Shown here one piece after another: positions 1 through 64,000 of a stretch of 64,000 nt of DNA. Below the pieces are notes generated by a model, which searched no databases, had not been told where the DNA came from, and was given only the letters and a program-made list of their open reading frames with translations. This DNA is from Hamadaea flava (GTDB lineage Bacteria > Actinomycetota > Actinomycetes > Mycobacteriales > Micromonosporaceae). The DNA is taken from NCBI RefSeq assembly GCF_024172085.1, contig NZ_JAMZDZ010000001.1:8184001-8248000 (forward strand), read 5' to 3'. The position numbers and the translations under genes were made by a program. Numbering within the stretch: the first letter of the stretch is position 1; the number at the start of each line of letters is the position of its first letter.

Positions 1-335
1 CGGTCGCGCTGGAGGAGGCCGCGCTGATCGACGGCGCCGGGCGGTGGCGGATCTTCCTGCACATCTTCACGCCGATCTCGAAGGGCGCGCTGGTCGTCGT
101 CGGGGTCACCTCGTTCCTGGCGTTCTGGAACGCGTACATCTGGCCGGTGCTCACCATCACCGACCCGAACCTGTTCCAGATCCAGCAGTACCTGGCGACC
201 TTCCGGTCCGACCGGTCGTCCGAGCTCGGCCTGCTCATGGCCGGGTCGACGCTGGCGGCGTTGCCCGTGATCCTGCTCTTCCTGGCCTTCCAGAAGCAGA
301 TCATCGGCGGCATCCGGATCTCGGGGATGAAGTGA
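1..335 (+). CDS. Sugar ABC transporter permease, MalG type (5' truncated)
   Basis: C-terminal 110 codons of a binding-protein-dependent sugar importer permease in the cytoplasmic membrane; the frame enters at base 3 and the start lies outside the window. The EAA loop that docks on the ATPase is visible as EEAALIDGAGRWR at the beginning, followed by two hydrophobic segments (around FLAFWNAYIWPVL and LAALPVILLFLAF) and the characteristic ending QKQIIGGIRISGMK, which is typical of MalG-like subunits. The stop codon overlaps the GTG start of the glycosidase that follows (GTGA), so transporter and enzyme are translationally coupled, suggesting that the transported sugar is the enzyme's substrate or product. 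Family call is firm; the substrate cannot be read from this fragment. Confidence 0.93.
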   Translation, partial: VALEEAALIDGAGRWRIFLHIFTPISKGALVVVGVTSFLAFWNAYIWPVLTITDPNLFQIQQYLATFRSDRSSELGLLMAGSTLAALPVILLFLAFQKQIIGGIRISGMK

Positions 336-2797
336 GGGCCCGTCCGATCCCTCACGAGGAGGGGCGCTTCGTCGCGATGCCGCTGGGTGGCATCGGCACC
401 GGCGGCTTCGCGATCGGCGCCGACGGCGGGCTGCGGCAATGGCAGCTGCAGAACGTCGGCAACCATCGTGGCGAGCTGCCGGGGACGTTCTTCGCGTTGC
501 GGGTCAGCCAGATCGAGCCGCCGCTCGACCGGACCTACGTGCTGCAAGCGCCGCCCGGCCCGGCGGACGCCGCCCGGACCCCGCTCGTCAACGACGATCT
601 CGTGCCGGGCTGGCAGCGGGATCTGCTCGGGGCGTACCCAGGTGTGACGTCGACGACGTTCCGCGGGCTGTATCCGGTCGCCGAGATCGATTATCACGGG
701 TTGCCGGTGGACGTCCGGCTGACGGCGGTCAACCCGCTGATTCCGCTCGACGTCGAACGGTCGTCGCTGCCCGTGGCGATGTTCACCTTCACCGTCACGA
801 ATCCGTCTGATGTGGATGCTCATGTCTGGCTGGGTGCGGCGATGCAGAATCCGGTCGGGCACGACGGGACCACTCCGATCGACGGCGTGACCGGGCGTGG
901 GTACGGCGGCAACACCAATCGCGTACGGCGGGAGAACGGCTGGACCTCCCTGGTCCTGGAGAACCATGCGATCGACCCGCTCGCGCCGGGCGCGGGCCAG
1001 GCCGTCCTGGCGATCGACTCGCCGTCTGCCGCGACGCTGCCGCAGTGGCAGCATCCCGCCGAGTTCCTCGGCTTCCTCGACGCCCGCGCGTTCTACGTCG
1101 ACTCCTCGGTGCTCGCCCCACACACCGCCGAGTACCAGCCCAGCGGTCCCGCGCCGACCTGGGGGCCGAGCGGCCCCGGCCGCACGTGGAACGGCGGGGT
1201 CGCGGCGGTGCTCGACCTCAAGCCCGGGGAGACCGGCACGATCCGCGTCCTGCTGGCCTGGCATTTTCCCAACCGGTACGCGAATTTCGTGCAGTTCGGC
1301 CCGCCGAATCCTCAGTGGGGGCCGACCCGGTTCTGGCTCGGCAACGCCTATGCGCAGCGGTACGCCGACGCCCAGGCGGTCGCCGCCGAGGTGGTGTCGC
1401 AGTGGGATTCGCTGCTGGCCGACACCCGGGCGTGGACGTCGGTGCTCACCGAGAGCAGCCTCGACGGCGACGCGGTGGAGCACCTGGCCGCCCAAGCCGC
1501 GATCCTGCGCAGCCCGTCCTGTTTCGTCACCGCCGACGGCGCGTTCTTCGGTTTCGAAGGCGTGCTCGGGGCGTCGACCGTGATGTGGACCGGCGACGTC
1601 GGCGGCTCATGCCCGCTCAACTGCACCCACGTCTGGAACTACGCCCAGGCCGTTGCGAAGCTGTTCCCGCAGCTCGAACGCAGCATGCGGCAGACCGAGT
1701 ACGACGTCATGCAGGCGCCGGCGGGTTACCTGCCGCATCGCGTGATCTCGCCTCCCTACCTGCCGCAGCTGTGGGACAAACCCATCGGCGGCCCGGTCGA
1801 GCCGGCCCTCGACGGGATGCTCGGCAGCGTCCTGAAGACCTACCGGGAGGTACGCAACGGCGCCGGCCTCGACTGGCTCCGACGGTACTGGCCCTCGGTG
1901 CAACGGTTGCTGGACTACGTGCGCGATCGCTGGGATCCGACGGCGTCCGGGGTGCTGCGCGGCGTACAGCCGTCCACGCACGACATCGATCTGTGCGGGG
2001 TCAACAGTTTCATGGGCACCCTGTGGCTGGCCGCGTTGCGGGCCGCGGAGGAGATGGCCCGACTGGTGGACGATCCCGCCTACGGCGCGGTCGTCGCGGA
2101 CCTGTTCGAGCGGGGCTCGTCGGCCTATGACGAATTGCTGTTCAACGGCTCGTACTACGTCCAGGTCCTCGACGAGGGGGAGTCCACCGACTACCAGTGG
2201 CTGCACGGCTGCCTGGCCGACCAGCTCATCGGTCAGTGGTGGGCGCACCAGCTCGACCTCGGCTACCTGCTGCCGCGGGAACACGTGGTCACCGCGCTGC
2301 GCTCGATCGTCCGGCACAACCTGCGTACGGGGTTCGACGGGTTCGATCACATCTACCGGGTGTTCGCCGACCGCGACGACACCGGGCTGCTCATGTGCAC
2401 CTGGCCCGACGGCGGACGGCCGTCCGTGCCGACCCGCTACTGCGACGAGGTGTGGACCGGCAGCGAGTACCAGGTGGCGGCGCACTGTCTCCGGGAGGGA
2501 CTCGACGACGAGGCGTACGCCATCCTGCGCGGGATCTGGGCGCGGTACGACGGGCGGCGGCGCAACCCGTACAACGAGATCGAGTGCGGCGACCACTACG
2601 TACGCGCGATGGCGGGCTGGTCGGTCGTCGACGCGCTGTCCACGCGACCGGGGACGTGGCCGTTGCTCACGCCGAGCGGATGGGGCACCGTCACCCGCGG
2701 CCCCGACGGCGTCTCGGTCTCGTGTGAGTACGGCGTGATCACGGTCGGCGGGGTGGACGTTCCGGCCGGCGGCCGCCACGATCTTCCTGCTTCGTAG
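332..2797 (+). CDS. GH116-family glycoside hydrolase (GBA2-like beta-glucosidase/glucosylceramidase family)
   Basis: About 821 residues from the GTG at 332, chosen because it overlaps the transporter stop (GTGA) and directly precedes the conserved MPLGGIGTGGFAIG segment. The N-terminal half matches the beta-sandwich domain of GH116 (GGLRQWQLQNVGNHRGELPG), the C-terminal half the alpha/alpha-barrel: NCTHVWNYAQAVAKLFPQLE, GVNSFMGTLWLAALRA, CLADQLIGQWWAHQLDLGYL. In this family catalysis uses a Glu nucleophile and an Asp acid/base; Asp630 in CLADQ is the likely acid/base by position (inference). No signal peptide is visible, so it should act inside the cell on an imported glycoside, consistent with coupling to the ABC importer. 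Beta-glucosidase or beta-xylosidase activity is plausible; exact substrate unknown. Confidence 0.88.
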   Translation: MRARPIPHEEGRFVAMPLGGIGTGGFAIGADGGLRQWQLQNVGNHRGELPGTFFALRVSQIEPPLDRTYVLQAPPGPADAARTPLVNDDLVPGWQRDLLGAYPGVTSTTFRGLYPVAEIDYHGLPVDVRLTAVNPLIPLDVERSSLPVAMFTFTVTNPSDVDAHVWLGAAMQNPVGHDGTTPIDGVTGRGYGGNTNRVRRENGWTSLVLENHAIDPLAPGAGQAVLAIDSPSAATLPQWQHPAEFLGFLDARAFYVDSSVLAPHTAEYQPSGPAPTWGPSGPGRTWNGGVAAVLDLKPGETGTIRVLLAWHFPNRYANFVQFGPPNPQWGPTRFWLGNAYAQRYADAQAVAAEVVSQWDSLLADTRAWTSVLTESSLDGDAVEHLAAQAAILRSPSCFVTADGAFFGFEGVLGASTVMWTGDVGGSCPLNCTHVWNYAQAVAKLFPQLERSMRQTEYDVMQAPAGYLPHRVISPPYLPQLWDKPIGGPVEPALDGMLGSVLKTYREVRNGAGLDWLRRYWPSVQRLLDYVRDRWDPTASGVLRGVQPSTHDIDLCGVNSFMGTLWLAALRAAEEMARLVDDPAYGAVVADLFERGSSAYDELLFNGSYYVQVLDEGESTDYQWLHGCLADQLIGQWWAHQLDLGYLLPREHVVTALRSIVRHNLRTGFDGFDHIYRVFADRDDTGLLMCTWPDGGRPSVPTRYCDEVWTGSEYQVAAHCLREGLDDEAYAILRGIWARYDGRRRNPYNEIECGDHYVRAMAGWSVVDALSTRPGTWPLLTPSGWGTVTRGPDGVSVSCEYGVITVGGVDVPAGGRHDLPAS

Positions 2798-2820
2798 TCC
2801 CCTACGCCCGCTCGCTTTGG

Positions 2821-3011
2821 TGATCGTCGGCCGCCGCCGATCATGGAGCTCTACGCGTACTGATCGTCGGTAGCCGCCGATCTTGACGGTCCTGACCGCG
2901 GTGATCGTCGGCCGCCGCCGATCATGGAGCTCTACGCGTGCTGATCGTCGGTAGCCGCCGATCTTGACGGTCCTGACCGCGGTGATCGTCGGCCGCCGCC
3001 GATCATGGAGC
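2821..3011. repeat. 81-bp tandem repeat (2.3 copies) of GATC-bounded hairpins
   Basis: Unit starts lie at 2821, 2902 and 2983, giving an exact 81-bp period with almost no divergence. Each unit holds two imperfect palindromes bounded by GATC: GATCGTCGGCCGCCGCCGATC-like and GATCGTCGGTAGCCGCCGA-like, separated by short linkers containing GGAGCTCTACGCGT and TTGACGGTCCTGACCGCGG. A degenerate further palindrome (GCCGACGATCTTCC) follows near 3037. The block fills the whole gap between two convergent genes (GH116 ending 2797 and RbsD ending 3100), so it can serve as a bidirectional terminator. No gene is seen in 2798-3099. Confidence 0.85.
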
Positions 3012-3099
3012 GCAGAGCGCCAAGAATGGCGGCAGCCGACGATCTTCCGGGTGGCGGCGCGACAAGTGGCGGTGAGACGGCGGCGCCGCGGCAGCGGGA

Positions 3100-3519
3100 C
3101 TATGCCCCGAACGGCTCCGGCGCGGCCGGTCCATAGGGGACGCCGGCCTGCAGGATGATGTTGGCGTACGGGGTCACCTCGCCGGTCCGCACGATCGCCC
3201 GCGCGGACCGCGTGATCCGCTTGAACTCCTCGTGCCCGACCCGGCCGATCCGCGACGCGGGAATCAGGCCGGCGATGCCGTCGGCGATCGTGGCGTCGGA
3301 CAGCTCCTCGGCCACGGTCGCGTGCTCCACCACGAACTCGCCGAGCACCTGCCGCAGGACGGGCAGGAAAGCGGGTTCGCCGGACCGCCACGCGAGGTGG
3401 ACGACCTCGACCCCGGGCGGGGCGGGCAGTCCGGCGTCGCACACGACGATCAGATCGGTGTGCCCCGCGCTCGTGAGGATCTCCAGCAGGCGTGGGTGCC
3501 ACAGGCCGTCGTGCCGCAT
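3100..3519 (-). CDS. rbsD: D-ribose pyranase RbsD
   Basis: 139 residues, the usual length. RbsD interconverts the pyranose and furanose (and beta-/alpha-) forms of D-ribose or related sugars so that the kinase can use them; it is a cytoplasmic decamer. Family signatures are present: GHTDLIVVCDAGLP with the catalytic His, EEFKRITRSARAIVRTGE and the C-terminal TPYANIILQAGVPYG. A strong AGGAGGAAGC ribosome site precedes the ATG. It has its own promoter just upstream and a LacI-type operator over the predicted transcription start, matching the operator of the neighbouring esterase gene. There is no ribokinase or ribose transporter gene beside it; the coupled sugar operon upstream is on the other strand. 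FucU-type L-fucose mutarotase is the alternative. Confidence 0.9.
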   Translation of the reverse strand: MRHDGLWHPRLLEILTSAGHTDLIVVCDAGLPAPPGVEVVHLAWRSGEPAFLPVLRQVLGEFVVEHATVAEELSDATIADGIAGLIPASRIGRVGHEEFKRITRSARAIVRTGEVTPYANIILQAGVPYGPAAPEPFGA

Positions 3520-3562
3520 GCTTCCTCCTGGTCCGTCCGTCGGGAACGCCAGTCCGCCGACC

Positions 3563-3578
3563 GAGAATTCGATTTCCC
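3563..3578. promoter_or_regulatory. LacI-type operator over the rbsD transcription start
   Basis: GAGAATTCGATTTCCC reads GGGAAATCGAATTCTC on the minus strand, a near-perfect palindrome around the central CG typical of LacI-family sites. It is almost identical to the site at 4629-4642 (GGGAAATCGATTTC) in front of the esterase gene. It sits a few bases downstream of the -10 box at 3583-3588, so binding would block initiation. The repressor gene is not in the window. Confidence 0.65.
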
Positions 3579-3582
3579 GCCA

Positions 3583-3611
3583 ACGCTAAAGAAAGGGTCG
3601 CCCGGTGTCAA
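3583..3611 (-). promoter_or_regulatory. Sigma70-type promoter of rbsD
   Basis: On the minus strand TTGACA (3611-3606), a 17-bp spacer and TAGCGT (3588-3583). The -35 box overlaps the last codons of the upstream esterase gene, so rbsD can be transcribed independently of it. The predicted start, around 3576, falls inside the LacI-type operator. Confidence 0.6.
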
Positions 3612-4600
3612 CGGGCCGGCGTCAGCGCCGCCACGATGCCCGGGACGTCCTCGCGGAAGTTACGCGTCCAGTGCTCGCCGGAATGCGTACCGGGGTAGTC
3701 GTGGAAGTCGTTGGCGATGCCGGCGTCCAGCAGCCGCTGATGGAACGCGGCGTTCTGGTAGTGCACCACCCGCTCCTGCACGTCGCTCATCCAGGCGCCC
3801 GGCGTCACGTCGGTCAGCCCGGCGTACAACGCGATCCGCTTGCCGCGGAAGCTCTCCACCCGGTCCCACGGATTCTCCGGCGTCATGAGGTCGTGGCGTT
3901 CGCCGACGACGCCGTAGACCGCGCCGGGGAGCTGCCCGTCGGCGGCCGGGGTCACGAAGATCCAGCTCTCGATGTCGGCGGCGAGATTGTTCGACGGGCC
4001 CGAGTACGACGAGACGGCGGCGAACCGGTCCGGGAATTCGGCGGTGTACTTCTGCGCGCCGTAGCCGCCCATCGACAGCCCGGCGACCGCCCGGCCAGCG
4101 GCTGCGCCGGTGGTCCGCAGGTTGGCGTCGATCCACGGGATCAACTGGTGGATGTGGAAGTTCTTCCAGTTCAGCGGGCCGAACAGCGGGCGCAGGTGGT
4201 TCGCGTACCAGCCGATCTTGTAGCAGTCGGGCATGACCACGATGACCTCCAGGCCGGCGGTGGACTCGACCGCGCCGAGTTCCAGGTGCCACTGCCGGAA
4301 GTCGGTGTTGCCGCCGTGCAGGAGGTAGAGCACCGGATAGCGGCGCGTCGGGTGGGCGTCGTAGCCGTCGGGCAGCAGGATGTTCACGCCCGGGTCCCGG
4401 GTCAGCTCGGTGCTGCGGAATCGCACGTACGCGAGCCGTGCGTCCCAGCGTTGGTTCTCCAGCACGGTCAGGCCGAAGCCGTTGCCGACCGGCAGGCCGG
4501 CGGCGCGCGCGGGCGAGCCGAACAGCCCGGCGGTCGCCACGGCAGCGGTGGTGGCGGCGGCGCCGGCCAGCAGGCCGCGCCGCGAAACCGTTGGTCGCAT
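3608..4600 (-). CDS. Tat-exported alpha/beta-hydrolase esterase (esterase D / antigen 85-like)
   Basis: 330 residues. An N-terminal twin-arginine signal (SRRGLLAGAAATTAAVATAGL, cleavage near ARAAG) predicts export in folded form. The mature part is an alpha/beta hydrolase of the esterase-D/antigen 85 group: YPVLYLLHGGN, the nucleophile elbow GLSMGGYGAQ with the catalytic Ser, and a C-terminal HSGEHWTRN that supplies the His. Such enzymes hydrolyse acetyl, feruloyl or other esters, for instance on plant polysaccharides; the position next to sugar genes fits that, but the substrate is inferred. A GGGGAGGACTC ribosome site precedes the ATG. A perfect GAAATCGATTTC operator lies in the upstream region, the same type as at rbsD, so the two are probably co-regulated. 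Confidence 0.85.
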   Translation of the reverse strand: MRPTVSRRGLLAGAAATTAAVATAGLFGSPARAAGLPVGNGFGLTVLENQRWDARLAYVRFRSTELTRDPGVNILLPDGYDAHPTRRYPVLYLLHGGNTDFRQWHLELGAVESTAGLEVIVVMPDCYKIGWYANHLRPLFGPLNWKNFHIHQLIPWIDANLRTTGAAAGRAVAGLSMGGYGAQKYTAEFPDRFAAVSSYSGPSNNLAADIESWIFVTPAADGQLPGAVYGVVGERHDLMTPENPWDRVESFRGKRIALYAGLTDVTPGAWMSDVQERVVHYQNAAFHQRLLDAGIANDFHDYPGTHSGEHWTRNFREDVPGIVAALTPAR

Positions 4601-4630
4601 GAGTCCTCCCCAGATGCGTCAGTGAATTGG

Positions 4631-4642
4631 GAAATCGATTTC
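4631..4642. promoter_or_regulatory. LacI-type operator upstream of the esterase gene
   Basis: GAAATCGATTTC is a perfect 12-bp palindrome, extended by GG on the left and CGCG on the right. It lies 31 bp upstream of the esterase start and resembles the rbsD site at 3563-3578. Location within the divergent region leaves open an effect on the PadR gene on the other side. Confidence 0.65.
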
Positions 4643-4674
4643 GCGAAGGCTCCATGGTGTCACACGGATAGACG

Positions 4675-4704
4675 TTGACGAAAGGCTTCGACCCTATGTA
4701 GAGT
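4675..4704 (+). promoter_or_regulatory. Promoter of the PadR gene (leaderless)
   Basis: TTGACG (4675-4680), 18-bp spacer, TAGAGT (4699-4704), then 7 bp to the ATG at 4712. This spacing predicts that transcription starts at or next to the start codon, so no Shine-Dalgarno is expected, and none is seen. Confidence 0.6.
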
Positions 4705-4711
4705 TCCGAGC

Positions 4712-5041
4712 ATGGTACGCGAGGTGCGATTGACCGTCCCGGTCGCGCGGGTGCTGGCGGCGCTGATCGCCGATCCCGAGGGTGACCACTATGGACTGGA
4801 ACTCATGCGGGAAGCGGGTCTGCCCAGCGGCACGCTCTACCCGATCCTGACCCGGCTGACCGAGGCCGGCTGGCTGGAGAAGCGGTGGGAGGACGTCGAT
4901 CCGGTCGCGGCGGGTCGCCCCGCGCGGGCGTATTACCGGCTCACCCGGGACGGTCTGGCCGCGGCCCGTCAGGACCTGGCCGCACTGCACGAGCAGACCC
5001 GGAGCACGGGCGTGCATCGGACGAAGGCGGCGACGGCATGA
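4712..5041 (+). CDS. PadR-family transcriptional regulator
   Basis: 109 residues, a minimal PadR regulator: winged-helix segment with HYGLELMREAGLPSGTLYPILTRLTEAGWLEKRWE, the hallmark PadR recognition helix and wing, then a short C-terminal dimerisation helix. Such proteins repress promoters and release on a small ligand or stress signal. It is leaderless and its stop overlaps the ATG of the membrane protein that follows (ATGA), forming a three-gene coupled operon with a GNAT protein; the usual reading is a regulator that controls its own operon. Confidence 0.9.
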   Translation: MVREVRLTVPVARVLAALIADPEGDHYGLELMREAGLPSGTLYPILTRLTEAGWLEKRWEDVDPVAAGRPARAYYRLTRDGLAAARQDLAALHEQTRSTGVHRTKAATA

Positions 5042-5850
5042 TCCATTGGTTGTGTGAAGGTCTGCTCGACGGCGCGGCCGCCAAATGGCCAGCCGACCGC
5101 CGGGCCGAGATGCTCGCCGAGTGGCGGGCCGAACTGCAGGCCGCGCCGGGTCGCTGGGCCCGGCTCCGCTACGCGGCCAGCCTCGCGACGTCGCCCGCAC
5201 CCGATCGGCCCGCGATCGGTTTGGGACGGGCGATCGGCGGCATCCTCGGTTCGCTGATCGTCCTGCTCGTAACGCCGATTCTGTACCTTTTTCTCGCTGG
5301 CCTCTGGGCCCACCGCATCGCTGACGACACCGTCGGTTGGCAGTGGTGGGCGGCCGCGGGCAGCTTGGTGGGTGCGGTCCTGGCGGGACGGCTGTGCGCC
5401 CGACTCAGCCGATCGGTCGCCCGGGTGATCGGGCCGTGGGGGACGATTCCGTGGACCTTTGGGCTCGCCTTCCTCGGCTTGCTGGGTGTGATCGCCGCGA
5501 TCGATGGTGTCCGGGAAACAGAATTGGTCGACCTGTTGCTGTGGGCCCTCGGTGGAACGTGCTTCCTCGGGATCAGCGCGGCCCTCGCCGTCCGCGGGCG
5601 ACGGGTGCTGTCGTGGACGTTCACCGCGCTCGGCGTACCGGGTGCCATCGCCTTGTTCACGACGCACGCCGCGCTGTTCCTGCCCCTCGCGGATGAGGAC
5701 ATCTTCGGCGGTCACCTACTTCTGATCTATCTCTTCGAGTTCGTGACGTCGCCGGTGGTGCACGTCACGGTGTTCCTCATGGTGTACGGGCAGACGCTCG
5801 TGGTGGCCGCGTGGGACGCACCCAGGAATGGCGTTACGTTGTCTGCATGA
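5038..5850 (+). CDS. Integral membrane protein coupled to PadR
   Basis: 270 residues from the ATG at 5038, which overlaps the PadR stop. The first 60 residues are soluble (LCEGLLDGAAAKWPADRRAEMLAEWRAEL), a segment also seen in other actinobacterial PadR-associated membrane proteins; then about six to seven hydrophobic segments follow, for example GILGSLIVLLVTPILYLFLAG and VELLLW-like stretches near residue 160. No enzymatic motif is visible. PadR-membrane protein pairs often respond to envelope stress or antibiotics, but no function can be assigned from this sequence. The stop overlaps the ATG of the GNAT gene. Confidence 0.75.
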   Translation: MIHWLCEGLLDGAAAKWPADRRAEMLAEWRAELQAAPGRWARLRYAASLATSPAPDRPAIGLGRAIGGILGSLIVLLVTPILYLFLAGLWAHRIADDTVGWQWWAAAGSLVGAVLAGRLCARLSRSVARVIGPWGTIPWTFGLAFLGLLGVIAAIDGVRETELVDLLLWALGGTCFLGISAALAVRGRRVLSWTFTALGVPGAIALFTTHAALFLPLADEDIFGGHLLLIYLFEFVTSPVVHVTVFLMVYGQTLVVAAWDAPRNGVTLSA

Positions 5851-6749
5851 TCCAGGTGACCTACCGCCCGGCGACGATGGCGGACGCGGCCGCGCTGGCC
5901 CGGCTGCGGACCGCCGTCCACGAGGAGTCCGGCCACGGCCGGCCCGCCGCCGAGGTCGACGTGGTCCGCGAGTTCACGGAGTACGCGACGCCCGACTCGG
6001 TCCTGCTCGCCGAGGCGGGCGGAGACCTCGTCGGCTGGGCGTACGCGGAGACCGCCGGTGACCCGGGGCGGCGCTTCCTGCCGGGCGGAGTACTGCCGGC
6101 ACACCGAGGCCGGGGCATCGGCCGGCGCCTGCTGAGTTGGCAGCTCGACCGGTTCGGCCCGGCGGGTCAGCCGATCATCGGCTGCCGGAGCACCGACCTG
6201 GCAACCGAGGCTCTGCTTCGCCGATTCGGGCTGCGCCCCCAGCGCAGCTTCCTCTGGATGACCCGCGACGTGGCACTGCCGACGCTCACCGCCACGACGG
6301 GGCTGACAGTCGCCGCCTACCGGCCCGGCGACGAACACGCCCTGTGGGTGGCTCACCAGGAGGGGTTCGCCGATCACTACGGCTTTCATCCGACGCCGTT
6401 CGAGGAGTGGGCCGACCGGTTCCCCCGGGACAAGCGGTTCCGCCCCGACCTGTCATTCGCCGCCTGGGACGGCGACGAGTTGGTCGCCTTCGCGTTGTGC
6501 TACCAGCTGTCACTGGCCGACGAGAAGCCGAGGACGGTCGTCATCGAGCAGGTCGCCACGCGGACGCGGTGGCGAGGTCGCGGGGCGGCCGGCGCTCTGC
6601 TCGCCGCGGTGATCGACGCCGCGCGGGCGGCGGGCGTACCGGAGTTGGCGTTGAACGTCGACGGCGCGAACCCGACCGGAGCCGTCCGGATCTACGAGCG
6701 GGCCGGTTTCGTCGAGGCGTTCCGCCGCGTCCAGTTCGCCCGCCCGTGA
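5847..6749 (+). CDS. Tandem GNAT acetyltransferase
   Basis: 300 residues from the ATG at 5847, which overlaps the preceding stop (ATGA). Two GNAT folds in tandem: the N-terminal domain has VLPAHRGRGIGRRLLSWQ as its acetyl-CoA binding loop, the C-terminal domain ATRTRWRGRGAAGALLAAVIDAARAAG followed by LNVDGANPTGAVRIYERAGF. This two-domain layout resembles mycothiol synthase MshD and antibiotic-type acetyltransferases, but the neighbours do not point to mycothiol. Acetylation of a small amine is likely; the substrate is unknown. Third gene of the PadR operon. Confidence 0.85.
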   Translation: MIQVTYRPATMADAAALARLRTAVHEESGHGRPAAEVDVVREFTEYATPDSVLLAEAGGDLVGWAYAETAGDPGRRFLPGGVLPAHRGRGIGRRLLSWQLDRFGPAGQPIIGCRSTDLATEALLRRFGLRPQRSFLWMTRDVALPTLTATTGLTVAAYRPGDEHALWVAHQEGFADHYGFHPTPFEEWADRFPRDKRFRPDLSFAAWDGDELVAFALCYQLSLADEKPRTVVIEQVATRTRWRGRGAAGALLAAVIDAARAAGVPELALNVDGANPTGAVRIYERAGFVEAFRRVQFARP

Positions 6750-6835
6750 CCGGGATGCGAAGCGGGCCACGCGATCCGCGCCGTCGGTGCTAATTTCCTG
6801 GGCGATACGCATCAGATGGCGGACGGGAGCAGCCG

Positions 6836-7159
6836 ATGAACGACGACCTCGACCTGGGCCTCGACCTGGACGTGGCAGTGGCGATCGTCGGCGAGGGCGC
6901 CATGATGAGCGACTTCCTGGTCTGGACGCTTCAGCACGGCTATCAGGCCGGGGAGCGGACGAAGGTCGGCGACGGGTTCTCCCGGCTCGAGATCGTCTAC
7001 CGCGGGCGGGTCACCGAGCAGGATGCGCGGTCGGCCGAGGAGAACCTGCGCCGCCTGTGGACCCGGCACGCCAAGAAGCCGTACAAGGTCCGGGTCAGTT
7101 TCGTGCCGAGCCAGGGCCAGGCCTGGCAGCAGAAGTACCCGGCGTCGGGAAACTGGTGA
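6836..7159 (+). CDS. Hypothetical protein
   Basis: 107 residues, not recognised. The start is an acidic stretch (MNDDLDLGLDLDVAVAIVGEG), the rest is mixed alpha/beta with a basic C-terminus (RHAKKPYKVRVSFVPSQ) ending in aromatic and polar residues. No signal peptide or membrane segment. A weak GGGAGCAG ribosome site precedes the ATG. It is transcribed alone, toward a convergent arginase-like gene. Codon use matches its neighbours, so it is likely a real gene. Confidence 0.65.
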   Translation: MNDDLDLGLDLDVAVAIVGEGAMMSDFLVWTLQHGYQAGERTKVGDGFSRLEIVYRGRVTEQDARSAEENLRRLWTRHAKKPYKVRVSFVPSQGQAWQQKYPASGNW

Positions 7160-7169
7160 GAAGCCCCCG

Positions 7170-7220
7170 TTCAGCCCGGCAGTGACTTCAGCCCGGCAAT
7201 GACTTCAGCCTGGCAGTGAC
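7170..7220. repeat. Three tandem copies of a 17-bp unit
   Basis: TTCAGCCCGGCAGTGAC occurs three times head to tail (7170, 7187, 7204) with one substitution in copies two and three. It fills the gap between two convergent genes. No coding or hairpin role is evident. Confidence 0.85.
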
Positions 7221-7228
7221 GAGGTCCG

Positions 7229-8146
7229 TCACCGCCGGGCTGCGAAGCCCTCGCCGAGCGCGTCCGCGATCGGTCCACTGTAGAGACGATCGGGGTCCAG
7301 CTCCGGGTCGTAGATGCCGACGTCCGCGCCGATGACCCGCTCGTCCGCCGCCAGCCGCCCGAGCAGCTCGGTGAGCTGCGCGAAGTCGAGGCCCGGCGCG
7401 CCGGGGGAGTCCACGGCCGGCATCACGGCCTCGTCAAGGATGTCGACGTCCAAGTGCAGCCACACACGGTCCAGGCCGCGCTCGCTGAGCCGGTCGAGCG
7501 TCCGGGCGCTCGTCGTCTCGATGCCGTGGCGCAGGATCTGCTGCGTGGTGAAGCAGACGATCGCGGAATCCTCGACCATCGCCCAGTGGTCCTGCTCGGC
7601 CGGCACGTCGGTCTCGCGGTCGCCGAGCTGGACGACGTCGGCGTCCGCCACCAGCGGCGTACCGATGATGGGCCAGTGGGTCAGCAACGGCTCGCCGCGA
7701 CCGGTCGCCAGCGCGAGGTCCATGCCCGCGGCGGAGCCGAGCCGCGCCGCGGTGTCGTAGTTGTTCGGGTGGAAGAAGTCGTTGTGGCCGTCGAGGTGCA
7801 CCAGCCCGCACCGCCCGTCGCGGCGCGCGCCCGCGAGGCACCCCAGCAGATTCGCGCAATCACCCCCGACCACCAGCGGAAATCGGCCGGCCGCCAGGGC
7901 CGTGCCCACGACCTCCGCGATGATCATCGAGTACGCCCGCAGACCGTGCCCGTTGCGTAGCCGCGTGAGGGGCTGGGCCTCGAAGTCATAGTCGGGATGG
8001 TCGAGCGTGGTGACGTGGCGGGCGCCGAGGCGGTCGGCGAGCCCGGCGTCCAGGAGGGCCTGCGGGGCGCGCCAGGCGCCGGGTTCGTGGCCGGGTGTGA
8101 GTGGCCGCAGGCCGAGGCTGGACGGTGTGGTGATGAGCTCGATCAT
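7229..8146 (-). CDS. Arginase/agmatinase-superfamily hydrolase with altered metal site
   Basis: 305 residues. Ureohydrolase motifs are in order: GGDCANLLG (residues 94-102), VHLDGHNDFF and HLDVDILDEAVMPAVDSPG. The last two keep the Asp/His ligands of the dinuclear manganese centre, but the first motif, normally GGDHS with a metal-binding His, has Cys97 instead. This changes one ligand of metal A and makes ordinary arginase or agmatinase activity uncertain. Members of this superfamily also act on formimidoylglutamate, guanidinobutyrate and acetyl-polyamines. The gene is divergent from a CGNR regulator with a shared promoter region, which suggests regulation by that protein. Confidence 0.8.
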   Translation of the reverse strand: MIELITTPSSLGLRPLTPGHEPGAWRAPQALLDAGLADRLGARHVTTLDHPDYDFEAQPLTRLRNGHGLRAYSMIIAEVVGTALAAGRFPLVVGGDCANLLGCLAGARRDGRCGLVHLDGHNDFFHPNNYDTAARLGSAAGMDLALATGRGEPLLTHWPIIGTPLVADADVVQLGDRETDVPAEQDHWAMVEDSAIVCFTTQQILRHGIETTSARTLDRLSERGLDRVWLHLDVDILDEAVMPAVDSPGAPGLDFAQLTELLGRLAADERVIGADVGIYDPELDPDRLYSGPIADALGEGFAARR

Positions 8147-8158
8147 GCCGGCAGTCTA

Positions 8159-8199
8159 CCAGTGAAACGCTGTTTACCGGTTGCATGATCGCGTATCGT
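8159..8199. promoter_or_regulatory. Divergent control region with quasi-palindrome and -10 box of the CGNR gene
   Basis: CCAGTGAAACGCTGTTTACCGG (8159-8180) has the perfect core AAAC-GCT-GTTT and looser outer arms. It overlaps the expected -35 region of the CGNR gene, whose -10 TATCGT (8194-8199) lies 6 bp before the ATG at 8206, predicting a leaderless message. The site is a candidate operator for autoregulation and control of the arginase-like gene. Confidence 0.4.
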
Positions 8200-8205
8200 G
8201 GAGAC

Positions 8206-8805
8206 ATGCAGGTACGAGCGCACGACTTCCAGCCCCGGGACCTGGTCGCCGGCGACGTCGTGCTCGACTTCGTCAACACGGTCACGGCGCGGGACACCGA
8301 GCCGATCGACTGGCTCGACGACTACGCCGCGTTGCTCTCCTGGTCCGTGCTGGCGGACCTGCCGCCGGACGCGGTGGCCCGGCTCGCCTCCGAGGCGGTC
8401 GCGCACCCGCGCCGAGCCGCCCACGCGTTGGCGGGGGCGAAGGTGCTCCGCGAGGCACTGTGGGAACTGTTGAGACACGACCAGGCCGAGGACGCCGTCG
8501 CCCGGCTGACCGAGTCGTGGCGGTCGGCAACGACCGCAGCCGTCCTGACCGGCTCAGCCGGTCGGCTGGAACCGACCGCCAGGGTCGAGAACTCCGGGCT
8601 GGCCTATCCGGAGCACTTCGTCGCCCTAAGGGCCGTCCGCCTGCTGGAGACCCTGCCTTCCGTCCGCCTGCGAGTGTGCGGCGGTAGGCACTGCGGCTGG
8701 CTGTTCCTGGACACGTCCAAGGCCGGCCGACGCCGCTGGTGTGACATGGCCACCTGCGGAAACGCCGAGAAGACGCGTCGCCATCGATCTGTCCTACGCC
8801 CGTGA
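8206..8805 (+). CDS. CGNR zinc-finger transcriptional regulator (ABATE domain)
   Basis: 199 residues from the ATG at 8206; an ATG 21 bp earlier is in frame but lies upstream of the -10 box. N-terminal ABATE-type domain (LDFVNTVTAR, WLDDYAALLSW) that is thought to bind a ligand, and a C-terminal zinc ribbon with Cys residues in RVCGGRHCGWLF, RRRWCDMATCGNAEKTRRHR. The eponymous CGNR reads CGNA here, a conservative loss since the Cys ligands remain. Proteins of this family are stress- or metabolite-responsive DNA binders. Divergent orientation to the arginase-like gene suggests it as a target. Confidence 0.85.
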   Translation: MQVRAHDFQPRDLVAGDVVLDFVNTVTARDTEPIDWLDDYAALLSWSVLADLPPDAVARLASEAVAHPRRAAHALAGAKVLREALWELLRHDQAEDAVARLTESWRSATTAAVLTGSAGRLEPTARVENSGLAYPEHFVALRAVRLLETLPSVRLRVCGGRHCGWLFLDTSKAGRRRWCDMATCGNAEKTRRHRSVLRP

Positions 8806-8817
8806 CATCATCGGATC

Positions 8818-9309
8818 ATGGAGATCACGAACGACGGACGGCACGACTTCGATTTCATTTTCGGCCAGTGGCACGTGCTGAATCGCAAGCTGCGGGATCC
8901 GCTCGACGCCGACTGCGATGAATGGGTGGAATTCGGAGCGCGCGCGGTCGCCGAGCCGATCCTTGGCGGTCTCAGCCACGTCGACCGGATCTGGGCCGAG
9001 GCGCCGCCGGGAGGGACCGCGTTCGAGGGATACACCCTGCGTCAATTCGACCCCGCGGCGAGGACCTGGCGGATCTGGTGGGCGTCCACCCGGCAGCCCG
9101 GCCATCTCGACCCGCCGGTCGAGGGGGCCTGGTCGGGCGGGCAGGGCGTGTTCGAGTGCGACGACGTGCTGGGCGGGATGCCGACGCGCGTGCGGTTCAC
9201 GTGGACGCACGATCAGCCAGACCAGGCGCGGTGGGAGCAGGCATTCTCCGTCGACGGCGGAGTCACCTGGCGTACGAACTGGGTCATGGAGCTGACGCGG
9301 GCCGCCTGA
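8818..9309 (+). CDS. DUF1579-like small-molecule-binding fold protein
   Basis: 163 residues. The start HDFDFIFGQWHVLNRKLRDPL matches the FDF-x-x-G-x-W-x-V-x-x-R opening of DUF1579-like beta-barrel proteins, and the repeated strand pattern ending FSVDGGVTWRTNWVMELTR fits a closed beta sheet. No catalytic motif and no signal peptide. Only 12 bp separate it from the CGNR gene, so the two are probably one transcript. Function unknown; such folds often bind lipids or other small hydrophobic molecules. Confidence 0.7.
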   Translation: MEITNDGRHDFDFIFGQWHVLNRKLRDPLDADCDEWVEFGARAVAEPILGGLSHVDRIWAEAPPGGTAFEGYTLRQFDPAARTWRIWWASTRQPGHLDPPVEGAWSGGQGVFECDDVLGGMPTRVRFTWTHDQPDQARWEQAFSVDGGVTWRTNWVMELTRAA

Positions 9310-9422
9310 TCCGGGCCCAGGGGAGATCATCAGGGCTCGACCAGGGATTTTCCCGGGGGTCGGCGAGGGGCGTTCCGGACGACGATGGCGATAGGAGATC
9401 ACGTCGTACGGAGGTAACCGTC

Positions 9423-10412
9423 ATGGCAGCACAGTGGACCGTTCCGGACGGGCTGCGTACCACCCCGCCGAGGTTGCCGGTCGAGGGCGTGGTGCCGTCG
9501 TTCGCCGGTGCGCCCGCCGATCTGCGCGGGAACGTCGCCCTGGTCAGCTTCTGGACCTACACCTGCGTCAACTGGCTGCGGCAACTGCCCTACCTGCGCG
9601 CCTGGGCGCACAAGTACGCCGATCACGGGCTGGTCGTCCTCGGCGTGCACACCCCGGAGTTCGGCTTCGAAGCCGAACCGGACAACGTCAGCCGGGCCGT
9701 CGCCGCGCTGGGCGTGGACTACCCGGTCGTCGCCGACGACGACTACGCGATCTGGCGGGCGTTCGGCAACTCCGCCTGGCCCGCGCTCTATCTGGCCGAC
9801 ACCGAGGGCCGCATCCGGCGTCACCACCTCGGCGAGGGCGAATACCAGCAGACCGAGGCGGCGATCCAGGCGCTGCTGACCGAACGCGGCTCGACCGGAT
9901 TCGACCCGGCCCCGGTCACGGTCGCCGCCGAGGGCATCGAGGCACCGGCCGACTGGACGACGCTGCGCACCGCCGAGACCTACACCGGATACCAGCGGAC
10001 GGCGTACTTCGCGTCTCCCGGCGGCCTCGTGCCGAACCGGCGGCACGCGTACGCCGAACCCGCGCGGCTGGCCGTCGACGCGTGGGCGCTGGCCGGCGAC
10101 TGGACCGCCCAACCGCAGGCTGTCATGTCGGACGCGCCCGGCGGCCGGATCGCGTACCGGTTCCACGCCCGCGATCTGCACCTCGTCCTGGCCCCGGCCA
10201 TGCCCGGCAGTTCGGTGCCGTTCCGCGTACGCCTCGACGGCGGCGCGCCCGGTCCGGCGCACGGGCTGGACGTGGACGCCGACGGCTACGGCGTACTCGC
10301 CGAACCACGGCTGTATCAGCTGATCCGGCAGCCCGGCGAGATCACCGACCGGACCTTCGACATCACGTTCGGCGACGCCGGTGCCGGGGCGTACGCCTTC
10401 ACCTTCGGCTGA
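9423..10412 (+). CDS. Thioredoxin-like (DipZ-type) redoxin with C-terminal beta domain, single Cys
   Basis: 329 residues; ATG preceded by the strong ACGGAGGTAACC. Residues 15-160 are a TlpA/DipZ-type thioredoxin domain: LVSFWTYTCVNWLRQLPYLR, GVHTPEFGFE, DYAIWRAFGNSAWPALYL, GEGEYQQTE. The family normally has CINC; here the active site is C48-V-N-W51, so the resolving Cys is lost and a classical dithiol mechanism is impossible. Residues 190-329 form the beta-rich domain seen at the C-terminus of DipZ proteins. No signal peptide or membrane segment is seen, unlike full DipZ. It may act as a one-Cys peroxidase-like or binding protein. It converges on the ECF sigma gene. Confidence 0.82.
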   Translation: MAAQWTVPDGLRTTPPRLPVEGVVPSFAGAPADLRGNVALVSFWTYTCVNWLRQLPYLRAWAHKYADHGLVVLGVHTPEFGFEAEPDNVSRAVAALGVDYPVVADDDYAIWRAFGNSAWPALYLADTEGRIRRHHLGEGEYQQTEAAIQALLTERGSTGFDPAPVTVAAEGIEAPADWTTLRTAETYTGYQRTAYFASPGGLVPNRRHAYAEPARLAVDAWALAGDWTAQPQAVMSDAPGGRIAYRFHARDLHLVLAPAMPGSSVPFRVRLDGGAPGPAHGLDVDADGYGVLAEPRLYQLIRQPGEITDRTFDITFGDAGAGAYAFTFG

Positions 10413-10415
10413 CGG

Positions 10416-11294
10416 TCAGTCCTCGGCGGTCCACGGACCCAGCTTCTCCGGATTGCGTACCGCCCAGACGCGCCGGATCCGGTCACCGGCCAGCTCGAAC
10501 GCGAACACCGCCACAGTGACGCCGTCGCGCCGGCCGACCAGGCCCGGCTGGCCGTTGACGGTCCGTTCCAGCAGCACCATGCCGGGCGCGTGGGTGGCGA
10601 GGTAGAGGGCGAACTGAGCGACCTGCTCGGCGCCCTCCACCGGGCGTACCACGGTGCTGACCAGCCCGCCGCCGTCCGCGACCACGGTCACGTCCGGGTC
10701 CAGCAGACCCACCAGCGCCTGGATGTCCTGTGCCTCCCAGGCCAGCTTGAAGTTCCGCACGACAGCGGCCAGATGCGTCGCCGGAGCCGGTGACGGCTGC
10801 GCCGCGTCCAGCCGCCGTCGCGCCGCCGTCGCGAGTTGACGGCAGGCCGCGGGCGTACGCCCGACGATGTCGGCGACCTCGGCGAACGGGTAGCGGAACA
10901 CGTCGTGGAGGATGAAGGCGACCCGTTCCGCCGGGGTCATCGACTCCAGGACGACCAGGAACGCCATGCTGACCGACTCGTCGAGGGTGACCCGATCGGC
11001 GGGGTCGGCCGGAGCCTGATCGGGGATCGGCTCGGGAATCCACTCGCCGACGTAGCGCTCACGCCGCACCCGGGCCGAGCCGAGCAGATCGAGACAGATC
11101 CGGCTGGCGACCTTGGTCAGCCAGGCCCCCGGCGACTCCACCTCGTCCTGCTGCTCGCGGGTCAGGGCGTACCAGCGGGCATAGGTGTCCTGGACGACGT
11201 CCTCGGCGTCGGCCAGCGAGCCGAGCATCCGGTACGCCAGGTTGATCAACTGGCGTCGTTCGGCCGTGATGGCGCTGATGTCGGGAGTGCTCAT
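10416..11294 (-). CDS. ECF41-type RNA polymerase sigma factor with SnoaL-like domain (SigJ-like)
   Basis: 292 residues. Sigma region 2 (LINLAYRMLGSLADAEDVVQDTYARW), the linker ESPGAWLTKVASRICLDLL, region 4 (TPAERVAFILHDVFRYPFAEVADIVGRT) and a C-terminal SnoaL/NTF2-like domain (about 175-292) ending in VRNPEKLGPW, which corresponds to the NPDKL motif of ECF41 where it controls activity in place of an anti-sigma factor. ECF41 genes often neighbour carboxymuconolactone decarboxylase or oxidoreductase genes; here the divergent partner is a small membrane protein. Both genes have identical-type promoters facing apart, which indicates autoregulation. The sigma message is predicted to be leaderless. 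Confidence 0.9.
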   Translation of the reverse strand: MSTPDISAITAERRQLINLAYRMLGSLADAEDVVQDTYARWYALTREQQDEVESPGAWLTKVASRICLDLLGSARVRRERYVGEWIPEPIPDQAPADPADRVTLDESVSMAFLVVLESMTPAERVAFILHDVFRYPFAEVADIVGRTPAACRQLATAARRRLDAAQPSPAPATHLAAVVRNFKLAWEAQDIQALVGLLDPDVTVVADGGGLVSTVVRPVEGAEQVAQFALYLATHAPGMVLLERTVNGQPGLVGRRDGVTVAVFAFELAGDRIRRVWAVRNPEKLGPWTAED

Positions 11295-11302
11295 ACCGCT
11301 CC

Positions 11303-11327
11303 GACGATATAGCCGGCCGGAATGTGA
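11303..11327 (-). promoter_or_regulatory. ECF41-type autoregulated promoter of the sigma gene
   Basis: Minus strand: GTCACATTC, then CGTCGG, with TCACA and CGTC separated by 16 bp (11327-11323 and 11306-11303). This fits the TGTCACA-N16-CGTC pattern known for ECF41 sigma factors. The CGTC box ends 8 bp before the ATG at 11294, so transcription would start at or next to the start codon. Confidence 0.65.
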
Positions 11328-11343
11328 CCTGGGCCTCCCTGCC

Positions 11344-11368
11344 TCACATTCACAGCCGCTGCGTCGTC
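11344..11368 (+). promoter_or_regulatory. ECF41-type promoter of the divergent membrane-protein gene
   Basis: Plus strand: CTCACATTC followed by CGTCGG, TCACA (11344-11348) and CGTC (11365-11368) again 16 bp apart. It mirrors the sigma gene's own promoter in both boxes and spacing. About 42 bp remain to the ATG at 11411, which has an AAGGACAGGAC ribosome site. Confidence 0.65.
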
Positions 11369-11410
11369 GGACTCAGTGAAAGTGAGTCACCCCAAGGACA
11401 GGACAAACCG

Positions 11411-11830
11411 ATGCGCAAAATCTTCGCCGCCCTCGCGGGACTCCTCGTGCTGCTCGTCGTGGCGCAATTCTTCTTCGCCGCGAGCGGTGGCTTCAGCACC
11501 CGGCCGGGCGAGGAGGCGTACAAGGGGCACCACATGCTCGGCTACGTGCTGTTCCTCTGGCCGATCGTGATGATCGTCGTCGCGGCGATCGGCCGGATGC
11601 CCGGCCGGCTCATCGGCCTGACCGCGGTGATCCCGGCGCTGACAGCATTCCAGGTCGTGGTCGCGAAGATCGCCATCGGCATGCACGACAGCGGCAGCGG
11701 CACGGGCTCCGAGATCGTCTTCGGCCTGCACGGCATCGGCGGCCTGCTGACCGGCGTGTTCGCGGGCCTGATCCTGCGCCAGGCCCGGGCCCAGCTCAAG
11801 CCCACCGCCACCCCACCCGCCACCGCCTGA
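11411..11830 (+). CDS. Small integral membrane protein (DUF6220-like), ECF41 target
   Basis: 139 residues with four hydrophobic helices: 5-24 (AALAGLLVLLVVAQFFFAA), about 48-66 (GYVLFLWPIVMIVVAAIG), 72-92 and 108-128 (FGLHGIGGLLTGVFAGLIL). The pattern of conserved His and Gly residues (GHHMLGYVLF, GLHGIGGLLTG) resembles DUF6220 proteins of actinobacteria; the family name is tentative. It is transcribed from an ECF41-type promoter divergently from the sigma gene, so it should be induced when that sigma factor is active. Possible role in envelope or redox stress; not demonstrated. Confidence 0.75.
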   Translation: MRKIFAALAGLLVLLVVAQFFFAASGGFSTRPGEEAYKGHHMLGYVLFLWPIVMIVVAAIGRMPGRLIGLTAVIPALTAFQVVVAKIAIGMHDSGSGTGSEIVFGLHGIGGLLTGVFAGLILRQARAQLKPTATPPATA

Positions 11831-11860
11831 CTGATCGGTCGCCGGCCGCCGGTGAGCAGC

Positions 11861-11915
11861 GGATCAGGGTTCCAGGTCGATTCAAGCCCCATGATTCGAC
11901 CTGGAACCCTGATCC
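11861..11915. terminator. Bidirectional hairpin terminator, 20-bp perfect stem
   Basis: GGATCAGGGTTCCAGGTCGA (11861-11880) pairs perfectly with 11896-11915 around a 15-nt loop. It lies between two convergent genes (ending 11830 and 11931). No T-tract follows on either side. Confidence 0.8.
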
Positions 11916-11930
11916 AGCCGAAAGGGAGCG

Positions 11931-12686
11931 TCAGCGGGAGAGTTGGGCGAGCGCGACGCGGACCAGGTCGGCGTTGTCGCGTACGGGATCGCCGTCCGGC
12001 CCGGCCAGCGCGTCTTCGAGGCCGATGCGGGTGGCGAGCCCGAGACGCCCGGCTCGGCCGATCAACGGCCACGCCGACGAGTTCTCGCCGTGCAGCAGCA
12101 CCGGTGGGCGCAACGCGTACGCCCGCAGCCGGTCCAGGATCGCGTCGGCCTCGGCCTCGCACGTGTCGGCGGGGAAGTCGATGACCTCGACGAGGATGCG
12201 TAACACGTCCTGCGCGTGCCGCGAGCGTCCGAGCCGGTCGGCGTCGGCGAGCGACCACACGCCGGCCTCGACGGCGACTCCGGCGCTGTGCAGGATGTCG
12301 GTGAGGTCGTCGAATCCGGGCTCCGAAAGGTTCACCGAGGCGTAGTCGGGCAGGCCGTCCGGGTCGGCGTCGATCCAGCCCCGGATCAGGCGAAGACGCG
12401 CTGCGGCGTCTCCGTCGGTGATCCAGAGCCCCGTCGTGACGCCGATCGGCGTACCCGGGCAGGCTGATCGAACCGCGTGCACGGCTGCCGAGATGTCCGC
12501 GTACGCGAGGGATTCCTGGCCGTCGGCGCGGCGCGGATGCAAATGGATGGCGTCCGCCCCGGCCGCGACGGCATCCTGCGAAGAGACCGCGAGCTGCGCG
12601 GGCGTGATCGGGACGGCCGGGTGGTCGGCGGCCGAGCGACCGCCGTTGAGGCACACCTGGATGCGGCGGACGAGCGGCTCAGTCAT
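11931..12686 (-). CDS. BKACE-family beta-keto acid cleavage enzyme (DUF849)
   Basis: 251 residues, at the short end for the family. BKACE enzymes use zinc and acetyl-CoA to split beta-keto acids such as 3-keto-5-aminohexanoate. Seen here: VCLNGGR at the start, the zinc ligands in AIHLHPR, GVTTGLWIT, ASVNLSEPG, VLLHGENSSAWP and TRIGLEDAL near the end; the last supplies the conserved Arg-x-Gly-x-Glu-Asp. It is translated right after the MarR gene, with an 8-bp overlap (ATGACTGA), so the regulator and the enzyme form one operon. Natural substrate unknown. Confidence 0.87.
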   Translation of the reverse strand: MTEPLVRRIQVCLNGGRSAADHPAVPITPAQLAVSSQDAVAAGADAIHLHPRRADGQESLAYADISAAVHAVRSACPGTPIGVTTGLWITDGDAAARLRLIRGWIDADPDGLPDYASVNLSEPGFDDLTDILHSAGVAVEAGVWSLADADRLGRSRHAQDVLRILVEVIDFPADTCEAEADAILDRLRAYALRPPVLLHGENSSAWPLIGRAGRLGLATRIGLEDALAGPDGDPVRDNADLVRVALAQLSR

Positions 12687-13185
12687 CGGCGGCGGGGCCG
12701 TGGAATTCGAGGCAATGATCGTTGGGGTCGATCGCCTGGATCACCTTGGCGCCGATCTCGGCGAGCTGGCGGGCCTGTTCCGGGGTGAGCGCGTCGAAGA
12801 CGTACTTGCGGACGGCCGCGACGTGGCCCGGGGCGGTGGCCACGACCTTGTCCCAGCCGTGGTCGGTGAGCAGCGCGAGGGTGAAGCGGCCGTCGTCCGG
12901 GTCGGGTTCGCGCCGGACCCAGCCGCGCTTCTCCAGCCGCCCGACGACGTGGGACAGCCGCGACAGCGAGCCGTTGGCGAGCACGGCCAGGTCGCTCATA
13001 CGCATGCTGCGGCCGGGGCTTTGGGAGAGCCCCGCGAGCACCTGGTACTCGAAGTGGTTGAGGCCGGCGTCGCGTTGCAGCTGGGCGTCCAGTGCGAACG
13101 GGAGTTTGATCATGACCGCGTTCAGCGCCAGCCAGCTGCAGGTCTCCTCGCTGCTCAGCCAGCGAGCCTCGGCCGGGGTCCCCAT
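12679..13185 (-). CDS. MarR-family transcriptional regulator
   Basis: 168 residues from the ATG at 13185. Winged helix of MarR type: LNHFEYQVLAGLSQSPGRSMRMSDLA, NGSLSRLSHVVGRLEKRGWVRREPDPDDGRFTLALLTDHG, the last being the diagnostic DxR wing; C-terminal helices (LTPEQARQLAEIGAKVIQAI) dimerise. It is divergent from a DoxX-like gene whose promoter carries TTCAAG repeats, the likely operator. First gene of the operon with the BKACE enzyme. MarR proteins of this kind respond to phenolic or oxidant ligands. Confidence 0.9.
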   Translation of the reverse strand: MGTPAEARWLSSEETCSWLALNAVMIKLPFALDAQLQRDAGLNHFEYQVLAGLSQSPGRSMRMSDLAVLANGSLSRLSHVVGRLEKRGWVRREPDPDDGRFTLALLTDHGWDKVVATAPGHVAAVRKYVFDALTPEQARQLAEIGAKVIQAIDPNDHCLEFHGPAADD

Positions 13186-13221
13186 GGGCACGATCGTACC
13201 CGGCGGCCCGATTTTCGACGG

Positions 13222-13267
13222 TTGACGCTTCAAGTAACTGCGGCTACGGTTCGCTTGAAGGTTCAAG
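13222..13267 (+). promoter_or_regulatory. DoxX promoter with MarR-type operator
   Basis: TTGACG (13222-13227), 17-bp spacer, TACGGT (13245-13250). The palindrome CTTGAAGGTTCAAG (13254-13267) covers the predicted start, and a further half site TTCAAG (13229-13234) lies in the spacer. This layout fits repression by the divergent MarR protein. Confidence 0.6.
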
Positions 13268-13288
13268 TCATCGAACGAACGGATCCCC

Positions 13289-13663
13289 ATGAACGTCGTG
13301 CTCTGGATCGTCGCCGGCCTGCTCGCGCTGGCATTCCTCGGCTCCGGGCTGATGAAGGTCAGCCAGACCCCGGCCAAGCTGGCCACCATGGGCATGGGCT
13401 GGGCGGTGGACTTCTCGCCGGCGGCGGTCAAGACCATCGGCGGGCTGGAACTGCTGGCCGCGATCGGGTTGATCCTGCCGGCCCTGCTCGACATCGCCCC
13501 GGTCTTCGTGCCGCTGGCCGCGCTCGGCCTGGTCCTGGTCATGATCGGCGCAATGGTGGTGCACGGCCGGCGCAACGAGAAGCAGGCCCTGCCGATCAAC
13601 GTGCTCTTCCTGGTGCTCGCGGCAGTGGTGGTCTGGGGCCGATTCGGCCCGTACGCCTTCTGA
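13289..13663 (+). CDS. DoxX-family membrane protein
   Basis: 124 residues with four transmembrane helices (3-20, about 48-68, 72-92, 104-120). DoxX features: GSGLMKVSQTPAKLATMGMGW in loop 1 and GGLELLAAIGLILPALL in helix 2. DoxX proteins occur in membrane oxidoreductase complexes dealing with thiol or oxidative stress; in actinobacteria they are often MarR- or TetR-controlled. Its promoter holds the presumed operator of the divergent MarR gene. Confidence 0.85.
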   Translation: MNVVLWIVAGLLALAFLGSGLMKVSQTPAKLATMGMGWAVDFSPAAVKTIGGLELLAAIGLILPALLDIAPVFVPLAALGLVLVMIGAMVVHGRRNEKQALPINVLFLVLAAVVVWGRFGPYAF

Positions 13664-13701
13664 CCTCGAGCCACGGGGGACGCGACCACCACGGCGGTCC
13701 G

Positions 13702-13707
13702 TAGGAT
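13702..13707 (+). promoter_or_regulatory. -10 box of the MFS gene (leaderless)
   Basis: TAGGAT ends 8 bp before the ATG at 13716, which predicts a message starting at or next to the start codon. No clear -35 box and no Shine-Dalgarno were seen. Confidence 0.4.
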
Positions 13708-13715
13708 CTTCGGAC

Positions 13716-15113
13716 ATGCAGCGTGTGCACCGGCTCTACACCGTCGTGGTGTTCGTGATCCTGGCCTCGCTGGACAACGTCGCCGCCGGGCTGGTGCCGC
13801 CGCTGTACAGCCCGATCAGCTCCGACCTGCACGTGCCGGAGGCGGCGATCGCCGCGGTCACGGCGACCGGGTTCCTCGTCTCGGCCGTGGTGGCCGTCGG
13901 ATGGGCGTACGCCGGGGATCACTTCAACCGGCGCTGGCTGCTGATGGCCGGCACGACGATCTGGGCCGCGGGCACCTTCGGCACCGCGCAGGCGCAGAAC
14001 TACGGGGCGTTCTTCGCCGGGCAGCTCGTGGCGGCGGTGGGCCTCGGCGCGGTCGGCTCGGTCGGATTCTCGGTCGTCAGCGACCTGATCTCGCCCCGCC
14101 GCCGAGGCCTGATCATGAGCCTGTTCGGGCTGTCCCAGGGCGTCGGCACGCTCGCCGGAACGCTGATGGGCGGCGTGCTCGGCGCCGAGGACTGGCGTCG
14201 CCCGTTCACCCTGCTTGCGGTGATCGGCCTGGGCGCGACGGCGGCGTACCTGCCGACGGCCAGCATCCGCCGGGGGCAGAGCGAACCGGCGCTCAAGGAG
14301 GTCTTCGAGGCCGGCGGCGAGTACGACTACCGGATCAGCCGCGCCGACCTGCCGAAGATCGCCCGGCACCGGACCAACATCTGGCTGGTGCTGCAAGGTG
14401 TGACGGCGCAGCTGACCTTCGGCTCGCTCGTCTGGCTGCCCCGCCTGCTCCAGGCGAAGGCGGAGGCGCAGGGCTACCCGCAGGACACCGCGATCGTCAT
14501 CGGCACCATCTTCGCCACGATCTTCCAGCTCGGCGGGGCGCTGTCGATCATCGGCGGCCTCGTCGGCGACCGGTTGCAGCGGCGTACGCCGAGAGGCCGG
14601 GCCCTGGTGGCGGCGGTCGGCGTCCTCGCCGGCATCCCGTTCTACGTGATCCTGTTCTTCCTGCCGCTCCAGGTCGACATCGCCGAGGACGCCGGAGCCG
14701 GTGGGGTCACGGCCAGCGTCCTGCGCAGCCTGGTCACCGAGCCGCTGATGGGGCTGGCTGCCGTGATGGCCCTGATCGCCCTCGCGCTGTCCTCGGCGAA
14801 CTCGCCGAACTGGTTCGCCTTGATCGCCGACGTGAACCTGCCCGAGCATCGCGGCACCGTCTACAGCGTCGGCAACCTCGCCAACGGCGTCGGCCGGGCG
14901 GCCGGCAACAGCCTGGTCGGCGTCGTCTTCAGCGCGCTGTCGCGAGGGCTGCCCCCGCCGTGGAACTACGCGACCGGGCTCGCCCTGTTCCAGGTCTTCT
15001 TCCTCCCGACCGGTGTCATGTACTGGCTCGCCTCGAAGACCTCGCCCCGGGACATCGCCGACGTCGACCAGGTGCTGCACGAACGAGCCGAAGCGAGGGC
15101 CACTGCGTCGTGA
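13716..15113 (+). CDS. Major facilitator superfamily transporter
   Basis: 465 residues with about twelve transmembrane segments. N-terminal half has LASLDNVAAGLVPPLYSPIS, the motif A-like loop GWAYAGDHFNRRWLLMAGT and SDLISPRRRGLIMSLFGLSQGVG; the long central loop (about 185-225) is hydrophilic; the C-terminal half includes LPEHRGTVYSVGNLANGVGRAAGN. It resembles the spinster/sugar-phosphate-type MFS branch that has an Asp in helix 1 and DRxxRR-like loops. Substrate unknown; proximity to the amino-sugar operon is suggestive only. The last codons are part of a 16-bp direct repeat also present at the end of the convergent GntR gene. Confidence 0.87.
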   Translation: MQRVHRLYTVVVFVILASLDNVAAGLVPPLYSPISSDLHVPEAAIAAVTATGFLVSAVVAVGWAYAGDHFNRRWLLMAGTTIWAAGTFGTAQAQNYGAFFAGQLVAAVGLGAVGSVGFSVVSDLISPRRRGLIMSLFGLSQGVGTLAGTLMGGVLGAEDWRRPFTLLAVIGLGATAAYLPTASIRRGQSEPALKEVFEAGGEYDYRISRADLPKIARHRTNIWLVLQGVTAQLTFGSLVWLPRLLQAKAEAQGYPQDTAIVIGTIFATIFQLGGALSIIGGLVGDRLQRRTPRGRALVAAVGVLAGIPFYVILFFLPLQVDIAEDAGAGGVTASVLRSLVTEPLMGLAAVMALIALALSSANSPNWFALIADVNLPEHRGTVYSVGNLANGVGRAAGNSLVGVVFSALSRGLPPPWNYATGLALFQVFFLPTGVMYWLASKTSPRDIADVDQVLHERAEARATAS

Positions 15114-15158
15114 AGCCGGCCCGCCCGAGGAGAGGCCCGGGTCACTGCGTCGTGAAGC
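15101..15158. repeat. 16-bp direct repeat at two convergent gene ends
   Basis: CACTGCGTCGTGAAGC occurs at 15101-15116 (end and stop codon of the MFS gene) and 15143-15158 (end of the convergent GntR gene). The copies are 42 bp apart. It looks like a local duplication of a stop-codon context. Confidence 0.7.
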
Positions 15159-15861
15159 TGGTCCGCAGCCGATAACGCGATCCGGCGTACGCGACGACCG
15201 ACAGCAGCGCCGGCCGCCCCGCTGCCGACAGGACCACCTGGTGCAGGAAGAGCACGGCGGCGCCGTCGGTCAGCTCCAGGTGCCCGGCCAGCTCGGCGTC
15301 GGCGGGCCGGGCCTCGATCGCGACGTCGGCCCGGCCGAGCGCGACGCCCCGCGCGGCCAGTTCGGTGAACAACGACGCCTCGGTGAAATCCACCTCCACC
15401 AGCCCCGGCGCGAGGGCGATCGCCAGCAGCGAGGAGTCGACGGCGACGCGTACGCCGTTGAGCAGCCGGACGCGACGCAGGTGCAACAGCGGCGTCCCGG
15501 CAGGCAGTGCGAGTTCCTCCGCCTCGTCCAGGGTCGCCGGGCGTACCTCTTGGGTCAGGACCAGCGAACTCGGCGTCAGGTTCTTGCGGCGAGCCGTCGC
15601 GGTGAACGACTCCAGCTCCTGCGGCCACTCGCGGGCAGCCGCCTGCGGCTCGGCCACGAACCAGCCCCGCCCGTGCGAGGGCGTGACCAGGCCCCGTTCG
15701 TCCAGCTCGATCAGCGCTTTGCGCAGCGTCACCCGGGAGACGTCGAGGCGTTCGCAGAGCTCCCGCTCGGCGGGCAGGCGGTCGCCTGGGCCGAGCCCGT
15801 CGCGGGCGATCTGACCGAGGATCTGGTCCGCGGTCTGCGCCCAAAGAGGTGCGGCGGTCAC
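15142..15861 (-). CDS. GntR-family (HutC subfamily) transcriptional regulator
   Basis: 239 residues from the GTG at 15861; an upstream in-frame start would run into the promoter of the divergent gene. N-terminal GntR winged helix (ADQILGQIARDGLGPGDRLPAERELCERLDVSRVTLRKALIELDERGLV) and a C-terminal UTRA ligand domain (FTATARRKNL, VRPATLDEAEELALPAGTPLLHLRRVRLLNGV). HutC regulators such as NagR/DasR sense sugar phosphates, typically glucosamine-6-P or GlcNAc-6-P. Divergent position to the GH9-SIS-kinase operon, with two direct-repeat elements between them, makes it the probable repressor of that operon. Confidence 0.88.
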   Translation of the reverse strand: MTAAPLWAQTADQILGQIARDGLGPGDRLPAERELCERLDVSRVTLRKALIELDERGLVTPSHGRGWFVAEPQAAAREWPQELESFTATARRKNLTPSSLVLTQEVRPATLDEAEELALPAGTPLLHLRRVRLLNGVRVAVDSSLLAIALAPGLVEVDFTEASLFTELAARGVALGRADVAIEARPADAELAGHLELTDGAAVLFLHQVVLSAAGRPALLSVVAYAGSRYRLRTSFTTQ

Positions 15862-15873
15862 GGCAGCGACAAT

Positions 15874-15919
15874 ACCACCGCATACCGATCTTGACGAAGT
15901 GCAGACCACCGCATACCTT
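15874..15919 (+). promoter_or_regulatory. Promoter and repeated operator of the GH9 operon
   Basis: TTGACG (15891-15896), 17-bp spacer, TACCTT (15914-15919), then 6 bp to the GTG at 15926: a leaderless promoter. The 13-mer ACCACCGCATACC occurs twice (15874-15886 and 15905-15917), 31 bp apart or about three helical turns; the second copy covers the -10 box. They are the best candidate sites for the GntR/HutC protein. Confidence 0.6.
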
Positions 15920-15925
15920 TGCCGG

Positions 15926-17482
15926 GTGCAGGTGCTGATCTCCCATCTCGGCTACCCGGCGTACGGCCCCAAATCGGTCGTCGTCGCCGGGACGCCCAGC
16001 ACCGCCGAACTCGTCGGGCCGACGCGTACGCCGTTGACGGTCGGGCCGGTGGAGCACGTCGACCGCTGGCACCTCGGCCCGTTCGCCCGGATCGACCTGC
16101 CGGTCAGCCTGCCGCCCGGCTCGTACCGCGTGGTGGCCGACGGCGTCGCGTCCGAACCCTTCGAGATCACCGCCGACCCGTACCTGGCCACGCTGCCCGA
16201 CGTCGTCGGCTACTTCCGGGCCATGCGTTCCAGCGGCGCGATCGACGCCAAAGACCGCCACGCCGCGCTCTGGGACGACCCGCTCGGCCGGACCGTCGAC
16301 GCGAGCGGCGGCTGGCTCGACGCCAGCGGCGACACCAGCAAGTTCCTCAGCCATCTCACCTACACCAGCACGATGAGCCCCCAGCAGATCCCGCTCTGCG
16401 TGTGGGCGATGCTGGTCGCGCATGCGGAGACCGGCGACCCCGCGCTGCTCGACGAGGCGATGTGGGGCGCGGACTTCCTGCGCCGCTTCCGGTCGCCCGA
16501 CGGCTACTTCTACACCGGGGTCTTCGACGCGCTGACGAAACGGCTCGACGAACGGGTGGTCACCGCACCGCTGCAGGACTGCGTGCGTACGTCGCGATAT
16601 CAGGCGGGCTATCGGCAAGGCGGCGGGCTGGCCATCGCGGCGCTCGCCCGCGCGTCCGCCCACGACGCAAGCCTGCTGCCCGTCGCGATCGGGGCCTTCG
16701 AACACCTGGAAGTCCACAACCGCGAGTACCTGTTCGACGGGCAAGAGTCCATCGTGGACGACTACTGCGCGCTGCTCGCCGCGGCCGAACTGCTCGCCGC
16801 CGGGCACGCCGACGCCGCACCGGCCGCCGAACGCCGCGCCCGCTCACTGCTCGCGCGCCGCGACGGCTGGTTCACCGTGGCCGGCCGCCCGTTCCACCAC
16901 GCGGCCGAATCGGGCCTGCCGGTGCTCGCGCTCCAGCGGTTCGCGGCGGTCCAGTCCACCGCCACGTGGGCCGCTTCCGGTGCGCTCCAAGCGATGTCCG
17001 CGTTTCTCACGGGTACGCACAACGCCGCGAACCCGTTCGGTTATCCCCGGGCGGGCGCCTACTTCTTCCCTCACGTCAACGACACCGGCTATTGGTGGCA
17101 GGGGGAGAACGCGAACATCGCCTCTCTCGCGGCGGCGGCGTATGCCTGCGCCCGGCACGACGCCGGACGCCGGACCGAGCTGGTCGCCTTCGCCGAAGAC
17201 CAGTTGGCCTGGATCGCCGGGCGGAACCCGTTCGACGTCTGCATGATCGACGGCAAGGGCCGCAACAACGCCGTCTACTCCGCCGACTTCCCGCCGAAGC
17301 CAGGCGGCATCGTCAACGGGATCACCTCCGGCTGGACCGACGAACAGGACATCGCGTTCCTTCCGCCGGACGCGCCCGCGGGTGACGCCTGGCGCTGGGC
17401 CGAGCAGTGGATCCCGCACTCAGGCTGGTATCTGCTGGCCGCGGCCACCGGAGCCGCCTTCCGAAAGGACACCACCGCATGA
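15926..17482 (+). CDS. GH9-family glycoside hydrolase, probably an exo-glucosaminidase type
   Basis: 518 residues from the GTG at 15926, which lies 6 bp after a -10 box. Residues 1-90 form the Ig-like domain that precedes GH9 catalytic domains (VLISHLGYPAYGPKSVVV). The (alpha/alpha)6 domain has GGWLDASGDTSKFLSHLTY (Asp132, Asp136) and the C-terminal AEQWIPHSGWYLLAAATG with the catalytic Glu, plus WWQGENANIASLAAAAYA and WIAGRNPFDVCMIDGKG. The DASGD-TSK variant, instead of the cellulase DAGDYGK, and the lack of a signal peptide point to the intracellular GH9 group that removes glucosamine from chitosan oligosaccharides. The coupled SIS and kinase genes support that inference. Confidence 0.82.
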   Translation: MQVLISHLGYPAYGPKSVVVAGTPSTAELVGPTRTPLTVGPVEHVDRWHLGPFARIDLPVSLPPGSYRVVADGVASEPFEITADPYLATLPDVVGYFRAMRSSGAIDAKDRHAALWDDPLGRTVDASGGWLDASGDTSKFLSHLTYTSTMSPQQIPLCVWAMLVAHAETGDPALLDEAMWGADFLRRFRSPDGYFYTGVFDALTKRLDERVVTAPLQDCVRTSRYQAGYRQGGGLAIAALARASAHDASLLPVAIGAFEHLEVHNREYLFDGQESIVDDYCALLAAAELLAAGHADAAPAAERRARSLLARRDGWFTVAGRPFHHAAESGLPVLALQRFAAVQSTATWAASGALQAMSAFLTGTHNAANPFGYPRAGAYFFPHVNDTGYWWQGENANIASLAAAAYACARHDAGRRTELVAFAEDQLAWIAGRNPFDVCMIDGKGRNNAVYSADFPPKPGGIVNGITSGWTDEQDIAFLPPDAPAGDAWRWAEQWIPHSGWYLLAAATGAAFRKDTTA

Positions 17483-18468
17483 CCCGCATCTCGTACGCCG
17501 AAGGCCGGGCCGCGCAGCCCGAGGCGCTGGATCGCATCGTCGGCCGCCTGCGCGGTTCGCTCGACCTGCCCCCGGTACGCCGTCCGCTGTTCTGCGGCAT
17601 CGGCGCGTCGTACGCGGCTCTCGCCGTACCCGTCGAGGCGCTGCGCCGGTATGGCGTACCGGCGTATCGGGTGCTTGCGAGCGAGGTCGCCGAGTATCCG
17701 GCCGCCTTCGACGCCGACGTCCTGATCGCGGCGTCCCAGGGCGGCAAGAGCTCGGAGACGATCGCCGCGTTCGAGCAGACGCGGGCGGCGACAGTCGCGG
17801 TCGTCAACGTCGGCGACTCGCCGTTGGCGGTGCTCGCCGAGCATCTGGTCGGCCTGGGCGACGAGCCCGACTCGTACGCCTCCACCGTCGGGTTCACCGG
17901 CACGATCGTCGCTCTCGACCTCATCGCTGCGGCCGTCGCCGGCGACCCGGCCGCCGCCAAGAAGTGGGACGGGATCGGCGAACTCGTCCGCTCCGTTGGG
18001 CGTATCCCTGATGTGGCCTCTTTCGTGGCAGCGGACGTCGTGGGCTCCGGCGCTTCGCGGGCCTCCGCCGAGGAGGCCGCGCTGCTGTTGCGTGAGGTGC
18101 CCCGCGTGCCCGCCGCCGCCTCCGCGACGCGTAACTACCTGCACGGCGAGATGGAGTCGGCGGGCGGCACGCTGCACTTGATCTTCGGCGCGGACCGCGA
18201 GGTGGAGCTGGCCCGGACGCTCGCGGGCGCGGGCCATCAGACGGTGCTCGTCACGACCGCCGCCGTCGACAGCGACGGCAAGCTGTCGGTCGTGCGGCTG
18301 CCCGACGTGGACCCCGCCGTACGCGTCGTGCTGGAGACGGTGGTGGCGCAAGAACTCGTGGCGGTGCTGGCCGAGCAGCGCGGCGTCGTGCCCGAGCAGT
18401 TCGTCTTCGCCAACCATGACACCAAGCTGGGCGGCGTCGACCGGTCCGACTTCGAGGCAGCGTCATGA
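17479..18468 (+). CDS. SIS-domain sugar isomerase/deaminase (GlmS C-terminal/AgaS-like)
   Basis: 329 residues; the ATG overlaps the GH9 stop (ATGA). Two SIS domains as in the isomerase half of GlmS: LFCGIGASYAALAVPVEALRRYG, LIAASQGGKSSETIAAFEQT (SQ-x-G-x-S-x-ET sugar-phosphate loop), GFTGTIVALDLI, then GSGASRASAEEAALLLREVPRVPAAA and NYLHGEMESAGG. Stand-alone proteins of this type deaminate or isomerise glucosamine-6-P or galactosamine-6-P. Placed between a possible glucosaminidase and an amino-sugar kinase, it most likely converts glucosamine-6-P to fructose-6-P. Activity is inferred from fold and context. Confidence 0.85.
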   Translation: MTRISYAEGRAAQPEALDRIVGRLRGSLDLPPVRRPLFCGIGASYAALAVPVEALRRYGVPAYRVLASEVAEYPAAFDADVLIAASQGGKSSETIAAFEQTRAATVAVVNVGDSPLAVLAEHLVGLGDEPDSYASTVGFTGTIVALDLIAAAVAGDPAAAKKWDGIGELVRSVGRIPDVASFVAADVVGSGASRASAEEAALLLREVPRVPAAASATRNYLHGEMESAGGTLHLIFGADREVELARTLAGAGHQTVLVTTAAVDSDGKLSVVRLPDVDPAVRVVLETVVAQELVAVLAEQRGVVPEQFVFANHDTKLGGVDRSDFEAAS

Positions 18469-19310
18469 TCGTCGGCGTGGACGTGGGCGGCACCAAGACG
18501 CACATCCGCTCGTCGTCCGGTGTGGACGTCGTGCTGCCGTCCACCGGATGGTCCGCACTGGACGGTGCGTCGTGGCTGCTCGAACGGCTTCCGGCCGGAG
18601 TGACGGCGTTGGCCGTCGGCGCGCACGGCGCCGAGGACCGCGCCCAGTGCGCCGCCTTGCGGGACGCGCTCGCGGCGGCGCTGGACGTGCCGGTGACCGT
18701 CGTCAACGACGGGGAGCTGCTACTCCCAGCGGCCGGCCTGCGATCAGGCGTCGCCGTCGTGGTCGGCACGGGTTCGATCGCGCTGCACGACGACGGTTCC
18801 GGCGGAGTGCACCGCGCGGGCGGCTGGGGCTGGATCCTCGGCGACGACGGCAGCGCGTCCGCCCTGGTCCGCGACGCCGCACGGGCCGTGCTCACCGCCG
18901 ACGACCAAGGTCAGCCGCCCTCGCAGCTGGCCGACGTGCTGACGCAGTCCTTCGGCGTCGCCACCATCCTGGACCTGGCGTACGCGCTCGGCTCGGACAC
19001 CGAGACCTGGGGCCGGCACTGCCCGGCCGTCATGAGCGCCTTCGCGGCCGGCTGTCCGCTCGCCGAGTCGGTGGTGACCGGTGGGGCGTCGTCGCTCGGG
19101 ACCCTCGTCGCGACCTTCTCGGCTCGCGGGCTGGCCTTCGACGACGTCGTCCTCGGCGGTGGGCTGGTGACTGCTGTTCCGGCGTACTGGGCGCTCATCC
19201 AGTCCGCCGTCTCGGCAGCGGTCCCGTCCGCCCGCGTGCGCCTGCTCACGGCTCCGCCTGTCGCGGGCGCGCTCTCGCTCGCCCACTCCCTCGCTCGCTC
19301 CGCTCGCTAG
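18465..19310 (+). CDS. BadF/BadG-type ATPase, probable (N-acetyl)glucosamine kinase
   Basis: 281 residues; ATG overlaps the SIS gene stop. ASKHA-fold sugar kinase of the NAGK/BadF group: MIVGVDVGGTKTHIR (phosphate-1), VTVVNDGELLLPAAG, VAVVVGTGSIALH (phosphate-2), RAGGWGWILGDDGSASALVRDAAR (the signature of this group), and DDVVLGGGLV (adenosine motif). It would phosphorylate the amino sugar released by the GH9 enzyme at C6. Last gene of the operon; the C-terminal tail SLAHSLARSAR is low complexity. Confidence 0.87.
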   Translation: MIVGVDVGGTKTHIRSSSGVDVVLPSTGWSALDGASWLLERLPAGVTALAVGAHGAEDRAQCAALRDALAAALDVPVTVVNDGELLLPAAGLRSGVAVVVGTGSIALHDDGSGGVHRAGGWGWILGDDGSASALVRDAARAVLTADDQGQPPSQLADVLTQSFGVATILDLAYALGSDTETWGRHCPAVMSAFAAGCPLAESVVTGGASSLGTLVATFSARGLAFDDVVLGGGLVTAVPAYWALIQSAVSAAVPSARVRLLTAPPVAGALSLAHSLARSAR

Positions 19311-19451
19311 CCCCCCGCCCGCCCCCCTTTCCGCGCGATCATGAACTATCGGTCGTGATCAACCGGCGTGTCGTGTCCCGGAGACCCTGATCAATCCCGC
19401 AACTCCCTGATCAACCCGCGTCGGGGCGGCCGCCCGGCCCGACGCGGCCGG

Positions 19452-19457
19452 TAAGCT
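19452..19457 (+). promoter_or_regulatory. -10 box of the SnoaL-like gene (leaderless)
   Basis: TAAGCT, 7 bp before the GTG at 19465. The 19311-19451 gap has several GATCA words (CCCTGATCAA occurs twice) but no gene. Confidence 0.4.
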
Positions 19458-19464
19458 GGACGAG

Positions 19465-19857
19465 GTGACGCTTTCGCACGAGGAACTCTTTCAGCGCTAC
19501 GTCTACGCCGGTGCGATCCGCCGCGATCCCGACGCGCTCGCCGAGCTGTTCACCGAGGACGGCTGGATCGAGGCGCCGCTGCTGCCTGCGGGGCACCGCC
19601 TGCCCCGCCGCATCGAAGGCCGTGAAGCTATTCGTACGCAGATCGGCGCGTACCATCGCGAGCCCGCGTACAAAGCTCCGGTGGACGTGAGCCGATCTCG
19701 ATACGTGCTGCATGAGACGGCAGATCCGGACGTCTTCATCGCCGAGATCGACACCGCGTTCGAGGGTGCCGCCGAGTCGATGTCGCTCGTGCAGATCTTC
19801 CGCGTGCGTGGTGGGCTCATCGAGTCGCTTCGCGACTACTTCGCCCCCGAACCCTGA
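19465..19857 (+). CDS. SnoaL-like / NTF2-fold protein
   Basis: 130 residues from a GTG with a -10 box 7 bp upstream. NTF2-like cone fold: YVYAGAIRRDPDALAELFTEDGWIEAP, IEGREAIRTQIGAYH, then VLHETADPDVFIAEIDTAFEG and QIFRVRGGLIESLRDYF. Stand-alone proteins of this type are isomerases, hydrolases or binding proteins; no catalytic His/Asp pair is clear enough to say which. Single gene, convergent with the C39-like gene. Confidence 0.75.
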   Translation: MTLSHEELFQRYVYAGAIRRDPDALAELFTEDGWIEAPLLPAGHRLPRRIEGREAIRTQIGAYHREPAYKAPVDVSRSRYVLHETADPDVFIAEIDTAFEGAAESMSLVQIFRVRGGLIESLRDYFAPEP

Positions 19858-19913
19858 CCGGAGCTGATCCTCATGATCATCAGCATCGGGGCGATCGGAT
19901 CCGTGCCCAGTGC

Positions 19914-19962
19914 ACGGGCCGGCCCACGAAAGTCCACAGGGGACAGAAGCGAGCCGGCCCGT
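19914..19962. terminator. Possible hairpin terminator between convergent genes
   Basis: ACGGGCCGGC (19914-19923) pairs with GCCGGCCCGT (19953-19962), loop 29 nt. A competing smaller hairpin CCGTGC-CCAGT-GCACGG starts at 19901. Confidence 0.5.
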
Positions 19963-19969
19963 CCGAGTG

Positions 19970-21283
19970 TCACCAGTTCGACGAGCCCGGAACCTGAGGC
20001 AGGGGCTTCCACCACGGCGTGATCAGGTAGGCGATGCCACCCGATCCGCTGCCGACGGTGCCGTTGGCGCGTACGCGCTTGGTGCGCTGCCAGACCGTTT
20101 CCAGCTGGTCGCGCTTGTAGACGTTGCGCACCACGTCGTCCGAGGACGACGCCGGGTCGTTGACGACGACGTCACCGGTGGCGGTGAAGCCGACGATCAC
20201 GAACAGGTGGCCGGAGGTGGAGTAGTTGGAGCCGTCCAGCTCGCTGGCGAGGAAGGACAGCGACACCACCACCGGGATGCCGTGCTTGATGAAGGTCTCG
20301 ACCTCGTCAAGCGAGTGCATACGGGTCACGATCGCGTCGAGGCCCACGAACGAGGCCGCGTACGCGGTGTTGAAGGGCCAGTTGCCCGCCCCTTCGTACT
20401 GCGAGTCGTAGGTGCCCCGGGCGGCCGCGTCGACCTGTGGGTCGGCGTACGCCGGGTTCACCCAGGAGGTGTCAGGGGTGTAGCCGTAGTAGCTCACCAC
20501 CATCTGGGTGGACGTCGGCGAGCACCAGGCTTCGCCGCCGCCGTCGTACTCGGGGTACTCGCCGCTGTGGATGTTCTGCGAGTACGTCGGCACCGCCAGT
20601 TCCTTGCCCCAGGCGATGTGCCCGGTGCTGAGCGGGACGGTGAATCGGTCCGGCACGTTGCTCGCCATCGCGCCCAGCTCCCAGACCCGCGGGCGCTGCA
20701 CCTGACCCGGCTTCTTGTAGAGGGTCAGCCGCAGCTGGTAGTCGCTGAGCAGGACGCCCCGGGAGGCGTCGTCGATGGAGAAGGTGTCGGTCCAGATCGT
20801 CGAGTAGGGGTCGCCCTGGTCGTCGACGCTGGTCCGACGGATGTCACCGTCGCCGGAGGCCCAGATGCCCATGGTGTACCAGGGCGTCTGCTCTCCGTTC
20901 GTGTACGTGCCGTGCAGTTCGACCTTGATGAACGTGCCGGCCGGGGTGACGGCGTTCCACGAGGCGACCGCCTCGGTCGCGCCGAACCCGATGTCGTGCA
21001 CCGGCGACGTCCAGGTCGAGTACTCGTAGGCGGCGGTGACGCCGGTGTGCGGGTCGGTGTAGTCGGTCGTGCCGGCCGCAACGCCCATGGTGACACCGGT
21101 TCGCAGCCCTGGGATCGCGAACGCGCCTTGCGACGTGCCCTGGGCCCAGTCCCGGTACGAGCTGATGCGGTGGTACTCGATCTGCTCGTCGTGCTGCACC
21201 GGCTTGGCCGCCACCGCCGGGGTGGCGGTGAGGCCGATGCTCAATACGCCCGCCGCGGCGAGCGTGAGGATGCGCCGTGCCAT
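19970..21283 (-). CDS. Secreted C39-like cysteine peptidase-family protein
   Basis: 437 residues from the ATG at 21283 (GGGAGGAGAGCA upstream). Sec signal peptide MARRILTLAAAGVLSIGLTA with cleavage after AVAA. Residues about 25-230 are a beta-rich N-terminal region (TPWYTMGIWASGDGDIRRTSVDDQ). Residues 250-420 are a peptidase C39-like domain: Cys in GGGEAWCSPTSTQMV, His in SGHLFVIVGF and Asp in VVVNDPAS form the papain-like triad. Unlike bacteriocin C39 domains it is exported and not fused to an ABC transporter. Likely an extracellular protease or amidase; substrate unknown. Confidence 0.83.
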   Translation of the reverse strand: MARRILTLAAAGVLSIGLTATPAVAAKPVQHDEQIEYHRISSYRDWAQGTSQGAFAIPGLRTGVTMGVAAGTTDYTDPHTGVTAAYEYSTWTSPVHDIGFGATEAVASWNAVTPAGTFIKVELHGTYTNGEQTPWYTMGIWASGDGDIRRTSVDDQGDPYSTIWTDTFSIDDASRGVLLSDYQLRLTLYKKPGQVQRPRVWELGAMASNVPDRFTVPLSTGHIAWGKELAVPTYSQNIHSGEYPEYDGGGEAWCSPTSTQMVVSYYGYTPDTSWVNPAYADPQVDAAARGTYDSQYEGAGNWPFNTAYAASFVGLDAIVTRMHSLDEVETFIKHGIPVVVSLSFLASELDGSNYSTSGHLFVIVGFTATGDVVVNDPASSSDDVVRNVYKRDQLETVWQRTKRVRANGTVGSGSGGIAYLITPWWKPLPQVPGSSNW

Positions 21284-21379
21284 TGCTCTCCTCCCACGCA
21301 GATCCCACGGGGGATCGGGTCGATTCACTATCGACGTCGCAAAGGAATTTCGCTAGGGGTGAGACGGATGAAAATCCAT

Positions 21380-21409
21380 AACCGATGTCAAGCACGCTTG
21401 ACATCGGTT
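21380..21409. promoter_or_regulatory. Large palindromic operator (14-bp arms)
   Basis: AACCGATGTCAAGC (21380-21393), a 2-bp centre and its exact complement (21396-21409). Its core TGTCAAGCACGCTTGACA recurs in the next site. It lies between the C39-like gene and the XRE regulator and is the probable XRE binding site. Confidence 0.7.
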
Positions 21410-21412
21410 CGA

Positions 21413-21432
21413 GTGTCAAGCACGCTTTACAC
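21413..21432. promoter_or_regulatory. Second operator copy
   Basis: GTGTCAAGCACGCTTTACAC: the same palindrome with one mismatch, centred 28 bp from the first. Two spaced copies suggest cooperative binding. Confidence 0.6.
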
Positions 21433-21536
21433 ATGCGCGGTCTACTCTCGATGGTCCTGCTCCGCGAGCACCGACTGGTACGCACAGGAGCGGCTGATCG
21501 GCACGCTGAACTGCCGCTGACCTTCGAGGGGCACCG

Positions 21537-21749
21537 GTGGAACTGGAGCTGACCGGCAACGACGTCCGGGAACTGCGGATGCGGCGCGGGCTGTCGCAGG
21601 CCGACCTGGCGGCCGCGGTGGGAGTCTCCCGGCAGACCGTCAACTCGATCGAGACGGGCCGGTACACCCCGTCGTTGCCGCTGGCGATCGCGCTGGCCCG
21701 CTTCTTCGAGACCACTGTGGAGGAGATGTTCCATGTCAAGGAGCAGTAA
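21537..21749 (+). CDS. XRE-family transcriptional regulator
   Basis: 70 residues from the GTG at 21537 (TTCGAGGGG upstream), a single helix-turn-helix domain: VRELRMRRGLSQADLAAAVGVSRQTVNSIETGRYTPSLPLAIALARFFETTVEEMF. This compact type typically represses its own operon, which contains a small membrane protein; its gene end overlaps that gene by 17 bp. Two palindromic sites upstream (21380-21432) are the natural candidates for its operator. Confidence 0.9.
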   Translation: MELELTGNDVRELRMRRGLSQADLAAAVGVSRQTVNSIETGRYTPSLPLAIALARFFETTVEEMFHVKEQ

Positions 21750-22128
21750 GCGCACCGCGACGTACTGGACGATCCCGTCGATCTGCGTGGCGGCCGGGCT
21801 GGCGTACCTGGTGTCGGCATGGGTCGGCGGCCGGCCGGGGCTCGGCGTCGTGCTGCTGTCGGCGATGCTGGTCTTCGCCGGGATCGTGCTGCTCGCCGCG
21901 CGGCGGTCCGAGACGGTCCGGCATCTGCTGGACCGGCGAGACGAGCGGATCACCGCCATCGACCTGAAGGCCAGTGCGGCCGCTGGTGGCGTACTCGCCG
22001 TCGCGGTGGTGGCCGGTGCGGTCGTCGAGCTGGGCCGGGGCAACTCCGGGGAGCCGTTCACCTGGCTCGCCGCGCTCGGCGGAATCGCGTACGCGGCCGC
22101 AGTCATCGCCGGCCGCGTACGCGGTTGA
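21733..22128 (+). CDS. Small integral membrane protein (DUF2178-like)
   Basis: 131 residues, four hydrophobic segments: about 11-30, 35-55 (GLGVVLLSAMLVFAGIVLLA), 80-100 and 108-126. A cytosolic loop RRSETVRHLLDRRDERITAIDLKAS matches the conserved loop of DUF2178-type proteins that pair with XRE regulators. Translated from inside the regulator gene. No function known. Confidence 0.75.
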   Translation: MSRSSKRTATYWTIPSICVAAGLAYLVSAWVGGRPGLGVVLLSAMLVFAGIVLLAARRSETVRHLLDRRDERITAIDLKASAAAGGVLAVAVVAGAVVELGRGNSGEPFTWLAALGGIAYAAAVIAGRVRG

Positions 22129-22134
22129 CCCCAG

Positions 22135-22191
22135 CAGATCAGGGATGTGGCGGCTTCCGAGGCCCTCGGTAGCCGCCACATCCCTGATCTG
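22135..22191. terminator. Bidirectional hairpin terminator, 21-bp perfect stem
   Basis: Arms at 22135-22155 (begins CAGATCAGGGATG) and 22171-22191 pair perfectly; the loop holds a further CCGAG-GCC-CTCGG stem. Located between the convergent XRE operon and ABC operon. Confidence 0.8.
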
Positions 22192-22227
22192 TCGCAAATG
22201 AGGGTCAGGATCTGCCGCCCAACAGCG

Positions 22228-23010
22228 TCAGGCGTCGCGGAGTCGGAACAGGATCGCTCCGGCGAGCACCGCTGCGGCGGCGTAGGCCGCGAGCACACCC
22301 AGACCGGCCCAGGGCCCGATGTGGGTGGTGGCCGCGAAGTCCCGGGTGGATTGGATGGCCAGCCCGGCGTCCATCGGCGAGAACCGGTGGATGCGATGCT
22401 GCCACTTGGCGTCGGTGATGAACATGGCGATCAGCGGCGAGCCGTAGAGCAGCGCCAGGATCGCCGCGATGGTGCCGCCGGTGTCTCGCAGGACGAACCC
22501 GAGCCCGGCGCTGATCAACGCGATCAGCCCCAGGTAGAGCACCGATCCGGCGTACGCCCGCAGGGTCAGGTGGTCCGCCAGCGACAGGTAGGCGTACCCG
22601 TTGGCGGGGGTGAACCCTTTGCCGGGCAGGACGGCGCGGGCGGCCAGCAGCGAGCCGGCCATTCCCGCCGCCCCGGCCGCCAGCGCCAGCCCGGTGACCA
22701 CCGTGAGCTTGCTCAGCAGCACCCGGATGCGCCCGGGTGTCGCGGTCAGCGTCGGCCGGATCGTGCGGGTGGCGTACTCCGAGGTCACCGCGAGGGCGGC
22801 CAGGATCGCCACCGCGGCCTGCCCGAGGCGTACGCCCATCAGGCTCATCCGGGTCAGGTCCTCGTGGCATTCGCTGCGGCAGTGGTCGGCGTCGATCGAT
22901 CCGGTGACCGCGAAGCCGAGGGCCACCGTCGCGACCACCGCGGCGAGCAGCAGCCATCCGGTGCTGGGCAGGGATCGCAGTTTGGTCCACTCCGCTCGCA
23001 CGGTCCTCAC
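22228..23010 (-). CDS. ABC-2 type transporter permease
   Basis: 260 residues from the GTG at 23010, overlapping the upstream permease stop (GTGA); a second GTG lies 9 bp further. Six transmembrane segments in ABC-2 style; the opening VRAEWTKLRSLPSTGWLLLAAVVATVALG and AVTSEYATRTIRPTLTATPGRIRVLLSKL are typical of Bcr/Nat-type exporter permeases. Its external loop after segment one is short (SIDADHCRSECHEDLTRM), in contrast to the sister permease. Last gene of the operon; the two permeases probably form a heterodimer with the ATPase. Confidence 0.88.
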   Translation of the reverse strand: MRTVRAEWTKLRSLPSTGWLLLAAVVATVALGFAVTGSIDADHCRSECHEDLTRMSLMGVRLGQAAVAILAALAVTSEYATRTIRPTLTATPGRIRVLLSKLTVVTGLALAAGAAGMAGSLLAARAVLPGKGFTPANGYAYLSLADHLTLRAYAGSVLYLGLIALISAGLGFVLRDTGGTIAAILALLYGSPLIAMFITDAKWQHRIHRFSPMDAGLAIQSTRDFAATTHIGPWAGLGVLAAYAAAAVLAGAILFRLRDA

Positions 23011-24524
23011 ACGTCCCTCCGCCGCAGCGACCACCAGGCCAGCCCGAGCGCCACCGCGGTGTACGCCGCGACCACGCCGATGCCCGCCCACGGCCCGATG
23101 AGTGCCCACGGTTCGGCGAGGGTCAGCGTCGGGGGTTTGGCCCGCTGCGTCGCCATGCCGCCGGCGAGGGTGGTGTACATGAGCAGTCTCGGCAGCGTGC
23201 CGGGCAGGATCGAGCCGACGATGATCGGCAGGATCACGAGCACGATCGTCAGCGTGATCGCCCCGGCGCTGTGCCGCAGTAGTACGCCGACAGCCATCGC
23301 GAAGACGGCGAGCAGCGCCATGAACGCCGCCGACAACAGCAGTACGCGGATGACGACGGGGTCGGTGATGGACTCGTCCGGGAAGGCAGGCGGGGCGAAG
23401 CCGTTCTTTCGCAGCGCCGGGCGGGCGATCAGATACCCCGCGACCACTCCGACGAGGCCCAGGGCGAACGCGGTACCGCCGAGGACCAGCGCCTTGGCGG
23501 CGAGCACCCGGCCTCGCCGGGGTTCGGCGGCGAAGGTCGTGCGGATCATGCCCCGCCGGTACTCCGACGTGGCGTACAGGACGCCGACGGCGATCAGGGC
23601 CATGACGCCCGCGATGACGCCGAGCAGGGAGGCTTCCACCGGGTCGTCGTTGAAGTCCTGCGGGCCGATCCGGCCTGCGCCGGTCACCGTGTAGGTTCCG
23701 CCGGACTCTTGGAACTCTGTCGGGTTGGGTGCGCCCGACTTCACCTCCCGGCCCTCGTCGCCCGGTTGCCGGACCGCACCGGTCTGCCAGGTGGACGCCG
23801 TCGCGCCGGTCAGGGTGATGCCTTCGAAGGTGGCGGTCGATCGCGTCATGTGCGCGGCCACCGACGATCCGCCCGCGCCCCGGGACACGTAGAGGGTGGG
23901 CGAGGAGGCGACGTAGAACCCGATCTCGGCGGTGGCCGGCAGATGGGCCGGGGTCACCTCGCCGATCTTCGCCCAGGTGTTCCCGTCGGCCGACTGATAC
24001 GCCGAGATCACGTTCCCCGACCGGGTGAGCCGCAGCCATTGGGGGGCCGTCGAGGACTGCCCGGCGACGTCGGTGTGGAAGTCGGACTGCAGGCGTACGC
24101 CTTGGCTGGAGTTGACGAACACCGCCGCGTAGGAAGAGCCGGACGTCGTGCCGTCTTTGATCAAGATGCCGGCCGAGGTCCCGTTCCACGGCGACGGATC
24201 GTCCAGCTTGGTCATCATGCTGTCGCCACCGGGGAGTTTGCGTTCCGGCGGTTCTTCCTGCCGGTTCAGCGAGCCGACCTTGACGGTGAGGGAGACATCG
24301 CCGGTCGCCGGCTGGTGGACGTAGGCGAACGCGTCGGCGACCGGAGCACCGGTGGGTCCGACGACGAAGTTGGGCTTGTCGTTGATGTCGGTGTCGGACC
24401 CGTTGGCGCCGAGCAGGCTGATGCCGATGGTCAGCACGGCCGCGCCGAACAGGGCGATCACCCAGCGGTTGACCGAGCGCAGTTTGACCCATTCCGCCCG
24501 CAGCAGGCCGCCGAAGCCCCTCAT
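23007..24524 (-). CDS. ABC-2 type permease with extracytoplasmic lectin-like insert
   Basis: 505 residues, about twice the usual length; ATG overlaps the ATPase stop (ATGA). Segment one (WVIALFGAAVLTIGISLLG, about 17-36) is followed by about 265 external residues, then a normal ABC-2 core (LLGVIAGVMALIAVGVLYATSEYRRGMIRTTFAAEP and four more segments). The insert carries a concanavalin/DUF1349-like beta sandwich: SAGILIKDG, SYAAVFVNSSQGVRLQSDF, QWLRLTRSGNVISAYQSADG, GFYVASS, ATFEGITL. Such domains bind carbohydrates or act as adhesive folds. This suggests the exporter senses or binds a surface glycan or peptide. Domain name is by pattern recognition, not search. Confidence 0.8.
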   Translation of the reverse strand: MRGFGGLLRAEWVKLRSVNRWVIALFGAAVLTIGISLLGANGSDTDINDKPNFVVGPTGAPVADAFAYVHQPATGDVSLTVKVGSLNRQEEPPERKLPGGDSMMTKLDDPSPWNGTSAGILIKDGTTSGSSYAAVFVNSSQGVRLQSDFHTDVAGQSSTAPQWLRLTRSGNVISAYQSADGNTWAKIGEVTPAHLPATAEIGFYVASSPTLYVSRGAGGSSVAAHMTRSTATFEGITLTGATASTWQTGAVRQPGDEGREVKSGAPNPTEFQESGGTYTVTGAGRIGPQDFNDDPVEASLLGVIAGVMALIAVGVLYATSEYRRGMIRTTFAAEPRRGRVLAAKALVLGGTAFALGLVGVVAGYLIARPALRKNGFAPPAFPDESITDPVVIRVLLLSAAFMALLAVFAMAVGVLLRHSAGAITLTIVLVILPIIVGSILPGTLPRLLMYTTLAGGMATQRAKPPTLTLAEPWALIGPWAGIGVVAAYTAVALGLAWWSLRRRDV

Positions 24525-25480
24525 CGGCTCGCCTCCTCGACCGCCGTGCCGTCGGCCGGAGCACCGGCTGAGGCGGGAGTGAACTCCACCGAGGAGCGCG
24601 TCAGCTCCATGTACGCCTCCTCGAGCGAAGCGCGGTGTCGTCGCAGTTCGGTGAACGAGACCCCGCCGCCGGTGAGCAGGCCGCCGATCCCGTCCGGCGG
24701 CAGCCCCTCGACGATGACGGTGTCCGAGCCGGTGACCGACACGGTCGCCCCGGCGTTGGCCAGCACCGTCATCGCCTCCGTACGCTGCGCGGTGCGTACC
24801 TCGACGCGGTCCTTCGACGCGGCGGCCAGCAGTTTGGCGACGCTGGTGTCGGCGACGAGCTTGCCGCGCCCGATGATGACCAGATGGTCGGCGGTGTCCT
24901 CCAGTTCGCTCATCAAGTGGCTGGACACGAGCACGACCCGTCCTTCGGCGGCCAGCGACCGCAGCAGGCCCCGGATCCACACGATGCCGTCCGGGTCCAG
25001 CCCGTTGACCGGCTCGTCGAGCAGCAGCACCGGCGGGTCGCCGAGCAGCGCGGCGGCGATGCCGAGCCGCTGTTGCATGCCGAGCGAGTATGTGCCGGCC
25101 CGGCGCTTGCCGGCCGATGCCAGGCCGACCTGGTCGAGCACCTCGTCGACCCGCTTGCGGGAGATGCCGTTGCTGTGGGCCATCCACAGCAGATGGTCCC
25201 GGCCGCGCCGGCCCGGGTGCACCGCGCCCGGTTCGAGCAGCGCGCCGACGTGGGTCAGCGGCGCGCGCAGCGTCCGATAGTCCGCCCCGCCGACCAGCGC
25301 GGTTCCGCCGTCGGCCGCGTCCAGGCCCAGGATGAGCCGCATCGTCGTGGACTTGCCCGCCCCGTTGGGGCCGATGAAGCCGGTCACCTCACCGGCTCGC
25401 ACGGTGAACGACAGCCCGTCGACCGCGACCGCGCCGCGATAACGCTTGCGCAGGTCGCGTACCTCGATGGAAGTTTCCAT
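24521..25480 (-). CDS. ABC transporter ATP-binding protein (drug/peptide exporter type)
   Basis: 319 residues from the ATG at 25480, 7 bp behind a -10 box. Walker A FIGPNGAGKSTTMRLILGL, Q-loop in LTHVGALLEPGA, signature YSLGMQQRLGIAAALLG, Walker B PPVLLLDEPVNGLDPDGI and H-loop SSHLMSELEDTADHLVIIG. The C-terminal 90 residues are the accessory domain seen in BcrA/CcmA-type exporters of antibiotics, lantibiotics or lipids. First gene of a three-gene operon (ATPase, two permeases) divergent from a histidine kinase/response regulator pair, the classic layout of a bacitracin-type resistance module. Confidence 0.92.
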   Translation of the reverse strand: METSIEVRDLRKRYRGAVAVDGLSFTVRAGEVTGFIGPNGAGKSTTMRLILGLDAADGGTALVGGADYRTLRAPLTHVGALLEPGAVHPGRRGRDHLLWMAHSNGISRKRVDEVLDQVGLASAGKRRAGTYSLGMQQRLGIAAALLGDPPVLLLDEPVNGLDPDGIVWIRGLLRSLAAEGRVVLVSSHLMSELEDTADHLVIIGRGKLVADTSVAKLLAAASKDRVEVRTAQRTEAMTVLANAGATVSVTGSDTVIVEGLPPDGIGGLLTGGGVSFTELRRHRASLEEAYMELTRSSVEFTPASAGAPADGTAVEEASR

Positions 25481-25487
25481 GCCGAGC

Positions 25488-25493
25488 ACGCTA
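25488..25493 (-). promoter_or_regulatory. -10 box of the ABC operon (leaderless)
   Basis: Minus-strand TAGCGT (25493-25488) lies 7 bp before the ATG at 25480. No convincing -35 box, which fits an activator-dependent promoter controlled by the divergent response regulator. Confidence 0.4.
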
Positions 25494-25615
25494 GGTCGGG
25501 TGGTGCACCGAAGGCGTCACGCGCGACCGTGGTCTTGCCGCGGCCGCGTCCCTCCCATAGGGGATGGGCGCACCCCTGGAGCGGAGGACGACAGTCGGCG
25601 CAACCGCAGGTAAGA

Positions 25616-26770
25616 ATGGCTGCCGTGAGGTGGACGGGAAACGTGGCGGCGGGCTGGCCCGCGATCGGCGCCGCCATCCTGGGCACCGCCGCCGTCGCCG
25701 AGAGCGCCGTGCGTACCGCTTCTCATCCGGACATGGCCGGCTTCGCGGCGCTCGCCACGCTCGCGATGGTCGCTCCGCTCGCGCTGATCCGCGTGTGGCC
25801 CGGCACGGCGGCCGCCCTCTCGGCGTCCGCGTGCCTGCTCGGGCTGTTCCTGGGCGCTTTCCCGCCCGCCGCCGGGCTCGCGGCGCTCACTCTTCTCTAC
25901 CTGACTACGGCGATACGCCGAAAGCCGTGGACGGGTCTGGTGCTGGTCCTGCCGTTCGCGGCGTACGCCGTCGCGCCCGTGGCAGCCGATCAGCCCGGTG
26001 GGCGTACGCTCGCCGTCGTCCTCTTCGCGGTCACCGGGCTCGCCGCGGCCGGGGGAGCGGCGTACCGGGCGCGGGGTGAGGCGCAGCGGCAGGCCGCCGC
26101 CGATCAGGCCGTCCAGGATTCGCTGCTGGAGCACATCGCCCGGGGCGAACGGGCGCGGATCGCTCGCGAACTGCACGACGTCGTGGCGCACCACATCTCG
26201 ATGATCGCGGTGCAGGCGGAGGCGGCCCGGCTGACGACGCCCGGCATGCCGCCCGAGGGGGCCAAACGGCTCGTCGCCATCGGCGACACCGCCCGGACGG
26301 CGCTGACCGAGATGCGACGGCTGCTCGGTGTCCTGCGGGAAGACACGGCGTCCGCCCCGATCAGCCCGGTCCGCCGCCCACAGCCCACCCTGCAGGACCT
26401 CACGGAACTGCTGGACGAGGTACGCGACCTCGGCTCCGGGAGCGCTCGGCTCATCGTGTCCGGCTCGGTCGCACCCTTGGATCAAGGGATCGAGCTCACG
26501 GCGTACCGCATTGTGCAAGAGGCGCTGACGAACGCCCGGCGGCATGCCGCGGGTGCCGCAGTGGACGTGGAGCTGCATTATCGGCCGGACGCGTTGCTGG
26601 TGCGGGTGCGCGACAGCGGGCCGGGACGCAGCGCGGGCGTGCCGGGACACGGACTCGCCGGAATGCGTGAGCGGGCCGCGATGGCCGGCGGGCGGTTGAT
26701 CGCTGGGCCTGGTCCCACCGGGGGCTTCGTGGTGGAGGCGGTTCTGCCGGTGGCGAAGGGAGATCAGTGA
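25616..26770 (+). CDS. NarL/DesK-type sensor histidine kinase
   Basis: 384 residues from the ATG at 25616; a GTG at 25625 is an alternative start with a similar N-terminus. Five to six membrane segments in residues 8-155 with little external sequence (intramembrane-sensing style), then HisKA_3: RGERARIARELHDVVAHHISMIAVQAEAA with the phospho-accepting His, and an HATPase domain (AYRIVQEALTNARRHA, VRDSGPGRS, GHGLAGMRERAAMAGG). Stop overlaps the response regulator start (GTGA). Divergent from an ABC-2 exporter, so it probably detects the compound exported or the transporter's state. Confidence 0.9.
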   Translation: MAAVRWTGNVAAGWPAIGAAILGTAAVAESAVRTASHPDMAGFAALATLAMVAPLALIRVWPGTAAALSASACLLGLFLGAFPPAAGLAALTLLYLTTAIRRKPWTGLVLVLPFAAYAVAPVAADQPGGRTLAVVLFAVTGLAAAGGAAYRARGEAQRQAAADQAVQDSLLEHIARGERARIARELHDVVAHHISMIAVQAEAARLTTPGMPPEGAKRLVAIGDTARTALTEMRRLLGVLREDTASAPISPVRRPQPTLQDLTELLDEVRDLGSGSARLIVSGSVAPLDQGIELTAYRIVQEALTNARRHAAGAAVDVELHYRPDALLVRVRDSGPGRSAGVPGHGLAGMRERAAMAGGRLIAGPGPTGGFVVEAVLPVAKGDQ

Positions 26771-27438
26771 GCGTCACGCGCATCGTCGTCGTCGACGACC
26801 AGGAGGTGGTGCGGGCCGCGTTCGCCGCGTTGCTGGCGACGCAGCCGGACTTCGCGGTCGTCGGGGCGGCGGCCGACGGCGCGCAAGCCGTCCGGGTATG
26901 CCGTGAGCAGCGGCCCGACGTCGTCCTGATGGACGTGCGGATGCCCGTCGTCGACGGCATCGAGGCGACCCGCCGCGTGCTGGCCGACGGCGGAGACACC
27001 CGGGTCGTCATCCTCACCACGTTCGACCTGGACGAACACGTCTACGACGCGTTGGAGGCGGGCGCGAGCGGCTTCCTGCTCAAGGACGTCACCGCCGAGC
27101 GTCTGTTCGACGCCGTACGCGTCGTCGCCGCCGGCGACGCCCTCCTCGCCCCGGCGGTGACCCGCAGGCTCGTCGCGGAGTTCGCCCGATTGCGCGTACG
27201 CCGTCCAAGCCCGCCCACGAGTCTGTCCACATTGACTCCCCGGGAGACGGAGGTGCTCCGGCTGATCGCCGAGGGGCTGTCGAACCCGGAGATCGCCGCC
27301 CGGCTGGTCGTCGGCGAGGAGACGGTGAAGACGCACGTCAGCCGGGTGCTGGGCAAACTCGGTCTGCGCGACCGAACCCAAGCCGTCGTCCTCGCTTACG
27401 AGTCCGGCCTGATCGTCCCCGGCGGGCCGGCTTTCTAG
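26767..27438 (+). CDS. NarL/LuxR-type response regulator
   Basis: 223 residues; GTG start overlaps the kinase stop. Receiver domain (IVVVDDQEVVRAAFAALL, phospho-Asp in VVLMDVRMPVVDG, Thr in VVILTTFD, Lys in GFLLKDV) and a C-terminal LuxR helix-turn-helix (LTPRETEVLRLIAEGLSNPEIAARLVVGEETVKTHVSRVLGKLGLRDRTQAVV). Expected to regulate the divergent ABC operon. The stop codon lies in the loop of a terminator hairpin. Confidence 0.93.
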   Translation: MSVTRIVVVDDQEVVRAAFAALLATQPDFAVVGAAADGAQAVRVCREQRPDVVLMDVRMPVVDGIEATRRVLADGGDTRVVILTTFDLDEHVYDALEAGASGFLLKDVTAERLFDAVRVVAAGDALLAPAVTRRLVAEFARLRVRRPSPPTSLSTLTPRETEVLRLIAEGLSNPEIAARLVVGEETVKTHVSRVLGKLGLRDRTQAVVLAYESGLIVPGGPAF

Positions 27439-27451
27439 GGCCGGCCCGCCG
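27420..27451. terminator. Hairpin terminator overlapping the response regulator stop
   Basis: CGGCGGGCCGGC (27420-27431) pairs perfectly with 27440-27451; the 8-nt loop TTTCTAGG contains the TAG stop codon. It separates the gene from the convergent carboxylase. Confidence 0.75.
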
Positions 27452-27473
27452 CAGGTACGTCAGGCGTCCCGCC

Positions 27474-30400
27474 TCAGGCGGCAAGGCCCCGTTCGACGGC
27501 CGCGATGATCTGCGGGCGCAGCTCCTCGGGGCGGATGATGGCGTCGACCGAGCCGACCTCGACCGCCCGCTGGATGCTGTGGACCCGGTCGAACTCCGCC
27601 GCGACCTCGCCGAGCTTCTCCGCGCGTACGCTCGAGCGCACCTCGGTCAGCTGACTGATCAGGGCGGCCCGCTCGGCCCCGGAAGCGGCCGCGATCGCCT
27701 TCTCCAGGTCGGTCACCCGCACGTCCTTCGCCGTACGCCCGTTGACGTCACCGACGAACACGACGGCCGCCGCCGGGGCGCCGCCGATGACCGAGGCGAA
27801 CGAGCCGTCCACCGCGAGCACCGTCATCGACGGGTTGAGCGCCTTGGAGAAGACCACGAACGCGCCGCCGTGGTAGCGGGAGATCACGGTGAAGACGATC
27901 GGCCCCTGGAAGTTGACGATCGCCCGGCCGATCTCCGCGCCGTACTCCAGCTGGAGTTTGCGCATCGACTCCGGCGAGCCGTCGAACCCGGACAGGTTCG
28001 CCAGCACCACCAGAGGCCGGTTGCCGCTGGCGGCGTTGATCGCCCGGGCGGCCTTCTTCGACGACTGCGGGAACAGGGTGCCCGCCGTGTAGGTGTCGGG
28101 GCCGTCGGTGGGCGGGAACCCGCGCCGCGACACCGAGCGGGACTCGATGCCGAGCAGCGTCACCGGGATGCCACCCAGGTGGACGTCCTGCACGACGGCG
28201 GTCTCGGCGTCGGCCATGCCGGCCCAGCGCTCCAGGACCGCGTGATCCTGGTCGGCCAGCGCCCGCATGAGCGAACGGATGTCGAACGCCTTCTTCCGGT
28301 CCGGGTTGCGCTCCTTGGAGAAGATCTCCCCGACCGTGGTGAAGTCGCTGTCAGGCATCGAGTGCGGGTAGCCGGAGACGTCACGGTCGGTCGGGTCGGT
28401 GGTGGCCGCCCGGCGCGGCCGGGTCTCCCCGGGCGCGACGTACGCGTGGTCGTAGTGCGCCATCAGCACCTCGCGGGCGCCCCGCAGGTCCGGCGCCCAG
28501 TACTGGGCCTGCCCGTTCGGGCCCATGACCCGGTCGTAGCCGCCGATGCCGAAGTTGTCCTCGGCCGACACGCCGCCCGAGAAGTCCAGCGACTGCTTGC
28601 CGGTGAGCACCATCGCCGAGTCCGGCGTCATCACCAGGATGCCCTTGGTGTGCATGAGCATCGTCGCCTCGGCGTTCCAATACGGCTGGGCGCCGACGGT
28701 GATCCCGGCGACCACGATGTTGATCTCGCCGCCGGCCTGGGTGAACTCGACGATCCGCTTGAGCGCGGCGGCCACCCAGTCCATGTTCTCCGTGCCGGAG
28801 TCCATCGAGATCCGGGCACCGGCCGACAGTGCGAACCAGTCGAGCGGGACCCGCATCCGCTCGGCCAGGTCGAGCGCGGCGATGACCCGGGCACATTCCG
28901 GCTCGGAGAGCGCGCCGAGCGCCTTGGTCGGATCGCCGAGCAGCACGACCCGGGTGACGCCCTCGGGATACCGCTCGGTCGGCGTACGCACGACGCCCGC
29001 GACCAGGCCCGCCTTGTTCTGCCCCTTCGGCCGGTCGACCGGGACCAGCGCGCCGGTGTCGTCGAGGTCGTGCTCGATGAACGTGCCGTCCGTCCCGGCG
29101 AGCATGTCGGTCAGCTCGTACGGATACGTCGTGCCCCGGCGGCGGGCCGCCAAGACCTTCTGCCGGTAGTCGTCGAGCGGCTGGATCGGCTCGTTCGTCG
29201 GCTCCGCGGCCGAGATCTGCATGCCCTGGTCGTAGGAGATCTTGACGGCGATCTCGATCAGCTCACCGGTCGCCTCGTCCCGCTGGCGGCCGATGAACAG
29301 GACCTCCTCCAGCCCCGCGCCGGCCGTGATCGGCAGTACACGGTGCGCCACGTCGTTCAGCTCGGCGACGCTCAGCTCGATCGGCGGCCACACGTAGAGC
29401 GTGATCCGGTTGGTGTCGAACCGCTTCTTGGCCGGCCGCTGGGCCTGCGCCTTGCGGATGGCGTCGAGGCAGGCGTCGAGCGCGCCTTCGACGGCGGGCA
29501 GGGCGACGATGCGGCCCTCCCCGTCGCGCAACGGGGTCAGGTCGCGGACCTGGGCCATCGCCGCGATCCGCTCGTCGGCCGGGTTGTCCGGCGCGACGCA
29601 GTGGAAGACGTAGACCTCCTCGTCGGCCGAGGGCAGCCGGTTCAGCGTGAAGTTCCGCAGCCGCGGCAGCTGCAGACGCTGGGCGATCAACGGGTGCAGC
29701 CCGCGGATGACCAGGTCCTCGCCGGACCCGGGCAGGAAGGTGAAGTGGTGGTGCATGGCGGCGCCGGCGTCCCCGGCGACCGTCATGGTGACCCGCTGGA
29801 CGACGTCGAGCAGCCCGGCCTGGTCGAGGATCTGGCGCAGCGTCGCCGCCATCGTGTCGGCGTCGGGCTGGTGGTCCCACGTCACGTAGACGTCGGCCAC
29901 GGTGTCCTGGGTGGACAGCGCCGCGACCTCGGCGAGCGCGGCGGGCAGGTCGGCGTGATCGGCCGCGGTCGCCACGAGCCGGAAACGCCCGCCGTCCCGG
30001 TCGTACGCCGCGGTGAAGAACGCGGCGCCGGCCCGGTCGGCGCAGGTGGCCTCGATCAGGCCCCGGTTGCCGTAGTAGCGGCGGCTCAGCACCTCCAGCA
30101 TCGGGCCGTGGTCGGCGCCCGGCCGGCCGATCCGCTGGCCGAGGAGGCGTACCAGGGGCTCGGGGGTGGCGACCATCTTGGCGATGCGCTCGCCGCGGTC
30201 GGCCGCGTCCGGGTGCTCGTCAAGGTAGCGAAGGTGGCCGCGGACGTCGGCGTACACCTCGGCCCGCTTGCGGCGCAGCATCGGCTGGGCGGCCCAGCGG
30301 AACACGATGCTGCGCGCCAGGTCGGCCACGGCCGGGAAACGCAGCTGTGTCGCCGCGATCAGGTGCTCCAGCGCCTGACCCACCTGCTCGCGCAGGTTCT

Positions 30401-32927
30401 CCGGCGGCAGCGGCTCGGTCAGCCACTGCTGGAGGAACGTGACGATGACCGAGACGTCGGCCGCCGCGCGCTGCTGCGCCAGGAAGATCCGGAACACGGC
30501 GTCTTCCAGCTCCGGCGTACGCTCAAAGTCGTCGATGCCGTAGTGCGCGAGCGCCCGGGCCAGCCGGGTGCGGAAGGTCTCCGACAGCCCGGCCCGCTCG
30601 ACATCGAGGCTCTGCAGGTAGGTGTGGAAGTACTCGCGGGGGCTGTGCACCCGGGTGTCGGCCTTGTTCTCCTCGCCGGCCGGCCGGTTGCGGCTCAGCT
30701 CGGACAGGTCGGCGAAGACCTGCAGCAGCCCGGCTTCCCGGCGCAGCGGCCGATATCCCAGGTCGACCCGGGCGGCCAGATAGCTCGACAACGCCCGCCG
30801 CTCGTCGCGCGGATCGAGGTCGTAGCCGAGCAGCAGGCTGGTCAGGTCGGCGATGCCCCGGGTCACCCGCTCCTCGATGGTCCGGTCGGTCGGCTCGGCC
30901 GGCAGATCGAGGTCGACCGCCTCGGACTCGACGACCTCGGTCGCCGTGTCGTCGCCGATCGGCTCCAGGCGCAGCAACGGCGCACCGGTCTCGACCTGGC
31001 TGCCGACCGAGACCAGGCACTCCTTGACCCGAGCCTTGACCGGCGAGCGCAGGACGGTCTCCATCTTCATGCTCTCCAGGACGAGCACGGGCGCGCCCGC
31101 CTCGACCTCGTCGCCGACCGCCAGCGGGGTCGCGACCACCAGCGCGGGCGCGGGGGAGCGCAGCACGCCGCCCTCGTCGTGGCTGACGCGGTGGGTCACG
31201 CCGTCGACCTCGACCAGGTGGATCGGGCCGTGCGTGTCGGTGACGAGCCGGTAGCGGCGGCCGTTGACCACGATGCGGCCGGTGTGCTCGTCGAACCGCT
31301 CCAGCTCGACATCCACAGTGGAGGAATCGCCGTCGCCGACGCAGACGCGGAACCGCCCCGGACCGGTCTGCGCCACCGTCACCCGATAGGTCGCGCCACG
31401 CAGCTTCAGATCGATCGGACGGCCGCTCTCGTGCTGCACCTGCGGACGGCCGCCGTGCGCCGTCGACAGCAGCCGCTGCCGCTCGACCGTCGCCTCGTCC
31501 TCGTACGCCTCGATCGCGGCGGCGGCCAGCGCCACCCCGGAGTGCTGGGTGGACACGAGCCGGCCCTCGGCGCGTACGCGGTCGATCCAGCCGGTGTCGG
31601 CGCTGGCGTCGATCACCTCGGGCTGGTCGAGCAGGTCGAGCAGGAAGCTCTTGTTGGTCGCGCCGCCTTCGATGATGACCGTGGTCTCGGCGACGGCCCG
31701 GCGCAACCGGCCGAGCGCCTCCTCCCGGGTCCGCCCGTACGCGATGATCTTGGCGATCATGGAGTCGAAGTCGGCCGGGATGACGTCGCCCTCGCTGACC
31801 CCGGTGTCCACCCGTACGCCGGGACCGGCGGGCAGGGTCAGCCGCTCGATGCGGCCGGGGGACGGGGCGAAGTCGCGATCCGGGTCCTCGGCGTTGAGCC
31901 GCGCCTCGACGGCGTGCCCGATCTCGGTCGGTACGCGGTCGCCCAGCCGGCCGCCGCCCGCCACGTGGATCTGGGCCTTGACCAGGTCGAAGTCGGTGGT
32001 CGACTCGGTGATCGGGTGCTCGACCTGCAGCCGGGTGTTGACCTCCAGGAAGGCGAACAGCTTCTCACCCGGGTGGTACAGGAACTCGACGGTGCCCGCG
32101 CCTCGGTAGTCCACCGCCAGGGCCAGCCGCTCGGCCGCCCCCTTCAGCTCGGCGACCTGCTCGGGGGCCAGCACCGGCGAGGAGGACTCCTCGATGACCT
32201 TCTGGTTGCGCCGCTGCACCGAGCAGTCGCGTACGCCGAGCGCCCAAGCGGTGCCCTGACCGTCCGCGATGACCTGCACCTCGACGTGGCGCGCCCCGGT
32301 GACCAGGCGCTCCAGGAAGACGATGCCGCTGCCGAAGGCGCGTTCGGCCTCCAGGCTGGTCCGCTCGTACGCCTCGGTCAGCTCGCCGTCGCTGCGCACG
32401 ACCCGGATGCCCCGGCCGCCGCCGCCGGCGGTCGCTTTGAGCATCAACGGGTAGCCGATCTCGGCGGCGGCGCGCTTGGCCGCCTCGAGCGTCTCGACGG
32501 CGCCCCGGCTCCACGGCGCGACGGGCACGCCGACCTCTTCGGCGATCAGCTTCGAGCCGATCTTGTCGCCCAGTCGGCGCATGGCCTCCGGGCTCGGGCC
32601 GATGAAGGTCACGCCGATCTTCTCGCACATCTCGGCGAAGGCCGGGTCCTCGGCCACGAAGCCCCAGCCGACCCAGGCCGCGTCGGCGCGGGTCTCGATC
32701 AGCGCGCGTTCCAGGACGGCATGGTCCAGGTACGGCCGGGCCGACGCGGGCCCGATGCAGAAGCTCTGATCCGCCTCGCGGACGAAGGTCGCGGTGCGCT
32801 CGGCCTCGGTGTAGAGGGCGATGGTCTCGATCGGCGGAGCCCCGTCCGTCGCGTTGAGCTCGCGGACGGCGTGGATGAGCCGCATCGCGGCCTCTCCCCG
32901 GTTGACGATGGCGATACGGCTGAACAC
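27474..32927 (-). CDS. Single-chain biotin-dependent acyl-CoA carboxylase (BC-BCCP-central region-CT)
   Basis: 1,817 residues; GTG start with GGGAGGC upstream. Residues 1-450 biotin carboxylase: VNRGEAAMRLI, ATP-grasp KATAGGGGRGIRVV, FLEVNTRLQVEHPITE. Residues about 560-650 biotin carrier domain with LVLESMKMET, biotin-accepting Lys621. Residues 660-1240 a helical central region; 1250-1817 the carboxyltransferase (YPYELTDMLAG, NIVVAGITVGAQPYWNAEATMLMHTKGI, LVVLANLSGFDGSPESMRKLQLEYGAEIGRA). All functions of acetyl/propionyl-CoA carboxylase are on one chain, a domain order known from eukaryotic ACC and a minority of actinobacterial enzymes; most actinobacteria use separate AccA3/AccD/AccE. It makes malonyl- or methylmalonyl-CoA for lipid or polyketide synthesis. 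Confidence 0.93.
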   Translation of the reverse strand: MFSRIAIVNRGEAAMRLIHAVRELNATDGAPPIETIALYTEAERTATFVREADQSFCIGPASARPYLDHAVLERALIETRADAAWVGWGFVAEDPAFAEMCEKIGVTFIGPSPEAMRRLGDKIGSKLIAEEVGVPVAPWSRGAVETLEAAKRAAAEIGYPLMLKATAGGGGRGIRVVRSDGELTEAYERTSLEAERAFGSGIVFLERLVTGARHVEVQVIADGQGTAWALGVRDCSVQRRNQKVIEESSSPVLAPEQVAELKGAAERLALAVDYRGAGTVEFLYHPGEKLFAFLEVNTRLQVEHPITESTTDFDLVKAQIHVAGGGRLGDRVPTEIGHAVEARLNAEDPDRDFAPSPGRIERLTLPAGPGVRVDTGVSEGDVIPADFDSMIAKIIAYGRTREEALGRLRRAVAETTVIIEGGATNKSFLLDLLDQPEVIDASADTGWIDRVRAEGRLVSTQHSGVALAAAAIEAYEDEATVERQRLLSTAHGGRPQVQHESGRPIDLKLRGATYRVTVAQTGPGRFRVCVGDGDSSTVDVELERFDEHTGRIVVNGRRYRLVTDTHGPIHLVEVDGVTHRVSHDEGGVLRSPAPALVVATPLAVGDEVEAGAPVLVLESMKMETVLRSPVKARVKECLVSVGSQVETGAPLLRLEPIGDDTATEVVESEAVDLDLPAEPTDRTIEERVTRGIADLTSLLLGYDLDPRDERRALSSYLAARVDLGYRPLRREAGLLQVFADLSELSRNRPAGEENKADTRVHSPREYFHTYLQSLDVERAGLSETFRTRLARALAHYGIDDFERTPELEDAVFRIFLAQQRAAADVSVIVTFLQQWLTEPLPPENLREQVGQALEHLIAATQLRFPAVADLARSIVFRWAAQPMLRRKRAEVYADVRGHLRYLDEHPDAADRGERIAKMVATPEPLVRLLGQRIGRPGADHGPMLEVLSRRYYGNRGLIEATCADRAGAAFFTAAYDRDGGRFRLVATAADHADLPAALAEVAALSTQDTVADVYVTWDHQPDADTMAATLRQILDQAGLLDVVQRVTMTVAGDAGAAMHHHFTFLPGSGEDLVIRGLHPLIAQRLQLPRLRNFTLNRLPSADEEVYVFHCVAPDNPADERIAAMAQVRDLTPLRDGEGRIVALPAVEGALDACLDAIRKAQAQRPAKKRFDTNRITLYVWPPIELSVAELNDVAHRVLPITAGAGLEEVLFIGRQRDEATGELIEIAVKISYDQGMQISAAEPTNEPIQPLDDYRQKVLAARRRGTTYPYELTDMLAGTDGTFIEHDLDDTGALVPVDRPKGQNKAGLVAGVVRTPTERYPEGVTRVVLLGDPTKALGALSEPECARVIAALDLAERMRVPLDWFALSAGARISMDSGTENMDWVAAALKRIVEFTQAGGEINIVVAGITVGAQPYWNAEATMLMHTKGILVMTPDSAMVLTGKQSLDFSGGVSAEDNFGIGGYDRVMGPNGQAQYWAPDLRGAREVLMAHYDHAYVAPGETRPRRAATTDPTDRDVSGYPHSMPDSDFTTVGEIFSKERNPDRKKAFDIRSLMRALADQDHAVLERWAGMADAETAVVQDVHLGGIPVTLLGIESRSVSRRGFPPTDGPDTYTAGTLFPQSSKKAARAINAASGNRPLVVLANLSGFDGSPESMRKLQLEYGAEIGRAIVNFQGPIVFTVISRYHGGAFVVFSKALNPSMTVLAVDGSFASVIGGAPAAAVVFVGDVNGRTAKDVRVTDLEKAIAAASGAERAALISQLTEVRSSVRAEKLGEVAAEFDRVHSIQRAVEVGSVDAIIRPEELRPQIIAAVERGLAA

Positions 32928-33018
32928 CGAGTAAGCCTCCCAAAGCTTCGTACGCCGATGGACGGGGCCTCCCGGGTTGTGGAGGGGTCCGAGGCAGGGC
33001 CTAAGTCAACCTTCGCGG

Positions 33019-33032
33019 TTACTCATCAGTAG
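33019..33032. promoter_or_regulatory. Palindrome upstream of the carboxylase
   Basis: TTACTCATCAGTAG: arms TTACT and AGTAG around CATC, flanked by TTCGC on the left and CGAA on the right, about 92 bp before the carboxylase start. It is a candidate TetR-type operator. 32928-33195 otherwise shows no gene. Confidence 0.4.
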
Positions 33033-33195
33033 CGAATCGTTGGACTCGCCAGCTCGGGTGGGCGAAAATTGTGGGGATCCTCCAACAGAAGGTGTGGGAT
33101 TGGTCAGTCCGGCCGGGGTGGACATCCACGGTCGTCACGAGCGGGCCACCCGCTCCCAGCTCGCTGAGCAGGGCGTCCGAGCGGTGCGTACGGCG

Positions 33196-33300
33196 TCAGG
33201 CGAGCGGCTCGGCAGTGTTCTCCCGCAGAATCTGGCGCATGGCCCGGATCGCGACGATCAGAATCCAGACCGGTAGGACGACACCTGCGATGAGCGGCAA
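33196..33300 (-). CDS. Possible 34-residue single-span membrane peptide
   Basis: A short frame starting TTG at 33300, 12 bp after the deacetylase stop and in the same strand and frame. It encodes one hydrophobic helix (PLIAGVVLPVWILIVAIRAM) followed by a basic-polar tail RQILRENTAEPLA. A weak GAAAG lies upstream of the TTG. Length, single span and positive-inside tail are typical of small membrane proteins, but the start codon is weak and it may be non-coding. No other gene is seen between 32928 and 33312. Confidence 0.3.
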   Translation of the reverse strand: MPLIAGVVLPVWILIVAIRAMRQILRENTAEPLA

Positions 33301-33312
33301 GATGCTTTCGGA

Positions 33313-34044
33313 TCAGGTGAGCAGGGTGGTCGCCGTGACCGGGGTCAGGCCGCGCTTGCGCAAGGCCGCGATCAGCTCGGGTAACGCCTCGACGGTGCCG
33401 GGATGGCCGAGGTGCAGGCTCACGATCGATCCATTGTGTACGCCGTCCAGCGTGGTCCGGACGACGGCGGCCGGACCGGGATCGGTGTAGTCCAGCGAGT
33501 CGACGTCGTACGCCAAACAGGTCGGGTATCCCGCGCGCTGGGCCTGCCGCTGGAGGGCGGCCGACGCCCGGGGTGTCTGCGAGGGCCGGAACCAGCGCCC
33601 GGCCGAACCGGTCAGCCGGCGGAGCACGTCGGCGCAGCGGGTGATCTCGGCGTACTGGGCGGCGGTGGGCAGGCTGCTGATGTCGGCGTGAGAGTAGGTG
33701 TGGTTGCCCAGCTCGTGACCGCCGTCGAGGATGGCGCGGGCCGACGCCGGGTGCTCGTCGAGCCAGCTGCCGACCGCGAGGACCGTCACCGGCGCGTCCA
33801 GCTGCGCCAGGACGGCCAGCGTTGTGCGTACCAGTTGATCTTCGCCTTGGCCGTGGAAGGTGAGCGCGACCTGCGCGCGGTCGCGCGGGCCGTGGACGAT
33901 CTCGCCGGGCCGGGGTGACGGCGAGGGCGACGCGGACGGTGCGGCCGACGGACTCGGGCTGGGGGTCTGTGCCTGGGGTTCTGCGCCGCAGCCGGCGAGC
34001 GTGAGGGCGCCCGCCGCGAGTGCCGCGCGGCGGGTGAGCTGCAT
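33313..34044 (-). CDS. NodB-like polysaccharide deacetylase lipoprotein with altered motif 1
   Basis: 243 residues from the ATG at 34044. Lipoprotein signal RRAALAAGALTLAGCG (lipobox LAGC), then a Pro/Ser-rich linker. NodB homology domain: motif 1 reads ALTFHGQGE where TFDDG is usual, so the catalytic-base Asp and metal-ligand Asp are absent; motif 2 HELGNHTYSH keeps both metal His residues; RWFRPSQTP replaces the usual RPPYG; motif 5 IVSLHLGHPGT keeps the His. It may bind glycans without normal deacetylation, or use a different base. Surface-anchored. The TFHGQG variant recurs in actinobacteria (from memory). Confidence 0.8.
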   Translation of the reverse strand: MQLTRRAALAAGALTLAGCGAEPQAQTPSPSPSAAPSASPSPSPRPGEIVHGPRDRAQVALTFHGQGEDQLVRTTLAVLAQLDAPVTVLAVGSWLDEHPASARAILDGGHELGNHTYSHADISSLPTAAQYAEITRCADVLRRLTGSAGRWFRPSQTPRASAALQRQAQRAGYPTCLAYDVDSLDYTDPGPAAVVRTTLDGVHNGSIVSLHLGHPGTVEALPELIAALRKRGLTPVTATTLLT

Positions 34045-34192
34045 GCACGCCAGCGTAGGCCGGGCCGGTGCGGTGACCGGCCCGGCACGCCGGACTCCTC
34101 CATACCTGGGCGTGGCACGGGATGGCGCACGCGACTTGCCGCCTGGTTCACCATCGGCGAGGATGAGGCGACGGAACGTGACGGAGGCAGGG

Positions 34193-34588
34193 ATGGTGAT
34201 TACGACCTCGGCGTACCTCCGGCTGCCGCTCGACCACACCGCGCCCGCGGCCGCCCGGCACGGCGCCAAACCCGTCCTGATCGGCTGGGGCTGCACCGAC
34301 GAGACCTGGCTCGGCGACGCCGCCGTGGTCATCAGTGAACTGGTCTCCAACGCGGTCATCCACGCCGACGGCTGCGTCGAGTTGAGCTTGGAACTGCGCG
34401 GCGGCCGAGTGGTCTGGATCGGCGTCGCCGACACCTCCTCAACCGTCCCGGTGCGCCGAGTCGCCACCGTCGACGGCGGACACGGGCTGGCCATCGTCGA
34501 AGACCTCACGGCCCGGCTGCACGTGCAGCGCTACCACCGCGGCAAGCGAGTCTGGGCGGTCCTGCGCCCCTGCCCCCTGGGCATCTAG
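34193..34588 (+). CDS. RsbW-like ATP-binding (anti-sigma type) protein
   Basis: 131 residues from the ATG at 34193 (ACGGAGGCAGG upstream). GHKL ATPase fold: N box AAVVISELVSNAVIHADG, then VDGGHGLAIVEDLTARL as the G2 box. No His-acceptor domain, so it matches RsbW/SpoIIAB-type serine kinases that sequester sigma factors or phosphorylate antagonists, a family greatly expanded in actinobacteria. No sigma factor or anti-anti-sigma gene is adjacent, so its partner is unknown. Divergent from the deacetylase gene. Confidence 0.85.
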   Translation: MVITTSAYLRLPLDHTAPAAARHGAKPVLIGWGCTDETWLGDAAVVISELVSNAVIHADGCVELSLELRGGRVVWIGVADTSSTVPVRRVATVDGGHGLAIVEDLTARLHVQRYHRGKRVWAVLRPCPLGI

Positions 34589-34649
34589 CCCGCTGGGATG
34601 GGCGGAAGTTCTCATCGTCTTCTCATCAGGCTCTGGGCAAGGTTGGAGC

Positions 34650-36419
34650 GTGCCCGATTCCTCCGACGCCCGGCGCAAGCCGGTGACCGAGCGCCGTCCC
34701 CCGGCGCGGGTGCCCTCCAGCGTTCGCTGGACGGCACGGTTCCTGGCTCTCGCCGGTGTCGTCGACCTGCTGACCGTTCTGCTGCCGCCGGCTCGATACC
34801 GGCTGAGCCTGCTCACCGAGGTCGTGCCCCTCACCGGGGTGCAGACCGCCCGGGCCGCCACCGCGGCCGTCGGCCTCCTGCTGATCTATCTCAGCGTCGG
34901 GCTGCGGCGTCGCACTCGCGAGGCCTGGTTCCTGGCGGTCGCCCTGGCCTTGGTGAGCGCGGCGCTGAACGTGCTGAAGGGGCTGGATCTGGACGCGGCC
35001 GCCATTTCGGCGGGCCTGCTGGCCGCTCTCCTGGGCGGCCGGCGGGACTATTGCGCGGCCGTCGAACGGACCAGCCGATGGCGGGCACTCGCGGCGCTGG
35101 CCGGATTCGGGGCAGCGGGCCTGGCGGTCGGGGTGGCGGAGATCGCCGTCCGGTCCCGTGCCCTCGAACCCGGCCAGTCGCCGCGTCTCTGGGTGGTCGA
35201 CGCCGCGGAGGGAATGGTGGGGGTTACCGGCCCACTGCGGTTCACCCGCCCGGCGGTGGCCGACGCGGTGTCGCTGACCACCGGGACGATGGGGCTGCTT
35301 GCGGCGGCCGTCGCCCTGGTGCTGTTGCTGCGCCCGCTCGGCCGCCGCCCGGGGCATACGCCGGACGACGTCGAACGCATCGGCCGGTTGCTGGCCACGC
35401 ACGGCCGCCAGGACTCGCTCGGCTACTTCGCGCTGCGGCCGGACAAGTCGGTGATCTGGTCGCCGACCGGCAAGGCCGGGGTGGCGTACCGGGTGATCTG
35501 GGGGGTCAGCCTCGCGTCGGGGGATCCGATCGGCGATCCCGAGGCGTGGCCGGGTGCGGTCGAGGCCTGGCTCGCCGACTGCCGCCGTAACCGGTGGACG
35601 CCGGCGGTGCTCGGCTGCGGCGAACGGGCTGGTCTCGCGTACGCCAAGCAGGGGCTGAACGCCATCGAACTGGGCGACGAGGCGCTGGTGGACGTGGCGG
35701 AGTTCGCATTGGACGGTCGTTCGATGCGGGCCGTACGCCAAGCGGTCGGCCGGGTCGAACGGGCGGGCTACACCTGCCACCTGGCCCGGCAGCGGGATCT
35801 GTCGCCGGACATGCTCGCCGAGGCCCGGCGCGCCTGCCACCAGTTACGCGACGGCGAGGTCGAACGCGGCTTCTCCATGGCGCTGTCCCGGGTCGGCGAT
35901 CCGGCCGACGGCGACTGCCTGCTGGTGCTGGCCCGGGATGCCGACGGCCGGCTGCGCGGCCTGCTCCAGTTCGTTCCGTGGGGGGACGACGGGCTGTCGC
36001 TGGACGTGATGCGTCGGGATCGGGCGGCCGACAACGGGCTGATCGAATACATGGTGGTCACGGTGCTTCGGCAGGCGGCCGACCTCGGAGTCAGTCGCGT
36101 GTCGCTGAACTTCGCCGTGCTGCGGTCGGTCTTCGCCCGAGGCGACCGGCTGGGCGCCGGGCCGGTGCTGCGCCTCTGGTACCACGTCCTGATGCTGGCC
36201 TCGCGCTACTGGCAGCTCGAATCGCTGTACCGGGCCAACGCCAAGTACCTGCCGAGGTGGCAGCCGCGATACCTCTGCTATCCGTCGATGGCGGACCTGC
36301 CCCGGATCGGTCTGGCCGCGCTGCGGGCCGAGGCGTTCCTGACCATGCCGCCGATCCGGCTGCGGCCGCGTACGCTGCCCGAGGTGGCGACCGCGAAACA
36401 GGTGGCCACGTGGGGCTGA
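34650..36419 (+). CDS. MprF/LysX-like membrane lysyltransferase-domain protein (DUF2156)
   Basis: 589 residues from GTG 34650. N-terminal 230 residues hold six or seven membrane helices; residues 250-560 form a GNAT-like phosphatidylglycerol lysyltransferase domain (DSLGYFALRPDKSVIWSPTGKAGVAYRVI, GDPIGDPEAWPGAVEAWL, RDLSPDMLAEARRACHQLRDG, GLLQFVPWGDDGLSLDVMRRD, VSRVSLNFAVLRSVFARGD). There is no attached lysyl-tRNA synthetase, unlike LysX. Known relatives add Lys or Ala to phosphatidylglycerol and give resistance to cationic peptides. First of three overlapping or close genes with a membrane protein and an esterase. Confidence 0.88.
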   Translation: MPDSSDARRKPVTERRPPARVPSSVRWTARFLALAGVVDLLTVLLPPARYRLSLLTEVVPLTGVQTARAATAAVGLLLIYLSVGLRRRTREAWFLAVALALVSAALNVLKGLDLDAAAISAGLLAALLGGRRDYCAAVERTSRWRALAALAGFGAAGLAVGVAEIAVRSRALEPGQSPRLWVVDAAEGMVGVTGPLRFTRPAVADAVSLTTGTMGLLAAAVALVLLLRPLGRRPGHTPDDVERIGRLLATHGRQDSLGYFALRPDKSVIWSPTGKAGVAYRVIWGVSLASGDPIGDPEAWPGAVEAWLADCRRNRWTPAVLGCGERAGLAYAKQGLNAIELGDEALVDVAEFALDGRSMRAVRQAVGRVERAGYTCHLARQRDLSPDMLAEARRACHQLRDGEVERGFSMALSRVGDPADGDCLLVLARDADGRLRGLLQFVPWGDDGLSLDVMRRDRAADNGLIEYMVVTVLRQAADLGVSRVSLNFAVLRSVFARGDRLGAGPVLRLWYHVLMLASRYWQLESLYRANAKYLPRWQPRYLCYPSMADLPRIGLAALRAEAFLTMPPIRLRPRTLPEVATAKQVATWG

Positions 36420-37363
36420 CCAGTCTCACGCTGCTCGCCGTGGCCTTCGTCGCCACTGCCGCCGCCCTGGCCGGTCTGGTGTTGCTCTGGCGGCGGCTGC
36501 GCGGCCCGCTCGTCGTGCTGCGGGTCGCCGGCATTGTGGTGGCCGAGACCCTGCTGTTGGCCTCGATCGGGTTGACCGTGAACCGGGCCGGCGACTTCTA
36601 CCCGAGTTGGGCGTCGCTGCGCGGCGAGACCACTCCGATCCAGCAGTCCACCACCCAGGCCGTACGCCTCAGCCCGGAGCTGGCCGCGCAGGCGGCGTCG
36701 GGACGGCAGAACGGCCTGGTGTTCCCCTGGCATCCGGCGGGGGAGCGCGCCTGGCGCCTGGCCGGGTCACCGGTCGCGTACCTCCCGCCGGAGTCCTTCC
36801 AGGAGGACGGCCTCGCAGTCCCGGTGATCGTCGTCGAGTCGACGGCCGCCGTTCCCACCGACGCCGCGATTCCGGGGCTGGCCAGGGCGGCGGGTGAACC
36901 CGTGGCCCTGGTCTTCGTCCGGCTCGGCCCGAAGACCCCGATCCCGGTGCTCGCGATCGGGCTGGGCCGGGACCTGCCCGCCACGCTGCCGGTGCTGGGT
37001 CACGGCTGGGCGCTCGTCGGGTCCGGCTCGGCGGCTCTGAGCCTCTGGCAGGCGGGCCAGCAGCGGTTCGTCGCGCTGGCTTTGACCCCGCAACCGGATC
37101 AGGCGACTGTCCACAGGGCACAGTCGGCGGTCCGCACCCGGCTGTGGACCGGCCCCGACCTCACCGGCGCGCTGCGTTGGGCAGGCACGCAGACCCCGCC
37201 GCCGTTGCGGCCACCGGTCGCGCTGACGCCCCTGCCTGCGCCGTCCGTCTCGCCGCAGTCCGTCTCGCCGCCGGTTTCGGCGACGCCCACCGTCTACCGG
37301 CTGGGCGTTGATCATGGACTTTCCGGTCACGACACACCGCCGACACCACGGTCAACTCCATGA
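36410..37363 (+). CDS. Membrane-anchored protein, unknown, MprF-like operon
   Basis: 317 residues from the GTG at 36410, inside the end of the preceding gene. Two N-terminal membrane helices (LTLLAVAFVATAAALAGLVLL and VAGIVVAETLLLASIGLTV), then a mostly external domain with RTRLWTGPDLTGALRWAGTQ; the middle has an alpha/beta-hydrolase-like layout (VPVIVVES, AGEPVALVFVRLG, HGWALVGSGSAAL) but no clear catalytic triad. A Pro/Ser-rich tail runs into a hairpin at the end. It may be a degenerate relative of the esterase next to it; function unknown. Confidence 0.7.
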   Translation: MGLTSLTLLAVAFVATAAALAGLVLLWRRLRGPLVVLRVAGIVVAETLLLASIGLTVNRAGDFYPSWASLRGETTPIQQSTTQAVRLSPELAAQAASGRQNGLVFPWHPAGERAWRLAGSPVAYLPPESFQEDGLAVPVIVVESTAAVPTDAAIPGLARAAGEPVALVFVRLGPKTPIPVLAIGLGRDLPATLPVLGHGWALVGSGSAALSLWQAGQQRFVALALTPQPDQATVHRAQSAVRTRLWTGPDLTGALRWAGTQTPPPLRPPVALTPLPAPSVSPQSVSPPVSATPTVYRLGVDHGLSGHDTPPTPRSTP

Positions 37364-37370
37364 TCAACGC
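37305..37370. terminator. GATCATGGA-type hairpin, 14-bp perfect arms
   Basis: GCGTTGATCATGGA (37305-37318) and TCCATGATCAACGC (37357-37370) around a 38-nt loop that includes the stop codon of the preceding gene. Hairpins starting TTGATCATGGA are a recurrent intergenic element in Micromonosporaceae as I recall. Only 36 bp remain before the esterase start, so it may attenuate that gene. Confidence 0.6.
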
Positions 37371-37406
37371 GCCGATCGGCGGGGCGAGCGGGGGGAGGGG
37401 GATGGG

Positions 37407-38453
37407 GTGGCGCCGGACGGTGAGGTGACTCAGGTCGTCGCGTTGGCGGCGACGGTGCTGGTCGCGATCGCGACGGCGGTCGGCTGGGATCGGCTGCGCG
37501 GCCGGGCGGCTCTTCCCCTTCGGGTGACAGCGGTCGTCGCCTGCCTCGTGACCTCCGTCGCGGCGGGCTTCGTCGCGGTGGATCGGACGTTCGAGTTGTA
37601 CGGCTCCTGGTCGGATCTGCTCGGCATGGCGTCCGCCGACGAGCCGGTGGCGATGGCACAGCCGCCGGCCGACGCCACGCACAGCCAGATCGTCTCGTTC
37701 ACCGTGCACGGCAAGGCCAGCCACATCGACCTGCCCGCGTACGCGTATCTGCCGGCCGGGTACGCGACCGAGACCCGGCGGCTGCCGGTGGTGGAGGCGC
37801 TCGACGGGTTCCCCGGCAGTCCCCGGGTCTGGCTGCGTTCGCTGCTGGCCCAGCAGGTGCTGGATCAGGAGATCGCGGCGCGGCGCATACCGCCGATGAT
37901 CGTGGTCTTCCCGACCCAGACGCAGACCGCCCAACGGGACTTGGAATGTGTCGACGCCGTCGGCGGCCCGGCGATGGACACCTTCCTGACGACGGACGTG
38001 CCCGACGCCGTCGAGCACCAGTTCCGCGTACGCTCCGACGCGGCGGGCTGGGGCTTGATCGGCTACTCCACCGGCGGTTTCTGCGCGGTGAATCTCGCGT
38101 TGCGCCACCCCGACCGGTACGCCGCCGCGGCCAGCCTGTCCGGCTACTTCTCGGCGATCACCGACCGCACGACCGGCGACCTGTACCGGGGTTCGCCGCA
38201 GACGAGGCTGGAGAACTCGCCGTTGTGGCGGGCGACGTCGCTGCCGGTGCCGTCGATGTCGCTGTACATCGCGACCGCGGCGGACGACCGGCCCGGATAC
38301 GTCCAGCTCCGCCGGTTCGCCGAGGCCGCGAAGCCGCCGCTGCGGATCACCACCGCGACGATTCCGGTCGGCGGGCACAGCCGCAAGGTGTGGCGCCAGA
38401 TGGCCGCCCCGGCCTTCGACTGGCTCGCCTCCTGGCTGGCCGGCCCCGAATGA
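37407..38453 (+). CDS. Membrane-anchored alpha/beta-hydrolase esterase (antigen 85-like)
   Basis: 348 residues from GTG 37407 (GGGGGGAGGGGG upstream); the nearby ATG at 37402 is out of frame. Two N-terminal hydrophobic segments (VVALAATVLVAIATAVGW, VTAVVACLVTSVAAGFVAV), then an external hydrolase domain: RLPVVEALDGFPGSP, PMIVVFPTQTQ, the nucleophile elbow GLIGYSTGGFCAVNLAL, ASLSGYFSA, and VGGHSRKVWRQM with the catalytic His. It is like mycolyltransferase/antigen 85-type esterases. With the MprF-like gene it suggests envelope-lipid or aminoacyl-ester modification. Confidence 0.82.
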   Translation: MAPDGEVTQVVALAATVLVAIATAVGWDRLRGRAALPLRVTAVVACLVTSVAAGFVAVDRTFELYGSWSDLLGMASADEPVAMAQPPADATHSQIVSFTVHGKASHIDLPAYAYLPAGYATETRRLPVVEALDGFPGSPRVWLRSLLAQQVLDQEIAARRIPPMIVVFPTQTQTAQRDLECVDAVGGPAMDTFLTTDVPDAVEHQFRVRSDAAGWGLIGYSTGGFCAVNLALRHPDRYAAAASLSGYFSAITDRTTGDLYRGSPQTRLENSPLWRATSLPVPSMSLYIATAADDRPGYVQLRRFAEAAKPPLRITTATIPVGGHSRKVWRQMAAPAFDWLASWLAGPE

Positions 38454-38526
38454 GCCGGTCCCCATGAGCCGGTGCCCGAGTGAGCCGCGCCAATGGGCCC
38501 GCAGATGAGCCTGCCCCGATGAGCCG
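38451..38526. repeat. Degenerate repeats of a stop-codon context
   Basis: TGAGCCGG-type words, starting with the stop codon of the esterase at 38451, recur at 38465, 38481, 38506 and 38520 with small changes. They fill the space before the convergent response regulator gene. Confidence 0.6.
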
Positions 38527-38551
38527 GCGCAGAGTCGGGCCAAGAGTGAGG

Positions 38552-39223
38552 TCAGGAGGTGCCGAACCGGTACCCCGCTCCGCGTACTGTCTGGATGGTG
38601 TCCTGGGCGAACGGGCGGTCGACCTTCTCCCGCAGGTAGCGGATGTACACGTCGACCACATTGGACCCGTTCAGCTGGTCGCTGTCCCACAGCTGGTCGA
38701 TCAGGTAGGTCCGTGTCAGCACCTGATCGGGATGCCGCATCAGCTCGTGCAGCAGCGCGAACTCCCGGGCCGACAGCGCCACCGGCTGCCCGTCGCGGGT
38801 CACCGTCCGTCGCGCCGGGTCCAGGGTGATGCCGGCCAGCTCCAGGACCGCCGGCCGCTGGCTGGGCGCGCGGCGGGTCAGGGCCCGCGCTCGCGCGTAC
38901 AGCTCAGCGAGGGCCACCGGCTTGATCAGGTAGTCGTCCGCGCCCGCGTCCAGCGCGGTCACCCGATCGGCCACCGCGTCGCGCGCGGTCAGCACCAGGA
39001 TCGGGGTCCAGCGCTCCTCCGCCCGCAACGTGCGGGTCACGGTCACGCCGTCGGCGCCGGGAATCGTCAGGTCCAGCACGATCAGGTCGTACGCGAATTC
39101 GCGCGCGGCCCACAACGCCTCCGTCCCCGAGACGGCGAGGTCGACGGCGTACCCTTCGCCGATCAGTCCCCGTCGCAGCGCCCCGGCCAGCGTCGTGTCG
39201 TCCTCCACCAGTAGCAGCCGCAC
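38552..39223 (-). CDS. OmpR/PhoB-type response regulator
   Basis: 223 residues from the GTG at 39223. Receiver domain (LLLVEDDTTLAGALRRGL, phospho-Asp in DLIVLDLTIPGADG, VLTARDAVADRV, DYLIKPVAL) and winged-helix DNA-binding domain (LSAREFALLHELMRHPDQVLTRTYLIDQLWD, VVDVYIRYLREKVDRP, IQTVRGAGYRFG). It faces away from its probable kinase gene with only 19 bp between the starts, an unusual arrangement for a two-component pair. Confidence 0.92.
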   Translation of the reverse strand: MRLLLVEDDTTLAGALRRGLIGEGYAVDLAVSGTEALWAAREFAYDLIVLDLTIPGADGVTVTRTLRAEERWTPILVLTARDAVADRVTALDAGADDYLIKPVALAELYARARALTRRAPSQRPAVLELAGITLDPARRTVTRDGQPVALSAREFALLHELMRHPDQVLTRTYLIDQLWDSDQLNGSNVVDVYIRYLREKVDRPFAQDTIQTVRGAGYRFGTS

Positions 39224-39242
39224 GCGGACTACCGTACGCCGG

Positions 39243-40610
39243 GTGAAGGCGCTGTTCTGGCGATGGCTACCCGGCTCGCTGCGTGGCCGGATCACGGCGG
39301 TCTACCTGCTCGCGCTCGTCGTCACCCTGACGGGGTTCGGCGTCGTGGGCTCGCTGCTGTTCGCCAGCGACCTGCGTCAGGGCGACACCGACGAGGTGAC
39401 CGCCCGGGTCGGCGACCTCGCGGCGGCGGTCCGGGCAGGCGACCTGACCCCGGTCGAGCAGGACCCGTACGCCCAGGTCATCGATGGTGGGCAGGTGACC
39501 GTGCGATCGTCGGCCGCCCCGGCGACCCCGGTGCTCGACCCCGCCGAGCTGGCCGAGGCGCGCCAGGAGAAGCTCGTCGTGCACCGGAACGTCGCGGGCC
39601 TCGGCGACGACGCGGTGCTCGTGGCGACGCCGCTGCCGGACGGCAAGGTGGCCGTCGCCGGGGCCAGCCTCGACACCGTGAACACCGCGGCTCGCCGGCT
39701 CATCACCGGGCTGGCCCTCGGCCTGCCGATCCTGCTGGTGCTGCTGACCCTCGGCGTACGCCGGCTGCTGGGCTCGGCGTTGCGGCCGGTCGCGGGGCTG
39801 ACCGCGGAGGCGCAGGAGATCAGCACGGCCGACCCCGGGCGGCGGTTGCCGGTGCCGCCCGGTGAGGACGAGATCGCGTCCCTCGCGCGTACGCTCAACG
39901 GGATGCTCGACCGCATCGCGGCCGCGACGAAGCGGGAGCGCACGTTCCTGGACGCGGCCGCGCACGAACTGCGTACCCCGGTGGCGGCCTTGCGGGCGGA
40001 GCTGGAGCTGGGGTTGGCCGGGGGCGACGCTCAGGCCGAGGAGGCATTGCGGGGCGCGTTGCGGGAGGCCGACCGGCTGGCCCGGCTGACCGCGGACATG
40101 CTGACGCTGGCCCGGGCGCGGGCCGGGCAGCTGCCGTTGGAGCGGATGCCCACCGATGTGACCGACCGGGTACGCGCGACCGCGCGACGGGTGGCCGGGA
40201 CCTATTCGCTGAGTCTGCGGGTGGTGGGCGAGGAACTGGTCGGCGACCTCGATCCGGTTCGCCTGGATCAGGTGGTGACGAACCTCGTCGCCAACGCCGC
40301 GCAGGCCGGAGCCGGGCAGGTGACCGTGGGAGTACGCGGCCAGGAGCCCGAGACGGTCGTGATCACGGTCGACGACGACGGGCCCGGATTCCCGGCCGCG
40401 ATGCTGCCCGTGCAGTTCCCCGAACCCGGTTCGGTGCCCCGGCACGATTCGAGCGGGACCGGGTTGGGCCTGACCATCGTCGACATGATCGCCCGGGCGC
40501 ACGGCGGGTCGGTCGTGGCCGCGAACAGCTCTCCGCTCGGCGGCGCGCACGTCGAGGTGCGGCTGTCTTCCGCGCGGGATTCGGGTCGCGATTTGTCGGA
40601 CTCGGCGTAG
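39243..40610 (+). CDS. Sensor histidine kinase (EnvZ/QseC type)
   Basis: 455 residues from the GTG at 39243. Membrane helices at about 14-36 and 148-170 enclose a short extracytoplasmic sensor region rich in Asp; HAMP (LRPVAGLTAEAQEISTADPGRRLPV), HisKA with RERTFLDAAAHELRTPVAALRAELELGL, and HATPase (LVANAAQAGAGQ, VDDDGPGFP, GTGLGLTIVDMIARAHGG). Divergent from the OmpR-type regulator. No clear target operon nearby; the MprF-like operon is adjacent to the regulator and might be regulated by it. Confidence 0.92.
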   Translation: MKALFWRWLPGSLRGRITAVYLLALVVTLTGFGVVGSLLFASDLRQGDTDEVTARVGDLAAAVRAGDLTPVEQDPYAQVIDGGQVTVRSSAAPATPVLDPAELAEARQEKLVVHRNVAGLGDDAVLVATPLPDGKVAVAGASLDTVNTAARRLITGLALGLPILLVLLTLGVRRLLGSALRPVAGLTAEAQEISTADPGRRLPVPPGEDEIASLARTLNGMLDRIAAATKRERTFLDAAAHELRTPVAALRAELELGLAGGDAQAEEALRGALREADRLARLTADMLTLARARAGQLPLERMPTDVTDRVRATARRVAGTYSLSLRVVGEELVGDLDPVRLDQVVTNLVANAAQAGAGQVTVGVRGQEPETVVITVDDDGPGFPAAMLPVQFPEPGSVPRHDSSGTGLGLTIVDMIARAHGGSVVAANSSPLGGAHVEVRLSSARDSGRDLSDSA

Positions 40611-40613
40611 ATT
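40608..40613 (+). promoter_or_regulatory. -10 box of the DUF2795 gene (leaderless)
   Basis: TAGATT, 7 bp before the GTG at 40621; it overlaps the stop codon of the kinase gene. No -35 box recognised. Confidence 0.4.
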
Positions 40614-40620
40614 GGCCTAC

Positions 40621-40905
40621 GTGGCTGATCCGTACGAGCTTGTCAAAGAGACCCTGGCCGAGTTCAAATTCCCGGGTACGCAGCAGGAAATCGTCGAATA
40701 CGCCTTCCAGTACGGCGCCGACCCGGACACCCGCCGGGCGTTGCACAGTCTGCCGCTGGCGACCTACGACAACCTGGCCGAAGTGCTGCGCTCGGTCCGG
40801 CTGCCCACCGTCGACGAAGAGGGCCTGACGCCGTCGGAGAAGGCGGCCCACTCCCGGTCCAAGCACAGCCGGCAGGTCGCGGAGTACCTACGCGACGTGA
40901 GCTGA
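40621..40905 (+). CDS. DUF2795 protein
   Basis: 94 residues from GTG 40621. DUF2795 pattern: VKETLAEFKFPGTQQEIVEYAFQYGADPDTRRALHSLPLATYDNLAEVLRSV, a small helical protein common in actinobacteria. Its C-terminal tail is basic (KAAHSRSKHSRQ). Function unknown. It overlaps the convergent DUF1275 gene by 18 bp. Confidence 0.85.
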   Translation: MADPYELVKETLAEFKFPGTQQEIVEYAFQYGADPDTRRALHSLPLATYDNLAEVLRSVRLPTVDEEGLTPSEKAAHSRSKHSRQVAEYLRDVS

Positions 40906-41640
40906 CGCCCAGCGTTGCGTCGACCGCGCGGCGCGTACCGCCGTGACGGCCACGAACGCCAGCACGATCGAGGCGACGACCAGCACCCAGTCCGGATGGC
41001 CTCGATCGACCAGCAGCGCGCCCGCGAACGCGCCGGCGAACATGCTGAGGATCGAGACCATCCGGCGCCCCGAACGCCCGCCCGGTCCGCCGGCCCAGCG
41101 GCTTTCGGCCGCGATCGCGGTCAACGTCCTCGTCAGCACGGTCGTCGTCAGATCCGGTACGCCCAACGCCCGCACGGCGGCGTTCTGGAAGCCCAGCGCC
41201 GCAGCGAGCACGCCGATCAGCACGGCGGCGGGGACTCCGGTGTACGGGTGCGCCGCGGCGAGCCCGACGATCGCGGCGGCGACCGTCACCGGCACCTGAA
41301 CCAGCATGGCGAGCAACGCCATGCGACCGCGATGCGGGGCGAATCGGCGCATCGTACGCGCGCTGAGTACCGCGCCGGCGGTGAACGCGGCCAACCCGAG
41401 CAATGACCGCCACACGTCGAACTCGCCGACGCCGGCCAGGGCGAAGCCGAGGAACAGGACATTGCCGGTCATGTTGGCCACGAAGACGTGCCCGAGGGCG
41501 AGATAGCTGAACGCGTCGACCAGTCCGGTGCCCACGGTCAGCAGCACCAGCATCGGGGGCAGCGGACCGTGGTCGCTGTCAGGCGGCGGCGAGATCGTGT
41601 GCCACGCCTCACGAAGGCTCATACCGCCATCGTCGGTCAT
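40888..41640 (-). CDS. YoaK/DUF1275-family membrane protein
   Basis: 250 residues if started at the ATG at 41640; in-frame ATGs at 41661 and 41622 are alternatives. Six membrane segments; the signature VLLTVGTGLVDAFSYLALGHVFVANMTGNVLFLG is diagnostic for DUF1275, as is GFQNAAVRALGVPDLTTTVLTRTLTAI in the middle. Transport function is assumed for the family but the substrate is not known. Confidence 0.87.
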   Translation of the reverse strand: MTDDGGMSLREAWHTISPPPDSDHGPLPPMLVLLTVGTGLVDAFSYLALGHVFVANMTGNVLFLGFALAGVGEFDVWRSLLGLAAFTAGAVLSARTMRRFAPHRGRMALLAMLVQVPVTVAAAIVGLAAAHPYTGVPAAVLIGVLAAALGFQNAAVRALGVPDLTTTVLTRTLTAIAAESRWAGGPGGRSGRRMVSILSMFAGAFAGALLVDRGHPDWVLVVASIVLAFVAVTAVRAARSTQRWASAHVA

Positions 41641-41680
41641 TCTCGGGACGATGTACGGCATATCGGGCCGACGGCCGGGA

Positions 41681-42097
41681 TCAGCCGGGCGTGAAGCTCT
41701 CGGCGATATCGTCGCGGACGGCGGCGACGGCATGTTTGAGGAACGCGTCGACCCGCTCGTGGTCACACTCGCCGAGCACCCCGACGTCCACCCGGCTCCG
41801 AGCGTCCGGCAGCGGCGTGATCACCAGGTTGGCGTACCAGGCGTCGCCGGACTCGGTGGCGACCGGCAGCACCCGCTGGTGCCGCAGTCCCGGGTCGCCG
41901 GTGCCGTCCACGTCCGGCGTGTGCAGGCGTACGCGCAGCAGGCCCGGCCCGTCCTCGTCGAGGCGCAACGGCTCGGGCAGCCAGCGGGCGACCCGGCCGG
42001 GATCGGTCAACGACTCGAAGACCAACTCGGGGACCACCCCGAACTCGACGACGGCGTGCGGACGCGTTTGGACAGCCAGATCCACGGGTGCGGGCAT
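41681..42097 (-). CDS. SRPBCC/polyketide cyclase-like protein
   Basis: 138 residues. START-like fold with FESLTDPGRVARWLPEPLRLD, the common opening of these proteins, then several strands and a terminal helix VDAFLKHAVAAVRDDIAESF. No catalytic residues are evident; probably binds a hydrophobic ligand. 18 bp downstream of the DUF1232 gene on the same strand, so likely in the same operon. Confidence 0.72.
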   Translation of the reverse strand: MPAPVDLAVQTRPHAVVEFGVVPELVFESLTDPGRVARWLPEPLRLDEDGPGLLRVRLHTPDVDGTGDPGLRHQRVLPVATESGDAWYANLVITPLPDARSRVDVGVLGECDHERVDAFLKHAVAAVRDDIAESFTPG

Positions 42098-42115
42098 ACC
42101 CTCAGGCTAAACCGG

Positions 42116-42505
42116 CTAAACCGGACCGAGCAGGCGTTCGATCAACCGCGGCTCGCCCGGCCAGGCCGCCAGCAGCACGTCACGGGGGACTTGGCGGCCG
42201 GCGTACCGCAGGCACAAGGCCACCACGATGATGTCGTCCAGCGGGCCGATGACCGGGATGAACTCGGGGATGAGATCGATCGGGCTGGCCACCCAGATCC
42301 CGGCGAACACGATCGCGATCTTCGCCTTGCGCGGCACCCGCGGGTCCTTGCGCAACCTGCGGACGGTCGTCACACAGTCGGGGATGAACGCCGCGAGATC
42401 GCGCAGCACGCCCGGCGGCAGCCGCTTGGCCAGCAAGATCAGGACGCCCCACGAAGCGATGACGACGGCGATCGCGACGCCGAGCCCGATCAGCCAGTCC
42501 CGCAT
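42116..42505 (-). CDS. DUF1232 (YkvA-like) membrane protein
   Basis: 129 residues. One N-terminal membrane helix (LIGLGVAIAVVIASWGVLILLA) and the DUF1232 core KAKIAIVFAGIWVASPIDLIPEFIPVIGPLDDIIVVALCLRYAGR, the SPIDLIPD-type motif being diagnostic. Four bp from the TauE/SafE gene. Function unknown. Confidence 0.87.
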   Translation of the reverse strand: MRDWLIGLGVAIAVVIASWGVLILLAKRLPPGVLRDLAAFIPDCVTTVRRLRKDPRVPRKAKIAIVFAGIWVASPIDLIPEFIPVIGPLDDIIVVALCLRYAGRQVPRDVLLAAWPGEPRLIERLLGPV

Positions 42506-42509
42506 GTGA

Positions 42510-43238
42510 TCACATCCCTCCCAGGAAGAGTAATCCCGACACGATGAGACCAGCCTCGACGAGCAGCACGAACACCCGGTCGCTGACCCGGGTCAGGATC
42601 TTCTTGCCCGTCCACGCCCCGGCGAGCACCGCCGGAGTCAGCGCCAGCCCGTAGAGCAGCACGGTCCGGGTCAACAGGTCACCCGTCCCGTACGCGGTGA
42701 GCTTGGCCAGGTGCATGGTCAGCGCGCTGGCCGCCTCTGTCCCGATGTACGCCGCCCGAGCCAGCCCATAAGCGAGGAAGAACGGCGCGGTCAACGGGCC
42801 GACCGAGCCGAGCAGAGCGGAGCCGAACCCGGACGCGGCTCCGACCGCGGCGAAGACGGGGTCCTTCGGCTTGCCCGGCCGGGGGCGTACGCGCCGCCAC
42901 CCGACCAGTCCGATGAGGAAACCGCCGAGGACCCGTTTGAGCGGGCTGAGCGGGGCGTGCGCGAGCAGGATGCCGCCCGCCACGGCGAACGGGACCGCCC
43001 CGAGGGCGAACCAGCCGATGAGCCGCCACCGAAGGTCGTGGCGGTTGAGCCAGACCCGGGCGCCGTTGCTCGACAGCTGCGTCAGGGTGAGCATCGGCAC
43101 CGCCGTCCGCAGCCCGAACAAGGCGGTGAACACCGGAAGCAGCAATACGCCGCCGCCGAACCCGGCCACCGCAGAGAGCAGCGCGAGCGCGTACGCGGCG
43201 GCGGACGCGCCGAGCAGCACCGGCCAGTCGATCGGCAT
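42510..43238 (-). CDS. TauE/SafE (TSUP) family permease
   Basis: 242 residues, about seven to eight transmembrane segments. TSUP pattern in both halves: ALLSAVAGFGGGVLLLPVFTALFG and AASGFGSALLGSVGPLTAPFFLAYGL. The family exports sulfite, sulfonates or other organosulfur anions. First gene of the three-gene set down to 41681. The link with sulfur is weak here, since no sulfur metabolic gene adjoins. Confidence 0.88.
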   Translation of the reverse strand: MPIDWPVLLGASAAAYALALLSAVAGFGGGVLLLPVFTALFGLRTAVPMLTLTQLSSNGARVWLNRHDLRWRLIGWFALGAVPFAVAGGILLAHAPLSPLKRVLGGFLIGLVGWRRVRPRPGKPKDPVFAAVGAASGFGSALLGSVGPLTAPFFLAYGLARAAYIGTEAASALTMHLAKLTAYGTGDLLTRTVLLYGLALTPAVLAGAWTGKKILTRVSDRVFVLLVEAGLIVSGLLFLGGM

Positions 43239-43279
43239 CCGGCCACAGTGCCACAGCGGCCGGATGCCGATCGACCCCT

Positions 43280-44020
43280 TTAGCTGGTGAAGCCGCCGTC
43301 GACGCTGATCGACGTGCCGGTGACGTAGCGGCTGTCGGCGCGGGCGAGGAACGCCACCGCCGCCGCGATGTCGGCCGGGTCGGCGTAGTGCCCCGTGGCG
43401 GTGAACCCGTTGACGACCGTCGCGTTCGGACCGTCCGCCGGGTTCAGCTCGGTGTCGGTCGCGCCCGGGTGCACCAGGTTCACCGTGATGCCGCGCGGGC
43501 CGAGTTCCCGGCCGAGCGCCTTGGTGAGACCGGTGAGCGCCGTCTTGCTCAGCGAGTACAGCGAGAAGCCGGGGAACACCACCCGCTCGGCCGCGTTGCT
43601 GCCGATCATGATGATGCGGCCCCCGCTGGTCAGGTGCCGCAGCGCCGCCTGGCTGGCGACGAACGGGGCCCGGACGTTGACGGCCACGGTCTGCTCGAAG
43701 TCGGCGAGGGTCAGCTCCTCGATCGGGCCGAGCCGGAACTCGCCCGCGTTGTTGACCAGGATGTCGAGCCGCCCGAACTCGGCTGCGGCGGCGTCGACCG
43801 CCGCGACGACCTCGGCCGGGTCCGCGCTGTCCGCGCGATGCGCGGCCGCGCGCCGGCCCAGCGCCACGATCTGCTTCACGACATTCTCGGCGGCCTGCGC
43901 GTCCCGCTGATAGGTGATCACCACGTCGGCGCCGTCCTGCGCCAGGCGCAGGGCCACGGCCGCGCCGATGCCCCGTCCGCCGCCGGTCACGAGGGCTACC
44001 TTGCTGTTCAGTGCGTTCAT
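43280..44020 (-). CDS. SDR-family oxidoreductase (FabG-like)
   Basis: 246 residues from the ATG at 44020; a GTG six bases earlier is possible. Classical short-chain dehydrogenase: VTGGGRGIGAAVALRLAQDG (NAD(P) binding), VNNAGEF, IGSNAA with the catalytic Ser position, YSLSKTALTGLTKALGREL with the active Tyr and Lys, and VHPGATDTELNP. The Thr-rich Tyr at codon 47 position (ITYQRDA) suggests NADPH preference (inference). Downstream of a P450 on the same strand, 57 bp apart; they may form a small modifying pair. Confidence 0.88.
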   Translation of the reverse strand: MNALNSKVALVTGGGRGIGAAVALRLAQDGADVVITYQRDAQAAENVVKQIVALGRRAAAHRADSADPAEVVAAVDAAAAEFGRLDILVNNAGEFRLGPIEELTLADFEQTVAVNVRAPFVASQAALRHLTSGGRIIMIGSNAAERVVFPGFSLYSLSKTALTGLTKALGRELGPRGITVNLVHPGATDTELNPADGPNATVVNGFTATGHYADPADIAAAVAFLARADSRYVTGTSISVDGGFTS

Positions 44021-44077
44021 GATCACTAGACTGGTACGCCTGAAGCCGAGCGTCTGGCGAGGATCGGACGCGGCAGT

Positions 44078-45352
44078 TCAGCCGAGCCGCACCGGGAGCG
44101 ACTCGACCCCGTACACAATGGACGCGGGACGGAAGCGCAGCTCGGCGGGCTCGACGGCCAGCCGCATGCCGGGGAAGCGCCGGACCAGCGCCGGGTACGC
44201 CGCCCGCAGCTCCATCTTCGCCAGCTCGGCGCCGATGCAGCGGTGCAGTCCGTGCCCGAAGGCCAGATGCGAGGTCGGCGTACGGGTGGGATCGGGGTGC
44301 TCCAGGTTCGGGCCGAGCACCGGATCGCGGTTGGCCCCCGACAACGAGACGATCACCACGTCGCCGCGGCTGATCTGCGTACCGGCGATCGTGAGGTCGT
44401 CGCGAGCGAAGCGGGGGAAGGCCACCTGGACGACGGCCAGATGCCGCAGCACCTCCTCGACGAAGGGCGCGGCGGCCTCGTCCGTTGTGCGTACCAGCTG
44501 AAAAGCCGCAGGATCCGAGAGCAGGACCAGGGCCCCCAGCGCGAGCATGCTCGCGGTCGTCTCGAAGCCCCCGGTCAGCACGCCGTCCGCGAGGCCCGCG
44601 AGCTCGTCGTCGGTGACCTCGTCGCCGTGCTCGCGGATGATCATGCCGATGAGCCCGTCGCCGGGTGCGCGGCGCTGAACCTCGACCACGGTACGCAGAT
44701 AGTCGAGCGACTCGCTGATGGCCCCGAGGGACGCGCCCGCGCCCGCGAAGACGTCGAAGCGGGCCATGGCCAGGCGCTGGAAGTCGGCCCGGTCGGCGTA
44801 GGGCACGCCGAGCAGCTCGCAGATGACCAGCGACGGGATCGGCAGGGCGAACTCCGCGACCAGGTCCACCGGTCCGGGCGCGGCGGCCATCGCGTCGAGG
44901 CGATCCTCGACGATCTCGTGGATGCGCGGCGTCAGGCGAGCCAGCCGCCGCATGGTGAACTCCGGCGTGAGCAGCTTGCGCAACCGCGTGTGCTCAGGCG
45001 GATCGGCGAAGCCCAGCCCGCCCGGCCCGGCGACGCCCGGCGCGAGATTGGCGAAGTCGGTGGAGAATCCGTCGCCGTCGGCGAGCACCTGCTTGGCCGC
45101 GTCGTAGCCGGTGACCAGCCAGACCTTCAGCCCGAACGGCACCGGCAGCCGCGACACGGGAGCCTGGTCACGGATCGCGGCCAGCTCGGGCACCGGATCG
45201 ATCCCGGCCCGCCGCAACGGCACCAGCGTGCGGTCGGGCAGCATGCCTACCTTGGCCAGGTCGAAGCCGCCCTTGCGGCCCAGATAGCGCCGGGCCGCCG
45301 CGGCGAGGATGCGCGACGTCAGCTGCCTCACCCGCGCGACGCTACTGGACAT
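44078..45352 (-). CDS. Cytochrome P450
   Basis: 424 residues from the ATG at 45352; a TTG at 45388 is in frame but less likely. Conserved parts: GFADPPEHTRLRKLLTPEFTMRRL, the I-helix LADGVLTGGFETTASMLALG, the EEVLR ExxR motif, and the heme loop SHLAFGHGLHRCIGAELAKMEL with the axial Cys. The N-terminal RYLGRKGGFDLAKVG is hydrophilic and positively charged, no membrane anchor. Substrate unknown; typical of actinobacterial secondary-metabolite or xenobiotic P450s. No ferredoxin gene is beside it. Confidence 0.92.
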   Translation of the reverse strand: MSSSVARVRQLTSRILAAAARRYLGRKGGFDLAKVGMLPDRTLVPLRRAGIDPVPELAAIRDQAPVSRLPVPFGLKVWLVTGYDAAKQVLADGDGFSTDFANLAPGVAGPGGLGFADPPEHTRLRKLLTPEFTMRRLARLTPRIHEIVEDRLDAMAAAPGPVDLVAEFALPIPSLVICELLGVPYADRADFQRLAMARFDVFAGAGASLGAISESLDYLRTVVEVQRRAPGDGLIGMIIREHGDEVTDDELAGLADGVLTGGFETTASMLALGALVLLSDPAAFQLVRTTDEAAAPFVEEVLRHLAVVQVAFPRFARDDLTIAGTQISRGDVVIVSLSGANRDPVLGPNLEHPDPTRTPTSHLAFGHGLHRCIGAELAKMELRAAYPALVRRFPGMRLAVEPAELRFRPASIVYGVESLPVRLG

Positions 45353-45428
45353 TCGCCCTGACGGGGAACCTGATCGTTGGATTGGCAATAGCCGGGAACT
45401 TTCCCACCGGACGGGACGACCGTCGTGG

Positions 45429-46400
45429 TCAAAGCCAATCGCGGCGACGGAACAGCAGGTAGAGGCTCACCGACAAGACGGCGATGATCGAGCTCGACAG
45501 GATGAAACCCCACAGGCTCCCGAAGCCGGGGTAGGGGACGTTCTGGCCGTAGAAGCCCGTCACCGCGGTCGGCACCGCGATGATGGCCGCCCAGCTCGTC
45601 ACCTGCTTCATGATCACGTTGAGCCGGTTGCCCCGCAGGGTCAGCTGCGTCTCCAGAATCGTGCTGACCAGCTCCCGCAACGTGTCCGCCCGCTCGACCG
45701 CGCGCCGGGCATGGTCGTAGACGTCCTCGTAGTACGGCTCCATGGCGTCGTCGAAGGCACGGCCCTCCCGACGCAACCCGTCGACCAGCTCCTGCGTCGG
45801 CACCACCACGTGACGCAGCCGCACGAGGCTCTTACGCAGCTCATACGTACGCCGCTGCATGTCGCGGGACTGCGTCGGCCGGTCGTCGAACAGGGCGTCC
45901 TCGAGATCCTCGATCTGCTCGTCCAGCGCCTCGCTCGCGTCGCTGAGCGTGTCCACCACGTAGTCGATCAGCCCGTGCAGCAGGTACGCCACCCCGTGCT
46001 TGGCCAACGCCGGCAGCAGATCCCACCGGCTGGTGACCTCGTTGATGTCGAACGACTCGTCCGGCCGGATGGTCACCAGCGCGTTCGGCGTGACGAACGC
46101 GTTCACCGTCGTCTTCGTCAGCTCCCCGGTCTCCACGTCCAGCCTCACCGCGTACGCCGTGACGAACAGGTGGGAGGCGTACCGGTCGATCTTGGGCCGT
46201 TGATGCTCCGTGAGCGCGTCCTCCACCGCCAGCGGGTGCAGGCCCAACTCCTCGCTGACCGAGTGCAGGTCGTCGGGGGTGGGCCGCAGCAGATCGAACC
46301 ACACCGTGCACGCCGGATCGGCCAGATGGTCGGAGACCTCGGCGATGGGGAAGCCCTGGGCGGCGATCTTGCCGTCGCGGTAGAGACGGGTCAGCGGCAT
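45429..46400 (-). CDS. corA: CorA-family magnesium/cobalt transporter
   Basis: 323 residues from the ATG at 46400 (GGGAAGGTGAGGGC upstream). Long soluble N-terminal domain, the stalk helix (ALDEQIEDLEDALFDDRPTQSRDMQRRTYELRKSL), and two C-terminal membrane helices, the first preceded by the pore signature TGFYGQNVPYPG. The usual GMN selectivity motif reads GQN here (Tyr284-Gly-Gln-Asn), a variant that also occurs in other actinobacterial CorA-type proteins. Divergent from the serine hydrolase gene. Confidence 0.92.
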   Translation of the reverse strand: MPLTRLYRDGKIAAQGFPIAEVSDHLADPACTVWFDLLRPTPDDLHSVSEELGLHPLAVEDALTEHQRPKIDRYASHLFVTAYAVRLDVETGELTKTTVNAFVTPNALVTIRPDESFDINEVTSRWDLLPALAKHGVAYLLHGLIDYVVDTLSDASEALDEQIEDLEDALFDDRPTQSRDMQRRTYELRKSLVRLRHVVVPTQELVDGLRREGRAFDDAMEPYYEDVYDHARRAVERADTLRELVSTILETQLTLRGNRLNVIMKQVTSWAAIIAVPTAVTGFYGQNVPYPGFGSLWGFILSSSIIAVLSVSLYLLFRRRDWL

Positions 46401-46543
46401 GCCCTCACCTTCCCACAGGTTCAGACCTTCCGCTGCGCCCGTATTGTCCGTTTCTCGTCGTGTCAGGGCGATGACAGGGCCGTGACAGCCGCAGCCGACA
46501 AGGTTGCTCGCATACCGCCCGATGAACACAAGGAGCTTGGACG

Positions 46544-47773
46544 ATGGAACAGAACAACCGAGGCTTCTCGGCAGCAGGACTGCGCCGGCTGAACGAGGTG
46601 CTGACCGGGCACGTCGAGTCCGGGCGGATCCCCGGCCTGGTCGCGCTGGTCAGCCGAGGCGGCCAGACCCATGTCGAGGCGCTCGGGACGATGCGGCACG
46701 ACGGCGGTACGCCGATGCGCCGCGACACGATCTTCCGGATGGCGTCGACGTCGAAGCCGGTCACCGTCGCGGCCGCGATGATCCTGCTCGACGAGTGCCG
46801 GCTGCGGCTGGACGACCTCGTCCAGCAATGGCTGCCGGAGCTGGCCGACCGCCAGGTCCTCAAGCGGATCGACAGCCCGCTGGACGACACGGTGCCAGCG
46901 CGGCGGCCGATCACCGTGCGAGACGTGCTGACCTCCACCGTCGGCCTCGGCATGGACATGACGTCGCTGGGCACCCCCGTCATGAACGCCGTCTTCGAGC
47001 AAGGGCTCACGCCCGACCTCCCGACGCCGATGCCCGAGCCGGACGAGTGGATGCGCCGCCTCGGCACGCTTCCGCTGATGCACCAGCCCGGCGAGCGCTG
47101 GCAGTACCACATCGCCAGCGACCTGCTCGGCGTACTCGTCGCCCGGGTCACCGGCCAGTCGTTCGAGGAGTTCCTGCAGGAACGCCTCTTCGAGCCGTTG
47201 GGCATGAAGGACACCGGGTTCGACCTGTCCGCCGACAAGATCGACCGGCTCCCGCCGCTGTACGCGCCGGACCCGCAGTCCGGCGAGTTCCACGTGTGGG
47301 ACCCGGCCGAAGGCGGCCGCCACAGCAAGCCGCCCGCGTTCCAGGGCGGCGGCGGTGGCCTCGTCTCCACGGCCGACGACTACCACGCGTACTTCCAGAT
47401 GCTGCTGAACGACGGCATGCACCGGGGGCAGCGGATCCTGTCGCGACCGGCGGTCGAGTTGATGACGACCAACCGGCTGACGGCGGAGCAACTCGCGGCC
47501 CGCGAGGCGATGGGTCGCGACAACGTCCACATCTCGTTCGGCCAAGGGCAGCACGGCGGATGGGGCTTCGGCATGGCCGTCCGCACCTACCGGGGCGACT
47601 ACGCGCCCGTCGGCCAGTTCGGCTGGGACGGCGGCAGCGGCGTCTCGACGTACGCCGACCCGGCCAACCAGCTCACCGGAATCCTGCTCACCCAGGTCGG
47701 GATGACCGTGCCGGACGCGGCGCGCGCCATCCACGACTTCTGGACGACGGTGTACCAAGCCCTCGCAGACTGA
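46544..47773 (+). CDS. Beta-lactamase/esterase-fold serine hydrolase (class C/EstB type)
   Basis: 409 residues, AAGGAGCTTGGACG ahead of the ATG. Class C/penicillin-binding fold: MASTSKPVTVAAAMILLDECRL with the active Ser and Lys of SxxK, WQYHIASDLLGVLVARVTG with the Tyr of the YxN position, and HGGWGFGMAVRT as the HGG/KTG equivalent. No signal peptide, so a cytoplasmic esterase or peptidase is more likely than an antibiotic-resistance beta-lactamase. Single gene, followed by a strong hairpin. Confidence 0.85.
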   Translation: MEQNNRGFSAAGLRRLNEVLTGHVESGRIPGLVALVSRGGQTHVEALGTMRHDGGTPMRRDTIFRMASTSKPVTVAAAMILLDECRLRLDDLVQQWLPELADRQVLKRIDSPLDDTVPARRPITVRDVLTSTVGLGMDMTSLGTPVMNAVFEQGLTPDLPTPMPEPDEWMRRLGTLPLMHQPGERWQYHIASDLLGVLVARVTGQSFEEFLQERLFEPLGMKDTGFDLSADKIDRLPPLYAPDPQSGEFHVWDPAEGGRHSKPPAFQGGGGGLVSTADDYHAYFQMLLNDGMHRGQRILSRPAVELMTTNRLTAEQLAAREAMGRDNVHISFGQGQHGGWGFGMAVRTYRGDYAPVGQFGWDGGSGVSTYADPANQLTGILLTQVGMTVPDAARAIHDFWTTVYQALAD

Positions 47774-47824
47774 TCCTCTTGTCGCCGGTCGCTCCGCGAT
47801 CCTGCTGGTCGCCGGCGGCTTCGT

Positions 47825-47872
47825 GATCTTGGCGAGTTTCGGTTGCCATGACAGCCGAAACTCGCCAAGGTC
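47825..47872. terminator. Bidirectional hairpin terminator, about 21 bp
   Basis: CTTGGCGAGTTTCGG (47828-47842) pairs perfectly with 47855-47869; extension by GAT/GTC wobbles outside and TTG/CAG inside leaves a six-base loop. It lies between convergent genes ending at 47773 and 47893. Confidence 0.8.
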
Positions 47873-47892
47873 GACTCTGCGCGCCCCGCGTG

Positions 47893-49149
47893 TCAGCCGG
47901 TGACGGACAGGCGCATCGCCGAGTAGTCGAAGGTCAGTGCGAACTGCTTGAGGGACTCGTGGGTGAAGTTCGCCTTGATGTCGTACCCGAGCAGATCCGC
48001 CAGCCCCGGTCCGGGCAGGCCGGGCCACACCGCGGAGACGGCGACGCCGCGGATGTCGCGCGCGACCGCGTGGCCCAGGCTCATCCGCCCGGCGACCGCC
48101 GGATACACCGGTACGCCGTTCTGCTGCTCCGGGTTCGAGTAATCGACGGTGAGCCCGGTCTGTTCGGCGTACTCGACGGTGGTCTCGAAGCCGTGGGCGA
48201 TCCCACCGCTGTCGAGCGTGACGATGTGGGGATCGCCGCTGCCCAACCGGCCGACGGTGCACGCGAAGTGGTCGCCGGCCAGCCACAGCGGCAGATCGTT
48301 GCGCCCGGCCGGGTTCCGGCTGCCCTTGCGCCGCAGGACGAGCTCGCCGTTCGCATAGTCCATCGTGGACAAGAAGTGGTAGAGCAGCGTCGTTCCCAGC
48401 ACCCCCGCCGGGGTGGAGCCGTCCGGCAGATCCAGCTGCTGCCCGTCCACCCAGGCCACCGGGATGTTCCGGATCTCGATGTCGCCCAACCGGAACGAGT
48501 CCAGTACGCCGAGGTAGAGCGTCACGGGCCGGTTGTTCGCCACGGCGACGACCGTCGAGACCGCCGTCAGCCCAGCGTCGGCGGCCGTCTCCGGCGTCAG
48601 CGTCAGCGTCCCGTAAGTGTCGACGATGAACGGCTTCGCCGGCCCGCCATTGATCGACGCCTCCAGATGCGGAAGCGGATCAAGCGCCAGGAACGGTACG
48701 CGAGTCCGCCGCGCTCCGGTGATCTGCCACGGCTTCGGGCCGAGGTGGACGTACTGGGTGGCGGTGGCGGCGTCGCCCGGCCGTCCGGTCGACTGAAGCA
48801 CCGGAATCGCGCGGGCATGCTGATCCTGGCGCACGTAACAGTCGGCCAGGCGCTGCGCCGAACGGATGTCGGTGGCCGCCACGGGAGTCAGGAACCGTTC
48901 CGCGTCCGCGTACTTGTTGGACAGCAGCGCGAGGTAACCACGTTGGGCCAGCGCGTGGGCGTTGCCCGGATCGGCTCGCAACAGTCGTGCGTACGCGTGG
49001 TCGGCGGCGGCGAACCGGCCCGCCCGGAATAGCTGATCGGGGTCCGCTGCTGCTGCGGCGGTCGCCGGTTCCGTCCAGGCGGCTCCGGCGACCGCTGCCC
49101 CGGCGACCAGGCCGGCGCCCTTCAGGATCGAGCGGCGGTGGTATGTCAT
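47893..49149 (-). CDS. Tat-exported TPR plus retropepsin-like aspartyl protease
   Basis: 418 residues. Twin-arginine-like signal HRRSILKGAGLVAGAAVAGAA, then TPR-like repeats (residues 35-125, FRAGRFAAADHAYARLLRADPGNAHALAQRG), and two aspartyl-protease lobes. The first active motif is FIVDTYGTLTLTPE instead of the usual DTGA, the second IVTLDSGGIAHGFE. The Asp residues remain but the loop of the first is lengthened by Tyr. Exported; function unknown but likely peptide binding or processing. Confidence 0.8.
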   Translation of the reverse strand: MTYHRRSILKGAGLVAGAAVAGAAWTEPATAAAAADPDQLFRAGRFAAADHAYARLLRADPGNAHALAQRGYLALLSNKYADAERFLTPVAATDIRSAQRLADCYVRQDQHARAIPVLQSTGRPGDAATATQYVHLGPKPWQITGARRTRVPFLALDPLPHLEASINGGPAKPFIVDTYGTLTLTPETAADAGLTAVSTVVAVANNRPVTLYLGVLDSFRLGDIEIRNIPVAWVDGQQLDLPDGSTPAGVLGTTLLYHFLSTMDYANGELVLRRKGSRNPAGRNDLPLWLAGDHFACTVGRLGSGDPHIVTLDSGGIAHGFETTVEYAEQTGLTVDYSNPEQQNGVPVYPAVAGRMSLGHAVARDIRGVAVSAVWPGLPGPGLADLLGYDIKANFTHESLKQFALTFDYSAMRLSVTG

Positions 49150-49284
49150 GGAAACGCTCCTCGGATGGGGGGATCTTGCGCCAGATCCAACCCGCGCGGG
49201 CGTTTCGTGAGCGTTTGCTGCGCCGATGTCGGGTGCTACCGGGTCGTCGGTCGTTTGGTCCGACCGGCGACTCGGTGCGGCTGG

Positions 49285-50037
49285 TCAGTCGGCTGCGGGA
49301 GCCGGTGCGGCCGGTTCGTCGGCTGCGGGCTCCGGCGTGGGCCCGGGCTCCGGGCCGCCCAGCGAAGCCAGGGCGCCGAAGCAGAGGAGGGCCACGATCG
49401 GACTCACCAGCACCAACCACCACGGCACCAGGCCGAAGAACGTCTCCGGGCGGACCTTGCCGTCACCGTCCGCGTACGCCGTGCCGTCCAGCAGGTGAGC
49501 AGGAAGCGTCCGGCCCGCGTGGGCGTCCTCGATGTTCTGGAGGCGAACCATCAACGGGCCCGTCTGGGTCGTGCCGTCGACTTGCCAGGTCACTTTCTCG
49601 CAGGTGATGTCGCTGTCCTCGGTCCGCAAGCTCTTGAAATAGCTGCAGTCGGCGTCGTCGTGGATGGTGGCCTGAACCGGCTGCCCATAAGCCTTGCCGT
49701 AGTCGTACTCGTTGAGGAAGTGCACACCCGAGCTGACCAATCCGGCCACGGTTCCGGCCGCGGCCGCACCGAGCAGCAGGGCCAGCGGTACGCCCACCGC
49801 GACGGCGAAAGCACGGCCCCGGTCGCGGGCCACTGTTCCCGCCCCGGTCAGTCCGAAGAGGAAACCAAGGACTCCGATCGCGACAGTCACGACGACGAGA
49901 CCTTTTCCTGCCAAGCCATCCGTGCAACAGAACAGGGTCAGCCCCACCAGGACGGCCCCGGCCGCGAGCACTCCCGGAGCGGTGGCGAGCCCGCTGAAAA
50001 GGTTGCCCGCCTGGGGTTTGCCTTGCGTCGCAGTCAT
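49285..50037 (-). CDS. Membrane protein, unknown
   Basis: 250 residues from the ATG at 50037 (GGGAGAAGACC upstream). Four membrane helices: about 21-40 (GVLAAGAVLVGLTLFCCTDG), 44-66, 74-98 and, after a roughly 95-residue extracytoplasmic region (CSYFKSLRTEDSDITCEKVTWQVDG with two Cys that may form a disulfide), a last one near 205-225. The tail is Pro/Glu/Ala-rich. Not recognised. No gene lies in 49150-49284 or 50038-50265. Confidence 0.7.
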   Translation of the reverse strand: MTATQGKPQAGNLFSGLATAPGVLAAGAVLVGLTLFCCTDGLAGKGLVVVTVAIGVLGFLFGLTGAGTVARDRGRAFAVAVGVPLALLLGAAAAGTVAGLVSSGVHFLNEYDYGKAYGQPVQATIHDDADCSYFKSLRTEDSDITCEKVTWQVDGTTQTGPLMVRLQNIEDAHAGRTLPAHLLDGTAYADGDGKVRPETFFGLVPWWLVLVSPIVALLCFGALASLGGPEPGPTPEPAADEPAAPAPAAD

Positions 50038-50202
50038 GGTCTTCTCCCCGTGGTCTGCGGAACTCTTGTTCGACCGCGGGAGTATTACATCGAAACGTTT
50101 TCGTGGATGACCGCTTTCCACCAGCTGGATGATCATCCCGGGTGAGGATCTGCCGCTGAGCGAGGGTGATCGGCGTCACGTGGGTCTGGTGGCGGAGCGG
50201 CC

Positions 50203-50229
50203 TGACAGTTCGGCGCGGTGGGTCGTCGG
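50203..50229 (+). promoter_or_regulatory. ECF-type promoter candidate before the SnoaL-LUD gene
   Basis: TGACA (50203-50207), 16 bp, CGTCGG (50224-50229): the same spacing and -10 box as the two ECF41 promoters at 11303-11368, with TGACA in place of TCACA. The gene's ATG is at 50266. Confidence 0.45.
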
Positions 50230-50265
50230 TGGAAATGACGATCCATAACGCAAGGGAGCACCACC

Positions 50266-51375
50266 ATGGACATGCAGACCGTCGCCGACCGCGTCGAGAT
50301 CGAGGCGCTGCGGGGCGAGTTCACCGACGCCGCGATGATGCGTGATCGGCCGCGGCTGGCGGCCCTGTTCACGCCGGACGGCGTACTGAGCATGCCGAAC
50401 GTTCCGGTCGAGTTCATCGGGCCGGAGGCGATCCGGTCTGGGGGAGAGCGGCTGCAGGCGCAGTGGGACTTCTTCATCCAGAACTCCCACCCGGGCGGCA
50501 TCCAGTTCGACAGCGCGGACGCGGACACCGCGACCGGCCGGACCTACATCCACGAGGTCGTGCGGACGCTCGACGGCCGCCACGAGGGCGTCAACTTCGC
50601 GATCTACCACGACCGCTACCAGCGCACCCCGGACGGCTGGAAGTTCGCGGAGCGGGTGTACGAGGTCCGCTACCTGGACACCTCGCCGCTGGCGGGCGGC
50701 GCGCCAGGTTCGGTCCGGGAGGCAGCGACGGCGGACGACGCGGCGAACGCCGGCGAGGTAGTGGGCGGCGGGTTCGCTGTCGCCGCGTCGGGTGAGGCAC
50801 TGGAACGGGCAGCGGCCGCGCTGACGAAGAACGGGTTCACCGTCGAGATCCTCGACGACCTGGAAGCCGCGCGTACGCGGGTGGCGGAGTTGATCCCGGC
50901 CGGGGCCAGCGTCTACACCAGTGCCAGCGAGACCACGCGGCTGTCCGGCATCGCCGACGACATCAATGGCGGGGACAAGTACGACGCGCTCAAGCCGCGT
51001 CTGCTGGCGATGGACCGGGCCACGAGCGCGGACGAGATCCGGCGGCTGAGTGCCGCGCCTGACGTGGTCTTGGGCAGCGTCGCGGCGGTCACCGAGACGG
51101 GTTCGCTCGTCGTCGCCTCCGCGAGCGGCAGCCAGATCCCGGCGTACGCGGGTGGGGCGGGCAAGGCGATCTGGATCGTCGGGGCGCAGAAGGTGGTGCC
51201 CGACCTGGGCACCGCGCTGCGGCGGCTGGAGGAGCACGCGCTGCCGCTGGAGAGCGCCCGGGCACAGCAGGTCTACGGCCAGCCGAGCGCGATCAACCGG
51301 CTGCTGGTGCTCAACGCCGAGCTCCAGTCGGGCCGGGGCACCGTGCTGCTGATTCGCGGGGCGGTCGGCTTCTGA
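50266..51375 (+). CDS. SnoaL-like/LUD (LutC-like) fusion protein
   Basis: 369 residues. Residues 1-145 are an NTF2/SnoaL-like domain (VEIEALRGEFTDAAMMRDRPRLAALFTPDG, VNFAIYHDRYQRTPDGWKFAERVYEVRYL); after an Ala-rich linker, residues 165-369 are a LUD domain as in lactate-utilisation protein LutC (LIPAGASVYTSASETTRLSGI, DVVLGSVAAVTETGSLVVASASGSQIPAYAGGAGKAIWIVGAQKVVPDL). LUD proteins normally work with iron-sulfur partners LutA/LutB, absent here. The fusion suggests a ligand-binding NTF2 domain tied to LUD-type redox chemistry. Possible ECF promoter upstream. Confidence 0.85.
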   Translation: MDMQTVADRVEIEALRGEFTDAAMMRDRPRLAALFTPDGVLSMPNVPVEFIGPEAIRSGGERLQAQWDFFIQNSHPGGIQFDSADADTATGRTYIHEVVRTLDGRHEGVNFAIYHDRYQRTPDGWKFAERVYEVRYLDTSPLAGGAPGSVREAATADDAANAGEVVGGGFAVAASGEALERAAAALTKNGFTVEILDDLEAARTRVAELIPAGASVYTSASETTRLSGIADDINGGDKYDALKPRLLAMDRATSADEIRRLSAAPDVVLGSVAAVTETGSLVVASASGSQIPAYAGGAGKAIWIVGAQKVVPDLGTALRRLEEHALPLESARAQQVYGQPSAINRLLVLNAELQSGRGTVLLIRGAVGF

Positions 51376-51381
51376 GCCCAC

Positions 51382-51443
51382 CGATGGGCGGGCTCTCGGG
51401 CCGACGAATCGTCAGGCCGGCTGGACGAGGAGCCCGCCCATCG
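51382..51443. terminator. Hairpin between convergent genes, 14-bp perfect arms
   Basis: CGATGGGCGGGCTC (51382-51395) and GAGCCCGCCCATCG (51430-51443), loop 34 nt. The right arm lies inside the end of the gene at 51412, so this gene's last codons are copied inverted just past its stop. Confidence 0.6.
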
Positions 51444-51867
51444 CCGGGGTCGAATCGGCGACGAGGTCCCACAGTTGCGGATCGTCGAGCGCGGCGAGCG
51501 CGACGACGGGATCGGTCTGCCGCAGGTACGCCAGATGCCGGCAGGCGTGCGCCGCCACGTCCGCCAGGTCGACGACCGCCGAGGCCGGGGCCAGCGGATC
51601 GGCGGCGTAGGGGAGTGGGCGCGACGGGTCGAGCGGCAGCGTATGGACCGGATCAGGATCGGGCAGGGCGGCGTACGTGAGGATGACGCGGCCGCCCTCG
51701 AAGCGCCAGGACGTCGAATGCAACAGCCCAGCGGCCAGACCGGTGAGGCTCCGGGCGAGGGCGTCGGGATGTGCGCCGTGCGGCAGGTCGGCTCGGCGCG
51801 TACGGAAGCGCAGCCGGCCGTCCAGGGCGCTGAACAGGACAGTCTCGACGACGGTCGAGGAGGTCAT
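51412..51867 (-). CDS. Hypothetical protein controlled by a Cys leader peptide
   Basis: 151 residues, GAAGGAACCCC before the ATG. Not recognised: basic N-terminus (LDGRLRFRTRRADLPHGAHPDALARSL), then two possible beta-rich parts and the acidic-helix VVDLADVAAHACRHLAYLRQTDPVVAL. Two His/Cys residues (HACRHL) could bind metal. No signal peptide. A 20-codon leader peptide ending in two Cys codons lies 51 bp upstream on the same strand, so expression probably depends on cysteine or charged Cys-tRNA supply. Confidence 0.65.
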   Translation of the reverse strand: MTSSTVVETVLFSALDGRLRFRTRRADLPHGAHPDALARSLTGLAAGLLHSTSWRFEGGRVILTYAALPDPDPVHTLPLDPSRPLPYAADPLAPASAVVDLADVAAHACRHLAYLRQTDPVVALAALDDPQLWDLVADSTPAMGGLLVQPA

Positions 51868-51918
51868 GGGGTTCCTTCGGGCGTGCGGCGGATCGAATGC
51901 GACGAGGGCGAAAGTCGA

Positions 51919-51981
51919 TCAGCGACAACACAGGGCGGCGGCCACGCGCCCGAAGTCGACGTGGCCGCGCCGGGTCAACAT
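51919..51981 (-). CDS. Cysteine-type leader peptide (20 residues)
   Basis: ATG at 51981, TGA at 51921-51919. The peptide ends RRGHVDFGRVAAALCCR, which is the recurring actinobacterial putative-leader-peptide pattern (RRHVDxxRVAxALCR) with consecutive Cys codons just before the stop. Such leaders are linked with cysteine-responsive attenuation of downstream genes. The next gene on the strand starts 51 bp beyond its stop. A promoter with TTCCGA-17-TAGAGT ends about 22 bp before its ATG. Too short for usual gene calling but strongly conserved in form. Confidence 0.8.
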   Translation of the reverse strand: MLTRRGHVDFGRVAAALCCR

Positions 51982-52002
51982 GATCCGCACGGGCACGCCG
52001 AA

Positions 52003-52031
52003 ACTCTATCCGACGAGCCGGGCGATCGGAA
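52003..52031 (-). promoter_or_regulatory. Promoter of the leader peptide
   Basis: Minus strand TTCCGA (52031-52026), 17-bp spacer, TAGAGT (52008-52003). Predicted start near 51996, giving a 5' leader of about 15 nt before the ATG at 51981. Confidence 0.5.
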
Positions 52032-52041
52032 GCACCAGCGG

Positions 52042-52070
52042 TTGACAGCGCTCCCATAGCGCGGCATGAT
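52042..52070 (+). promoter_or_regulatory. Promoter of the interrupted protease gene
   Basis: TTGACA (52042-52047), 17-bp spacer, CATGAT (52065-52070). It is followed by the inverted repeat at 52085-52109. It shares the intergenic region with the leader-peptide promoter on the other strand. Confidence 0.5.
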
Positions 52071-52084
52071 GCAAATCCGTCAAT

Positions 52085-52109
52085 ATCTGACGTGACGAAT
52101 GCGTCAGAT
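52085..52109. promoter_or_regulatory. Inverted repeat in the 5' leader
   Basis: ATCTGACG (52085-52092) and CGTCAGAT (52102-52109) with a 9-nt loop, just downstream of the predicted transcription start; either an operator or a leader hairpin. Confidence 0.45.
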
Positions 52110-52164
52110 CCCGCGCGTTCCGGGTGCGCAGCGGATCCCTCAGCGCCGCGAAAGGAAGCCGCCC

Positions 52165-53535
52165 ATGCCCGGAAGCCACCCTGTGCGCAACCGTGCGCTC
52201 ATCGCCGCGTACGCCCTGATCCTGCTCGTCTTCGGCCTGCCGATGTCGGCCACCGCGCGTACCGCTCCGGAGAAGAGCTGTGACGCGGGCCTGCAAGCCG
52301 TCGTCACGACCCGGCACGTCGTGTGCACGCACGGACCGGACGCCACGCCGCCCGGCCTCGACATCCACCGCCCGGTGGCCCCGCTGGCCGCGTCCCTCAC
52401 CGCCTCGGCCCTGCCGGTCTGCGAGGGCGACGGGGTCAGCGGCAAACGTGTCGAGGTCCTCTACATCCACGGCTCCACCAGCCGGTACGCGCAATACCTG
52501 GAGACGTTCCGCACGCTGGCCGAAGGCGTGGACGCGATCTACAACGCGAGCGCGGCCGAGACCGGCGGGGAACGCCACGTCCGCTAGGTCACCGAGACCG
52601 TCAACGGGCAGTGCCGCCCGGTGGTCCGCGACGTACAGATCGCCGACTCGGCGCTCAACGCCGACGACTGGGCCCCGCTGCTCAACGCCGTGCAGGCGGC
52701 CGGCTACACGCGTACGGACCGCAAGTATCTGCAGTTCGTCGACGCGACGATCTACTGCGGCATCGGCGGCTTCGCCGGGGACACCACCAAGAGCGACAGC
52801 AACCGGTCCAACGTCGGCCCCGAGTACGCCCGAGCCGACAGCGGCTGCTGGAACGCGGGTGTCGCCGCGCACGAACTCGGCCACACCCTCGGCGCGGTCA
52901 ACAACAACGCCCCCAACGCGTCCGGCCACGCGCACTGCGTCGACGAGTACGACGTGATGTGCTACAAGGACGCCGACGACGTCACGCTGGTCTACCGCTG
53001 CACCGACCAGGCGCACGACAACCGGCTCGACTGCAACCACGACGACTACTACAACACCAACCCGCCGGCGGGCAGCTACCTGGCGAACAACTACAACGTC
53101 GCCGACAACCTGTTCCTGATCAAGGGCGGCGGTGGCACCACGCCGCCGCCCTCGACCACCTTCAAGCTGACGAACGGGGCGTCCGGCACCTGCCTCGACG
53201 ACCCCAACGGCAGCACGACCAACGGCGTACAGCTGATCTTGTGGACGTGCAACGGCGGGACCAACCAGACCGTCACCCAGAGCGGGGCGGCGCTGCAGAT
53301 CCTCGGCAAGTGCATCGACGCGTACGGCGCGGGGACGGCCAACGGCACGAAGATCATCCTGTGGACCTGCTCCGGCAGCACGAACCAGCAGTGGACGCTG
53401 CGTTCGGACGGCTCCATCGCCGGAGTGCAGTCCGGTCGGTGCGTCTCGCCGCTCAACGGCGCGACCGCCAACAACACCCAGCTCGTCCTGTTCGACTGCA
53501 ACGGCCAGGCGTACCAGCGCTGGACCCGCAGCTGA
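52165..53535 (+). pseudogene. Secreted metzincin-like protease with ricin-type lectin domain, interrupted by in-frame TAG
   Basis: One continuous frame of 456 codons apart from an amber codon at 52585-52587 (codon 141). AAAGGAAGC precedes the ATG. Sec signal (ALIAAYALILLVFGLPMSATA), N-terminal region up to GGERHVR, then the stop, then VTETVNGQCRPVV and the rest of the domain. Zinc motif HELGHTLGAVN (His236) with a following Cys-rich stretch and DVMCY Met-turn mark a metzincin-type peptidase. Residues about 333-456 are a ricin B-type lectin fold with QxW-like repeats (TNQQWTLRSDG, AYQRWTRS). Without readthrough only the first 140 residues are made. Confidence 0.8.
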
Positions 53536-53571
53536 CGTGACCCGCAGCTGACGCAATCGGGAGCTGACGTG
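53524..53571. repeat. Duplicated stop-codon context
   Basis: ACCCGCAGCTGACG occurs at 53524-53537 (contains the TGA stop) and 53540-53553, and the word AGCTGACGTGA again at 53562. Short local duplication at a gene end. Confidence 0.65.
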
Positions 53572-53574
53572 ATC

Positions 53575-53604
53575 GGCCGCGCGCGGGGCTCACCGCGCGC
53601 GGCC
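53575..53604. terminator. Hairpin terminator between convergent genes
   Basis: GGCCGCGCGCGG (53575-53586) and CCGCGCGCGGCC (53593-53604), loop GGCTCA. Confidence 0.75.
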
Positions 53605-53628
53605 ACCTGCCGAGCCGACCGAGGACGT

Positions 53629-53943
53629 TCAGGCCTGGCCGGTGGCGATCGCGCCGATCTTGCCGTCGACGATCGTGAACCGCCACCGCGTACGCATCTC
53701 GCCCCAGGTGTCGTTGCGATACCGGGCGATCATCGACAGCCCGTCGTCGTCCTGCTCCTCGACGTCGAGGTGGCCGTTGACGGTGAAGATCTCGCGGTCG
53801 ATCCACTCCTCGAGGTCCTGCTGGGTGTCGTCGTCGGACAGGATGGCGTCCGGCGTCAGCGCCGACAGGAACCGCGGCCGGTCGCCGGTGTTGATCGCCT
53901 CGACCAGCTCGCGGACGGCCGGGTGGACGACTGACTGGTTCAC
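53629..53943 (-). CDS. Small SnoaL-like protein (leaderless)
   Basis: 104 residues from the GTG at 53943; the -10 box TACGAT (53955-53950) lies 6 bp before it, so the message is leaderless, and a GTG 3 bp earlier is the alternative. NTF2-like fold: VRELVEAINTGDRPRFLSALTPDAILSDDDTQQDLEEWIDREIFTVNGHLDVEEQ and RYRNDTWGEMRTRWRFTIVDGKI. The acidic tract SDDDTQQD is distinctive. Function unknown; single gene downstream of the chaperone operon and transcribed in the same direction. Confidence 0.75.
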   Translation of the reverse strand: MNQSVVHPAVRELVEAINTGDRPRFLSALTPDAILSDDDTQQDLEEWIDREIFTVNGHLDVEEQDDDGLSMIARYRNDTWGEMRTRWRFTIVDGKIGAIATGQA

Positions 53944-53992
53944 CACCGGATCGTATGCGGGCGGCCGTGGCCTGCGCCGGAGTATGCGCAGA

Positions 53993-54451
53993 TCAGGCGG
54001 CGGGCGGCCGGTTGACGCGTACTTGGGCGGGACGGAAGACCCAGCCGCCGTAGTGGTATCCGCGCCGGAAATGCCCGGTGATCGCGCGATCGGGCTGGTC
54101 GGGGTCGGCACCGGTCTCGACCGCCTCGTGCCGGGCCGGATCGAAGCCGTCCGCGACTCCGATCTCCTGGACGCCCTGGGCCGAAAGGACGTCCAGCAGT
54201 TCGTCCCGAAGCGACTCGGCGAAGGCGGGATCGGGGCCGGCGTACTGGTCGAGCCGGTCGATGGCCCGTGCCACCTGCGTGACCATCGGCTGCAGCGCCT
54301 CCCGGAACAGGCCCGCCTCGGCGCGCCGCGCACGTTCGGTCAGCTCGGACAGCGCCTGCCGGGCCGTCTTGTCCTCCAGCAAACGGCGCTGGAACAGGTC
54401 GAGGAGGTGATCCAGCTTGGCCTGGATGGGGTCCGATGTCGGCTGGGTCAC
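53993..54451 (-). CDS. GrpE-like nucleotide-exchange factor of accessory chaperone operon
   Basis: 152 residues; GTG overlaps the Hsp70 stop (GTGA). The first 85 residues are a long helix (LDHLLDLFQRRLLEDKTARQALSELTERARRAEAG) as in GrpE dimers; the C-terminal beta domain has VQEIGVADGFDPARHEAVETG and RRGYHYGGWVFRPAQVRVNR, matching GrpE's GY-x-x-x-x-R-x-L-RPA-x-V pattern. It would release ADP from the lid-less Hsp70 encoded just before it. Shorter than housekeeping GrpE. Confidence 0.83.
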   Translation of the reverse strand: MTQPTSDPIQAKLDHLLDLFQRRLLEDKTARQALSELTERARRAEAGLFREALQPMVTQVARAIDRLDQYAGPDPAFAESLRDELLDVLSAQGVQEIGVADGFDPARHEAVETGADPDQPDRAITGHFRRGYHYGGWVFRPAQVRVNRPPAA

Positions 54452-55968
54452 TGCAGGCCCAGCGTACGCAGGGCGGCGCGGCCGCGGTCCAGGTCGTCGG
54501 CGCTGAGGTTGTTCGGGCGGTCGAGTTCGATCTCGCCGAGCGAGCGGTTGTTGGTCACGTCGAACAGTTCGACGTGGACCACGCCGTCGACGTCGTAGGA
54601 CATGACGGTGCGGATGGGCGCGCCCTTGGGCAGTCCGGGGGGCAAGGCCATGTGGGTGCTGTGCAGGACCGCGACGTACTCGGGATCCTCGTCCTCGCCT
54701 TCGGTGACCTGTATGTCGATGCGGCCCTGGTGGTGATAGATCGTGAAGGACAACGCCTCGTGCTGGCACGGGATGCGCGAATTGCGAGGGATGATCACCA
54801 CGTTGACCCGGCGGCCCGTCTCCTCGTCGAGCAGGATCTCGCCGAGCGCCTGCGAGGTGACGTCCACGACGGTCACGGGGATGGCCGGCGCCTGCCCGGC
54901 CTGCTCCGCCTGGAGCTGACCGGCCAAGATCGCCGCGCCGATGGCGACCGCCTCGTCCGGGTTGACCCCCGGCTCGGGGTCCTTGCCGGACAGGTGTCGC
55001 ACCAGCTGCCGGATCATCGGCATCCGGGTCGAGCCGCCGACAAGCAGTACCTTGTCGATCTCGGCCCAGGTGAGCCCGGCCTGGTCGAGCACGGATTCGG
55101 TCAGCATCTCGATCCGGTCCAGCAGGTCGGCCGTCATCGACTCGAAGCCGTCGCGGGTCACCGGGAACCGGTATGCCCGGCCGCCCGCGCTGAGGTGGAT
55201 CGTCGACTCGGCGACGCTGGACATCCGAATCTTCGCTGCCTCGCACCGTTCCCGCAGGTCGACTGACAGCTGCGGGTCGTCGTCGAGGTCTGGGCCGCCC
55301 TGCTCGGTCAGCCGCCCTTGCACGTAGGCGATGAGTCGGTTGTCGAAGTCGAAGCCGCCCAGGTTGCGATCGCCGTCAGTGGCGACCACCTCGAACTCCG
55401 TGCCACCGGCGGCGCGCATGACGGTGACGTCGAACGTGCCGCCGCCGAGGTCGAAGACGAAACAGGTGCCGGTCGCGCCGGTCTTGAGCCCGTACGCCAG
55501 CGCGGCCGCGGTCGGTTCGTTGATCAGCCGCAGCACGTTCAGCCCAGCCAGCTCACCGGCGTCTCGGGTGGCTTTGCGGCGGGCGTCGTCGAAGTACGCC
55601 GGAACGGTGATGACCACGTCCCGGACCGGTGTTCCGAGCGTGGCTGCGGCGTCCTCAGCCAATCGGCGCAGGATGAGCGACGACACGTGCTCGGCCCGGT
55701 ACTCCTTGCCTCGCTGATCGACGTAGACCGGGTTCGCCTCGCCCATCCGCCGCTTGACGAATTGGACGCAGTCCTCCGGCTGCATGGCCATCGAGTGCTG
55801 GGCGAGCTTGCCGACCAGGATCTGGTCCGGCGACTCGAACAGCACGATCGACGGCGTGAGCCGGTCGCCGTCGCGGTTGGTCAGCACCTCCGGCTGGGCG
55901 CCGCCGGGCACGGCTGCCGCGGCGGCGGAGAAGGTCGTGCCGAGGTCGATCCCGATCACCTGTGTCAT
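54448..55968 (-). CDS. Lid-less Hsp70 (DnaK-like) chaperone
   Basis: 506 residues against 610-640 for DnaK. Full ATPase domain: VIGIDLGTTFSAAA, VVITVPAYFDDARRKATRDAG, INEPTAAALAYG, CFVFDLGGGTFDVTVM, VLLVGGSTRMPMI. The linker and beta-substrate domain run from VVDVTSQALGEILL to about residue 485; the helical lid is missing and the tail ends LDRGRAALRTLGLQ. Without a lid, clients are held loosely, suggesting a specialised role. It lies 4 bp after the J-like gene and overlaps the GrpE-like gene, forming a dedicated operon. No HspR or CIRCE site precedes it. Confidence 0.92.
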   Translation of the reverse strand: MTQVIGIDLGTTFSAAAAAVPGGAQPEVLTNRDGDRLTPSIVLFESPDQILVGKLAQHSMAMQPEDCVQFVKRRMGEANPVYVDQRGKEYRAEHVSSLILRRLAEDAAATLGTPVRDVVITVPAYFDDARRKATRDAGELAGLNVLRLINEPTAAALAYGLKTGATGTCFVFDLGGGTFDVTVMRAAGGTEFEVVATDGDRNLGGFDFDNRLIAYVQGRLTEQGGPDLDDDPQLSVDLRERCEAAKIRMSSVAESTIHLSAGGRAYRFPVTRDGFESMTADLLDRIEMLTESVLDQAGLTWAEIDKVLLVGGSTRMPMIRQLVRHLSGKDPEPGVNPDEAVAIGAAILAGQLQAEQAGQAPAIPVTVVDVTSQALGEILLDEETGRRVNVVIIPRNSRIPCQHEALSFTIYHHQGRIDIQVTEGEDEDPEYVAVLHSTHMALPPGLPKGAPIRTVMSYDVDGVVHVELFDVTNNRSLGEIELDRPNNLSADDLDRGRAALRTLGLQ

Positions 55969-55972
55969 CGCG

Positions 55973-57100
55973 TCACCTCCACGGTCCGAACTGGCCCTGC
56001 TCGAACTGCCAGGCCTTCAGGTTGGTCTTCCACTGTGGTTCCAGCGACACGGCGTACACCAACCCGAGCACGGCGAGATAGCCGACGAGGAGCAATCCGG
56101 CGATGACGGCCGGCCCCACCTCGTCCGTCGTGTTGCCGCACACACACAGCAGGGCCAGGGCCACGGCTATGACGCCGCTGACCTTGACGACGCCGAAGCT
56201 GCGGATCCAGGCGTCCGGCGGCAGCCGCCGCACCTCGCAGTCGCGCAGGTACTGCTCCATCTGGTCGATCTGCCCGTGCAGCTCCGGATCGGTCGAGACG
56301 TGGCGCGCCCGGGAGAGATATGCCCGCATCTGATGGATCTCGGCCGGGGCGGTGACGGTGTAGCCGTCGTGCTCGCGATAGGCCGGGACCATTTCGGCCG
56401 CGTTGGTCAGGGCGAATCCGAGGGCGTCGCCGACGAACTCGGGATCGGTGGCCGTGGCGTACAGCGTTTCGAGGAGTTGCAGTCCGGCCGCGCCGCGCCC
56501 GGAGCGCATGAGCACTTCGGCCGATTCGACGGTGGCGTATTCGGCCGTGGGATCGAGGCGGCGTACCGTCTCGAACGCCTGGAGGGCGGCGTCCCACTGT
56601 TCCAGCTCGGTGTGCGCCAACCCGACCAGGTAGTGGTGCTCGGGCTCGGCCGGATCGAGGGACACCGCGCGTCGCGCCTCGAACAACGCCTGGCGCGCGT
56701 TGCCGAGACTGCCGTTGGCCTGCGCCATCAGCCGCCACGCCGCGGCCACGCCGTCGCCGAGTACGCGACGAGCCTCGTTCGCGCAGTACAACGCGCCGTG
56801 GTAGTCGCCGGCCTCCATGCGTTGCGCGGCCTCAGCCAGCCAGTCGTTTGTGGACACCATGGCGGGACCAACGGTCGGCGCGGCGGACAGCCGCAGGTCG
56901 TGTGCCTGCCGCTGGGCCGGATCGAGCAGGACGCGTTTGGCTTCCATCAACTGCTCGGCGCGACGCTCGGCCGCTTGGCGCTTGGCCTGGTCGGCATGGT
57001 TCATCCGGCGCTGGTTCTTGCGGTACTCCTCTTTGATCTTCTGCTCGATCTCGGCAGGGGTGGCCGACGACGGCATGCCGAGCAGGTCGTAGTAGTTCAT
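55973..57100 (-). CDS. J-domain-like, TPR and membrane-anchored partner of Hsp70
   Basis: 375 residues. Residues 1-70 are a J-like domain (MNYYDLLGMPSSATPAEIEQKIKEEYR, LLDPAQRQAHD) in which the catalytic HPD is replaced by His35-Ala36-Asp37; residues 80-300 hold TPR repeats (WLAEAAQRMEAGDYHGALYCANEARR, ARRAVSLDPAEPEHHYLVGLAHTELEQWDAALQAFE); residues 303-355 give two membrane helices (VVKVSGVIAVALALLCVCG, AVIAGLLLVGYLAVLGLVYAV). It would tether the lid-less Hsp70 to the membrane; whether it stimulates ATP hydrolysis without the Pro of HPD is uncertain. First gene of the operon. Confidence 0.85.
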   Translation of the reverse strand: MNYYDLLGMPSSATPAEIEQKIKEEYRKNQRRMNHADQAKRQAAERRAEQLMEAKRVLLDPAQRQAHDLRLSAAPTVGPAMVSTNDWLAEAAQRMEAGDYHGALYCANEARRVLGDGVAAAWRLMAQANGSLGNARQALFEARRAVSLDPAEPEHHYLVGLAHTELEQWDAALQAFETVRRLDPTAEYATVESAEVLMRSGRGAAGLQLLETLYATATDPEFVGDALGFALTNAAEMVPAYREHDGYTVTAPAEIHQMRAYLSRARHVSTDPELHGQIDQMEQYLRDCEVRRLPPDAWIRSFGVVKVSGVIAVALALLCVCGNTTDEVGPAVIAGLLLVGYLAVLGLVYAVSLEPQWKTNLKAWQFEQGQFGPWR

Positions 57101-57169
57101 CGAGTCTGGAGCCCCGTCCTCGAGTCAGGTGTCTCGCGGGTGATGTCTCACGGAGGTACGGCGTAGCTC

Positions 57170-57175
57170 AATATA
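57170..57175 (-). promoter_or_regulatory. -10 box of the accessory chaperone operon
   Basis: TATATT on the minus strand (57175-57170), with TGAGGC 17 bp upstream as a weak -35. The 5' leader is about 63 nt. No CIRCE, HAIR or other heat-shock element is visible. Confidence 0.45.
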
Positions 57176-57215
57176 GACGACGACCGCACGCTGCCTCAGG
57201 CTCGAAAATGGACGG

Positions 57216-59756
57216 TCAGGCGGCGTCCCGTCGACGGGCGCGCAGGGCACGGACCACCCCGTCGCGGCCGTCCATGATGATGCGGCGCAGCGCGCCCGGC
57301 CGGTCCGGGTCGGCCAGCCATGCGTCGGACGCGTCGATCGTGGCCTGCGAGATCTGCAGGGCGGGATAGGTCGCCCGGGCGAACCACAGGCCCATCTGCG
57401 CGTCGAACGTCGCGTACGCCTCCTGCACCTCGGCGAAGTAGTGCCCGGCGTACGGCGCGGTCAGCTCTTCCTGGCCGGTGTGCTGGAACCCGCTGCCGAG
57501 CGCCATGACCTCCCAGTTGGCCCGGCCGGACTGGGTCAGCCGCCGCCAGGTGTCGGCCTTCGCCGCCGCGGTGGGCAGCAGTGCTCCGGCCTTCGCCGCG
57601 CGCTGGCGGCCCCCGGCGGTGGCGTCGCGCTCCAGTTCGGCGGCGATCTCGGCCGAATCGATCGCGCCGACGGCGGCCAGCGCCTCGACGAGGTGCCAGC
57701 GCAGGTCGACGCCCAGTTCCAGCCCGTCCGGTACGCCGTCCCCGCGCAGCCAGCCGAGCAGCACCGCCGTCTCGTCGAGCGTACGGGCCGAGTCGGCGTA
57801 CGTGCGGGCCCAGACCTGCTGCAGATCGCTGCCCGGCTCCGCCTGCTCCAGCGCTGTCCGGGTCGCCGCGTGCAGCGTCGCCCAGCCGGTCGGCGCCCAG
57901 CCCGGATCGATGAACTGGGCGAGCGCCCGCTGCGCCTTGGTGAGCACCGCCGAGACCAGGTTGGCGTCGGTCTCGGCGGGCAGGTTCGCGGCGACCTGAC
58001 CCACGTACGCCCGCCCCGGCAGCTCGGCGTCGCAGACCATGTCCCAGGCGGCCGACCAGGCCAGCGCCCGCTGCATCGGCTGCGGGAACGCCGACAGGTG
58101 CCGCAGCAGCGTCTGCGTCGACCGCTCGTCCAGGCGCACCTTGGCGTACGTGAGGTCGTCGTCGTTGAGCAGCAGCACATCCGGCTGCCGCTGGCCCCGC
58201 AGTTCGGCGAGGTCGGTCCGGTCGCCGGTGACGTCGGCCTCGATCCGGCTGCGCCGCACGAGCCGGCCGTCGATCAGGTCGTAGAGGCCGATCGCGATGC
58301 GATGGTCGCGAAGGGTCGGATGGCCCTCCGGAGCCTCCTGGCCGATGACGACCGAGCGATACGTCCCGTCGGCGTCCACCTCGATCTGCGGCCGCAGCGT
58401 GTTGACCTCGGCCGTACGCAGCCAGCGGCGCGCGTACTCGCCGAGGTCCCGGCCGCTGGCCTGTTCGAGGGCGCGCAGCAGGTCGGCGAAGGTGGCGTTG
58501 CCCCAGGCGTGTTCGGTGAGGTGGGACTGCACGGCCGTGCGGAAGGTCTGTTCGCCCACGTACGCCACGAGCTGCTTGAGGACGCTGGCGCCCTTCGAGT
58601 ACGTGATCGCGTCGAAGTTGCTCTCGGTGGCCAGCGTGTCCGGCACCTCGGTGTAGATGGGGTGCGTCGAGGACAGCTGGTCCTGCCGGTACGCCTCGGC
58701 CTTGGCGGTGGCAAGGAAGGTGGCCCACGCGCCGGTGTGCCGGGTGACGCTGGTGGTGGCCCAGTAGCCGGCCCAGTCGGCGAACGACTCGTTCAGCCAC
58801 AGGTCGTCCCACCAGCGCAGGGTGACGAGGTCCCCGAACCACATGTGGGCCATCTCGTGCATGATGACCATCGCCCGCCACTCGTGCTCGACGGCGGTGG
58901 CCTTCGACCGGAACAGGCACAGTTCCTCGGAGAACGTGATGCAGCCGAAGTTCTCCATCGCGCCCATGTTGTACTCGGGCAGCAGGATCTGGTCGTACTT
59001 CGGCAGGGGATAGCGGACGCCGAAGGACGACTGGAAGTGGTCCAGGCCCCGCTTGGTGACGTCGAGGAACTCGTCCGCGTCGAGGTGCTCGGCGACCGAG
59101 GCCCGGCAGAACAGGCCCAGGTCGATGCCGTCGTGGGTGTCGCGTACCTCGTGGAAGGGCCCGGCGCAGACGGCTCCCACGTAGCTGCTCATCTTCGGGG
59201 ACCGCTGGAAGTGGACGACCTTGGCCCCGTTGGCCAGCGGCTCGACCCGGTCGACCGGCATCGTCGAGGTGACCAGCCAGTGGCCCGGAACGGTGACGTG
59301 CCAGGTGAACTCGGCCTTCAGATCGGGCTGGTCGAAGCAGGCGTACGCCCGCTGGCTGTCGGCGGGGCAGAACGAGGAGTAGACGTAGACCTCGCCGTCG
59401 ACCGGGTCGACCGCCCGGTGCAGGCCCTGCCCGCTCGACGAGTACGCGAACTCGGCCTCCACGACGAGGAAGTTGCCGCCGAACTCGGTCGCGAGCGCGT
59501 ACCCCTTGACGGGGTCGAATTCGAGCGACTGCGGCTGCCCGTTCAGGGTGACCTCGGTCAGCCGCTCGGCGGCGACCTCGATGACCGCCTCGGTGTCCCG
59601 GCAGTGGAAGGTGACCTCGGTCCGGGAGCGGAACGTCCCCTCGCCGGGTCCGCCTGCGCCGTCGGTCAGGTCGAGCTGGATGTCGTAGTGCCCCACCTCG
59701 AGCGCGGCGGCCCGCTCGATCGCCTCGGTCTGCGTGATGTTGCGAATCGCGGCCAC
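57216..59756 (-). CDS. pepN: Aminopeptidase N (M1 family)
   Basis: 846 residues from a GTG preceded by GGGGAGGCGAC. M1 metallopeptidase: substrate-binding GAMENFG, zinc site IMHEMAHMWFGDLVTLRWWDDLWLNESFADW (HExxH with the Glu 19 residues on), and the catalytic Tyr region ITYSKGASVLKQL. The C-terminal ERAP1-like helical domain (residues about 520-830) is complete, as in actinobacterial PepN. Cytoplasmic protein turnover. Transcribed toward the chaperone operon, which has its own promoter. Confidence 0.95.
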   Translation of the reverse strand: MAAIRNITQTEAIERAAALEVGHYDIQLDLTDGAGGPGEGTFRSRTEVTFHCRDTEAVIEVAAERLTEVTLNGQPQSLEFDPVKGYALATEFGGNFLVVEAEFAYSSSGQGLHRAVDPVDGEVYVYSSFCPADSQRAYACFDQPDLKAEFTWHVTVPGHWLVTSTMPVDRVEPLANGAKVVHFQRSPKMSSYVGAVCAGPFHEVRDTHDGIDLGLFCRASVAEHLDADEFLDVTKRGLDHFQSSFGVRYPLPKYDQILLPEYNMGAMENFGCITFSEELCLFRSKATAVEHEWRAMVIMHEMAHMWFGDLVTLRWWDDLWLNESFADWAGYWATTSVTRHTGAWATFLATAKAEAYRQDQLSSTHPIYTEVPDTLATESNFDAITYSKGASVLKQLVAYVGEQTFRTAVQSHLTEHAWGNATFADLLRALEQASGRDLGEYARRWLRTAEVNTLRPQIEVDADGTYRSVVIGQEAPEGHPTLRDHRIAIGLYDLIDGRLVRRSRIEADVTGDRTDLAELRGQRQPDVLLLNDDDLTYAKVRLDERSTQTLLRHLSAFPQPMQRALAWSAAWDMVCDAELPGRAYVGQVAANLPAETDANLVSAVLTKAQRALAQFIDPGWAPTGWATLHAATRTALEQAEPGSDLQQVWARTYADSARTLDETAVLLGWLRGDGVPDGLELGVDLRWHLVEALAAVGAIDSAEIAAELERDATAGGRQRAAKAGALLPTAAAKADTWRRLTQSGRANWEVMALGSGFQHTGQEELTAPYAGHYFAEVQEAYATFDAQMGLWFARATYPALQISQATIDASDAWLADPDRPGALRRIIMDGRDGVVRALRARRRDAA

Positions 59757-59805
59757 GTCGCCTCCCCGTCCGGTTCCTGCAAACGTAGTTGATGCGGCGC
59801 TATCG

Positions 59806-59842
59806 CGGGAGCCCCACGATCCGGCGGACCGTGGGGCTCCCG
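59806..59842. terminator. Hairpin terminator of the GH63-like gene
   Basis: CGGGAGCCCCACG (59806-59818) and CGTGGGGCTCCCG (59830-59842), loop 11 nt, immediately beyond the stop of the gene ending at 59849. Confidence 0.75.
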
Positions 59843-59848
59843 GCTACC

Positions 59849-62800
59849 TCAGGAGGTGAAGACCTTCACCTCCAGCAGGCCGAGCGACGATGTCCCGGTC
59901 GCGGTCAGCACGACCCGCAACCGGGTGGTCGAGGTCGCGGTGAAGGTGACCGTGTTGTACGCGTTCTTCGTCAGCGTGTACGCGCCGGCGCCGGGCACGT
60001 CGGCGTACGCCGTGCCGTTCCAGTACTGGAGCTTCCACGACGACGGCATGTCGATGCCTTGGTCGTCGTCGAAGAAGTAGACCTGGGCGCGGCTGATCGA
60101 CTGGGCCGTCGACCATTGCAGCTCGGCGGTCTGCGTACCGGTCTCCGGCCAGGTGCCCCACCGGTTGCCCTGGTTGGTGCCGCCCCAGTTGGAGCTGGTC
60201 GGTTCGTCGCCGTTGTTGATTGCGGCACAGCTCTCCCACGACGAGGTGTAACTGCACACCGGCGACGCCGACAGGGCCAGGTTCGTCACCGGCGGCGGCT
60301 GCGTACCGCCGCGGTTGAAGATCTTGACCTCGGTCAGGCCGGTCTTGGCGCCGGACGCGTTGGTCGCCAGTACGCGTACCCGTTGGGCACTGATGGCCGG
60401 GAAGGTCACCAGGTTGTAGTTGGCGCGGGGCGCGCCCGGCGACTTGGCCTGGCTGGGCACGCTGACCCAGGCGGACCCGTTGTAGTACTGGATGTCGTAC
60501 GCGGACGGCGCCCGGTACGTGGTGCTGGCGGGCCGGCTGTCCTTGAAGTAGAGCCGGACCTCGTTGAGCGTGCGGGCCGTGCCGAAGTTGACCTCGTACC
60601 AGTCCTGGCTGTTCGGCGAGCCGCCCGCGCCCCAGTAGGGCTCGTTGATCGGGAAGCCGTCGACGGCGGCCGCGGTGCTGGTGCCTGAGCCGCTGTAGGA
60701 GGCGCTGACCGTCGCGCCGGTGGCGAGGTTGGTCAGGGCCGGCAGGGTGGTGTCGACGCCGGCCTTGGCCAGCTCGTCGAGGACCCGCGCATCGGACTGG
60801 ACGACCTGGTTGGGTGCCTGGAGCGACGAGTAGGACGTGTTGTAGGAGACGGTGCCGGTGGTGGTGACCGCGCCGGTCGCCGGGTCCCAGGTGAACGGGA
60901 CCAGCGAGTTGACGGTGGCGACCCGGGTGCCGTTGATGAAGATGGAGTAGCCCTCGGGCACGCCGGGGTAGCGCACGACGCCGTCGGCCGGGTCGTCCCA
61001 GACGATGCTCAGGTCGGCGTTGCGGTAGCGGATGTTGTTGACGGTGAAGTGGGTCCAGTCGATGTTGATCGGCGACAGCTCGACCTTGGCGTCGTTGCGC
61101 GGGCGCAGGCCCGCGACGTCCTCGATCATCGTCCAGTTCCCGCTGCCGAGGATGTTGTGGTGGATCCAGGAGCGGTAGGTGATCGACGAGCCGTTCCAGT
61201 TGGCCCAGAACTCGTTGGCGTCCGGGTACGCCATGTTGCCGTTGACGTACTGGGCGTAGGCGTTCCAGTAGAGCAGCTTCTTGTACCAGTCGGCGGTGAT
61301 CCACGAGTTGGGGTAGTTGCGGATGACCGAGCTGATCAGCCGGAACTGGACGGTCGAGTTGATGGTGGAGAAGTTGTTGCTGCCCGTCCCGGCCGCGGCC
61401 TTGTCGGCCTGGTTCGCGGTGTAGAACGGGAAGATCGGGTACTGCGCCGGGTCGTCGAACAGGCGCAGCGCCTGCTTGTAGGTGGTGGTGTTCGGGATCG
61501 CGTTGACCGCGAACGGGTAGTAGATGTTGATCTCCTTCCAGGGGTTGAACGCCCCGTCGGAGACCATCCGGTTCTCGAACAGGTTGCGGCTGGGGTTCCA
61601 CAACACGTTCACGATGGCGTTGCCGATGTCGGTGGCGAGCTGGCGCATCTCGGCCGCCTTGGCCGTGTTGCCCGCCGCCTCGTACGCTGCCGCCGCGGCG
61701 AGCGCGCCGCTGTACTGGTACGCCGACTCGCCCCGGTCCATCTTGCCGGCCCGCCAGTCGAAGGAGACCGCGTCGGCGTCGTTGCCGGTCAGCGCGCCCC
61801 AGTCGTACTCGATGAGCTTGTTGTTGTTGGTGTCGTAGTAGGCGAGCTGGCCCTTGACGTCGCCTTCGGCGTACTTGGCGAGGTTGGCCGCGATCGCCGG
61901 CTGGCCGCCGTGGATCTGGTAGCTCTTCCAGGCCGCCTCGGCGATGTACTGCGTGTAGCTGTTGGACCAGTTCTCCGGGTCGCCCGGGTTGTCCACGAAT
62001 CGCGCGCCCTTGCTCACCTGCCCGGCAGACAGCCAGTCGCCGTAGGCGTACAGCGGTGTGCGCAGGTACTTCAGATCGTCGATGTGCATCGGCTGGGTCA
62101 GCACGATCGCGTTGTTGTAGCCGAGCGCGCCCTCGACGGAGATCGGGAACTGATAGGTCTGCCCCGGGATGTCGGCGTCGAGGTTGTTGAACCGCATGAG
62201 CCACCAGCGGTAGTAGTAGTTCTTCTTCAACGCCGGCTCGGGGGAGTCGAAGTAGGGGATGTTGTCCGCCCACCACTTGTTGTACGCCCGGACGTGGGTG
62301 GCGAACGCGGTGGCGTTGGAGTACCCGGCGTAGGCGCTGTACTCGGTGGCCGAGTCCGGGATCTCGCTCGCGATGAAGCCCATGACGACCTTCGCCGTGG
62401 CGGTGGCCCCGGCCGCCACCGTGATGGAGCGGTTCAGCCCGCCGCTGGAGACGGCGAAAGCGTCCCCGGTCAGCCGGGTCGTCAGCGTCGTCAGGCTGTT
62501 CTTCACCCCGGTCGAACCGGTCAGCTCGCTGCCGCTGCCGCTGGTGGCGTACGGGGAGACCGCGCGCAGGGTCAGCGTCGTCGACGCCGATCCGCTGTTG
62601 GTGATCGACAGGTTCGTCACCGCGACGTTGTTGTTCGTGATGAACTTCTGCTGGGTGATCGTGATCGATCCGCTGGTGAAGACGTTCTTCGAGGAGGACG
62701 GTGCCTGCCACCGCTGTGACGGCTGCTCCGAGAACGTCCCCGGGCTGGCCGTGATCGTGTACGCGTTGTTGTCGCTGATGCTCTCCCAGTACGCGACATG

Positions 62801-63151
62801 GCCGGCGAAGCCCATCGTGCCCGGGGTGTGGGTCTTCATGAACAGGGCCCGGCCCCGCGTCATGAGGATGGCCCCGTCGGCGTCGGCGGGATCACTGCCG
62901 CCGCTGCGGGACAGCAGCCGGTCCATCCAGAAGTCGGTGCCGCCGCTTTCGGCGTTGTACATCGCCTGCATCATGTTGCCGGTGGTGTAGCCGACCGGGG
63001 CGGCCGGGATCGCCGGTCCGGTGAAGGTCGGCAGCCCGATGGTCTGGGCGGCATAGCCGGGCGTCGGCTGCGCGGTCAGCAGAGCGGCGCCTAGCGTCGC
63101 TACCGTGAAAGCCGCGACGCGGCGCCGGAAGGTGGTGCCGGTGGAGCCCAT
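59849..63151 (-). CDS. Secreted glycoside hydrolase, MGH1/GH63-like, with discoidin domains
   Basis: 1,100 residues from the ATG at 63151 (AGGAGGTGACGC upstream). Sec/Tat-type signal (FRRRVAAFTVATLGAALLTA). N-terminal beta region, then an (alpha/alpha)6 barrel (NNAIVLTQPMHIDDLKYLRTPLYAYGDWL, VSFDWRAGKMDRGESAYQYSGALAAAAAY, WITADWYKKLLYWNAYAQYV, WIHHNILGSGNWTMIEDVAGL) of the MGH1-like group related to GH63/GH37. C-terminal F5/8 type C (discoidin) modules at about 850-985 and 1000-1100 bind galactose- or arabinose-containing glycans in related proteins. Together with the following gene it suggests extracellular breakdown of arabinose/galactose-rich plant polymers. Confidence 0.8.
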   Translation of the reverse strand: MGSTGTTFRRRVAAFTVATLGAALLTAQPTPGYAAQTIGLPTFTGPAIPAAPVGYTTGNMMQAMYNAESGGTDFWMDRLLSRSGGSDPADADGAILMTRGRALFMKTHTPGTMGFAGHVAYWESISDNNAYTITASPGTFSEQPSQRWQAPSSSKNVFTSGSITITQQKFITNNNVAVTNLSITNSGSASTTLTLRAVSPYATSGSGSELTGSTGVKNSLTTLTTRLTGDAFAVSSGGLNRSITVAAGATATAKVVMGFIASEIPDSATEYSAYAGYSNATAFATHVRAYNKWWADNIPYFDSPEPALKKNYYYRWWLMRFNNLDADIPGQTYQFPISVEGALGYNNAIVLTQPMHIDDLKYLRTPLYAYGDWLSAGQVSKGARFVDNPGDPENWSNSYTQYIAEAAWKSYQIHGGQPAIAANLAKYAEGDVKGQLAYYDTNNNKLIEYDWGALTGNDADAVSFDWRAGKMDRGESAYQYSGALAAAAAYEAAGNTAKAAEMRQLATDIGNAIVNVLWNPSRNLFENRMVSDGAFNPWKEINIYYPFAVNAIPNTTTYKQALRLFDDPAQYPIFPFYTANQADKAAAGTGSNNFSTINSTVQFRLISSVIRNYPNSWITADWYKKLLYWNAYAQYVNGNMAYPDANEFWANWNGSSITYRSWIHHNILGSGNWTMIEDVAGLRPRNDAKVELSPINIDWTHFTVNNIRYRNADLSIVWDDPADGVVRYPGVPEGYSIFINGTRVATVNSLVPFTWDPATGAVTTTGTVSYNTSYSSLQAPNQVVQSDARVLDELAKAGVDTTLPALTNLATGATVSASYSGSGTSTAAAVDGFPINEPYWGAGGSPNSQDWYEVNFGTARTLNEVRLYFKDSRPASTTYRAPSAYDIQYYNGSAWVSVPSQAKSPGAPRANYNLVTFPAISAQRVRVLATNASGAKTGLTEVKIFNRGGTQPPPVTNLALSASPVCSYTSSWESCAAINNGDEPTSSNWGGTNQGNRWGTWPETGTQTAELQWSTAQSISRAQVYFFDDDQGIDMPSSWKLQYWNGTAYADVPGAGAYTLTKNAYNTVTFTATSTTRLRVVLTATGTSSLGLLEVKVFTS

Positions 63152-63208
63152 GCGCGTCACCTCCTGATGACGTCGTTTTTCGGGGGGTTGAGGGGCGTGG
63201 ATGACCGA

Positions 63209-63249
63209 CGGGCGGCGGCGGGATGCCGGGTACATCCCGCCGCCGCCCG
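63209..63249. terminator. Hairpin terminator of the GH127-like gene
   Basis: CGGGCGGCGGCGGGATG (63209-63225) pairs perfectly with 63233-63249; loop 7 nt. Lies just past the stop at 63257. Confidence 0.8.
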
Positions 63250-63256
63250 CCGGGGC

Positions 63257-64000
63257 TCAGGTGCCCGACGTGTACAGCGCGGCGATCTCGCTCGCGCTCA
63301 GGGCACGGCTGTAGAGGCGCAGGCCGTCGACCGCGCCGTCGAGGTACGGGTCGGCGTACTGCGAGCGGCCGATCCGGTTGGCGGTGGTGCTGCCCAGGCT
63401 GGCCGGGGTCAGGGTCAGCCCGGTGCTGCGGGCGACCTCCGCGCCGTTGACGTAGAGGACGCCGACCGCGCCGTTGAGGGTCACCGCGACGTGCGTCCAC
63501 GCGCCGGTGGGTAGCGCCGCCGGGGCGTTGATCCGCTGCTCGCCGCCGGAGCCGCTGGTGGTGATGGCGAACCGGGCGGTGCCCGAGCTGCTGCGCGGGG
63601 TCAAGAACATGTTGGCCGTCGTGCTGCTGCCGAAGTCGAACACCCGCGACCAGCTCGTCAGGGTGTCGATGCGGACCCAGGTCGCCACGGTCGCGGCGGC
63701 CGCTCCGGCGAGGATCCCGGCCGGCAGGGTGACGTAGCCGGTCGAGCCGTTGAGGTCGACGGCGTTGCCGCCGCGCCCGGCCACCCACGCGGTGCCGCCG
63801 GCCAGCGTCGCGGTCTTGCCGTTGCCGGTCGCGTCCGCGGCCGTCGTGCCGCTGGTCTCGTCGAACTTGTACCAGGCCACGAACTCCGGCAGCGGCTGCG
63901 CCGAGGTGACGTTCCAGTACACCGTGTACCGCTGGTGGTGCATCTTGTAGAACGGCAGCAGCGTCACCGTGCCGGTGCTGGCGGTCGCCGTGTACTGCAA
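63257..64000 (-). CDS. GH127-like beta-L-arabinofuranosidase C-terminus with LamG domain (5' truncated)
   Basis: The frame is open to the window edge; 247 residues are seen. The first part TVTLLPFYKMHHQRYTVYWNVT is the characteristic end of GH127 (DUF1680) enzymes. A LamG_3/concanavalin-type module follows (LPEFVAWYKFDETSGTTAADATGNGKTATL, YVTLPAGILAGAAAATVATWVRID, GAWTHVAVTLNGAVGVLYVNGAEVA, GAVDGLRLYSRALSASEIAALY), often a carbohydrate-binding unit. GH127 removes terminal beta-L-arabinofuranose, as on extensins and arabinans. Same direction as the MGH1-like gene. Confidence 0.85.
   Translation of the reverse strand: MQYTATASTGTVTLLPFYKMHHQRYTVYWNVTSAQPLPEFVAWYKFDETSGTTAADATGNGKTATLAGGTAWVAGRGGNAVDLNGSTGYVTLPAGILAGAAAATVATWVRIDTLTSWSRVFDFGSSTTANMFLTPRSSSGTARFAITTSGSGGEQRINAPAALPTGAWTHVAVTLNGAVGVLYVNGAEVARSTGLTLTPASLGSTTANRIGRSQYADPYLDGAVDGLRLYSRALSASEIAALYTSGT

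Follow-up and report, generated by a model that had tools for sequence, protein, structure and literature searches.

A recurring three-gene module with a lidless Hsp70, a GrpE-like factor and a J-like/TPR protein with predicted membrane segments

The window, that is, the whole 64,000-nucleotide stretch of Hamadaea flava DNA that was analysed, carries at positions 53993-57100 three closely packed minus-strand genes with intact reading frames. On balance, we consider it probable that this trio forms an Hsp70 machine that sits on the inner side of the cell membrane and is dedicated to a client, and that it belongs to a patchy, at least partly mobile family that serves effector or conflict systems. 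The trio is an accessory element and, as judged from sequence comparisons, is distinct from the main dnaK operon rather than a duplicate of it. The earlier note had proposed three packed genes for a J-like/TPR protein, an Hsp70 and a GrpE-like protein, and the open reading frames and Pfam matches above the family cut-offs bear this out. The features are as follows.

55973-57100, minus strand: J-like/TPR protein with two predicted transmembrane segments, 375 residues (open reading frame; Pfam DnaJ and TPR matches above cut-off; AlphaFold2 model, mean pLDDT 89.4)
56882-57100, minus strand: J-like domain, residues 1-73, helices I-IV (Pfam DnaJ match at 2-68; AlphaFold2 helices 3-7, 15-33, 38-58 and 61-73)
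56990-56998, minus strand: HAD at the HPD position, residues 35-37 (alignment of 17 family J domains; a loop in the model)
56393-56845, minus strand: TPR helical region, residues ~86-236 (Pfam TPR; model helices; Foldseek TPR matches)
56048-56197, minus strand: two C-terminal hydrophobic, predicted transmembrane segments, residues 302-320 and 333-351 (hydropathy; model helices 297-322 and 329-352)
54448-55968, minus strand: lidless Hsp70, 506 residues (open reading frame; Pfam HSP70, 409 bits; model)
54529-54873, minus strand: substrate-binding beta domain of the Hsp70, residues 366-480 (AlphaFold2 strands; alignment to DnaK chains)
55153-55236, minus strand: shortened Hsp70 hairpin of 28 residues (245-272) at the site of the DnaK GrpE-signature loop (length comparison; meaning of the loop from excerpts of PMC8215388)
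53993-54451, minus strand: GrpE-like nucleotide exchange factor, 152 residues (open reading frame; Pfam GrpE, 52.7 bits; matches to GrpE structures in the PDB)
53990-57201, no strand: accessory segment with approximate bounds, missing from the corresponding site of a genome from the same genus (synteny with L196 and alignment of the flanks)

The J-like protein scores 30.8 bits against Pfam DnaJ (cut-off 27.8) and 32.7 bits against TPR_2 (cut-off 27), and its AlphaFold2 model has a four-helix J fold in which residues 1-70 lie in blocks of pLDDT 92-96. As the earlier note had described, HAD takes the place of HPD, and the model puts it in the loop between helices II and III. The J domain is therefore normal in its fold but abnormal in its motif. 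HPD occurs in none of the 18 trio J proteins, and all three motif positions show substitutions, although the second-position Pro is retained in 13 and the third-position Asp in 12 of the 18; HPD is present in the main DnaJ encoded by the window genome. The hydrophobic segments and the TPR match agree with the membrane anchor and TPR repeats that had been proposed, and at least one hydrophobic segment is present in 16 of 17 trio J proteins (two segments in 12 of the 17). Foldseek matched the J-like model to TPR proteins and added nothing on function, and the list of 15 Pfam families that match the window J-like protein up to an E value of 1 contains no FNIII domain.

The Pfam HSP70 match of the window Hsp70 ends at profile position 509 of 599. 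The AlphaFold2 model (pTM 0.88) contains the nucleotide domain and nine beta strands of the substrate domain, after which it has only one 13-residue C-terminal helix (490-502) and no lid. A 506-residue Hsp70 without a helical lid was what the earlier note had claimed, and both the early end of the Pfam match and the predicted structure uphold this. In a fold search, ATP-state DnaK structures ranked first, which added nothing on function. An LLLD linker was found in none of the aligned lidless Hsp70 rows. Of 34 canonical Hsp70 open reading frames, the 33 in which the search expression matched have an LLLD-like hydrophobic linker. The hairpin at the GrpE-signature loop site is 28 residues long in all 17 actinobacterial and Bacillota lidless rows with a clean measure (among lidless rows, L052 has 37 residues, and L053 and L060 gave no match) and 34-36 residues long in 22 of the 23 canonical Hsp70s measured. 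The Arg expected to face the J motif is kept in 18 of 20 actinobacterial and Bacillota lidless rows and is lost only in L052, whose J motif is SPD, and L053, which has no motif. Inspection by eye gave no clear co-variation between the J-protein Asp and the facing Arg of the Hsp70 in where each is lost, and L056 and L058 lost the Asp and kept the Arg.

The GrpE-like gene begins with GTG and overlaps the Hsp70 stop by 4 nt, and its product exceeds the Pfam GrpE cut-off of 25.8 bits. The length of only 152 residues that the earlier note had pointed out holds for this reading frame; it is short yet probably not extreme for a GrpE. PADLOC gave no credible match for the trio, the single hit being one at E 0.059 for the GrpE-like protein.

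Taken together, these features suggest how the machine may work. The predicted C-terminal membrane helices and TPR repeats of the J-like protein may unite client and Hsp70 at the membrane. Given the lack of a lid in the model and what is generally known of Hsp70s, the open peptide site would bind its client fast and loosely, and the Hsp70 may hold or remodel the client briefly rather than fold it. The ATP cycle is probably rewired, as suggested by the lack of an exact HPD and of an LLLD linker and by the short GrpE-signature hairpin; its conserved parts would be the fold of the Hsp70, the Arg expected opposite the J motif and a GrpE of its own. Another possibility, which we would put forward only tentatively, is that the J-like protein serves as a tether or brake that binds Hsp70 without triggering ATP hydrolysis. 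Pam16, a mitochondrial J-like protein, binds Hsp70 in this manner and does not trigger ATP hydrolysis. The complete absence of HPD, the variation at all three of its positions and the altered Hsp70 linker are consistent with such a role, but the J fold is complete and the Asp, the Pro and the facing Arg are largely retained, and so some J coupling may survive.

It is very improbable that the trio is a second general stress chaperone derived as a paralog of the main dnaK operon, despite its encoding the same three functions and the 40% identity between the window Hsp70 and the main DnaK of the genome. The gene order of the trio differs from that of the main dnaK locus (L044). Searches of the window that allowed up to three mismatches returned no HspR (HAIR) and no CIRCE operator, with 0.65 and 0.01 matches, respectively, expected by chance. 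At the main dnaK locus there are three HAIR-like sites with 2 mismatches each, two of them upstream of dnaK and the third upstream of a gene that we read as clpB-like. In trees with 11 and 6 canonical rows, the canonical DnaKs form their own clade (100/100) apart from the trio Hsp70s, and the trio lacks the lid and HPD. The same-genus genome L196 shares the flanks and has no trio between them, and a trio-type Hsp70 was found in just 6 of 200 family genomes, the window genome included. Three further genomes of the genus, including one at 87% completeness, gave no match to the window J protein. A target-site duplication was not established for the accessory segment, and the direct repeats within it are short and imperfect. 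The separate branch, the different gene order, the lack of HspR sites, the absence from a syntenic same-genus genome and the rarity of the trio all argue against a second general DnaK; in this respect, and in its statement that no heat-shock operator is seen, the earlier note was correct.

Relatives were found with a profile of Hsp70 beta domains. The best 80 of 348 matches were kept, the top ~25 of which served as possible kin and later ones as canonical controls. A complete trio was present in 18 of 22 loci scanned by one method, which establishes a recurring module; since the loci were drawn from the top of similarity lists, fractions of neighbors among them are not an unbiased census. The family described here is an actinobacterial and Bacillota set. 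Thus, the earlier suggestion of an actinobacterial module applies to nearly all of the trios but not to one in a Ruminococcus MAG (Bacillota). We found no earlier description of the recurring module, nor of such a trio in FtsK/WXG100 loci, in the literature searched, mainly open-access papers. A direct scan of named genomes with the window J protein yielded no confirmed relative. Several candidates were set aside: the J-profile matches in G114, G076 and G057 have no Hsp70 in the 18 kb around them, and a partial match in G234 lies where no genes were called. Verrucomicrobial and planctomycetal Hsp70s (L069-L079) were not counted as trios, as no J or GrpE partner was found at E 1e-4 and those at a laxer limit were at E 3e-3 or weaker. 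Of these, L076-L079 group with the canonical Hsp70s in one tree, and L076 and L079 fall on the lidless side in the tree with GAP1-N2 Hsp70s; the lidless Hsp70s as a whole are therefore not a firm clade.

The neighborhoods of the trios point to effector and conflict systems. An FtsK-like ATPase gene lies on the same strand with 7 of the 18 trios, accompanied by an 86-residue WXG100-like protein in 5 and a toxin-like domain in 3. Two of the FtsK loci have toxin-like domains that score above the Pfam cut-off, EndoU in one and a papain-fold glutamine deamidase in the other, and a third has a ribonuclease match below the cut-off. The small protein of L041 matches PF06013 (WXG100) at E 0.019, below the cut-off, and the 86-residue proteins align with each other; PF06013 is not among the matches for the small proteins of L042, L053 (three), L198 and L143. 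A complete cassette is carried on a Rhodococcus plasmid, where a DDE transposase, TniB, TniQ and a recombinase are annotated upstream of the cassette. In the FtsK-linked relatives, the machine likely holds toxin-like proteins and small partners in readiness for the FtsK-type ATPase. A more far-reaching proposal, and a speculative one, is that the trios represent an undescribed class of Hsp70 whose cycle has been rebuilt as a whole to act as a membrane holdase for mobile toxin-export cassettes of the FtsK/WXG100-like kind, a class that other conflict systems have repeatedly re-used, with the window copy standing free.

The surroundings of the window trio are plainer. Queries for FtsK, the 86-residue protein, STAND-like, caspase and CHAT proteins found nothing in 21 kb around it (43001-64000), and its ten neighboring genes encode ordinary Pfam domains or none. 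A SnoaL-like label for the 105-residue product of the gene at 53629-53946 was dropped, as it has no Pfam match at E 0.001. The earlier proposal of a membrane-localised, client-specific machine stands as regards the predicted membrane helices and the distinction from a general DnaK; a specific client of the window copy is putative.

One might suppose that the window trio acts in trans, with its Hsp70 keeping the small proteins and effectors of the genome's own FtsK loci export-ready at the membrane. In addition to the physical linkage of FtsK to other trios, the window genome encodes two proteins homologous to the trio-linked FtsK, with matches that span almost the full profile (E 1.5e-125 and 7.1e-125), each beside an 86-residue protein, a 198-243-residue protein with hydrophobic segments and a 292-340-residue protein. 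We regard this as unlikely, however. FtsK-like genes were found in 182 of the 200 family genomes and hence mostly without a trio, which makes co-occurrence across genomes uninformative and indicates, against the 6 of 200 genomes with a trio Hsp70, that FtsK loci normally manage without one. Moreover, the genome's own 86-residue proteins do not match the cassette ones at E 1e-5, and the window Hsp70, which groups with those of Actinosynnema, G063 (copy 2) and Glycomyces (100/96), lies outside the branch (83/84) that holds the five FtsK-linked rows of the tree together with five rows without FtsK.

Another role is possible though doubtful: the trio may set a threshold, at the membrane, for an effector of intracellular conflict of the STAND, caspase or CHAT type, comparable to the proposal made for GAP1-N2 systems. 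STAND-like/TPR proteins, so labelled from Pfam matches below the cut-off, lie beside three trios of Glycomyces, which are on the window's own branch, and an nSTAND1-WD40 gene on the opposite strand adjoins the trio of Actinosynnema. Three further trios, all from Streptomyces, have caspase and CHAT proteins beside them (by Pfam in L064 and by homology in the others), and excerpts of PMC7159879 describe the theme of HSP70, GrpE and DnaJ/TPR in GAP1-N2 systems. Against this role, no such gene lies beside the window trio, the GAP1-N2 domain is unmatched in the window genome and the GAP1-N2 Hsp70s form another clade. The isolation of the trio and its presence or absence within the genus might alternatively mark it as a stranded remnant of a larger cassette with no present function. 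We consider that quite improbable, as its three frames are intact and tightly packed and, of the 18 trios, five are without any scanned partner, the others being from Dermabacteraceae, Rothia, G486 and Actinosynnema.

In the usual teaching, the Hsp70 cycle has among its working parts the HPD motif, the hydrophobic linker and the lid. All three are lost or altered in this family, in which Hsp70, the J fold and GrpE nevertheless stay together. It thereby offers a natural test of which parts are essential, and its links to FtsK toxin cassettes and caspase/CHAT pairs suggest that dedicated Hsp70 machines handle dangerous cargo at the membrane.

Compared with known systems, the trio shares with DnaK/DnaJ/GrpE the Hsp70 nucleotide domain, the beta substrate domain, the J fold and the GrpE profile, but it differs in being accessory, in lacking the lid, HPD and an HspR site, and in having a short GrpE-signature hairpin and a J/TPR protein predicted to be in the membrane. 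The mitochondrial import motor, made up of mtHsp70, Pam18, Pam16 and Mge1, likewise combines membrane-tethered J and J-like proteins with an Hsp70 and a GrpE homologue; its Hsp70 is lidded, it imports rather than exports, and the likeness drawn here is one of layout. DjlB and DjlC of E. coli are membrane proteins. They are the J partners of HscC, a specialised Hsp70 that lacks the GrpE-signature loop and is linked to membrane clients, according to excerpts of PMC8215388. The 28-residue hairpin of the window Hsp70, compared with 34-36 residues in most canonical rows, recalls HscC; yet HscCs, compared here by that description, have 550-580 residues, a lid domain and no expected use of GrpE, whereas the window Hsp70 is lidless and has its own GrpE gene. 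Stand-alone operons of WXG100 and FtsK-like ATPases are described as likely mobile and secretion-like, with small WXG100 proteins, in excerpts of PMC11090510 (citing Anantharaman et al. 2012); those excerpts mention no Hsp70/J/GrpE trio, and the window trio has no FtsK beside it. The GTPase-centred GAP1-N2 conflict systems of actinobacteria and firmicutes combine HSP70, GrpE and a DnaJ/TPR-fused partner, and excerpts of their description (Kaur et al. 2020, PMC7159879) have them built around GTPase, GAP1 and FNIII proteins. The GAP1-N2 domain had no match in the window genome and is present in 23 of 246 class genomes. The 12 Hsp70s linked to it form a clade (100/100) separate from the trio Hsp70s, with the facing Arg in none and NEPTAAA in 2 of the 12, but they resemble the trio Hsp70s in being lidless and short (521-554 residues) and in having altered linkers.

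The trio on the minus strand of the window can safely be described as a dedicated Hsp70 module at the membrane, belonging to a family linked to conflict systems. Its genes (ORF calls and Pfam) and immediate neighbors are as follows.

57216-59756, minus strand: M1 aminopeptidase, the upstream neighbor on the same strand as the trio
53993-57100, minus strand, first gene: J-like/TPR protein of 375 aa with two predicted membrane helices
53993-57100, minus strand, second gene: Hsp70 of 506 aa, starting 4 nt past the J-like gene
53993-57100, minus strand, third gene: GrpE-like protein of 152 aa, its GTG start overlapping the stop codon of the Hsp70 gene
53629-53946: 105-aa protein with no Pfam match, the downstream neighbor

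The DnaJ, TPR, HSP70, and GrpE domains of the trio all exceed the curated Pfam cut-offs. Ten neighboring genes were scanned, yielding CorA, beta-lactamase-family, aspartyl protease/TPR, LUD, ricin-B-type lectin, M1 peptidase, and glycoside hydrolase domains and, in the remainder, no domain match; no conflict-system domain was found among them. A pattern search of 53500-57500 found no sigma-70-type promoter or terminator patterns. The secreted ricin-B-type lectin-domain protein at 52183-53535 is divided between the frames 52183-52587 and 52621-53535; its counterpart in L196, a same-genus locus without the trio, is a single intact ORF of 456 aa that matches the two parts at 90% and 96%. The split may be a real break or a sequencing error.

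The earlier note had proposed that the Hsp70 lacks a helical lid and that the J-like protein has HAD in place of HPD, and the predicted structures of the two proteins sustain both claims. The Hsp70 model (11 alignment rows, pLDDT 89.1, pTM 0.88) runs through nine beta strands and then stops with a single short helix. In the J-like model (12 alignment rows, mean pLDDT 89.4), HAD sits in the loop between helices II and III, but the J fold itself is normal. Its four J helices are accompanied by a TPR array, by a small beta hairpin together with two long helices, and by two helices at the C terminus that coincide with the hydrophobic segments.

The trio is distinct from the main dnaK operon. In the 8.86-Mb, single-contig genome the HSP70 profile matches four times, twice within one frame at the main dnaK locus and once each at the window gene and at a remote relative, which makes three places. 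The window Hsp70 is 40% identical to the main DnaK, and the DnaJ adjoining the latter has HPD. HspR-type (HAIR-like) sites are absent from the window, whereas the main locus has two before dnaK and one before a clpB-like gene, a total of three that was reached in 0 of 200 shuffles. In maximum-likelihood trees, canonical DnaKs form a 100/100 clade separate from the window's group; the placement of deeper planctomycetal Hsp70s varies between two such trees. The deeper Hsp70s (495-661 aa, some lidless) sit on long separate branches and come from Verrucomicrobia (L069, L071, L072, L074), Planctomycetes (L076, L077, L079), and an unclassified MAG (L078); no J or GrpE gene was found beside any of these eight at E 1e-4.

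The window trio is accessory. The J protein is absent from all three other genomes of the genus, one of which is 87% complete. In one of these (L196) the aminopeptidase gene (87%) adjoins the 105-aa gene (83%) about 270 bp apart with no trio, and in window coordinates flank homology ends near 54.0 kb and returns around 57.2 kb. On this one comparison, the window lineage may have gained the trio or the L196 lineage may have lost it. By eye, the trio-less site (L196, ~8350-8500) contains repeated AGTACCCGTGGTCAGCG-like elements and near-complements. Hsp70 matches at E <= 1e-120 occur in 6 of 200 family genomes, the window's own included (Micromonosporaceae of GTDB includes Glycomyces and hence probably also the window genome), and J matches at E <= 1e-20 occur in those six and three more, in which no Hsp70 lies beside the J match. 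With five candidates scored per genome, at least 5 of 396 phylum genomes, again including its own and one partial, have a J-profile match at E <= 1e-15.

A uniform scan of 22 loci, with three Glycomyces loci counted once each, found J, Hsp70, and GrpE together in 18, Hsp70 and GrpE in two, and Hsp70 alone in two. The 18 include L051, a contig fragment, and L058, in which the J gene is farther down the cluster. Hosts include Actinosynnema, Glycomyces, Streptomyces, a Rothia MAG, Dermabacteraceae, Bifidobacterium, a Ruminococcus MAG, a distant actinomycetote (G508, 1.8 Mb), and a Rhodococcus plasmid. The layout nearest to the window's is that of Actinosynnema, with identical gene order and identities of 38% (J), 58% (Hsp70), and 52% (GrpE). 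Among other copies, the cassette Hsp70 of Bifidobacterium goeldii (L055, ~8834-10414) has an in-frame stop past residue 156 of the frame read, the Rothia MAG (L059:7229-10387) has two tandem lidless Hsp70 genes ahead of its J and GrpE genes, and the G486 trio (L052:13261-16552) is followed by ORFs read as transposase-like, along with fragments of a second Hsp70.

HPD is the usual trigger motif of J proteins and is faced by an Arg of DnaK, and Pam16 and the import motor provide a comparison from mitochondria. The altered motif is not peculiar to the window, as HPD is missing from all 18 trio J proteins (17 aligned family J domains and the plasmid copy, which has HPN). The 17 have SPD (four), APD (three), SAD (two), no motif (one), and HAD, NPD, SSD, HPE, APS, SPS, and NPN once each; across the 18, Asp is retained in 12, Pro in 13, and His in three. 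The linker is LLLDVTPLSLG in the main DnaK versus VVDVTSQALG- or ISDVTSQALG-like in the lidless family, most rows of which retain the Asp. According to PMC8215388, the ATPase rate is raised by the linker VKDVLLLD, in which the hydrophobic residues and the Asp are important. The hairpin corresponding to the GrpE-signature loop has 28 residues in each of the 17 actinobacterial/Bacillota members that gave a clean measurement and 37 in L052; the same DnaK hairpin has 34-36 residues in 22 of 23 canonical proteins measured and 24 in the other. The search expression did not match 12 of 35 canonical rows, L053, L060, and four deeper rows. The same review describes HscA and HscC as lacking this loop and thought not to use GrpE, whereas in the window family the loop is shortened yet a GrpE gene lies alongside.

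An FtsK/SpoIIIE-type ATPase is encoded on the trio strand in 7 of the 18 trios; four were checked by Pfam (36-43% identity to the L042 FtsK), that of the Rhodococcus plasmid (L198) was assigned by annotation, and two are BLAST homologues. Five of the seven have a BLAST match to one family of 86-aa proteins, which from its size and one sub-cut-off match might be called WXG100-like; L053 has three proteins of about that size, and the L051 contig stops before that point. Between the FtsK and 86-aa genes lies one for a protein of 149-203 aa; of the five such proteins tested, four have a single strong hydrophobic segment at the C terminus, and that of L058 has none. Farther along are ORFs with varying ends, with EndoU (L041) and papain-fold glutamine deamidase (L058) over the Pfam cut-off, a ribonuclease match under it (L042), and no useful domain match in L053, L055, or L198. 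On the Rhodococcus pseudokoreensis plasmid the whole cassette is present; it begins about 4 kb past genes annotated as DDE transposase, TniB, and TniQ, and a recombinase gene lies in between. Upstream of the L041 cassette is a 769-aa fusion of an Hsp70 nucleotide domain with WD40 repeats (L041:720-3029).

Other trios have other partners. A caspase-domain protein and a CHAT protein accompany three Streptomyces trios (Pfam on L064; homologues in L062 and L065), and three Glycomyces trios occur with TPR proteins whose STAND/AAA matches fall below the cut-off, a trypsin-like domain being present in one. Five of the 18, including the window's, have no FtsK, caspase/CHAT, or STAND-like/TPR partner. 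One of them, the Actinosynnema trio, has after it on the opposite strand an nSTAND1-WD40 gene (L063:11035-14733; 358 bits for nSTAND1) whose end adjoins it.

In a tree built without L051 and L198, the window Hsp70 clusters with those of Actinosynnema, the second copy of genome G063, and Glycomyces (100/96), apart from the FtsK-linked members. The proposed export role is based on association in a branch of the family other than the window's. Two FtsK-like loci elsewhere in the window genome, L143 (G000:C1:3842995-3845250) and L144 (G000:C1:5049671-5051956), each have an ORF of 292-340 aa alongside genes for an 86-aa protein and for one with hydrophobic segments, and no Hsp70 lies within the 20 kb retrieved. 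FtsK genes of this kind are present in 182 of 200 family genomes, so these loci say little about the window trio.

Among the literature listings and passages covered by the search, none concerned an Hsp70/J/GrpE trio in FtsK/WXG100 toxin loci, and the passages from PMC8195603 and PMC11019930 do not mention it. In PMC11090510 an operon of the WXG100/FtsK-like kind is described as a secretion system that stands alone and is likely to be mobile. Of published systems, the closest is the GAP1-N2 group with its HSP70 theme (PMC7159879, section 29). GAP1-N2 has no match in the window genome and occurs in 23 of 246 class genomes at 24 places; of 20 loci fetched, 11 have a strong Hsp70 match, one a weak match, and eight none. 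The 12 Hsp70s from those 11 loci are, like the window family, short, but they form a separate 100/100 clade of their own.
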